Source: a virus. From it: DNA of 27,866 nucleotides. A program made the position numbers and the translations under genes. How positions within the stretch are numbered: the stretch's first letter is position 1; each line of letters starts with the position of its first letter. Below, piece after piece: positions 1 through 27,866 of the stretch. Where the stretch lies: positions 1-27,866 of the IMG/VR virus record IMGVR_UViG_3300034062_004184. The stretch is one strand, 5' to 3'. Below the pieces are notes generated by a model. It made no database searches. It had not been told where the DNA came from and saw only the letters and a list, made by a program, of their open reading frames with translations.

Positions 1-310
1 TTTTTTCTGCTAATAATCTATTGGTATATAAATTATGTTTTAGTGTTTCTATTTTTTTTTCTGTATCTGTTAGCATAATATCGTCATCATTATCCCATAA
101 TCCTACATATTTTAATATATTTAGAATATTTTCTTTTCTAAACCATGTGTCATATTTATTATCTTCTATAACAGATTCATAGAATAGTTCTGCTTCATAC
201 TTTTGATCAGCGTTCGGAGCATGTACTGTGTATCTGATATCATTAATAGTAATATATAATTTACCAGAAATAATTCTATGTACTAATAATGGAATATTAT
301 CCTTCTGCAT
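1..310 (-). CDS. Partial small tail-region protein, possible tail assembly chaperone
   Basis: Minus-strand reading frame open from ATG at 308-310 to the window edge, 103 codons seen, C-terminus missing. The protein begins MQKDNIPLLVHRII and is acidic and lysine-rich, with TWFRKENIL around residues 68-76. No catalytic motif is visible. It overlaps the end of the upstream 52-aa gene by 14 nt, so translation is probably coupled. Two small overlapping genes directly after the tail tube gene is where tailed phages usually keep tail assembly chaperones, ahead of the tape measure gene. That role is inferred from position only. A programmed frameshift, common in such pairs, cannot be judged because the gene leaves the window. 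Confidence 0.6.
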   Translation of the reverse strand, partial: MQKDNIPLLVHRIISGKLYITINDIRYTVHAPNADQKYEAELFYESVIEDNKYDTWFRKENILNILKYVGLWDNDDDIMLTDTEKKIETLKHNLYTNRLLAEK

Positions 311-455
311 GTCCTAGAGATTCTTTATGTTGATATTCCTGAATAATCTTATCTTTTTCTTTAAGCTTCATCTGAAGACCTTCTATAATCTTCTGAGCAT
401 TCGTGATATCAATATAGAGTTTTCCTATAATAGTAAATATATAATCTTGATCCAT
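297..455 (-). CDS. Small coiled-coil protein downstream of tail tube gene
   Basis: 52-aa protein starting MDQDYIFTIIGK. I chose ATG at 453-455 because a perfect AGGAGG ribosome binding site lies at 461-466 (minus strand), 5 nt upstream; the longer open frame runs into the hairpin at 479-501. Residues 18-43 are rich in K, E, Q, I and L with heptad-like spacing, suggesting a coiled coil. The 3' end overlaps the next gene by 14 nt. The position after the tail tube fits a tail assembly chaperone, but sequence alone does not prove it. No known family recognised. Confidence 0.65.
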   Translation of the reverse strand: MDQDYIFTIIGKLYIDITNAQKIIEGLQMKLKEKDKIIQEYQHKESLGHAEG

Positions 456-478
456 TAGTGTCCTCCTTAATAGTTCCT

Positions 479-501
479 GCGCCATAAACAACTTATGGCG
501 C
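479..501 (-). terminator. Perfect 9-bp inverted repeat after tail tube gene
   Basis: GCGCCATAA and TTATGGCGC flank a 5-nt loop, about 25 nt past the tail tube stop codon and 13 nt before the Shine-Dalgarno of the next gene. There is no T-run after it on the minus strand, so it is not a classical intrinsic terminator. It may be a leaky terminator, an RNA-processing or mRNA-protecting hairpin, or a control on the following gene. Confidence 0.5.
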
Positions 502-525
502 TTATGTCTCTCTGCCGATTACTTA

Positions 526-1560
526 TCAGGCAACACCACTGACCTTAAAGTCATTGAATGTTTGATAGCTATAAGTAATAGTAGAATTACCGCCACCAGT
601 TTCACCACCAGTATAGTTAACGCTGGTTAGTTTATTTCTGGTACCTAAATCGAATACATAATCAACACTATTGGTGTTGGAGCTGCATACAAAAATCTTA
701 ATTTGTTTAGCTGTAAGATTACTTGCAGAAGCAGCTGTACAACCAGTTAGTGTTCCGAAATCGTCAGCGTCAACTTGATCTCCGCGAGTAGCTGTAATTT
801 CAAATTCTGATGTTACTTCTACTGGGAAATTAACATAACGATAGTAAGGAGATCTTCTACCAAGCTCGTTGATAGATTCTCTTCCAAGATTGCAACTTAG
901 AGTAATACTATTAATATGTAATTCGCCAACTGTGCTTGGAAGATTATTATCGCCTGTTGGTAAAATAGACAAGTCTTTATTGAAAGCACTACGTCTTGCA
1001 ACCTTAGTGGTCTGTGAACCATTGTCTGTAACACCAGAGTTAAAGTTCTTGATACCAGAACCAGTAGTGAGACTCCACTTTTTATGATTACCAACCAAAG
1101 TTACATCTTCTGTAAAGTTTCCGTCTGTTACTAGGTTATAAGAAACACTAGAAACATACATACCTGTGCAAACCACATAATATGTAGCTGCTCCGGAAGT
1201 TCCAACGTCGGTGTCGTTATAAATACCTAGAGCAACGTCACATCTACGATCAGCAATTTGGGTAAGTCCAAGATTATTACCTGAACTGTTGGATCCGTCT
1301 GTGGCAGTATTATATACGAGTCTTGTTCCGTCTAGTACTTTATTGAGTGTAACCTCGATATCTGGTACTTCTTCAACGTTGTCATAAAGTTCTAGTTGAC
1401 CTAACTGGTAAACTTGTTCGAGATTAAAGTTGGTTGTAATACCAACACTTTGAATACCCTTTAATATAACTTCACTACCATAACTTGTAGACGAAGCATC
1501 AGATGTGCATGGCTTCATTTTGACTGCTTGAACGGCATAGAATATACGATTGTTGGCCAT
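526..1560 (-). CDS. Major tail tube protein (probable)
   Basis: 344-aa protein, start ATG at 1558-1560. The N-terminal third carries VGITTNFNLEQVYQLGQ and VPDIEVTLNKVLDG, and later MYVSSVSYN and TEDVTLVGNHKKW. These resemble the beta-rich tail tube proteins of aquatic phages as I remember them. Its place, after the neck genes and before two small genes of chaperone type, fits the tube subunit. No sheath gene is visible just upstream, so a non-contractile tail is possible, though sheath genes could lie elsewhere. A T4-late-type TATAAATA sits about 20 nt before the start, suggesting a promoter of its own for this abundant protein. Family assignment is by pattern and position only. Confidence 0.65.
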   Translation of the reverse strand: MANNRIFYAVQAVKMKPCTSDASSTSYGSEVILKGIQSVGITTNFNLEQVYQLGQLELYDNVEEVPDIEVTLNKVLDGTRLVYNTATDGSNSSGNNLGLTQIADRRCDVALGIYNDTDVGTSGAATYYVVCTGMYVSSVSYNLVTDGNFTEDVTLVGNHKKWSLTTGSGIKNFNSGVTDNGSQTTKVARRSAFNKDLSILPTGDNNLPSTVGELHINSITLSCNLGRESINELGRRSPYYRYVNFPVEVTSEFEITATRGDQVDADDFGTLTGCTAASASNLTAKQIKIFVCSSNTNSVDYVFDLGTRNKLTSVNYTGGETGGGNSTITYSYQTFNDFKVSGVA

Positions 1561-1579
1561 AATTTTACCCTTGTTAGAT

Positions 1580-1587
1580 TATTTATA
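1580..1587 (-). promoter_or_regulatory. TATAAATA box, candidate T4-type late promoter
   Basis: TATAAATA on the minus strand, overlapping the stop codon of the upstream gene and 20 nt before the tail tube ATG. TATAAATA is the T4 late promoter consensus recognised through gp55, and the phage encodes a gp55-like sigma at 23465-24127. An AT-only octamer in an AT-rich genome can arise by chance, so this is a suggestion. Confidence 0.35.
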
Positions 1588-2536
1588 GGATGACTTCGAC
1601 GGTCATTCTAAGCATACACCATATAAGATCAGAGACCGTATTTTTTTGCTGATCAATTAAATTAATGTCTTTAATATATAGTTTTTTCCAATGAAATGCT
1701 GAGTTATTAATAATTTCGCTATAGTTTAATCCACTAGGATTAATTGATCCATTATATTTTAATGGATATGCATTATCAGAGATTAGTTTTTTAATATCGT
1801 ACATCACGATATTATTGTCTTTTTGTAATCTTAAAATATCAACAATTTTATTATTATCATTTAGATTTTCTGAATAAACATGCAATAAAACATCTTGATT
1901 CCTATAAGATTTTAGAGAACCAAGTTCGTATGGAATGTCGAAAGTATTTGGGGTTGGTTCTATTACAATACAAGGCATCTGTAGTCTATGTTCACCTAAA
2001 ATATTACTAAGATTTGTTTTAGTAGTATCTGTTGGTTTATATGTAAGTTGTTGCAATAATTTCCATTCACTATCCACAGACTTGATAACTTGGCACCATC
2101 TGTAACTATATGCCATATGAATTTTAGTAGCACTAGATAAAGGTTTATCAAAAATTACAGATCCGTTAGGATAATCCAAAGTATATGTAATTGCGCCAGA
2201 ACCACTTGGAGCAGGATAGAGCGTGTTATTTACATAGATTCCGCTAATAGCATTAGGAGTAGAATTATTAAAAGAAACGCCCGACTCCCAGACCCAATCT
2301 CTTTTTGGTGTTTGCCAGATAGTATTAGTATCTTGTCCTACAGCATTGATTGGTTTCAATCTATCAAATGTAATATTATTATAAAGACCGGAGGTTTGCA
2401 CATTAACATTGACAAATCCTCCAATATTTAACATATTATAATTAATATAAGATTTTAAATTATCTTCTATACTAGAAGTGTAAAAATTTTGATTTAGGCT
2501 GGTAACACCATAAAAAGTATTATTACTAATATTCAT
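1583..2536 (-). CDS. Neck or tail-completion structural protein (unassigned)
   Basis: 317-aa protein starting MNISNNTFYGVTSLN, rich in N, S and I, without catalytic motifs. Around residues 100-150 it has a beta-rich stretch (GIYVNNTLY, YPNGSVIFDKPL, YSYRWCQV) of a kind I associate with phage neck proteins. ATG overlaps the stop of the preceding gene in an ATGA junction, so it is co-translated with it. Position between connector-type genes and the tail tube suggests head-tail joining or tail termination. The C-terminal LIWCMLRMTVEVIL is hydrophobic but too short and isolated to call a membrane segment with confidence. No precise function can be given. Confidence 0.55.
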   Translation of the reverse strand: MNISNNTFYGVTSLNQNFYTSSIEDNLKSYINYNMLNIGGFVNVNVQTSGLYNNITFDRLKPINAVGQDTNTIWQTPKRDWVWESGVSFNNSTPNAISGIYVNNTLYPAPSGSGAITYTLDYPNGSVIFDKPLSSATKIHMAYSYRWCQVIKSVDSEWKLLQQLTYKPTDTTKTNLSNILGEHRLQMPCIVIEPTPNTFDIPYELGSLKSYRNQDVLLHVYSENLNDNNKIVDILRLQKDNNIVMYDIKKLISDNAYPLKYNGSINPSGLNYSEIINNSAFHWKKLYIKDINLIDQQKNTVSDLIWCMLRMTVEVIL

Positions 2537-3177
2537 AATTGTTTCTCTATTTCCGTTTGTATGATACTAGTAATTTGTTGTTCTGTTATTTTACCAATAC
2601 CTCTAGAAAGCCAGTTATTTGTAATAGACCCGGCAAATTCTCTTGGAACAAACCAGTCTGTATCTGATCTTATCATAAATCCCATACCCGAACGAGATTT
2701 GTTAGAATTAAGTTGACTAACATCATATTGTTTAACGATTCTTTTATTTCCTTCAAGCAATAACCATTTAGCCCAAGGTAAATAATATCCTTTATTATCA
2801 TAAACCAATGCAGGTTCTGAGGATACTAAATTTTGTAATTCGTCTCTATCTAAAAAAGAACATTGAAAACCACCAGATACTGATAATTTATTAACTTGAA
2901 TTGGTTTTGTTTCAACTTTAAGAGTATTTAATACTAAGTCTATAAATTTATCTATAGTATCTATATTTTCTATTCCAAATTCTAGTCTTAATTTGCCATT
3001 TTTTAAAGACAAATACTCAGGCTCGTTAGTGACTCTTTGTTGAATTAAATTTCTAATATTAGCACGAATATTATTAATACTTTTATTTATAGCTACATCT
3101 AATATACTTTTAATATTATTTAGTATAGCTTCATAAATTTGATTATTACTTTCTAATAAATCTGCTGTGATTCTCAT
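2533..3177 (-). CDS. Probable head-tail joining or neck protein
   Basis: 214-aa protein if started at ATG 3175-3177, which forms an ATGA overlap with the upstream stop; the open frame extends to a TTG at 3189, which I judge less likely. The N-terminus (MRITADLLESNNQIY, then IKSILDVAINKSINNI) is helical and amphipathic; the C-terminal third has SRSGMGFMIRSDTDWFVP followed by a helix ending EIEKQL. Size, helix content and order resemble HK97 gp10-like or other minor neck proteins, but no diagnostic motif is visible. It is flanked by structural genes on both sides with 4-nt overlaps, so a virion role is likely. Confidence 0.5.
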   Translation of the reverse strand: MRITADLLESNNQIYEAILNNIKSILDVAINKSINNIRANIRNLIQQRVTNEPEYLSLKNGKLRLEFGIENIDTIDKFIDLVLNTLKVETKPIQVNKLSVSGGFQCSFLDRDELQNLVSSEPALVYDNKGYYLPWAKWLLLEGNKRIVKQYDVSQLNSNKSRSGMGFMIRSDTDWFVPREFAGSITNNWLSRGIGKITEQQITSIIQTEIEKQL

Positions 3178-3689
3178 GGCTGAGTCCAATTAGTTAATAT
3201 ATATTTTTTATCTCCTAACCCAATTGGTGTTGGAAAACCTGCTTTTGAGTATGTTGCAGATACGAATGACTCTGTTTCTACTACCACCATGTTTTTACAA
3301 GATAATATATTTGGTAATAAAGAAATATCACAAATAGTTTGTGCTGCAATATTTGGAATATTAACATGATTTGGTCCCCAGTTCAACCAATACTTACTAT
3401 CTAAAATTAAAGCTAGATTAACTACTATATCAGATGTTGTTTGTGTTTTACCAAATCCTAAACAAGCTGGGCATACTGATCCATCAGCAAAACTAACAGG
3501 GCCTGTTCCATTATATTTATTAAAAGATTTTTGATTTATAGGATCATAAATACAATTTGGACATAACTTATTATTTGTACCATCAAATATTAATTTACAT
3601 GATGTGCTAAGACCCTCTTTGCTAATCAAATGATCTATCATGTCATTGTATATTTGTTTAAACTGTTTAGTAATAATATTATGAAACAT
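3174..3689 (-). CDS. Zinc-finger connector/neck protein
   Basis: 171-aa protein with two CPxC knuckles: CPNC at residues 43-46 and CPAC at 73-76, the second continuing LGFGK like the CxxCxGxG repeat of DnaJ. The four cysteines very probably bind one zinc ion. I recall similar CPNC...CPxCxGxG proteins in the connector region of aquatic phage genomes, where they are presumed structural. The rest is mixed alpha/beta with no catalytic signature. It starts 3 nt after the preceding stop without a clear Shine-Dalgarno, implying translational coupling. A head-closure role is inferred from position. Confidence 0.55.
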   Translation of the reverse strand: MFHNIITKQFKQIYNDMIDHLISKEGLSTSCKLIFDGTNNKLCPNCIYDPINQKSFNKYNGTGPVSFADGSVCPACLGFGKTQTTSDIVVNLALILDSKYWLNWGPNHVNIPNIAAQTICDISLLPNILSCKNMVVVETESFVSATYSKAGFPTPIGLGDKKYILTNWTQP

Positions 3690-3692
3690 ATA

Positions 3693-3977
3693 TTAAAATT
3701 CTGTTAATGGTATTCTTTTCCAGTATGATGATGTCAAGCATATGTATATATAATCATTGTCCCATCTCAACTCTCCTGGTGTGCCTATTTCCGATGACGA
3801 ATTAGGAGCTGCTGTTGGTAATATAATACTCAGACCTAAAGCATCTATAGAATTAACAACTTTAACATTTTCATCAGTAGATACTATAGTATTGGATATG
3901 CGAACAGTATCCTGATCAGATTGAACAATAGCTACAATTTTTGTATCAGATGATACATTGATGATAGGATCTGGCAT
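3693..3977 (-). CDS. Small virion-associated protein
   Basis: 94-aa protein, MPDPIINVSSDTKIV at the start. The C-terminal half GTPGELRWDNDYIYIC followed by SYWKRIPL is a motif widely seen at ends of phage tail-fibre and virion proteins (a G-x-RWD...YlYvC...WKR beta hairpin), from memory. The N-terminal half is valine/isoleucine-rich with predicted beta strands. It sits between the Ig-like gene and the zinc-finger gene with gaps of 3-5 nt, so it belongs to the same message. The exact role is unknown; a small fibre or decoration element is a reasonable guess. Confidence 0.5.
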   Translation of the reverse strand: MPDPIINVSSDTKIVAIVQSDQDTVRISNTIVSTDENVKVVNSIDALGLSIILPTAAPNSSSEIGTPGELRWDNDYIYICLTSSYWKRIPLTEF

Positions 3978-3982
3978 AAACT

Positions 3983-4420
3983 CTACTCACACGAGGCGCA
4001 TTCGTCTGGATCGAATGATTTTGGAATAAAAACTTCTGGAATAATAATATTTGGATTAAGAATAGTAATAGTTCCTCTTAATAATTGAACAATCTGATCT
4101 CCAGCTCCTGGATATAATTCATTTGGAGCTTTAAGATCTAGATCATATAGAGCAGTAGAGAATGTGTATTCTGAGGTCGTTGATGACGGTAACTTAAATA
4201 CTATTCTTCCAGTAGATGCTTGAACAACAAGATAATAAATAGCATCTTGATTATCTGACATATAAGTAATAACTGACGTATTTGGTCCATCAAGTGGTTG
4301 AACACTGATACGAGCTTGCCAATTTGTTAAATTGATAGGGGTATTGTCTGAATTTTTATACTCAAATGTTTTTGTTAAACTACTACCTTTAGAGATGTCA
4401 AAATTATATTCAGATGCCAT
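3983..4420 (-). CDS. Ig-like/BppU-N-like virion protein, paralogue 1
   Basis: 145-aa protein. The pattern MASEYNFDISKGSSL... NTPINLTNWQARIS... YDLDLKAPNELY... GTITIL aligns with the 135-aa product at 13109-13516: both have Y-F-I-x-G-S/T-S near residue 10, (N/G)TPINLTNW(Q/C)AR, TALYDL or TAKYDL, then LY-G-G. The F/Y-D-F-x-I-x-G start and T-x-I-x-L-x-G/N-W/Y core resemble N-terminal domains of baseplate upper proteins (BppU) and many phage virion proteins with an immunoglobulin-like fold. The C-terminus is unusual, ending DPDECASCE with three acidic residues and two cysteines. Role: structural, possibly anchoring fibres. Paralogy is seen directly; fold is inferred. Confidence 0.55.
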   Translation of the reverse strand: MASEYNFDISKGSSLTKTFEYKNSDNTPINLTNWQARISVQPLDGPNTSVITYMSDNQDAIYYLVVQASTGRIVFKLPSSTTSEYTFSTALYDLDLKAPNELYPGAGDQIVQLLRGTITILNPNIIIPEVFIPKSFDPDECASCE

Positions 4421-4437
4421 AATGATTGATATCCCTT

Positions 4438-4953
4438 TTAAGAGTAAAAATATCTAGATCTATCACTAGAGTCTTGTAAATATCTTGGATCAAATTTATT
4501 ACCAACGAATGGACTAAGAATAACAGCCACGGCTGCAGCATCTTTAACATCCCAATGAGATGTAAGTTCCTCGTACAAAGCGCATGGCCCCTTATCTAAG
4601 ATTGTCTTCCATCCGTTTAGACTACCAGCTACCGATAATTGAGCTGGACCTAAAGCTGCTCTCACTCCTTCTGTTGCGGCTTTGGTTCTGAAGGTGCTTT
4701 GGTCAACAATACATGCTGCTTTTAGAGATAATAATGCGATAAAAATTTCATCCTTATCTTCTGTTGGGTCGGGACTTATAGTTCCTGCACTTATATTTAC
4801 GTCATATTGATGTTCCAATACAACATCGAATTGAACATATTTAGCTGCTACAGTAATAGACTGTAATAGTCTTTCATCCGAGTACATAGGAGGATCTTCT
4901 AAATCATTAATTAAAGTTCTAACAATAATAGGAATTTCAGTATTCCAACTCAT
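4438..4953 (-). CDS. Head-tail connector protein (HK97 gp6-like, probable)
   Basis: 171-aa, mostly helical protein beginning MSWNTEIPIIVRTLINDL, then MYSDERLLQSITVAAKYV. The pattern of a short helix, YSDERL and a second long helix resembles the head-tail connector/adaptor family (HK97 gp6-like) that docks under the portal. Length fits. AAGGG lies about 8 nt before ATG. Unlike the usual order, this gene is separated from the capsid gene by about 8 kb of adhesin genes. A new promoter-like AGGTGTAT element at 4991-5002 precedes it, suggesting that the connector-tail block is transcribed separately from the adhesins. Confidence 0.6.
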   Translation of the reverse strand: MSWNTEIPIIVRTLINDLEDPPMYSDERLLQSITVAAKYVQFDVVLEHQYDVNISAGTISPDPTEDKDEIFIALLSLKAACIVDQSTFRTKAATEGVRAALGPAQLSVAGSLNGWKTILDKGPCALYEELTSHWDVKDAAAVAVILSPFVGNKFDPRYLQDSSDRSRYFYS

Positions 4954-4990
4954 ATTTTGACCCTTTTATATAGAGAGTGTGCCTAGTCTT

Positions 4991-5002
4991 TAATACACCT
5001 TA
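4991..5002 (-). promoter_or_regulatory. AGGTGTAT motif, copy 1 (upstream of connector gene)
   Basis: Minus-strand TAAGGTGTATTA, 38 nt before the connector ATG, in the 80-nt gap after the 104-aa gene. The core AGGTGTAT also occurs in the gaps at 9936-9948 and 13576-13589, each time upstream of a minus-strand gene. Candidate promoter element; the TGTAT end could serve as part of a -10 region. Confidence 0.4.
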
Positions 5003-5033
5003 TAGTGAAAGGGATAGATTTTAAATTAAATGG

Positions 5034-5348
5034 CTAACTTAGAAGTTCCCATAATCCAGTATTCTCATTTAAAGTATGATCATCTCCAGGACAGGGTGGA
5101 ACAAAAGCTCCTTCTGGAGCATTAATATCTTCTCTAAAAACATAACCTATCCCAGCATAATTTTTTCGGTATGGAACTCCACCTCCACTATGAACTCCAC
5201 CAACTGTATTATATGAAGTTCGTTTACAAGTTTTTCCTCTAAATTCTCCATAATGTTTTTCCCAATTAATACCATCTTCGTTTTCATTCTTACCAACTAT
5301 AACTTCAGTAACAATATTGTTTTCATCTAAAAATGCATAATGAGCCAT
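5034..5348 (-). CDS. MAH-type fibre-associated protein, paralogue 1
   Basis: 104-aa protein sharing with the 95-aa product at 8068-8355 the start MAHxAxLDxNNIVTxVIV, a central G-x-x-C/TSY, R-(Y/F)AGIGY/F and FVPPxP. I remember related short proteins near tail fibre genes in cyanophages and other aquatic phages; their job is not established. AGGAG lies just upstream (AGGAGAATAATT then ATG). It ends the adhesin cassette, followed by a gap with the AGGTGTAT motif. The central GGVHSGGGVPY is glycine-rich. Likely an accessory virion protein; no catalytic residues seen. Confidence 0.55.
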   Translation of the reverse strand: MAHYAFLDENNIVTEVIVGKNENEDGINWEKHYGEFRGKTCKRTSYNTVGGVHSGGGVPYRKNYAGIGYVFREDINAPEGAFVPPCPGDDHTLNENTGLWELLS

Positions 5349-5367
5349 AATTATTCTCCTATTTAAA
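5344..5367 (-). repeat. Shared ribosome-binding linker, copy 1
   Basis: Plus-strand GCCATAATTATTCTCCTA followed by TTTAAA, nearly identical (one base inserted) to 7535-7559. It covers the stop of the upstream gene, AGGAG, and ATG of the next. Identical linkers before unrelated genes may serve as recombination points for swapping adhesin genes. Confidence 0.5.
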
Positions 5368-6280
5368 CTGTAAATGTAACCGTTCCTGTACCGGCTGTAA
5401 TTGTAACAATTGTATCTGCTCCAAAAGAAGCTGTAGTGTATGATAGTCCCGCTGAAAGAGTTATGTTTAATATGGCATCAAATCGCAATATCACAACACC
5501 GCTACCACCCACTCCTCCAACTGAGAAATTAGTACCATCAGTTGCTCCACCACCACCTCCCCCTCCGGTATTAGCCGCACCTGCCGATCCCGCAGACGCA
5601 ACATCCTGCGACCCGTTGCCTCCACCAGTGCTACCACCAGAACCAGCAGAAGATGTTCCAACGTAGCCTCCAGAGCCACCGCCGGGACCGTATAGAACAG
5701 CCGATCCAGTGATGTCGCTAGACCTACCAATACCGCCCGAACCGCTAACGGTTGAAGTGGCGTCACCCCCTTGTCCACCAGAACCACCGCCACCACCACC
5801 AGCCCTTCCGTTTGATTGGCCAAGGCCACCGGAAAATCCTTGCGTCGTGATGTAGGACGCATTGCGAGTGCCTCCGTTGCTGTTGCCGGTCAGGAACAAA
5901 TATCCGGCACCTGTAGCAAGCGAGAAGCCAACGCTAGATGTCGAACCCGTTCCACCGCCTGCGGCAGTGATACCATCAAAAAAACTATTATTTCCGGGGA
6001 ATGCTCCAACAGAGCCACCGGCAGCAATCGTCACGGAGTATGATGTGTTAAGTAGAACGCCAAGGGTCTGATCCACCACGCCGCCACCACCACCTCCGGG
6101 TCCAGGGCGTCCGCCACCTCCCTGTGCAGTAACACCAGCCGCTCCACCACCAACCACCAACACACGAAGTAAAAAATTATCAGCAAATAAATCCCACGAA
6201 TATCCATTCCATCGGTATACTCTATTATTTTGACGAGAATATTGATTTACTGTTGGATTATTTGGAAAATTAAATGGCAT
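5363..6280 (-). CDS. Polyglycine adhesin-like tail protein 1
   Basis: 305-aa protein. Residues 1-35 (FPNNPTVNQYSRQNNR then VYRWNGYSWDLF) match a fibre-associated motif common in phages. Residues 40-255 are glycine-rich with runs such as GGGGGGV and GGQGG, starting LLRVLVVGGGAAG and including YSVTIAAGG. The C-terminal 45 residues form a beta-rich end (GSGVVILRF ... DTIVTITAGTGTVTF) shared with the 291-aa and, more loosely, the 511-aa proteins. The layout fits Gly_rich_2-type fibre proteins, and polyglycine loops carry receptor specificity in the gp38 adhesins of T4-like phages. Function as a receptor-binding protein is inferred. Codons in the Gly-rich core are more GC-rich than the flanks. Confidence 0.6.
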   Translation of the reverse strand: MPFNFPNNPTVNQYSRQNNRVYRWNGYSWDLFADNFLLRVLVVGGGAAGVTAQGGGGRPGPGGGGGGVVDQTLGVLLNTSYSVTIAAGGSVGAFPGNNSFFDGITAAGGGTGSTSSVGFSLATGAGYLFLTGNSNGGTRNASYITTQGFSGGLGQSNGRAGGGGGGSGGQGGDATSTVSGSGGIGRSSDITGSAVLYGPGGGSGGYVGTSSAGSGGSTGGGNGSQDVASAGSAGAANTGGGGGGGATDGTNFSVGGVGGSGVVILRFDAILNITLSAGLSYTTASFGADTIVTITAGTGTVTFTV

Positions 6281-6283
6281 AAA

Positions 6284-7159
6284 TTAACTCCATGATACTG
6301 TTCCGGTTCCTGCTGTAAAGGTAACTATTGTATCAGATCCTACTGTGGTTGTTGTAAATGTTAATCCTACTCCTATATTAATTTTCATTTGGGAAGAATT
6401 CCAACGAACAATAACAACGCCAGAACCACCAGTTGCTGGATTTGCATTTGTTCCACCTCCACCCCCACCTCCTCCTCCAGTATTGGCTGTCCCAGCTACG
6501 GCTGCAACGGATGCTGCTGCATTTCCATTCCCTCCACCACCAATACCACCAGTGCCAGCAATAGCATTAGGATTAATTCCGTTAGAGTAACAACCACCAC
6601 CAGCTCCTCCGCCATAGTATGATCCAGTAATTGTTGCTAACCGACCAGCACCACCATTACCAGATGCAGTAGATACAGCGTCACCACCTTGCGCCCCGGC
6701 TCCTCCTCCTCCTCCTGCGGCGGTAGCTGCCGCAAGACCAGTACCACCAGAAAATCCTTGCGTAGAGCAAAGAGATATTAGTCTCGTTATCGATGTGCTA
6801 GTGCCTCCACTAGATGCTCCATATGCTATAGGCGTATTTTGACCAACGCCAGCACCTCCTCCTATTGCGACGATACTGCTAAACCGAGAAATAGAACCTT
6901 GGGTATTCGCTGCTCCCCCAGCTCCAATGGTTATCGTATATTCTGTTTGCAGTGAAATTCCAAGAAGCTGTTCAAGTACACCTCCGCCTCCACCACCACC
7001 AGCAGGAGTATGTCCTGAGCGAATACCACCAGCTCCACCGCCTCCAACAACTAATAATCTTATTGTTCCAACAATAGACGAAGAACCAGATATTCCATAT
7101 GGTCCGTATGGACTAGAAGATGCTAAAGATGATCCAAAACCATAAATACCATTATTCAT
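6284..7159 (-). CDS. Polyglycine adhesin-like tail protein 2
   Basis: 291-aa paralogue of the 305-aa product. It starts MNNGIYGFGSSLASSSPYGP (a short tyrosine/glycine-rich lead instead of the NPT/W module), then IRLLVVGGGGAGG, a long glycine-rich body with YTITIGAGG and STQGFSGG, and the shared C-terminus GSGVVIVRW ... DTIVTFTAGTGTVSW. The STQGFSGG segment matches TTQGFSGG in paralogue 1, so they come from duplication or gene exchange. ATG overlaps the previous stop (ATGA). SD is absent, so translation depends on coupling. Likely receptor-binding or fibre-tip protein; no enzyme motif seen. The antisense proline-rich frames are shadows. Confidence 0.6.
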   Translation of the reverse strand: MNNGIYGFGSSLASSSPYGPYGISGSSSIVGTIRLLVVGGGGAGGIRSGHTPAGGGGGGGVLEQLLGISLQTEYTITIGAGGAANTQGSISRFSSIVAIGGGAGVGQNTPIAYGASSGGTSTSITRLISLCSTQGFSGGTGLAAATAAGGGGGAGAQGGDAVSTASGNGGAGRLATITGSYYGGGAGGGCYSNGINPNAIAGTGGIGGGGNGNAAASVAAVAGTANTGGGGGGGGGTNANPATGGSGVVIVRWNSSQMKINIGVGLTFTTTTVGSDTIVTFTAGTGTVSWS

Positions 7160-7539
7160 AGATCAGCACCTAAAGCAGTAACGTGGGTGGCTTGACTAAC
7201 GCTAGTAGTTACTCTTAAAGTCCAAGAGGCGCTTGGTAATATAAGATTGTTATACTGGGTACTCACTCTACTTTGCTGAACAGTACTTGATCCAGTGGCG
7301 GCAGCTATAGTATATTCGTCAAAAAGATAATAAGTAGATCCATCATGTAAAAATAAACGAACTATAGCAGCAGAACTGGTAGCAGCATTTTTTACTACAA
7401 CTTCTGCTATTCGTGTTCCTGTAGATGCTCCAGTAATTAAAGTTCCAAAATTTGTTGGGGAAGTATAAGAACTTTCAGCAGTTGATATGCTGACATTTCC
7501 TATTCTAGGTGTTGCGGCAAATGAGGGACTAATAGCCAT
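7156..7539 (-). CDS. Small beta-rich fibre-associated protein
   Basis: 127-aa protein beginning MAISPSFAATPRIGNVSIST with TRIAEVVVKNAATSSAAIVR and LFLHDGSTYYLFDEY in the middle. Alternating hydrophobic residues suggest an all-beta, Ig-like fold. I remember similar small proteins near virion genes of aquatic phages, without a proven role. A strong AGGAG precedes ATG within the linker repeat 7535-7559, and the gene overlaps the polyglycine gene 2 by 4 nt. The pair may therefore form a unit, for example an assembly partner or a head/tail decoration. No cysteines or catalytic residues. Confidence 0.5.
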   Translation of the reverse strand: MAISPSFAATPRIGNVSISTAESSYTSPTNFGTLITGASTGTRIAEVVVKNAATSSAAIVRLFLHDGSTYYLFDEYTIAAATGSSTVQQSRVSTQYNNLILPSASWTLRVTTSVSQATHVTALGADL

Positions 7540-7559
7540 AATTTATTCTCCTATTTAAA
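7535..7559 (-). repeat. Shared ribosome-binding linker, copy 2
   Basis: Plus-strand GCCATAATTTATTCTCCTA followed by TTTAAA. It differs from 5344-5367 by one extra T. It contains the stop of the 156-aa gene (TAG inside AGGAG) and the start of the 127-aa gene. Confidence 0.5.
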
Positions 7560-8021
7560 GTTGTTCCATAGATAAAGATTAGCGGCATTTTGAGCATTAT
7601 TAACGCCTGCGGTTGGTGGTCCTATTTCGGCATAATATGATCCTGTCCATTGATATAGTCTACTGGTATCAGATGCTAAATAATAAGAGTTGGTTGAACC
7701 AGTAGCTGGAAAGCTAGCTGTTGTAGCATAACTTATTATAACCGTACTATCAACTGTATAATTGCCAGAACTAGAGCTAATGCTAATTCCAGAACCAGCA
7801 GTTATATTGGTCACTGGTAATAGTCCACTAACTGAAGAGTTAAAATCTGTAATATTTGAAGATGAGTGAGTATGCCCACTAACACTAACATTAACACTAT
7901 TAACTTGTAGTGAATTTATAAAATTACCACTAGTAACAGACAATAACCCACTAACAGAGGTATTAACTCCGCTAATGCTTATGTTTCGTGCTAGTAGTGA
8001 ATTATTATATGCTTTTGTCAT
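7551..8021 (-). CDS. Short tail fibre protein with GHTH/DFNSSVSGLLP module
   Basis: 156-aa protein made of short S/V/N-rich beta repeats (SISGVNTSVSGLLSVTSG). The block VSGHTHSSSNITDFNSSVS with GLLPVTNITAGSGI is nearly the same as LPGHTHSSSAITDFNSSVS with GLLPVKNIVAGTNI in the 594-aa fibre. The C-terminal YYLASDTSRLYQWTGSYYAE is a fibre-end motif. It looks like a reduced fibre built from the same modules, either a separate short fibre or a remnant produced by duplication and deletion. The start at ATG 8019-8021 has only a weak AAGAAA upstream. GHTH histidines in fibres can bind metal, but this is unproven here. Confidence 0.55.
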   Translation of the reverse strand: MTKAYNNSLLARNISISGVNTSVSGLLSVTSGNFINSLQVNSVNVSVSGHTHSSSNITDFNSSVSGLLPVTNITAGSGISISSSSGNYTVDSTVIISYATTASFPATGSTNSYYLASDTSRLYQWTGSYYAEIGPPTAGVNNAQNAANLYLWNNFK

Positions 8022-8067
8022 ATGTTATTATTTCTTAAGTTGTAATATCGTATGGTTTTGTGATATG

Positions 8068-8355
8068 TTATCTGTTTGCAAATGTGGTAATAGTTGGCGT
8101 GAATGTTGCCGTCGGGAATGGGTGCGGCGGCACGAATACGTCTGCCTGCGGATCGTAAGAAAACCCAATGCCAGCGAATTGTCTGCGAATGCTGCCGCTG
8201 TAGCTTGTCTGTATCCATCTTCCGCCAAGCAAAGACTGACAGAACGAGATGCCCTTGGCCTCGCTTTCGACGCCGTTGTCGAGCAGTTCCGCGTTGTTAA
8301 CAACGATCACCTGTGTGACGATGTTGTTGTCGTCGAGTTGTGCAAAATGTGCCAT
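8068..8355 (-). CDS. MAH-type fibre-associated protein, paralogue 2
   Basis: 95-aa homologue of the 104-aa product at 5034-5348 (shared MAHxAxLDxNNIVTxVIV, TSY, AGIGF/Y, FVPPxP). It has the insertion ELLDNGVESEAKGISFC, close to the version I recall from cyanophage relatives. ATG overlaps the stop of the 511-aa adhesin gene (TAATG), so the two are co-translated. Its codons are clearly GC-rich, like the adjacent half of that adhesin and unlike paralogue 1. The pair was therefore probably acquired together from another phage. Likely a partner of the adhesin; mechanism unknown. Confidence 0.55.
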   Translation of the reverse strand: MAHFAQLDDNNIVTQVIVVNNAELLDNGVESEAKGISFCQSLLGGRWIQTSYSGSIRRQFAGIGFSYDPQADVFVPPHPFPTATFTPTITTFANR

Positions 8356-9890
8356 TAGAATGTGATACTCCCGGTACCAGTGAATGTGTAGATGATGCTT
8401 CCCTCGCTGTTCGTAATCACAGGGCTACCAGTTGTCGCCGTTGCAGCGACTTGCGATTTGATAATCACAACGCCGCCTCCCCCAGCAGTACCTCCATCAC
8501 CGCCCGCACCCTGCCCAGAGTTTGCCGTGCCAGCAGAGCCAACAGAGTTGCTGCCATTGACGGGCGTGACCTGATCCGCCCCCACCGAGATACCAGCGCC
8601 ACCGCCGGAAAAATACCTCGTGCCTGAGTAGAGTACGCCGACGCTGGCTGCTGCCGCAAGCGTACTGTAAGAGCCAACACCGTCACCTCCAGCGCCAGCG
8701 GAGCCGCCGGATGCGTTTCCGCCAGCACTAGCAGCACCACCACCACCGCCGGATGCTCCAGAACCATAAGGCCCAGCGCCGTTGCCTCCGTTGTAACCTT
8801 GACCGTTTGTGCCGCTGCCGCCAAGCGATCTGCTGTCTGTTGTGAAACCGGTTCCGCCGCCGCCGCTGCCTCCGTTTTTGCCTGAGCTATTGCCACCAAA
8901 CGAACCACCACCACCGCCACCAACAGCAACAGCTAACAGGCTAGCGAATGAGGAGTTTGAGCCGTTCGTTCCGGCAGTATTTGAGCCAACGCCCGCGCCG
9001 CCGCCGCCCACCGTCACGATGTATTGTACGCCTGTTGCGTAGGCCACCGCAGACGAATAAACTACGCCGCCACCGCCGCCACCGCCGCCTACAGAAGTGG
9101 CACCGCCGCCACCACCAGCGACAACGAGAACCTCAAGCATACTCCCCGGCGTCACTGCACTACTAGCCGTCGAATATGTTCCAGTACCCACGCCATTGAC
9201 CCCAGCAACACGAAACACATACGATGCTCCATTACTCAGTCCGGTAACAGCCACACTCGTTGAGGTAGAAGCTCCGTCAGAGAATGTTGTCCACGTTGAA
9301 CCAGAATTTGATGAATATTGTACTATATAATCTGTAATCGGCGTCTGACTTAAAACTGCTGGAGCTGTCCAGGATACTGTGGCCTGAGCGTTCCCCTGAC
9401 TAGCCGTCACTCCTGTCGGTGCCGGAGGAAGAAATAAATCCCATCTAGAATCATAACTAGAACCCCCACTACCCCCAGAAGAAACTCCAGAAGCCATAGT
9501 TAAATATTCTAAAACTGTTCCTGATGGAACACTATTATTAAGAGTAACATTAGATCCATCTGTTGCAGAAAAGTCTAGGTCTGATACTAGCTTAACTCCG
9601 TCTTGGAACAAATCTAAATACCCGACAGGATAGCCACCTGACACGGCAAAACTGGTCAATGTTCCTGTTGTGCTTATTATTCCTCTAACTCCAACAGACG
9701 AAGATGATGAACCACCAACACTAGTTGATCCTATTCCACTAAGAGCTACCCAATTTGAAACTCCGTCTCCTATCTTAAGAATACTATTTGTTAAATCGTA
9801 GCCGGGCTCACCACTAGCTAATACTGGATTGACCGAAGTCCATGCTGAAGATGTTCCTTTGCGAAATGTTATTAAATCATTAACAGCCAT
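8355..9890 (-). CDS. Chimeric adhesin: Mtd-like N-terminus, FN3, polyglycine domain
   Basis: 511-aa protein with three parts. Residues 1-50 (ITFRKGTSSAWTSVNPVL ... GEPGYD ... LKIGDGVSNW) match the N-terminal domain of the Mtd-type fibre family, also seen in the 594-aa fibre. Residues about 155-250 are one fibronectin type III domain (PAPTGVTASQGNAQATVSW ... DYIVQYSS ... YVFRVAGVNG). Residues 252-460 are polyglycine, opening MLEVLVVAGGGGG, and the protein ends IIYTFTGTGSITF. The N-terminus would attach to the virion and the glycine-rich part would bind the receptor (inference). DNA for FN3 plus polyglycine is GC-rich while the 5' part is AT-rich, a sign of domain exchange near position 9420. 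Confidence 0.65.
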   Translation of the reverse strand: MAVNDLITFRKGTSSAWTSVNPVLASGEPGYDLTNSILKIGDGVSNWVALSGIGSTSVGGSSSSSVGVRGIISTTGTLTSFAVSGGYPVGYLDLFQDGVKLVSDLDFSATDGSNVTLNNSVPSGTVLEYLTMASGVSSGGSGGSSYDSRWDLFLPPAPTGVTASQGNAQATVSWTAPAVLSQTPITDYIVQYSSNSGSTWTTFSDGASTSTSVAVTGLSNGASYVFRVAGVNGVGTGTYSTASSAVTPGSMLEVLVVAGGGGGATSVGGGGGGGGVVYSSAVAYATGVQYIVTVGGGGAGVGSNTAGTNGSNSSFASLLAVAVGGGGGGSFGGNSSGKNGGSGGGGTGFTTDSRSLGGSGTNGQGYNGGNGAGPYGSGASGGGGGAASAGGNASGGSAGAGGDGVGSYSTLAAAASVGVLYSGTRYFSGGGAGISVGADQVTPVNGSNSVGSAGTANSGQGAGGDGGTAGGGGVVIIKSQVAATATTGSPVITNSEGSIIYTFTGTGSITF

Positions 9891-9935
9891 TTTTACTTAT
9901 ATCCTGGATGTTCCGTAGAGCGATTATAATAATAA

Positions 9936-9948
9936 TATATACACCTCA
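9936..9948 (-). promoter_or_regulatory. AGGTGTAT motif, copy 2 (upstream of 511-aa adhesin)
   Basis: Minus-strand TGAGGTGTATATA in the 95-nt gap, about 45 nt before the adhesin ATG. It is followed by an AT-rich stretch with TATAAT at 9924-9929 (minus strand). It shares AGGTGTAT with the gaps at 4991 and 13576. Candidate phage promoter. Confidence 0.4.
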
Positions 9949-9985
9949 AGGCAAGTTTAACAAAATATCAAACTGATTAATAATA

Positions 9986-11014
9986 TTATGGAATAAAATT
10001 ATCATCAATTATAGAATTTCCAGAAACATAACCATCATCATATGATACATTATTAGCTGTAAAATTAGAAATAATAGAAGATGCCGTTCCCGCACTCATT
10101 CCCTCAATAGTAGCTCCATTATTAACAAGATTAGCTAAGTGATGATCAATAGTTCCATGAGTTTCGAAAATTGTCAAACTTCCTTCGATCCCTTCTTCAA
10201 CATCTCCAAGCACACTTTGATCCCATACTGATACTGATTCATTTGTTGATTCGTCTGTTAAATCATCTAAAATATCAGATTCTTCTATTTGTGCGACGTT
10301 TATTGTTTCTAGATCTTCATCTGATAATATTATATCTTGAACACGAAACATATCATTAGAGTTTTCATCTATTGACAATCCACCTACGGATGTCTCAAAG
10401 CTAGCTCTTGTTAAGCCATAAGTTTGTCCTGCCTCTCCGTATCCGTCCCATGTTCTTCCATCTTTTCCAACCCAAAAACCACCTGAATCAGCTACTTTTC
10501 TTAAGATCATTGTTAGTGCGCCGCCAAGTTTTGTAATATTATATATTGTATTCCATTTCATCTCAAAGTTTAAATATGATAATGCTCCAGTACCAACTTT
10601 TATTATAGAAATAGTGATTGGTCCAATAGTGGTATATGCAGTATTGTTGAAGGTTCTTGTAACATTATTATGAACGATTCTAAAACTTTCTATTGCTTTT
10701 GCCGTTTTCCAATTTTTAACAGTGTAGTATACCTTGAGCTTCATTAAGCGTGTTTCAACATCTAGCAAAAGTAATTCTGTGCCGCCAGACCCTACTTTAT
10801 TATCTCCCCATTTTGCTAAAAACTTTCCAGACGAGTAGTTATTTGGATTAAGAGTTTGGGCCTGTCTAATATACAGGTGTGGGTCACCCCACCCTCCCAC
10901 ATTCATAGCAGCTAATTTTTTAATATTGTCTTGTTGTCTAACTACGAGTCTATTTGTAGCACGACTAATGAATAATTTACCATTACTGTTACCGAAGCCA
11001 AAAAAAGCTCTCAT
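9986..11014 (-). CDS. Virion protein with von Willebrand D-like motif
   Basis: 342-aa protein. Residues 41-47 are GWGDPHL, the hallmark of von Willebrand factor type D domains (WGDPHxxTFDG), followed by beta-type sequence (GGTELLLLDVETRLMKLKVYY, TVKNWKTAKAIESFRIVHNN). The usual TFDG and the disulphide cysteines are absent, so the resemblance may be partial. Residues about 225-280 are very acidic (DEDLETINVAQIEESDILDD), followed by a low-complexity end with SIIDDNFIP. Between adhesin genes, a role in virion surface binding is likely. AAGGAAAA lies before ATG. The first half is family-suggestive; the second half is unrecognised. Confidence 0.5.
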   Translation of the reverse strand: MRAFFGFGNSNGKLFISRATNRLVVRQQDNIKKLAAMNVGGWGDPHLYIRQAQTLNPNNYSSGKFLAKWGDNKVGSGGTELLLLDVETRLMKLKVYYTVKNWKTAKAIESFRIVHNNVTRTFNNTAYTTIGPITISIIKVGTGALSYLNFEMKWNTIYNITKLGGALTMILRKVADSGGFWVGKDGRTWDGYGEAGQTYGLTRASFETSVGGLSIDENSNDMFRVQDIILSDEDLETINVAQIEESDILDDLTDESTNESVSVWDQSVLGDVEEGIEGSLTIFETHGTIDHHLANLVNNGATIEGMSAGTASSIISNFTANNVSYDDGYVSGNSIIDDNFIP

Positions 11015-11041
11015 TGTGTTTTCCTTTTTTTTATGAAAATA

Positions 11042-12826
11042 TTATGGTGTGCCGCCATCAATGACGCAGTAATATAGTGTTGTTGGATTAGCTGCGCTAA
11101 CTCCGCTAATGCTTGTTAGTCCGGCGAGAGTAGACGTTGTTGTTCCAAGAGATACTGATGTAGAGCCTATTGTAACCGAACTATTAAGAAGCTTATTATT
11201 AGCTATACTTCCAGCCAACATGGTATTTGTTACTGTACCAGTATCTGATGTATAAACACCGCTAGTTACTGTACTGGCATTACCACTTAAATTAGCGGTA
11301 ATAGTTCCCGCACTAAAATTGCCGCTAGCATCACGGGATACAATAGCCAAAGTAGTATTGCTGTCTGTTGCTGTTGTTGCACTATTGCTAACTTTGCCAC
11401 TTGAACTAATTGTAGCTAGTTTGCTATCAGCAATAGCTGCGGAGCTGGATATGTCTCCATTTACAATACTATTAGATAGACTTAACTTACTGTATGCAAT
11501 AGCAGCGGCACTATTAATGTCTGCATCAACAATGGTGTTGTTAGCAATCATGGTACTAGTAACAGTACCAGTATCTGTTGTATAAACGCCATTTGTAACA
11601 GTACTAGCATTGCCGTTCAATGATCCAATAAAATTACCACTAGTATAAATATCTCCACCAGTAAATTCCCACCTATTAGCTGATGTATTCCAAACAACTG
11701 ACTTTGTGTCAGTCCCTGTATAAACTTCCATACCTCCGGTATTCAAGCCACTAGTATTAACTCTGATAATGTTATCACCAATTTCTACAGTAGTACTGTT
11801 AACTGTAGTAGTTGTCCCTTGAACAATAAGATCTCCACCAACTGTAATGTTTCCGGTGGTTGCTAAATTATTAATACCAACAATACTACGGGTACTATTA
11901 AGTACTAAAGCTCTGCTTGCAGAAGCTGTACCAGCAACAACTCCGGACAGATATGTTAGTTCAGCTAGTGTTGCTCTTGTAGAAGCGTCTGTTATATTAT
12001 TCCAGGTGTGAGTATGTCCAACAAAAGATACTCCAGTAGTATCGATAAACATAGCATCATTAATAGAATCATAAGTTAAAGCAATACCAGTTCTTCCAAT
12101 TACCTGAGTGGTAGCAACACTTCCAAGATCGGTAACTAAAGAACTTGGGATTCCAGTTACGCTAATAGTTTGAACACCAGCATTATTAACTATGCCAATG
12201 CCAGATCCTTGAGATAAACTCTTAACATTTAATAAACCACTTACCGAGGAATTAAAATCTCCAATATAAGAACTAGTTAATCCAGTAACTGAGATGGTTT
12301 CTACCTTACTAGTATCATCATAACTTGCTCTAATACCACTTACCCCAGTTATGGTAGCTCCTATAACATCTTTAACTGTATTAGCATCTAATCCATTAGT
12401 AGATATTGTGAATGTTCCATTGTTTCCACTTACAGCAATATTAGTGCCAGCCACAATATTTTTTACTGGTAATAAGCCACTAACACTACTATTAAAATCA
12501 GTAATTGCAGAAGATGAATGAGTATGGCCGGGAAGGGAAACTCCAGTAACAGATATGGTTAAGGCATTTGTTGAATCACTGTAAGACTTTTCAATATTAG
12601 AACCAGCGACCAATAGATCATTAACTCTATCGTCTACCAATTCATTTAATTCAGAAGGTAAAACAGCTGCGTAAGCCAAAGAATTCCAGGCTGTTGTACC
12701 GTCTCCTATCTTGAATTTTTTATTGTCTGTTTCATAGCCTACTTCTCCAGCACTTAAAATAGGATTGACTGCGACCCAGTCTGTTGCTATACTTCTACGA
12801 AACTGAATTTTAGTTTGAACTGGCAT
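11042..12826 (-). CDS. Long tail fibre with Mtd-like N-terminus and repeats
   Basis: 594-aa protein. Residues 1-55 (IQFRRSIATDWVAVNPIL ... GEVGYETDNKKFKIGDGTTAW) are the Mtd-N-type attachment domain shared with the 511-aa adhesin. The body consists of imperfect repeats: GHTH-SSAITDFNSSVSGLL blocks, SIVG..., LSGNASTVTSGVYTSDTGTV and a second copy NASTVTNGVYTTDTGTV, and A-I-A-(Y/D)SKL pairs. Such repeats form trimeric beta-fibres. It ends DGGTP, like the DCGTP end of the neighbouring 87-aa protein. GGAG lies 8 nt before ATG. No chaperone or protease domain at the C-terminus is evident. Function as a host-recognition fibre is well supported by composition and context. Confidence 0.7.
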   Translation of the reverse strand: MPVQTKIQFRRSIATDWVAVNPILSAGEVGYETDNKKFKIGDGTTAWNSLAYAAVLPSELNELVDDRVNDLLVAGSNIEKSYSDSTNALTISVTGVSLPGHTHSSSAITDFNSSVSGLLPVKNIVAGTNIAVSGNNGTFTISTNGLDANTVKDVIGATITGVSGIRASYDDTSKVETISVTGLTSSYIGDFNSSVSGLLNVKSLSQGSGIGIVNNAGVQTISVTGIPSSLVTDLGSVATTQVIGRTGIALTYDSINDAMFIDTTGVSFVGHTHTWNNITDASTRATLAELTYLSGVVAGTASASRALVLNSTRSIVGINNLATTGNITVGGDLIVQGTTTTVNSTTVEIGDNIIRVNTSGLNTGGMEVYTGTDTKSVVWNTSANRWEFTGGDIYTSGNFIGSLNGNASTVTNGVYTTDTGTVTSTMIANNTIVDADINSAAAIAYSKLSLSNSIVNGDISSSAAIADSKLATISSSGKVSNSATTATDSNTTLAIVSRDASGNFSAGTITANLSGNASTVTSGVYTSDTGTVTNTMLAGSIANNKLLNSSVTIGSTSVSLGTTTSTLAGLTSISGVSAANPTTLYYCVIDGGTP

Positions 12827-12848
12827 TATAAATCTCCATTAAAATATT

Positions 12849-13112
12849 TTAGGGTGTTCCACAGTCGAATTGGTATGAGTCTAAGTAATCGTCTAATCCA
12901 CTAATTCTATAAACAGATAAATTTCCAATAATTTTATTCATAGGGTAGGAATCTGGTAGATCACTAAGTAGAATCTTTTCAGTATTGATAACATCAACAT
13001 TATACGTTTCGTATCTTTCTATTTCTAGATTATTAATATTTTCAATATAACTAGTTTCTATCTCAATAATGTTATTCTCTGTATCTACAATTTCAACAAT
13101 AAAATCACTCAT
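12849..13112 (-). CDS. Small acidic protein next to the long fibre
   Basis: 87-aa acidic protein rich in I, N and E (VDTENNIIEIETSYIENINN), followed by LLSDLPDSYPMNKIIGNLS and the tail LDDYLDSYQFDCGTP. The middle YNVDVINTEKILLSDLP is familiar from short proteins located ahead of phage fibre genes, but no function is known to me. Its ATG overlaps the stop of the Ig-like gene (ATGA) and the gene is 22 nt ahead of the fibre gene. It may be a fibre chaperone or an adaptor between fibre and head/tail. This is a guess from position. Confidence 0.5.
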   Translation of the reverse strand: MSDFIVEIVDTENNIIEIETSYIENINNLEIERYETYNVDVINTEKILLSDLPDSYPMNKIIGNLSVYRISGLDDYLDSYQFDCGTP

Positions 13113-13516
13113 ATGTTACAGTCTAAGTTGGAAGTATTTTGACTAAATCTCTTAACAACAGTAACTGTACCAAATACAATCCTAGTAATATATTTACCTC
13201 CACCACCAGCATATAAATCATCTGGAGATCGTAGTTCCAGATCATATTTAGCCGTGTTGAAGATAAATCCATTAGTAGTTGAGGCGGGAATTAGCAAAGT
13301 AAGTTTTCCATTTAAATCATCTATTGTAAATTTATATACACTATAGTCAGTATTTTCAGAATGAAACGCTTGGGTGGCATTCAAGTTAGTTCTCCAAGTA
13401 AGTCTAGCACACCAGTTTGTTAAATTGATGGGGGTTCCATTCTGGTTTTTGTATATCCAGGATATTTTAAATGATGTTCCCTGTTCTATAGCAAAGTCAT
13501 ATTTGGCTGCTGCCAT
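13109..13516 (-). CDS. Ig-like/BppU-N-like virion protein, paralogue 2
   Basis: 135-aa protein, MAAAKYDFAIEQGTSFKISW, then NGTPINLTNWCARLTW, STTNGFIFNTAKYDLELRSP and DDLYAGGGGKYI. It aligns along its length with the 145-aa protein at 3983-4420, more loosely at the C-terminus. The start Y-D-F-x-I-x-Q-G resembles BppU N-terminal-like domains of many phages. It is the first gene of the adhesin cassette in transcription order, 60 nt behind the AGGTGTAT element at 13576-13589. The paralogues stand on either side of the adhesin cassette. Likely a structural adaptor; not demonstrated. Confidence 0.55.
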   Translation of the reverse strand: MAAAKYDFAIEQGTSFKISWIYKNQNGTPINLTNWCARLTWRTNLNATQAFHSENTDYSVYKFTIDDLNGKLTLLIPASTTNGFIFNTAKYDLELRSPDDLYAGGGGKYITRIVFGTVTVVKRFSQNTSNLDCNI

Positions 13517-13575
13517 TAGTTTATGCCCTTAAGGATAGGATATTCTAAGCTATTAAAATAGAGTAGGATATAAAG

Positions 13576-13589
13576 TATTATACACCTAA
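13576..13589 (-). promoter_or_regulatory. AGGTGTAT motif, copy 3 (upstream of adhesin cassette)
   Basis: Minus-strand TTAGGTGTATAATA, 60 nt before the first gene of the adhesin cassette and just after the terminator of the capsid gene. It includes TGTATAAT, which alone would pass for a -10 box; no TTGACA-like hexamer is seen at the right distance. Confidence 0.45.
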
Positions 13590-13656
13590 GTCTTCGTTGT
13601 CTGTTTAGCTTGTCTACAAAAACAAATCTGTATATTCTCGATAGTGGTGAAATAAA

Positions 13657-13682
13657 AAGAGCCACCGGTTAAGGCAGCTCTT
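13657..13682 (-). terminator. Intrinsic terminator after major capsid gene
   Basis: AAGAGC and GCTCTT arms close a loop that can pair further (GCC/GGT). On the minus strand it is followed directly by a TTTTTATTT tract. It lies 37 nt past the capsid stop codon, so it should end or reduce head-gene transcription before the adhesin genes. A T-rich tract also follows on the plus strand. Confidence 0.65.
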
Positions 13683-13718
13683 CTTATTTTTAATAATAGT
13701 CTTAAGACTGTTATAGTA

Positions 13719-14732
13719 TTATAGAGAACCTAGTATAACTCTTCTATTGTCTAGAACAGCAAAGCCTTGTTCAGCCCAACCATAAAAGCCAGCTCTCTTT
13801 TGACGATGTAGTGTGTCATCTTCAAAAATTTGAACTTCTTCACGGACTGGCATTATAAAGCTATCTCTCTTACGAAGATCTAGGCCAACAACCACTTCGT
13901 TATCACTACCTGGAAGTGTGCCATTAAGAACACTGGAGTAGAAGAGTTGATACTCTTGACCTTCTCCTAGTTCGTCTAGATCATGAAGATTGATACCGAA
14001 TACTCTGTTGATGGCTCCATCACCAGCAGTGTAGATTTCTCTACGTGTAACTTCGTCAACTTGGTCAATACCCCAATTACGAATATCTTCCATTGACTCT
14101 GGAGAAACATAAAGATCTGTTAACATGCCTCTATTGTTACTAGCAGAGTTACCTCCGCCGTTACGACGCATAACAGTCTTCATAAGACTTACTAGTCTCT
14201 TGGTGAACTGGCCAGAAGCAGCATCGCTATCATAGACAACAATGTTGCGATCAACGCCAGCAGCAAGCAATGTATGCCAGCCATCATCGTTCATCTTCTT
14301 GACGAAAGAACTTTCAAGAACTTCCATTGCACGACCAACTACGTCCCAGCGAGCATCACGAGCATACTTTAGAAGATAATCGATACTAGCACCGATATCA
14401 AAAGTAGGAACCATGACGTAATCGCCTTCAACATGGCGTTCTGGAACATAGCCGTGGTTAGGAACAGTATAGGCAACAAAGTCCTTTTCTGTACCTGGGG
14501 CTAGAAAATCTAGTGGGAATTCTGGAGTGGCACTTTGAGCTAAACGAATTGGCTCGAAGATACCGTCTAGAATATCTCCACTTAACAAACCCTTACGGAG
14601 AGGAAGTTCTAAGGCCTTTGCAAACTCAGCATTGGCAGCTAAAGATACCTCTCTGTTTGGAGAGCCAGAACGGATCAAAAGATCTGTAAGTTCTGGTGTT
14701 GGTTGGAAAGCTTTGCTATTAACTGATGACAT
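13719..14732 (-). CDS. Major capsid protein, HK97-like fold
   Basis: 337-aa protein, start MSSVNSKAFQPTPELTDLLI, with FLAPGTEKDFVAYTVPNHGY, PTFDIGASIDYLLKYARDAR and a C-terminal ERREVQ-like beta region (MPVREEVQIFEDDTLHRQKR, AGFYGWAEQGFAVLDNRRV). Ending in a YGWAEQGFAVLDNRRV-type strand is typical of HK97-fold capsid proteins in this kind of phage. The gene directly follows the decoration and protease/scaffold genes, the standard order. GGGAG precedes ATG and the downstream terminator at 13657-13682 fits strong, separate expression. Codons look more optimised than in neighbouring genes, as expected for the most abundant protein. Confidence 0.8.
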   Translation of the reverse strand: MSSVNSKAFQPTPELTDLLIRSGSPNREVSLAANAEFAKALELPLRKGLLSGDILDGIFEPIRLAQSATPEFPLDFLAPGTEKDFVAYTVPNHGYVPERHVEGDYVMVPTFDIGASIDYLLKYARDARWDVVGRAMEVLESSFVKKMNDDGWHTLLAAGVDRNIVVYDSDAASGQFTKRLVSLMKTVMRRNGGGNSASNNRGMLTDLYVSPESMEDIRNWGIDQVDEVTRREIYTAGDGAINRVFGINLHDLDELGEGQEYQLFYSSVLNGTLPGSDNEVVVGLDLRKRDSFIMPVREEVQIFEDDTLHRQKRAGFYGWAEQGFAVLDNRRVILGSL

Positions 14733-14757
14733 ATTATATCTCCCTTATTGATAAAAA

Positions 14758-15213
14758 TCAAGTAATATTGACTGAGACTTTAGCATAACCATCTGCACTT
14801 AAGCTGCTCAAGAACTGACCAATCTTCACAGCATTGGTGCTGGATGTTCCAACGAGACCACTGGCGCCAACATAAGCATCAGTACCAGCTGTTGGTGAAA
14901 TGCCGCTTACAAGACGATTTGTTGTTACCTGCCCTTGACGTAGAACAGTAACCTTGCCACCAACCTGAACCTCATCTCGGTGCCAGTTGATATGCTGTCT
15001 GGTTAGGTCATAGTTAACAACGTCGTTCAAGAGAATGCCAAGAGGCTTGGCTCCGCTGGCAGCAGCAGCATAAGCTACTACAGCATTAGCGTCGTCCATG
15101 GCTACGCCAGAACCGCTAGTAACAGCAGATACAACGCCGCCTCTCTCGGCAGTGGTGTTCATGAAAAATGAAATATCTGTTAGTAATTCGATACGATCTG
15201 GTTTAAGAGCCAT
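14758..15213 (-). CDS. Capsid decoration protein
   Basis: 151-aa protein, MALKPDRIELLTDISFFMNT then ERGGVVSAV, AKPLGILLNDVVNYDLTR and KVTVLRQGQVTTNRL. This is the pattern of small head decoration proteins (lambda D-like position) in phages of this kind. It is beta-rich and lacks catalytic motifs. GGGAGAATAA precedes ATG. It lies between the protease/scaffold gene (3-nt gap) and the major capsid gene (25-nt gap). It probably binds the outside of the mature capsid to stabilise it. The placement is strong evidence; the sequence family is recognised only generally. Confidence 0.65.
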   Translation of the reverse strand: MALKPDRIELLTDISFFMNTTAERGGVVSAVTSGSGVAMDDANAVVAYAAAASGAKPLGILLNDVVNYDLTRQHINWHRDEVQVGGKVTVLRQGQVTTNRLVSGISPTAGTDAYVGASGLVGTSSTNAVKIGQFLSSLSADGYAKVSVNIT

Positions 15214-15216
15214 GAG

Positions 15217-15897
15217 TTATTCTCCCTTATTAAGATTTTTACCTAGTCTAGCACAAACAAATTCAACAAGTTCTGCACGAGTATTTGAAACAGTTGATTC
15301 TGCTTCTCCACCAACGCCTAGCTCAACTGTCTCTGTTGTTTCTACTTCTTCTAAGGCATCAACAACATCTTCAGCTTTTGCTGGTTTCTTTTTTGGTGTT
15401 TCCATCATCATTTCAGCCTTTTTAACTTTCATACCAGCAAAAAGACTAGTCATAGTTTCAAATGCAGTATCGTCGATATTTTCGAATTTTTCTAATGTTG
15501 AAGCAACGGACTCTTCGTCGAGACCGGCTTCTACTAAAGCTGCTTTACGCTTCATCATTTTTTCTTTCTTCATCATTTCAGCTTCTTTATCCTTGTAAGC
15601 TGCAATGACTTCATTAGCTGCGTTGAGTTCTGCTTTAACAGTATCAAGTTCTGTTTGCTTGTCTGTAAGAGCTGTTTGTAGTTCTGCAACTGTGATCTCT
15701 ACTTCGTTCTTTGTGGCAGCTAGAGCTTCGTCAAACTCAGCTTTCATCTTTTTCATCTCTTCTTCTTTCTTAACTAATTCAGCATCTTTATTTTTCATAG
15801 CTGCCTCTAGTGTTTCATTGGATAGTGGAGTGTCCGAAGCAAGTGCATGAGCTTCAGGCACATTAAGATCGGTATTTGTTTCTACAGCTGCACTCAT
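15217..15897 (-). CDS. Internal in-frame start: free scaffold protein (probable)
   Basis: 226-aa C-terminal product of the protease-scaffold gene starting MSAAVETNTDLNV. The ATG at 15895-15897 is in frame (residue 274) and has GGAG at 15907-15910, 9 nt upstream, inside the coding sequence. The boundary falls exactly between the protease domain and the coiled coil. Lambda Nu3 inside C is the classic precedent for a nested scaffold. Making more scaffold than protease is the expected benefit. Supported by sequence but unproven. Confidence 0.5.
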   Translation of the reverse strand: MSAAVETNTDLNVPEAHALASDTPLSNETLEAAMKNKDAELVKKEEEMKKMKAEFDEALAATKNEVEITVAELQTALTDKQTELDTVKAELNAANEVIAAYKDKEAEMMKKEKMMKRKAALVEAGLDEESVASTLEKFENIDDTAFETMTSLFAGMKVKKAEMMMETPKKKPAKAEDVVDALEEVETTETVELGVGGEAESTVSNTRAELVEFVCARLGKNLNKGE

Positions 15898-16716
15898 AGT
15901 GATATTCTCCGCATTTAATTGGGGTTCGTTTACTAATACACCTGAATTCGATAAATCGTCATTTTTTTGTTCCAATAATTTATTTACTACATCTCTGGTA
16001 AAGATTATACTATCTGGATTAGCTGGTTTGTCAACAAAACCTTTACCTGAAAAAGTAATATCTCTTAATACTCTGCCAATTTTGTAGTTAGAGTGTTCAC
16101 CCTGACCTCCATAAGCTCTTAAATATTTTGTTAGATAAGCAGTGTCTTCATTTCTTGCTAATATTTTATACTCTGCAGTTTCTTTATTAATTAGTCCATA
16201 ATCGAAACCTTTGAAATAGCATTCCATGCTAACGTATTTTTTCCCAGATTCGATCTCATTAATCAAATTTTCTGCTCTAGCTTTAAGATCTGGATTACTG
16301 AAAGCTCTATAAATTACAGATCCAGTTAAAATATGAAATTTATCTGGTAAGTCATTAATATCAATAATATTATTAATTGGAGATCCATCGTCATCGATAG
16401 GCCAATTAGAAGTAATATGTCCTATGATTAAATTTTCATTATGCTCTAAATTTGTTGGTTTGTCTTCCGGTGTATTACGAGCATTCCATACTTCTGTTTT
16501 ATGAAAAATATCGTCATTTTTATTCCATGCAGAACTTACTAAAATAGACTGAACATAGTACAAATCATTGTCATGTAATGATGCTATGGTTTTATTTTTA
16601 AGTTTATTGCTTTTAGAAACTTCACAAGGTTCCGCTAAGGAAGCATAAGAAACCGAAGCAGAAGCACATATTTTCTCAGCAATACCATCATGAATTTCTG
16701 CTGCAAAAATTTGCAT
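15217..16716 (-). CDS. Fused prohead protease and scaffold
   Basis: 499-aa protein. Residues 1-245 are a prohead protease: P-x-NLEHNENLIIGHI at 87-101 with candidate catalytic His92, and YVSMECYFKG at 161-170 with candidate nucleophile Ser163. This fits the serine protease family of phage prohead proteases. From residue 274 the protein is a charged, methionine/lysine/glutamate-rich scaffold with a long coiled coil (about 300-400). It ends ELVEFVCARLGKNLNKGE, probably the capsid-interacting end. The fusion implies that scaffold is cleaved by its own protease during maturation. An internal start at 15897 likely makes free scaffold. The third catalytic residue could not be placed by eye. Confidence 0.75.
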   Translation of the reverse strand: MQIFAAEIHDGIAEKICASASVSYASLAEPCEVSKSNKLKNKTIASLHDNDLYYVQSILVSSAWNKNDDIFHKTEVWNARNTPEDKPTNLEHNENLIIGHITSNWPIDDDGSPINNIIDINDLPDKFHILTGSVIYRAFSNPDLKARAENLINEIESGKKYVSMECYFKGFDYGLINKETAEYKILARNEDTAYLTKYLRAYGGQGEHSNYKIGRVLRDITFSGKGFVDKPANPDSIIFTRDVVNKLLEQKNDDLSNSGVLVNEPQLNAENITMSAAVETNTDLNVPEAHALASDTPLSNETLEAAMKNKDAELVKKEEEMKKMKAEFDEALAATKNEVEITVAELQTALTDKQTELDTVKAELNAANEVIAAYKDKEAEMMKKEKMMKRKAALVEAGLDEESVASTLEKFENIDDTAFETMTSLFAGMKVKKAEMMMETPKKKPAKAEDVVDALEEVETTETVELGVGGEAESTVSNTRAELVEFVCARLGKNLNKGE

Positions 16717-16727
16717 AAATTACTTTC

Positions 16728-18908
16728 TTATGTTGATGGATAAAGCATAGAATAAAACGATGCTTTAGCCTGTTTTTGGTCTTCTACAGTTAAATCTCTG
16801 TTTAATTGTGACGCTAGCTGTCTTAACCATACACTATAATGGTCTATAAAATTATTGTTTTTTACTAATAAATTATTTAATTCGGCTATAATTTTGTCAG
16901 AATCAATTATGCAGAAAGGTTGTAAGTTGAATAGAATTTGCGTTTTTGTGCTTTCTAGTTCTCGTGCTTGCTCGTTAGACAAACTTCTTAGGTTTTTCTT
17001 ATTATAAAAATCTAATAAAATAGGATTGATAATTTCGCCAATTTTATCTTGTGCTTCAGATGCCCACAAGGAGATTGCTGCGCCTTTTTGTGGGGTAAAA
17101 GTTTTTGTTTTTCTGGGGGATGAATCCTTGGAAAGTTTTGGTCTGCCTTGTTGAGGTTCACCCGGCAAAGATTCTGGCGAATCTTTTGCCAACTTCGTTG
17201 GTGAAAGAGCTTGCTTCATTTCAAGTGCTGTTTTTTCTCCAGTTTTCTTCTTTTCTAGTTCCAAACCCACTTGAGATGGAGAGGCTACTCCTGTTTGTAA
17301 TGCTATTTTCTTTAAACTATTATCTGGTGTCGGATCATACCACGGGCCTGCTTTGTTTACCATTCTTTCACCAGTTCTGTCTCTTTGTTCTCTATTGAGT
17401 CTAGATTTTTCCATATCTGGATCAAACCCAAAACGTGTTTGTAATAGTTCATCGCTAATAAGATTTCTATCTGCAAGCTGTACTAATAGTGCTTTCTCTG
17501 CATCTTCATTACTAAGATCCATTCTATCAAATTCTACTTTAGCTGGATATCTAAAACCCATAGCTTTTTGTATTAATGCTATTTCTTTATCCCAAAATTC
17601 TGTAAGGATATCTCTACCATATTGTAATCTTTGGGTTAATGTTTTGAGAGAAATAAAGTTATTTGTTGTTCCTGCTGCTCCGAAGGTTCCTGTTAATGTA
17701 GGAGGAATTCCAAGACCAGCATATACTGAATTAAGGTGAGGAATGTATTTGCCCTCTCCTAAAAATTGATGAACAGATGTTTTTGATTCTATAAGCTCTA
17801 TATCTGGACCCCAGACAAGATCCATCGTTCCTCCTCCAACATTGTTTCCTAAAATCTGTGCTAGTTTAGCTGCGGCGGCTTTTGTGGGAGCAATTTTATG
17901 CTCTAGACTACCTAGCTTAAAAATACGAATATTGCTTATAGCTCCGTCGAGAGCAGACATATCTGCTAACTTTAGTTTTTCAATAACAGTAATATCGTCC
18001 ATGATAGAATATACCATAGGATATGCCCAGCTTTGCCAATCATCTTTTTTGTAATGAAATACAAGAGTTTTTTCTGCATCCAAAGGATATGCTTTTCTTG
18101 CTTTTGCTGCTTCTATAATTGGTAATGGTAAACCTTCCACTACTTTTTTCTCTTGTTCTGTTTTTGGATTATTAATAAGTTTACGTAAATTAGCTGGTAA
18201 AATTAATTCATATCTTTTGTTCTGAACAAAAGAAGATAATGCTCCAGCTGATACTTCAACATACGCTGGATCAATAAAAGTATACTTCCAAGGAATTTCT
18301 CTTTTTTCTACCGGAAGATCATCTATATCTGTTATCTGTAAATCTGGAGAAGCTACTGCTTTATATAGTTTTTCTGCTGCTTTTATACTTAATTTTCCTG
18401 TTTGTCTATTTATTACAATGTTTCCGGTTTTATATAGATTGTTTAAGAATCGTTCACTGCGATCTTTACCTCTAACTTTTTTAAACCACTGTCTGTAAAA
18501 TCTTTCTATTCTTTTATTTTTATGAACTAATCTTATTCCTTGGCTAGCAAAATCACCCATAAGATCAATTACGTTTTTGACCAAACCTACTCTTTGATAG
18601 ATATCCTCTGCTCTGATAAGAATATGTTTGATGTGTCTTGGAGTAGCTTCAGATGGTCTGAAAAAGTCATAGTCTGCTCTTGTTAATCCTGGTCTGCCTG
18701 ATGTATTAGAGTCTAGATTAGAATAGTCTAATCCATATCTCCTCATAGCAGTAGACTTTTCAACTATATTGTATTCTGTAAGAGATTCTGATGATTTTTT
18801 AAGAGCATCTGTTTTACTCTGTAAATCTTCTCCCCATGTAACATAAGCATTTTCGTCTATGGGTGAGGCTGTTTGAATCGCTGAACTTTTTGGATATTTT
18901 TTGGCCAT
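16728..18908 (-). CDS. Portal protein
   Basis: 726-aa protein with features of a portal: an N-terminal part with RADYDFFRPSEATP and a helical stem-like region, VKNVIDLMGDFASQGIRLVH, RFLNNLYKTGNIVINRQTGK and IPPTLTGTFGAAGTTNN near the middle. The last 150 residues are lysine/glutamine-rich and helical (LSNEQARELESTK). Length is above most siphovirus portals. It follows the large terminase by 54 nt and precedes the protease by 11 nt, the standard packaging/head order. It forms the dodecameric DNA channel at one capsid vertex. No strong Shine-Dalgarno is visible. TATAAT at 18932-18937 lacks a -35. Confidence 0.75.
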   Translation of the reverse strand: MAKKYPKSSAIQTASPIDENAYVTWGEDLQSKTDALKKSSESLTEYNIVEKSTAMRRYGLDYSNLDSNTSGRPGLTRADYDFFRPSEATPRHIKHILIRAEDIYQRVGLVKNVIDLMGDFASQGIRLVHKNKRIERFYRQWFKKVRGKDRSERFLNNLYKTGNIVINRQTGKLSIKAAEKLYKAVASPDLQITDIDDLPVEKREIPWKYTFIDPAYVEVSAGALSSFVQNKRYELILPANLRKLINNPKTEQEKKVVEGLPLPIIEAAKARKAYPLDAEKTLVFHYKKDDWQSWAYPMVYSIMDDITVIEKLKLADMSALDGAISNIRIFKLGSLEHKIAPTKAAAAKLAQILGNNVGGGTMDLVWGPDIELIESKTSVHQFLGEGKYIPHLNSVYAGLGIPPTLTGTFGAAGTTNNFISLKTLTQRLQYGRDILTEFWDKEIALIQKAMGFRYPAKVEFDRMDLSNEDAEKALLVQLADRNLISDELLQTRFGFDPDMEKSRLNREQRDRTGERMVNKAGPWYDPTPDNSLKKIALQTGVASPSQVGLELEKKKTGEKTALEMKQALSPTKLAKDSPESLPGEPQQGRPKLSKDSSPRKTKTFTPQKGAAISLWASEAQDKIGEIINPILLDFYNKKNLRSLSNEQARELESTKTQILFNLQPFCIIDSDKIIAELNNLLVKNNNFIDHYSVWLRQLASQLNRDLTVEDQKQAKASFYSMLYPST

Positions 18909-18962
18909 ATTTGTTATCTTATTGTGATTGTATTATAATTAGATTACAGTATTAGTTACACA

Positions 18963-20996
18963 TTATCTATATATTCCGGTATAAAAATCGTCATTAGCTC
19001 CGCTTGTAAACCATTCTGGTCCTTTATACATTTTCCCTGACTGCTTAACTATTTTTGATCGATCTCCTCCAATAACCTCATAATCAATATTCGGCAATGC
19101 TCTGTTTATCTGTCTAGCTAGCATATTTGCAATAACTAAAGCACTATATCTATCTTTTCTTAATCGTCCTTTTTTACCGTTAGGCAATTTAACTTCTGGA
19201 GTATCCCATCTGTCTCTAGCTCCTGATCCGCTACTAGTCTGTGTCATAACAATTGTGGTCAATTCATTTTTAAGCTCTTCTATTTCTAATATGCATTCGC
19301 TAACACTATCATAAATTGGATTTAAGTCTGCTGTCATAATATCTTTGCCTTCTTGATCTAGAGCTAGTCCCAAGGTTAATTGGTCAAATCTTGGAAATAG
19401 TAAAGCTTTATCTTCAAAATCTTTTCTTAATCCATGATTGGCTTGTGCTGTCCAATCTGCTCTAGCGAACTGTATAAGCTCTATTAAATGTAAGCCGGGT
19501 TGACTGTCTGTGTCTTTAGGTTTCTCGTAATCAATGATGGGCCAGATTAGATGTTCTCCATCTTCTAATTTTGATGGGTCATGTAACGCTTCTTCGATAG
19601 CTACTCCTCCACCCTGAGCATCCATACCTATTTTGATAGGAGGAAATGATCTAATAAGATTCCTAATCTTTCTTGCACAAAATCCATAAAAATCATGATC
19701 CTTAACAAGTCCTGTTTTTTGTCTTTCTTTAAAGTTGTTACGATTGGTTGTCCAACAATATACTATTCTAGTATGATCTTGATGTACTTCTAGTATTACT
19801 ATACTAAAATTATCTTGTTCACTTGCTGGATCAATACCGTATACATAATGATGATTTGTATTTCCTGATGTGACAGCGTCGAATAAAATAGTTTTGCTAT
19901 TAATAACGGTTGGTCTAGTGTCGCTCACAACACAATTCTCAATTAAGCTGCGCTTAAAAAATCCGTCACTATCTGCTGTAAAACAAGCAGCATACTCCAT
20001 ATTATAGATACCAGTATGAATAGTGGCTCGTGCTCGCGCAACTTGTTTATCATCCATGAAGCCTTTAGGAATAAGTTCGTATGGAATACGAATAATACTA
20101 TAATCTTTCCAATTAAAATTACTAGGAACTTCTCCTTTAAAGATATCTTCTAATTTTCTAATATCTCCCTTACTTTCAATAATAGCTTTGTATCTTCTCC
20201 AATAACTAGCAAAATGTTTAAATGCATAATCTGCGGTACCAGCAACAATAGCCTGATTACCCATTTTATCGTTTAATATTTCTAGCTCTTCGTTCCATAG
20301 TCCAGCTTCTGTCATAGCTGCTCGTTTAGCTTGTTCTTTTACATTTTGAATAGGACTTGCTGATACTGCTGCGAAACCTGACACTACTGTTTCATAAATA
20401 TCTGGTGAAATTGATGCGAACTCGTCTGCTATGATAATATGTGCTCTTAATCCTCTAATTTTACTACCATCGCCCATAGGGACAGCTATTGTCCAGCTTT
20501 CGCCCAAGCGAATCGTACACCTATCAACATCTCGACGAGGACCATCATCGTTTCCGTTAAAAATGGATCTTAGAATCGGGCTATTACGCCACATAGTTTC
20601 CATATATTCGAATATAATTTTACTTTGTCTAAAAGCTGCTCCAACAATAACTATCTTAGTTCCTGGATAAAAAACACATCTTAGAACTGAATATAAAGCT
20701 AGTAAAAACGATTTACCCCAACCACGACTAGCAATATACATAGGAAATGGACGATTCCAAAACTCTTGTATAATCGCTACCTGCATAGGATGTAATTCTA
20801 TATTAAATAGTAACTTACATGTAGATCCGATATATTTTGGATCTCTTAATAGTCTTAATAAATGCAGATCAGGATGCTCAATGTCATGTTCTGTTCTGTG
20901 AATCATTGGATTTTGAGGAATAACAATTTGATCTAGATCGCCAAGACCTAACCAAGCATCCTCAAATATCTTTTTTTGGCTGTCCTTCAAGCTCAT
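18963..20996 (-). CDS. terL: Terminase large subunit
   Basis: 677-aa packaging motor/nuclease. Walker A is ASRGWGKS at residues 89-96 (Lys95); Walker B is IIIADE at 187-192 with catalytic Glu192; the coupling region follows. The C-terminal RNase H-like nuclease shows YGIDPASEQD (Asp389) and IKIGMDAQGGG (Asp459), the first two acidic metal ligands. The third lies probably in the DIMTADLNP/YDSVSE area. The start ATG lies inside the end of the ERCC4 gene (35-nt overlap), so translation is coupled. It translocates DNA through the portal and cuts at the end of packaging; headful versus cohesive-end packaging cannot be decided here. Confidence 0.9.
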   Translation of the reverse strand: MSLKDSQKKIFEDAWLGLGDLDQIVIPQNPMIHRTEHDIEHPDLHLLRLLRDPKYIGSTCKLLFNIELHPMQVAIIQEFWNRPFPMYIASRGWGKSFLLALYSVLRCVFYPGTKIVIVGAAFRQSKIIFEYMETMWRNSPILRSIFNGNDDGPRRDVDRCTIRLGESWTIAVPMGDGSKIRGLRAHIIIADEFASISPDIYETVVSGFAAVSASPIQNVKEQAKRAAMTEAGLWNEELEILNDKMGNQAIVAGTADYAFKHFASYWRRYKAIIESKGDIRKLEDIFKGEVPSNFNWKDYSIIRIPYELIPKGFMDDKQVARARATIHTGIYNMEYAACFTADSDGFFKRSLIENCVVSDTRPTVINSKTILFDAVTSGNTNHHYVYGIDPASEQDNFSIVILEVHQDHTRIVYCWTTNRNNFKERQKTGLVKDHDFYGFCARKIRNLIRSFPPIKIGMDAQGGGVAIEEALHDPSKLEDGEHLIWPIIDYEKPKDTDSQPGLHLIELIQFARADWTAQANHGLRKDFEDKALLFPRFDQLTLGLALDQEGKDIMTADLNPIYDSVSECILEIEELKNELTTIVMTQTSSGSGARDRWDTPEVKLPNGKKGRLRKDRYSALVIANMLARQINRALPNIDYEVIGGDRSKIVKQSGKMYKGPEWFTSGANDDFYTGIYR

Positions 20997-21441
20997 ATAT
21001 TTTTCTCATGATAGAAAGGGCCATGGTTTCTGCATTGTCTGCATCTCCACAGAATAATACTTTGATATTATATAGTAATTGTAATTCTACTAAATGCTTT
21101 AAAATAAATTTGGGTGAAATTTTAATCTTGTCCCATAGTTTTTTAGGAACATTAGATCCAATAGGATAGCTCAATACGTTATCTAAACTAAACTCTAATA
21201 ATAAAAAAGAATGTTGAATAGCACTCATGCGAGTTACTACATCTTTAAACCGTTTTTCTGTTATATTATTAGCAATTTCTCCCACACTTTTTTTACGCTC
21301 TATACATAATAGATGCTCTAATCCCTTTAATGAGTAATCCCCTGTATCTAGTTTGGCACACGACTTAACCATGTTGTCAAAGCTCCATGGCTGTTGTTCT
21401 CTAGTATCCACGATAATATGAAAATTACTGAAGTCTATCAT
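20962..21441 (-). CDS. ERCC4-type nuclease (XPF/Mus81 nuclease domain)
   Basis: 159-aa protein with the ERCC4 nuclease signature: VDTREQQPW at 11-19, GDYSL at 34-38 and IERKK at 47-51 (GDx...ERKxxxD), so Asp12, Glu15, Asp35, Glu48 and Lys50 are candidate catalytic residues. It stops just after the domain, with no helix-hairpin-helix pair, so it is a minimal single-domain nuclease. Such phage proteins act on branched DNA in related families. It overlaps HNH (17 nt) and terL (35 nt), suggesting a role in processing concatemers or branched DNA before packaging. The role is inferred; the motif is clear. Confidence 0.8.
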   Translation of the reverse strand: MIDFSNFHIIVDTREQQPWSFDNMVKSCAKLDTGDYSLKGLEHLLCIERKKSVGEIANNITEKRFKDVVTRMSAIQHSFLLLEFSLDNVLSYPIGSNVPKKLWDKIKISPKFILKHLVELQLLYNIKVLFCGDADNAETMALSIMRKIYELEGQPKKDI

Positions 21442-21691
21442 CTGCTAGTATTTTTAAAAAAATAGCCTCATAAATGTCTTCCATACCTTTTATCATTTTA
21501 TGATGATATTTACACAATGTAATACCATTTTCAACTGTGAATCTTAGTGCTGGATAATTTGCCCAAGTTTTTATATGATGAGCATTCAATTTAGTTTTAA
21601 TGGAACAGTTTGGCCAACGACAATGAAAATTGTCTCTTTTATAAACTGCTTTTCGCCATTGTTTATATTGATTATTATTAAAGTCTCTCAA
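21425..21691 (-). CDS. HNH endonuclease
   Basis: 88-aa HNH nuclease. Cys24 and Cys29, His38-His39 (LNAHHIKTW), Asn55 (FTVENGITLC), Cys60 and His63-His64 (KYHHK) give the core and the zinc ligands. It is a free-standing small HNH protein as found beside many large terminases, where HK97 gp74 shows that such proteins assist DNA cutting during packaging. The start is probably TTG at 21689-21691 with GGAG 7 nt upstream inside gmd; no in-frame ATG is close. The gene overlaps gmd by 14 nt and the ERCC4 gene by 17 nt. A homing endonuclease is the alternative reading. Confidence 0.8.
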   Translation of the reverse strand: MRDFNNNQYKQWRKAVYKRDNFHCRWPNCSIKTKLNAHHIKTWANYPALRFTVENGITLCKYHHKMIKGMEDIYEAIFLKILADDRLQ

Positions 21692-22658
21692 TATCTTTCT
21701 CCACCATTTCTTTAACTAGATCTGCAAAGGAAATTTTTGGTTCCCAACCTAGTAAATTCTGAGATTTAGAAGCATTACCTCTTAGGAACTCTACTTCTGC
21801 TGGTCGGAATAGAACAGGATCTATTTCTATGTGATCTTCGTAATTAAGGTTAACTCTATCAAAAGCTAGCTTGAGAAAATCTCTAATGGTCCACGTTGTG
21901 CCTGTTGCTATAACAAAGTCTTCTGGGTTTTGTTGTTGTAACATAAGCCACATAGCTTCTACGTAATCTTTAGCATGTCCCCAGTCTCTGCTGGCGTCTA
22001 AATTTCCTAATTTAAGTTTGGCTGTTGTTTCTTTATTTATTAGCTGTCCTATGTATTTGGTAATTTTACGAGTTACAAAATTTTCCCCTCTTCGAGGACT
22101 TTCATGATTAAATAAGATTCCGCAACATGCATATATATGGTAAGATAATCTATAAACTGTGACTAATTGATGAGCTGCTGTTTTAGCTACTCCGTATGGA
22201 CTTTGTGGTAAAAATTGAGTATTTTCATTCTGGTATTTTTGACCAAATTCGCCTATTGTATAATTGCGACCAAACATTTCACTAGTACTAGCTTGATAAA
22301 ACTTAGCCATAGGAGCATGTCTTCGTATGGATTCTAATAAATTTAGAACCCCTATAGCATTAATATCAAATGTTGTTGTGGGCTGATGAAAACTTGTGGC
22401 AACATGACTTTGGGCGGCCAGATTATATATCTCGTCTGGTTTATAGTCGATCATTAGCTGATGACATCCTGCTGGATCGGTAAGATCAAATTCTTCCATA
22501 ACCAGATTAGGATGAGTTAATATATGATTAATTCTATCAAAACGAGAAACGCTAGATCTACGATATAATCCTATTACTCTATAATCTTTAGATAATAATA
22601 ATTCTGCTAAATAAGATCCGTCTTGTCCTGTTATTCCAGTGATTAAAGCTGTTCTCAT
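21678..22658 (-). CDS. gmd: GDP-mannose 4,6-dehydratase
   Basis: 326-aa short-chain dehydrogenase/reductase that would convert GDP-D-mannose to GDP-4-keto-6-deoxymannose using bound NADP. Visible: GITGQDGSYLAE (8-19, nucleotide binding), RRSS at 33-36, AAQSHV (81-86), Thr125/Ser126-Glu127 in ASTSEMFG, Tyr155 and Lys159 in SPYGVAK, and NHESPRRGENFVTRKI (GDP-mannose binding). Full-length for bacterial Gmd-like enzymes, perhaps slightly short. Placed between the putative small terminase and the nuclease/terminase genes, overlapping HNH by 14 nt, so it is expressed with packaging genes. With GDP-L-fucose synthase at 24578-25495 it gives GDP-L-fucose. Confidence 0.9.
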   Translation of the reverse strand: MRTALITGITGQDGSYLAELLLSKDYRVIGLYRRSSVSRFDRINHILTHPNLVMEEFDLTDPAGCHQLMIDYKPDEIYNLAAQSHVATSFHQPTTTFDINAIGVLNLLESIRRHAPMAKFYQASTSEMFGRNYTIGEFGQKYQNENTQFLPQSPYGVAKTAAHQLVTVYRLSYHIYACCGILFNHESPRRGENFVTRKITKYIGQLINKETTAKLKLGNLDASRDWGHAKDYVEAMWLMLQQQNPEDFVIATGTTWTIRDFLKLAFDRVNLNYEDHIEIDPVLFRPAEVEFLRGNASKSQNLLGWEPKISFADLVKEMVEKDIERL

Positions 22659-22659
22659 A

Positions 22660-23481
22660 TTAGTCTTTGTCTCTTTCTAGTACAATCTCCGCATTAAGTA
22701 ATGGACTGTCCACATTATTATCAGCATAAGAGTGATATTCTGCTAATTTATTTTTAGTTTTTTGTACTGCTATGCTTAAGATTTCCATTTCTCGTCCTTC
22801 TTTTTCTCTTGTTTGTTCGTCTTCTAACATGCGTATTAATCCGACCCAGCTACTTTTTCCATCTTCTATTCTTTTGATTCGTTGTTCACGAGTAGCTTTA
22901 AGATCTTTGCTAATTTTTTGCTGTTCATTAAGGAGCTTGGTATATTCATTAGTATAATTAGCGATACTGTTGCGTGCGAACGATAGTTGAGTTTCGAGGT
23001 TAGCCAGTTTAGCAGTATCTCTTTCGCTTTCTGGTTTAGCATACAATTCGTCCACCATTCTTTGTAATTTCTCAGTATCCGTTATGTGTCGTTTCCTTTC
23101 TTTCATGCTTCTGTTAATAAGAATATCTATTGTGATAAATTGTTTAATTTGAAGTTCTTCTGCTGGTAAAACGTCTTCTCTAAATTGCTTAATAAGACCT
23201 ATCCATGTATCTTCAAAATATTCTAATTCGCCGCTCTCCTTATCGAACTGTTTAACAATTTCGTGCCAAAAGGTTTTGCCTTTTAGTTTTTGTCTTAGTA
23301 ACTGATCGTCTGAGGATGGTGCTAGTTTTAAAGAATCTACATATTTAGATATTGGTGCAGAATGTCTGTTTAGTACTTCTGCTATTTGGTCAATGGTTTG
23401 AGAGTCTAGGTGGTCTCTTATGTATTGTTCTTCTTCTAGACTGAGCTGACCTCTTTTTTTGGGGCTATTCTTCAATGTCAT
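22660..23481 (-). CDS. HTH protein, possible small terminase subunit
   Basis: 273-aa protein. The N-terminus has LSLEEEQYIRDHL ... TIDQIAEVLNRHSAPISKYV, a homeodomain-like helix-turn-helix (residues 14-50). The middle and end are long charged helices (LEDEQTREKEGREMEILS), likely coiled coils for oligomerisation. An HTH followed by coiled coils, placed upstream of terL with other genes between, fits a small terminase that recognises packaging sites. It could also be a regulator. It overlaps the sigma-factor gene by 17 nt and ends 1 nt before the gmd start, so it shares that message. Confidence 0.5.
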   Translation of the reverse strand: MTLKNSPKKRGQLSLEEEQYIRDHLDSQTIDQIAEVLNRHSAPISKYVDSLKLAPSSDDQLLRQKLKGKTFWHEIVKQFDKESGELEYFEDTWIGLIKQFREDVLPAEELQIKQFITIDILINRSMKERKRHITDTEKLQRMVDELYAKPESERDTAKLANLETQLSFARNSIANYTNEYTKLLNEQQKISKDLKATREQRIKRIEDGKSSWVGLIRMLEDEQTREKEGREMEILSIAVQKTKNKLAEYHSYADNNVDSPLLNAEIVLERDKD

Positions 23482-24127
23482 ATAGATTGTTATCTTTTAT
23501 GTAAACAATAAGTTTTTTAACGTCGGCCTTTGAGATGTTGCAATTATTTTTTAATCTTAAATAAATTTCACGAATATCTGGGGCAAATAATTTGTTATCT
23601 AAAATATCAATTAATTCTTTGAGTAGTATATCATCATATTCCATAATGTTTTGATTAATTTCAATTTTTTCATTATCTATACTGGTTAAACTCATAAGAT
23701 TTTTTTTGCTATTGTTTCGTTTGTCCCAAGAGTTATACAAATCGCAATCATTTTTATTAAGGTATTTTATGCATTGGTTATTTGATTGTTGATAAAGTTT
23801 ATCATATAAAGGACACTTTAAGCAGGGAGGATCTGGTCTTTTATAGTTATTTCGTTTGTAATTAAAGAGGCGATTTCTAACATGGGTCCATAAGAAGTTT
23901 TCAAGGGGGCGACTATGATCATATTTTTCCAAACCCTCTATTGCAAAAATAGCGGCTTGTTGTTTCATATCTTCATAATCATGATATCCAAATTTAAATT
24001 TATTAGCTAATCTTTTGCTAATATTATCTAGTACTATTAAAAATTCAGCTTCATCAACACCATTAATAGTATTGGGGGTTTTAGCCGTTTTCTTGGTTTT
24101 TTTGACTATCTTCTTCTTTTTGCTCAT
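23465..24127 (-). CDS. Phage sigma factor, T4 gp55-like, with Cys cluster
   Basis: 220-aa protein with sigma-70 region 2-like sequence at residues 35-95: LDNISKRLANKFKFGYHDYE, DMKQQAAIFAIEGLEKYD, RPLENFLWTHVRNRLFNYKR. The spacing of RF/KF, KQ, EGL-x-x-(Y/F)D and N-x-(L/F) fits T4 gp55, the late sigma, better than a full host sigma (no regions 1.1, 3 or 4). After region 2 come PPCLKCPLYDKLY and two further cysteines (102, 105, 119, 128), a possible zinc site. The N-terminus is very basic (KKKKIVKKTKKTAK). It would direct host RNA polymerase to late minus-strand genes. It is coupled to the neighbouring genes by overlaps. Confidence 0.7.
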   Translation of the reverse strand: MSKKKKIVKKTKKTAKTPNTINGVDEAEFLIVLDNISKRLANKFKFGYHDYEDMKQQAAIFAIEGLEKYDHSRPLENFLWTHVRNRLFNYKRNNYKRPDPPCLKCPLYDKLYQQSNNQCIKYLNKNDCDLYNSWDKRNNSKKNLMSLTSIDNEKIEINQNIMEYDDILLKELIDILDNKLFAPDIREIYLRLKNNCNISKADVKKLIVYIKDNNLYDIEE

Positions 24128-24254
24128 CTAGTAATTCTTCTATAGATTTAATTGGTATAGCTTCTAGGTCCTTCTTTACTTCCTCAATAATGGAACCAAC
24201 AGCCTTAGCTTCTAATATAGAATCAGCTATATGATAATTTGTATTTTTATTCAT
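24081..24254 (-). CDS. 57-aa acidic protein, first gene of minus operon
   Basis: Small frame MNKNTNYHIADSILEAKAVG then acidic helical sequence (EEVKKDLEAIPIKSIEELLD) ending QKEEDSQKNQENG. ATG is at 24252-24254 with AAGGG about 6 nt upstream. It overlaps the sigma gene by 47 nt in another frame. It is the first gene after the divergent promoter region. No family recognised. The size and acidity, and being coupled to a sigma gene, would suit a small regulator or anti-sigma-like partner, but this is speculation. Confidence 0.55.
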   Translation of the reverse strand: MNKNTNYHIADSILEAKAVGSIIEEVKKDLEAIPIKSIEELLDEQKEEDSQKNQENG

Positions 24255-24263
24255 GTGAGGCCC

Positions 24264-24291
24264 TTGCGGTATGTGGTCAATATACTATAAT
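24264..24291 (+). promoter_or_regulatory. Plus-strand promoter for HTH/fcl operon
   Basis: TTGCGG (24264-24269), 16-nt spacer, TATAAT (24286-24291), 42 nt before ATG of the HTH gene, which has AGGAG at 24321-24325. The -10 box overlaps that of the divergent promoter. Confidence 0.5.
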
Positions 24292-24314
24292 AAATAGTTA
24301 CACAATATCGTCAA
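24287..24314 (-). promoter_or_regulatory. Minus-strand promoter for sigma/packaging operon
   Basis: On the minus strand TTGACG (24309-24314), 16-nt spacer, TATTAT (24287-24292), 33 nt before the 57-aa gene start. It shares five -10 positions with the plus-strand promoter, so the two may exclude each other. Confidence 0.45.
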
Positions 24315-24332
24315 TTCCTCAGGAGATTTAAA

Positions 24333-24581
24333 ATGGCAACTTATAAAAAATGGACACAAACCGAACTTGATTTTATCGTTAATAACCAATTGGTACTTAA
24401 TGATGACGGATTGTCCGTAAAATTGTCCGAAATAACTGGCGAAAATATTAGCAGAAGCATGGTTCGTAGACAACGACGAAAGCTAAATATTAAGAAAAAT
24501 AGAGGGCGTCCTCGTAAAGATGGAGGAGTAGCCAATGTAACAGCTCCGGAAATTTCAGAGCCTGTTGATAATAACTCATGA
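24333..24581 (+). CDS. Small HTH protein with AT-hook
   Basis: 82-aa protein. Residues 6-50 (KKWTQTELDFIVNN ... LSEITGENISRSMVRRQRRK) are an HTH of homeodomain-like type, similar in outline to the N-terminus of the 273-aa protein at 22660-23481. NRGRPRKDGG at 56-65 is a classical AT-hook (RGRPRK) that binds AT-rich minor groove. The first plus-strand gene, with promoter and AGGAG, it overlaps GDP-L-fucose synthase by 4 nt (ATGA). It could regulate the divergent promoters that it sits beside. A DNA-binding role is well supported; regulation is inferred. Confidence 0.65.
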   Translation: MATYKKWTQTELDFIVNNQLVLNDDGLSVKLSEITGENISRSMVRRQRRKLNIKKNRGRPRKDGGVANVTAPEISEPVDNNS

Positions 24582-25495
24582 AAATTATTTTAACTGGTGG
24601 ATCTGGATTTTTAGGGAAATTTGTTCATCAAGAATTATTACGCAGAGGTTACGGGGATATATTCGTTCCTAGATCAAAGCTTATTGATTTGACTAAATTT
24701 GATCAAGCTCAAGAAATGATAAGATATTATCGTCCTGATACTATTATTCATTTAGCAGCAGAGGTTGGAGGTATAGGGGCGAATATGGCCAACCCAGGTA
24801 GATTTTTCTATGCTAATATGAGCATGGGTTTAAATCTTATAGAAGCTTCTAGATTATACCATGTTAATAAATTTGTGCAGGTTGGGACGGTATGCTCTTA
24901 TCCTAAGATATGTCCTGTTCCTTTTGTGGAAGAAGATATATGGAATGGATATCCAGAAGAAACTAATGCTCCTTATGGGGTGGCTAAAAAAGCATTATTT
25001 GTTATGTTGGAAGCATACCATAAACAATATAACTTAAAAAGTTGTATTTTGGTGCCATCTAATTTATACGGGCCGGGTGATAATTTTAAACCAGAGAGTA
25101 GTCATGTTATCCCGGCCTTGATCAAAAAGTTTATTGATGCAAAAGAGGGTGCGCTATCTTTTGTAGATTGTTGGGGGGATGGATCAGCTACTAGAGAATT
25201 TTTGTATGTTAAGGATGCTGCACAAGCAGTTGTAGACGGAATGGAAAAGATCAATGAACCATCTCCTATTAATTTGGGGGGTGGTTCTGAAGTTTCTATT
25301 AAGGATCTGGCGACATCTATTAAAGATTTAGTGGGATACTCTGGAGCAATTGAATGGGACGAATCTAAACCTAATGGACAGCCTCGTAGGTTTCTTAATA
25401 TATCAAAAGCTGCTAAGTTACTAGGATGGAAACCAAAGGTATCTTTGACTGACGGATTAGCAGAAACTGTGAGATGGTACGTCAAGTCGAGATGA
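24578..25495 (+). CDS. fcl: GDP-L-fucose synthase
   Basis: 305-aa SDR-family enzyme performing the epimerisation and NADPH reduction of GDP-4-keto-6-deoxymannose to GDP-L-fucose. GGSGFLGK (7-14) binds the nucleotide; AAEVGGIGAN (60-69) and QVGTVCSYP (101-109, Ser107) are typical of fucose synthases; Tyr133 and Lys137 in APYGVAKK are catalytic; VPSNLYGPGDNF (158-169) is the substrate loop. The length is normal for Fcl (about 310-320) or slightly short. ATG overlaps the HTH gene stop; no Shine-Dalgarno is obvious, so translation is coupled. The minus-strand gmd supplies its substrate. No fucosyltransferase is in the window. Confidence 0.9.
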   Translation: MKIILTGGSGFLGKFVHQELLRRGYGDIFVPRSKLIDLTKFDQAQEMIRYYRPDTIIHLAAEVGGIGANMANPGRFFYANMSMGLNLIEASRLYHVNKFVQVGTVCSYPKICPVPFVEEDIWNGYPEETNAPYGVAKKALFVMLEAYHKQYNLKSCILVPSNLYGPGDNFKPESSHVIPALIKKFIDAKEGALSFVDCWGDGSATREFLYVKDAAQAVVDGMEKINEPSPINLGGGSEVSIKDLATSIKDLVGYSGAIEWDESKPNGQPRRFLNISKAAKLLGWKPKVSLTDGLAETVRWYVKSR

Positions 25496-25763
25496 GGGGA
25501 AACTGGCTATTAAACTGGCCAATATCTTATAGACCCGCCTACTATGTTTGCACCACCCGAGGGTTTTTGGGGAAATTCCGAAATGGGCAGCAAAAACGAA
25601 AAAACCCCCTAAGTTGTTGATACATAAACACTTAGGTACTATTCTCTCTCCAAAATTTGACGTAAGTACTTATGGGATATAGAGTTATGTCAATGATTTA
25701 GAAAAAATCAGAAAATTTTGTGTTTGGCATGAAATTATATTTGAAAAAATCCAAAGATTTCTC
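25496..25763 (+). other. Intergenic region with hairpin and repeat
   Basis: 268 nt without a gene. It holds a long-loop inverted repeat, GGGTTTTT at 25561-25568 against AAAAACCC at 25600-25607, preceded by ACCCGAGGGTTTTT, which may work as a weak terminator after fcl. It also holds the 75-nt repeat copy A. I see no tRNA or open frame of note. Confidence 0.5.
25613..25687 (+). repeat. 75-nt upstream element, copy A
   Basis: Ungapped alignment to 26616-26690 over 75 nt leaves about two thirds of positions identical, in blocks: GTTG-x-TA-x-ATAA-x-CACTTA near the left, CTCC-x-AAATT-x-GAC in the middle, then TAA-x-TACTTA and TATAGA-x-TTA at the right. Copy A contains the palindrome TAAGTACTTA. 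It lies about 75 nt upstream of promoter P1. Confidence 0.6.
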
Positions 25764-25791
25764 TTGCAATGGCCGATAACTACTGTATAAT
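25764..25791 (+). promoter_or_regulatory. Early promoter P1
   Basis: TTGCAA, 16-nt spacer, TATAAT. The spacer holds GGCCGATA, as in P2 (GCCGATA) and P3 (ACCGATA). The leader then has a GAAAG-CACAAGAG stretch and a purine run to the start. Confidence 0.7.
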
Positions 25792-25831
25792 GAAAGCACA
25801 AGAGAAAAAGAAAGAAGAAAAGGAAAAGAAA

Positions 25832-26062
25832 ATGGAAAACATGATTGTTCTGAACACTGTGGCTGAGTTGCACGACCTGATCAATAACACTGGAATGGAT
25901 ACCTTTGTGAATAGGGTAGCATTTGCTAGTGATCTTCTGGAAAAGGTTCGTGAAAATGATAATGTGATCTCAATTGATGAAGAATTGGGATTCATGGATG
26001 ATGGTGGTTGGATTGAGATTGACGAAATGGGTTATGTTGTGAAAGATTTTGCAATCTGCTAA
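25832..26062 (+). CDS. Small acidic early protein
   Basis: 76-aa protein, MENMIVLNTVAELHDLIN then DTFVNRVAFASDLLEKV and an acidic end (ISIDEELGFMDDGGW). The start was set at ATG 25832-25834 because a purine leader with AGGA at 25821-25824 stands before it, and the longer frame begins inside the P1 promoter. It has its own promoter and is followed 4 nt later by the -35 of P2. No family recognised. The size, acidity and own promoter are typical of phage early genes that modify the host, but this is an inference. Confidence 0.65.
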   Translation: MENMIVLNTVAELHDLINNTGMDTFVNRVAFASDLLEKVRENDNVISIDEELGFMDDGGWIEIDEMGYVVKDFAIC

Positions 26063-26066
26063 GGTA

Positions 26067-26096
26067 TTGACAACGGAATAGCCGATACTGTATAAT
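26067..26096 (+). promoter_or_regulatory. Early promoter P2
   Basis: Perfect TTGACA (26067-26072), 18-nt spacer, perfect TATAAT (26091-26096), then AGAACCAACACAAGAG and a purine run. Very close to P3. Confidence 0.8.
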
Positions 26097-26126
26097 AGAA
26101 CCAACACAAGAGAAAAGGAAAAGAAA

Positions 26127-26375
26127 ATGATTACGCTCGACAAGGTGATGGCTGGTGTTCGACAGGTTTTCGGAAGTGATTCGTATAAGGTGCGAGTGAT
26201 TCAGGCTGGATCGTCTTTCAAGGTTGAGCCGAAAGAGATGATTCATGATGGGGTGTGGATTCGCTCTGAGGGTGCTATCGAAACCCAAATCAACAATCTT
26301 TTCTACGATATGGCTTGTGAAGCTTGTGCTGATGAGGCCGACTACATTCCGGGCCTTGACGATGGGGAATTTTAA
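26127..26375 (+). CDS. Small early protein
   Basis: 82-aa protein, MITLDKVMAGVRQVFGSDSY then KVRVIQAGSSFKVEPKEMIH and an end with MACEACADEADYIPGLDDG. The middle suggests a small alpha/beta domain; two cysteines at CEAC may bind metal or be incidental. The start has an 18-nt purine leader (AGAGAAAAGGAAAAGAAA) instead of a full GGAGG. Transcribed from P2. Family not recognised; likely early host-takeover or replication accessory. Confidence 0.65.
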   Translation: MITLDKVMAGVRQVFGSDSYKVRVIQAGSSFKVEPKEMIHDGVWIRSEGAIETQINNLFYDMACEACADEADYIPGLDDGEF

Positions 26376-26384
26376 ATTCATCTA

Positions 26385-26414
26385 TTGACAACCACCTAAC
26401 CGATAAGCTATAAT
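26385..26414 (+). promoter_or_regulatory. Early promoter P3
   Basis: TTGACA (26385-26390), 18-nt spacer with ACCGATA, TATAAT (26409-26414), then AGAATCAACACAAGAG. It matches P2 base for base over the leader apart from one C/T change, indicating duplication of the promoter module. Confidence 0.8.
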
Positions 26415-26440
26415 AGAATCAACACAAGAGGGAAAGAACA

Positions 26441-26590
26441 ATGACCATTCAAGTACAAAACACGATTCGTCGCCTAGTTGCTCGCCATGGATATTCGGCC
26501 ACGTTTGTTCAGAATATGGGCGAAGGTATTTGTTTGTACAGTATTGGAGGGATCATGTATCGTATTCGTGGTGACGGAACGATTCTCTAA
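26441..26590 (+). CDS. 49-aa early protein
   Basis: Short frame MTIQVQNTIRRLVARHGYSA then TFVQNMGEGICLYSIGGIMY and a basic end RIRGDGTIL. ATG 26441 is preceded by AGAGGGAAAGAACA. The compact, basic alpha/beta-like sequence resembles small regulatory or structural peptides, not a known family. It has its own promoter P3, which argues that it is real. Confidence 0.6.
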   Translation: MTIQVQNTIRRLVARHGYSATFVQNMGEGICLYSIGGIMYRIRGDGTIL

Positions 26591-26615
26591 GAACATTTGT
26601 ATAGGCTGAACGTAA

Positions 26616-26690
26616 GCTGTTGGTAGATAAGCACTTACGACAACGTCGGCCTCCCAAATTCGACATAACTACTTACCCTGTATAGACTTA
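26616..26690 (+). repeat. 75-nt upstream element, copy B
   Basis: Ungapped partner of copy A with the same block order; the middle of the element (about 10 nt after CACTTAC) is diverged. It ends 36 nt before promoter P4. No gene lies in 26591-26800 apart from this element and P4. Confidence 0.6.
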
Positions 26691-26725
26691 GAGAAACCTT
26701 ACGAAATTGCAAGGAAAGTTTTTCA

Positions 26726-26754
26726 TTGACATCTAAAGATTCTCATGGTATAAT
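26726..26754 (+). promoter_or_regulatory. Early promoter P4 (consensus with extended -10)
   Basis: Perfect TTGACA (26726-26731), 17-nt spacer, TGG then TATAAT (26749-26754): the strongest promoter in the window, with extended -10 TGn. Confidence 0.85.
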
Positions 26755-26800
26755 GTCGATATAAGAAGTAAGAGAAAAAGAAAGAAAGAGAAAAAGAAAA

Positions 26801-27025
26801 ATGGAAAAAACCACTAACATCAACAGTTTCATCAACACCCTTCCCAAGATTGTTCAGAAGAAGGTTTGGAAAGTAACCGACCAAGATGGTACGGTTGTTC
26901 AGTATGTTGGTGCTACCGATAATCGGAAAAGTTCTGCACAAGCGTACATTGACCAAAAGTATGTTGGTCAAAAGCTTACCCTGACGTTTTCGCACTTCAA
27001 AGGATTGATGACCCTCCCCCGATAA
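26801..27025 (+). CDS. Small basic early protein
   Basis: 74-aa protein, MEKTTNINSFINTLPKIVQK then KVWKVTDQDGTVVQYVGATD and a basic middle (NRKSSAQAYIDQKYVGQKL). ATG 26801 follows a purine leader of about 30 nt. Predicted helix then beta hairpin. No family recognised. It is served by P4, the best promoter here, so high early expression is likely. Basic charge could fit nucleic-acid or host-protein binding; not shown. Confidence 0.65.
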   Translation: MEKTTNINSFINTLPKIVQKKVWKVTDQDGTVVQYVGATDNRKSSAQAYIDQKYVGQKLTLTFSHFKGLMTLPR

Positions 27026-27031
27026 GAGGGG

Positions 27032-27059
27032 TTGACGGGGCGACAAAGTTTGATAGAAT
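27032..27059 (+). promoter_or_regulatory. Early promoter P5
   Basis: TTGACG (27032-27037), 16-nt spacer, TAGAAT (27054-27059), followed by a purine leader. It stands just behind the preceding stop codon. Weaker than P2-P4. Confidence 0.55.
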
Positions 27060-27085
27060 TCTGGAAAGAGAAAGAGAGAAAGAAA

Positions 27086-27283
27086 ATGAATTTTGGATAC
27101 GAAACTTGGCATACGATGAAGTTTGGCAATACCACTGCAACCTTCAAGGTTTATCCTAGTGGTTCCTTTGTGATTCAAACCATCCTGCGTGATGGAAAGA
27201 ATGTTACCGATAGCCTTTTGGCTAATCGTAGTGTCTCTGGATTGATTCGGTTCAATGTCGCCAATAATCTTATCAAGTATTGA
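27086..27283 (+). CDS. Small early protein, beta-rich
   Basis: 65-aa protein, MNFGYETWHTMKFGNTTATF then KVYPSGSFVIQTILRDGKNV and IRFNVANNLIKY. The start ATG 27086-27088 follows GGAAAGAGAAAGAGAGAAAG; the longer frame starts at TTG inside P5 and is rejected. Alternating hydrophobic residues suggest beta strands. Family not recognised. A further two genes follow closely and may be co-transcribed from P5. Confidence 0.6.
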   Translation: MNFGYETWHTMKFGNTTATFKVYPSGSFVIQTILRDGKNVTDSLLANRSVSGLIRFNVANNLIKY

Positions 27284-27293
27284 AAGAATTCTA

Positions 27294-27413
27294 ATGATTA
27301 CAGCTATCGAATATTTTCAGCTGTTTGCCTTGATTGCTTTTGCCGGTTTCATTTCGTATACTGTTCACGAAGTGGGTAACGCTGTTCAATCCATCCTGCA
27401 TGAGAACGACTAA
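27294..27413 (+). CDS. 39-aa membrane microprotein
   Basis: MITAIEYFQLFALIAFAGFI then SYTVHEVGNAVQSILHEND. Residues 8-22 form a hydrophobic segment consistent with one membrane helix, with a polar C-terminal tail. It overlaps the next start (TAATG). It could act at the membrane, but no specific role can be given. Small size lowers confidence. Confidence 0.45.
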   Translation: MITAIEYFQLFALIAFAGFISYTVHEVGNAVQSILHEND

Positions 27414-27565
27414 TGAAAAAGTGGATTTGTTATAATGTGTTGGGAGAGAATCCAGAGACTATAGATACTTTTGGAATAGTTTCTGGATTGGGTATCTTGG
27501 CTTTGCTGTTTGGTAGTTGGGCTTTCCTGTTTGTTTTTCTTCCTCTATATGTTTGGATAATGTAG
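27413..27565 (+). CDS. 50-aa membrane microprotein
   Basis: MKKWICYNVLGENPETIDTF then GIVSGLGILALLFGSWAFLF and VFLPLYVWIM. The last 30 residues are almost wholly hydrophobic, enough for one long or two short membrane helices. Its ATG shares the stop A of the preceding gene (TAATG), the sign of translational coupling. TATAAT at 27431 lies inside this gene. Together with the 39-aa protein it looks like a small membrane pair. Confidence 0.5.
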   Translation: MKKWICYNVLGENPETIDTFGIVSGLGILALLFGSWAFLFVFLPLYVWIM

Positions 27566-27566
27566 T

Positions 27567-27866
27567 ATGACACACTATGAAGCAGTAAAGATGGTTCGTG
27601 GTAAGACTAATAAGGATACTCGTAAGGTAGGCAATAATACCTATGCAGAGATATTGCCTGATGGTAGTGTAGGGATCATGCTGCATAGTACCTATGTGGT
27701 GAAGATTCATCCTGACAATAGTGCTACCCTCAATACTGGTGGATGGTATAGTGCTACCACTAAGGATAGAATCAATCAGTATTCACCCGTGCGAGTGTAT
27801 CAACGCAAGGGACAGTGGTATCTGGACAGTGGCCTAGAGTATGAAGATGGTATGGTTGTGGCCGAT
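27567..27866 (+). CDS. Partial conserved phage protein (TKDRINxYxP family)
   Basis: At least 100 aa, MTHYEAVKMVRGKTNKDTRK then VGNNTYAEILPDGSVGIMLH, VVKIHPDNSATLNTGGW and TKDRINQYSPVRVYQRKGQW. I recognise the pattern N-T-Y-x-E-(I/V)-x-x-DGS ... H-PD-x-S/T-x-T-L-x-x-GGW ... TKDRIN-x-(Y/F)-(S/A)-P-(V/I) from many phage genomes, where its role is unknown. It starts 1 nt after the preceding stop. The C-terminus leaves the window. Confidence 0.7.
   Translation, partial: MTHYEAVKMVRGKTNKDTRKVGNNTYAEILPDGSVGIMLHSTYVVKIHPDNSATLNTGGWYSATTKDRINQYSPVRVYQRKGQWYLDSGLEYEDGMVVAD

Follow-up and report, generated by a model that had tools for sequence, protein, structure and literature searches.

Several kinds of repeated, non-coding site are known from phage genomes. 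The SPBRE operators of phage SPbeta, each a single 15-bp motif, were recognised from sequence well before their binding protein was identified; this is MrpR (YopR), which acts as a repressor and has the fold of a tyrosine recombinase (PMC10516654). Mycobacteriophage L5 carries more than 20 stoperators/operators per genome, which are 13 bp long, asymmetric and bound by a monomer (PMC9283540). The PeSLs of T4-like phages combine a promoter with a terminator stem-loop and are RNA structures, in the account of Arbiol (2010) and Comeau (2014) cited in PMC4503421.

The window analysed here spans 27,866 nucleotides, a fragment of 27.9 kb within a virus record, and contains two look-alike intergenic stretches. 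These are members of a large family of ~90-bp doubly symmetric sites, and the element is probably an operator or enhancer for one dimeric regulator, through which a presumed early block of ~19 kb would come under common control.

Two copies in the window and their family

An initial annotation had pointed out two 75-nt stretches, 25613–25687 and 26616–26690, as diverged non-coding elements, each ahead of a promoter. They align without a gap and are identical at 51 of 75 positions; when the region was resampled 40 times with a Markov-1 model, the best self-match of 75 nt had a mean of 39.9 and a maximum of 43. Their non-coding status was confirmed, as copy 1 sits past the ORF 24578–25495 and ahead of one starting at ~25835, and copy 2 past 26441–26590 and ahead of 26801. 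A sigma70-like promoter lies downstream of each. The true limits of the element are wider than 75 nt, at ~86–90 bp, and the features are as follows.

25608–25693, plus strand: element copy 1, double-dyad site upstream of promoter 25764–25791; nhmmer family match, E 1.9e-11, with a profile built from the family, relatives of both window copies included
25608–25636, no strand: left dyad of copy 1, CCTAAGTTGTTGATACATAAACACTTAGG, from the sequence, with the axis taken from the family alignment
25661–25689, no strand: right dyad of copy 1, CGTAAGTACTTATGGGATATAGAGTTATG, from the sequence and family alignment; 53 bp from the left dyad, includes the TATAGA of the initial annotation
25764–25791, plus strand: predicted sigma70-like promoter TTGCAA-16-TATAAT, downstream of copy 1
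26610–26693, plus strand: element copy 2, double-dyad site upstream of promoter 26726–26754; nhmmer family match with the same profile, E 7.6e-15
26611–26639, no strand: left dyad of copy 2, CGTAAGCTGTTGGTAGATAAGCACTTACG, from the sequence and the family alignment axis
26664–26692, no strand: right dyad of copy 2, CATAACTACTTACCCTGTATAGACTTAGA, from the sequence and family alignment; 53 bp from the left dyad
26726–26754, plus strand: predicted sigma70 promoter TTGACA-17-TATAAT with TG ahead of the −10, downstream of copy 2

An exact search with the shared blocks led to two near-identical contigs, one of which (IMGVR_3300045999_005924) contains further diverged copies. Profile searches of 12 element-bearing blocks and of the window returned 156 full-length copies, 152 of them non-identical; the first seeds were a plain 11-bp core, the genomes in which the copies were counted also served to train the profile, and several of the counts given below include orthologous copies. 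Oriented by gene direction, the 152 copies align without any internal gap over ~90–100 columns (91 bits), with the consensus acTtgaCgTAAacCCTTgntncntAAGgACTTAGGgCgAgnncGGcCGGCCnaaTTTGACGTAAGTcCTTATntnnCAAcgacTTACGaCAA. One element consists of two 29-bp dyads, CGTAAGTnnTT-N7-AAnnACTTACG, placed 53 bp apart with a GC-rich centre between them, and the alignment has dyad axes at column 29, at column 82 and, more weakly, a global one at 55.5. Conserved throughout the family are CGTAA...ACTTA(G/C)G, the GC-rich centre and TTTGACGTAAGT...ACTTACG, while the variable ‘loops’ keep a constant length in all 152 copies.

The resemblance pointed out in the initial annotation is real and extends further than described there; the block CTCCxAAATTxGAC is partly private to the two window copies. 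The annotation's proposal of binding sites at a fixed distance, as in an operator or enhancer, agrees with a dyad spacing of exactly 53 bp in 152 copies without indels, and is further supported by the intergenic position, the orientation with transcription, the preferred promoter distance and the single dyads over core promoters described below. It also proposed that a different polymerase might use the element as a promoter (TTGAC...TATAGA), which is rejected because TATAGA is only a half-site: it is the form taken by the fourth half-site in the window copies and no conserved block of the family, which has nnCAAcgacTTACG at this position in its consensus. Neither a conserved −35/−10-like pair within the element nor a conserved −10 at the expected distance is present in the family consensus. 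The additional copies that the initial annotation suggested looking for number 15 in the close relative IMGVR_3300045999_005924 and 15–17 in other relatives, in which the element is conserved. Identity between copies within one genome has a median of 55%, whereas the best match of a copy in another genome typically reaches 71–85%; individual sites were therefore inherited and not freshly spread. Recent spreading of a mobile repeat is for the same reason unlikely.

The site is palindromic and often lies shortly past a stop codon and ahead of a new promoter, as T4 PeSLs do, and it could accordingly be thought to work in RNA, as a terminator, a stability hairpin or a PeSL-type stem-loop at gene ends. 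However, complementarity of the arms is what independent columns would give (0.63 vs 0.61 and 0.61 vs 0.63), mutual information at paired columns stays at background level, and GT mismatches show no excess over AC in the arms of the 152-copy alignment. RNAalifold returned a consensus fold with 0 pairs, and T-tracts follow 24/152 elements as against 25/152 shuffled ones. The constant loop lengths, the absence of Rfam families from window positions 24000–27866, and single dyads found upstream of or inside promoters also speak against it. A tRNA search likewise gave none. A hairpin or terminator was discarded for want of covariation, consensus fold and T-tract, and an RNA-level element of any kind is very unlikely. 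Action at the DNA level, as a regulatory site, would be the best reading of these sequences.

Placement relative to genes and promoters

The terminase of the window has 531 relatives in IMG/VR; none above 60% is from a cultured phage, the best cultured ones showing 24–34% over parts. Relatives bearing the element have genomes of up to 244 kb and terminases 76–100% identical to that of the window. In the 24 relatives and dyad-bearing records searched, the matches are grouped in one block per genome. A sequence-only model, R1, places ~17 sites (33–37 matches on both strands) in most relatives of ~190–244 kb, the exceptions being G006, the record of which starts inside the block (14 matches), and G025 (51 matches). 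Two genomes were searched whole: one of 230 kb has 17 copies at 35.4–54.6 kb and none elsewhere, the other, of 223 kb, has 17 copies at 16.9–35.5 kb and none elsewhere. Both are 90–91% coding by a simple codon model made for this analysis, from which the flanking genes were also taken. Confinement to one block of ~19 kb is seen in other genomes too, among the matches listed, and successive copies within a block are ~1–1.1 kb apart. In G025, a record of 228,972 bp, the block runs across both record ends, and this genome is therefore circular or circularly permuted.

Flanking genes are co-directional in 147/152 copies, and the orientation of the copy, determined with a matrix trained leave-one-genome-out, equals gene direction in 147/152. 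The upstream stop codon lies at a median of 21 nt (quartiles −1 to 69), with 93/145 copies between −12 and 60 nt. A sigma70-like promoter (≥10/12, within 220 nt downstream) follows 122/152 copies, compared with 8/152 in shuffled sequence, and 30/152 have no good promoter within that distance. One site is thus found at many promoters of a genome (17 copies in each of the two whole genomes), as is characteristic of dispersed operators.

Regular spacing of ~1.1 kb, palindromic repeats and a single block per genome would also be features of replication, partition or DNA-organisation sites, for which the hr repeats of baculoviruses may serve as a comparison. This explanation does not account for the strict tie to transcription direction and promoters, nor for copies that are 55% identical and intergenic only, and we regard it as highly improbable; a classical origin would hardly be expected to consist of ~17 copies over 19 kb that follow the direction of transcription.

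All start sites, gene classes and operons referred to here are predicted. The centre of the right dyad is 77–79 bp ahead of the predicted start in 25/88 non-redundant copies, others lying at 67–68 or 88–89 bp. Helical phasing of this distance is modest and suggestive only (jitter P = 0.003, with periods near 9 and 12 bp equal or better and the copies partly orthologous). In the window the distance is ~83 bp for copy 2 and, from the coordinates, ~123 bp for copy 1, the value of 123 recurring in a near-identical relative. Among the strongest promoters of the blocks only 80/160 are preceded by an element, which is therefore no obligatory promoter part.

A bound repressor might instead act as a roadblock to elongation, stoperator-like, and leave initiation untouched. 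L5 stoperators work in this way (PMC9283540), and the intergenic position, the orientation with transcription and the nearby upstream stop codons would suit it. The distance to the next promoter, however, prefers ~−78 while that to the upstream stop is broad (see the quartiles above), and the L5 sites are single, 13-bp and asymmetric, which makes this explanation very unlikely.

Single dyads occur at the distal block edge and in the relatives G017 and G018 (terminase 79–80%), which are without double elements. In 15/15 of those listed the right half-site holds the −35, TTG(C/T)G(A/G/T), at 16–17 bp from an extended −10 (TGG, then TATAAT, TATACT, TATGAT or TACAAT); these sites were picked from weak profile matches and fall into few orthologous groups, so that the independent cases are fewer than 15. 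Other single dyads, in some relatives, lie just 3′ of the −10. Transcription factor sites are normally found at such places.

That the block is early is presumed from its host-type promoters and the layout of the genes. Next to it, a divergent arm contains the terminase and capsid genes and, at its border, one further feature of the window.

23465–24127, minus strand: sigma-70 region 2 protein, at the edge of the divergent arm; Pfam score of 24.1 bits, just at the cut-off of 24

Some further observations concern the surroundings of the elements. The ORF 26127–26375 is missing in two near-identical relatives, L003 and L005, and the deletion lies between two 56-nt direct repeats that hold the promoters (26065 and 26383; region 26065–26438). 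The promoter at 25764–25790 differs from its counterpart in L003 (11562–11588) by several clustered bases, the phages being otherwise near-identical, as if promoter pieces had been exchanged. A second recurring motif of the clade, CCTTACGA(A/C)ATTGCAAGG, forming a small hairpin, stands between elements and promoters (26697–26714 in the window), and GCAAATGCTATGCCAAA-like stretches likewise recur in this clade. At the distal block edge a conserved stretch of ~60 nt, GTCTCGCCTAATCCAACGGATTTGCTGGCGTTGCTGGTAGTCAGCC, is recurrent and resembles a structured RNA or a leader.

L154, ~9830–9900: GTCTCGCCTAATCCAACGGATTTGCTGGCGTTGCTGGTAGTCAGCC stretch
L164, ~10110–10180: GTCTCGCCTAATCCAACGGATTTGCTGGCGTTGCTGGTAGTCAGCC stretch
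L168, ~8215–8285: GTCTCGCCTAATCCAACGGATTTGCTGGCGTTGCTGGTAGTCAGCC stretch
L155, ~2690–2760, reverse: GTCTCGCCTAATCCAACGGATTTGCTGGCGTTGCTGGTAGTCAGCC stretch

The dyad in distant phages, bacteria and plasmids

The single dyad was found in at least 120 stretches of viral sequence and the reversed palindrome in 0. Across 111 viral loci, selected because they hold one match, the dyad was counted 730 times at ≤4 mismatches, compared with 5 times for the control, and the distances between paired dyads peak at 53, 50, 42, 52 and 48. Whole records have one main spacing each (53, 50, 48 or 42/40), which is constant within most phages. A terminase related to that of the window was present in 17/19 dyad-bearing records tested, the more distant ones at 25–31% identity. 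As the dyad is kept at this identity and the spacing differs (53, 50, 48, 42), the group offers a testable case of regulator–site co-evolution. MaeS and Stahl, both distantly related, lack a dyad at ≤4 mismatches. Searches of cultured phages returned no record matching the motif, with no double element and short partial matches only for the single dyad, and the motif was not found in print in a phage context in the open literature searched.

A bacterial scan gave 0 matches to the full double element and at least 115 stretches with the single dyad, against a few expected from base composition, although genomes are generally rich in inverted repeats. The reversed palindrome, which is the proper control, was found 0 times in the viral contigs and 0 times in 22 bacterial genomes, all 22 chosen for holding a match. 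Among bacterial genomes chosen in this way, dyads number up to 41 in a Planctomycetaceae bin (G042) and 28 in a Treponema bin (G048), where they sit in short repeats of 28–41 copies (loci L480–L493). One Treponema dyad repeat has TIR-like ends, and in three copies from Treponema the left flank differs right from the edge of the palindrome. Roughly one in four of the bacterial matches listed adjoins tRNA-like sequence, as judged by eye, several Bacteroidota matches lie inside ribosomal-protein operons, and some others are on phage-like contigs. Two plasmids, R7K (IncW) and BPP5P1, have a close variant of the dyad beside their nic hairpin (L510 2501–2529 and L511 3001–3029), a region which, from R388-like plasmids, we take to be oriT.

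Over-representation in some bacterial genomes and the two plasmid nic sites count against a dedicated phage operator, which would not predict them. The dyad CGTAAGTC.TT-N7-AA.GACTTACG could be bound by a DNA-binding protein that is conserved widely but has escaped notice, encoded by the host or on many mobile elements, around the sites of which a large superclade of uncultured phages would have built a gene block at a lineage-specific fixed spacing; the same site would be used in the bacterial repeats and beside some plasmid nic sites. This possibility is tentative and unlikely.

Tyrosine-recombinase core sites have two arms flanking a short centre, and each dyad, with 11-bp arms and a 7-bp centre, resembles them. 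The elements may on this account be recombination sites, with the block as a cassette array, or as a PeSL-like cassette by which modules are shuffled through homology. Elements often lie close behind stop codons and ~1 kb apart, and similarity between relatives ends on elements in 19.5% of cases vs 8.1% at random (2.4-fold); such ends are, however, enriched in other intergenic DNA too (39% vs 24%, ~1.6-fold). The tRNA-like neighbours and the altered left flanks of some Treponema copies would agree with recombination, but no integrase recurs beside the bacterial matches. PF00589 was above cut-off in 0/14 clade genomes (one sub-threshold), compared with 14/14 positive control genomes, although a very diverged fold could escape. 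Furthermore, the 7-bp centres vary between copies of one genome, the placement relative to −35 and −10 is left unexplained, and the sole clean gene deletion seen falls between promoter repeats and not elements. We therefore consider recombination sites improbable.

Proposed regulator and known systems

We infer that a protein binds the element as a dimer and controls transcription of the block. According to the operator or enhancer model, each 29-bp dyad would be bound by a dimer of one regulator, and a distance of 53 bp, about five helical turns, would put two dimers on the same side of the DNA. With ~17 copies between operons, oriented with transcription, the genes of the ~19-kb block could be controlled together. 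Action would be from upstream of sigma70-type promoters, with the downstream dyad centre preferably at ~−78 and also at −68 and −89; dyads used singly overlap the −35 hexamer or, in some relatives, sit immediately 3′ of the −10. A pair of dimer-type sites separated by five turns, oriented and promoter-spaced, together with single copies on core promoters, fits control of initiation. A repressor would agree with promoters close to consensus and with sites at the −35 or past the −10, a class I activator with positions near −68, −78 and −89, and a dual regulator, both activating and repressing, covers both.

The proteins shared by the dyad-bearing phages form a core of replication, packaging and a sigma-like factor. 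This core contains no convincing DNA-binding candidate for the regulator, only weak HTH- or sigma-like ones; a member of the sigma-70 region 2 family was found by profile search in 6/6 other dyad-bearing phages. The first gene of the rightward arm (24333–24581, plus strand) encodes a small basic protein whose GRPRK tail is AT-hook-like; this protein is conserved in relatives and is a possible regulator. For this phage group nothing on gene control was known before. The ~17 sites per genome would mark operons switched together and provide a regulon map for big, often giant, uncultured phages.

Like SPBRE, the dyad is one short element repeated in intergenic and promoter regions, in part of a large phage genome and regulon-like. 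It differs in that there are two 29-bp dyads with a constant spacing of 53 bp, which in most cases precede the promoter, and, in contrast to SPBRE/MrpR, the clade has no PF00589 protein above cut-off (14 genomes) and no known lysogeny. The same lack of a cognate tyrosine recombinase in these 14 genomes distinguishes the block from an integron attC array. With L5 stoperators it shares many intergenic, transcription-oriented sites per genome, but here the sites are doubly symmetric and promoter-linked. With T4 PeSLs, as far as the cited account describes them, it has in common a repeated non-coding module between small hypervariable genes, adjoining an early-type (host sigma70) promoter; unlike these it shows neither RNA structure nor T-tract, and its conserved part does not include the promoter. 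The sites of class I activators, for example CRP, are centred at −61.5, −71.5, −82.5 and −92.5. The element resembles them in having a dyad upstream of the −35 at the helically spaced positions −68, −78 and −89, and departs from them in its two dyads per site, its different offset and the many promoters near consensus.
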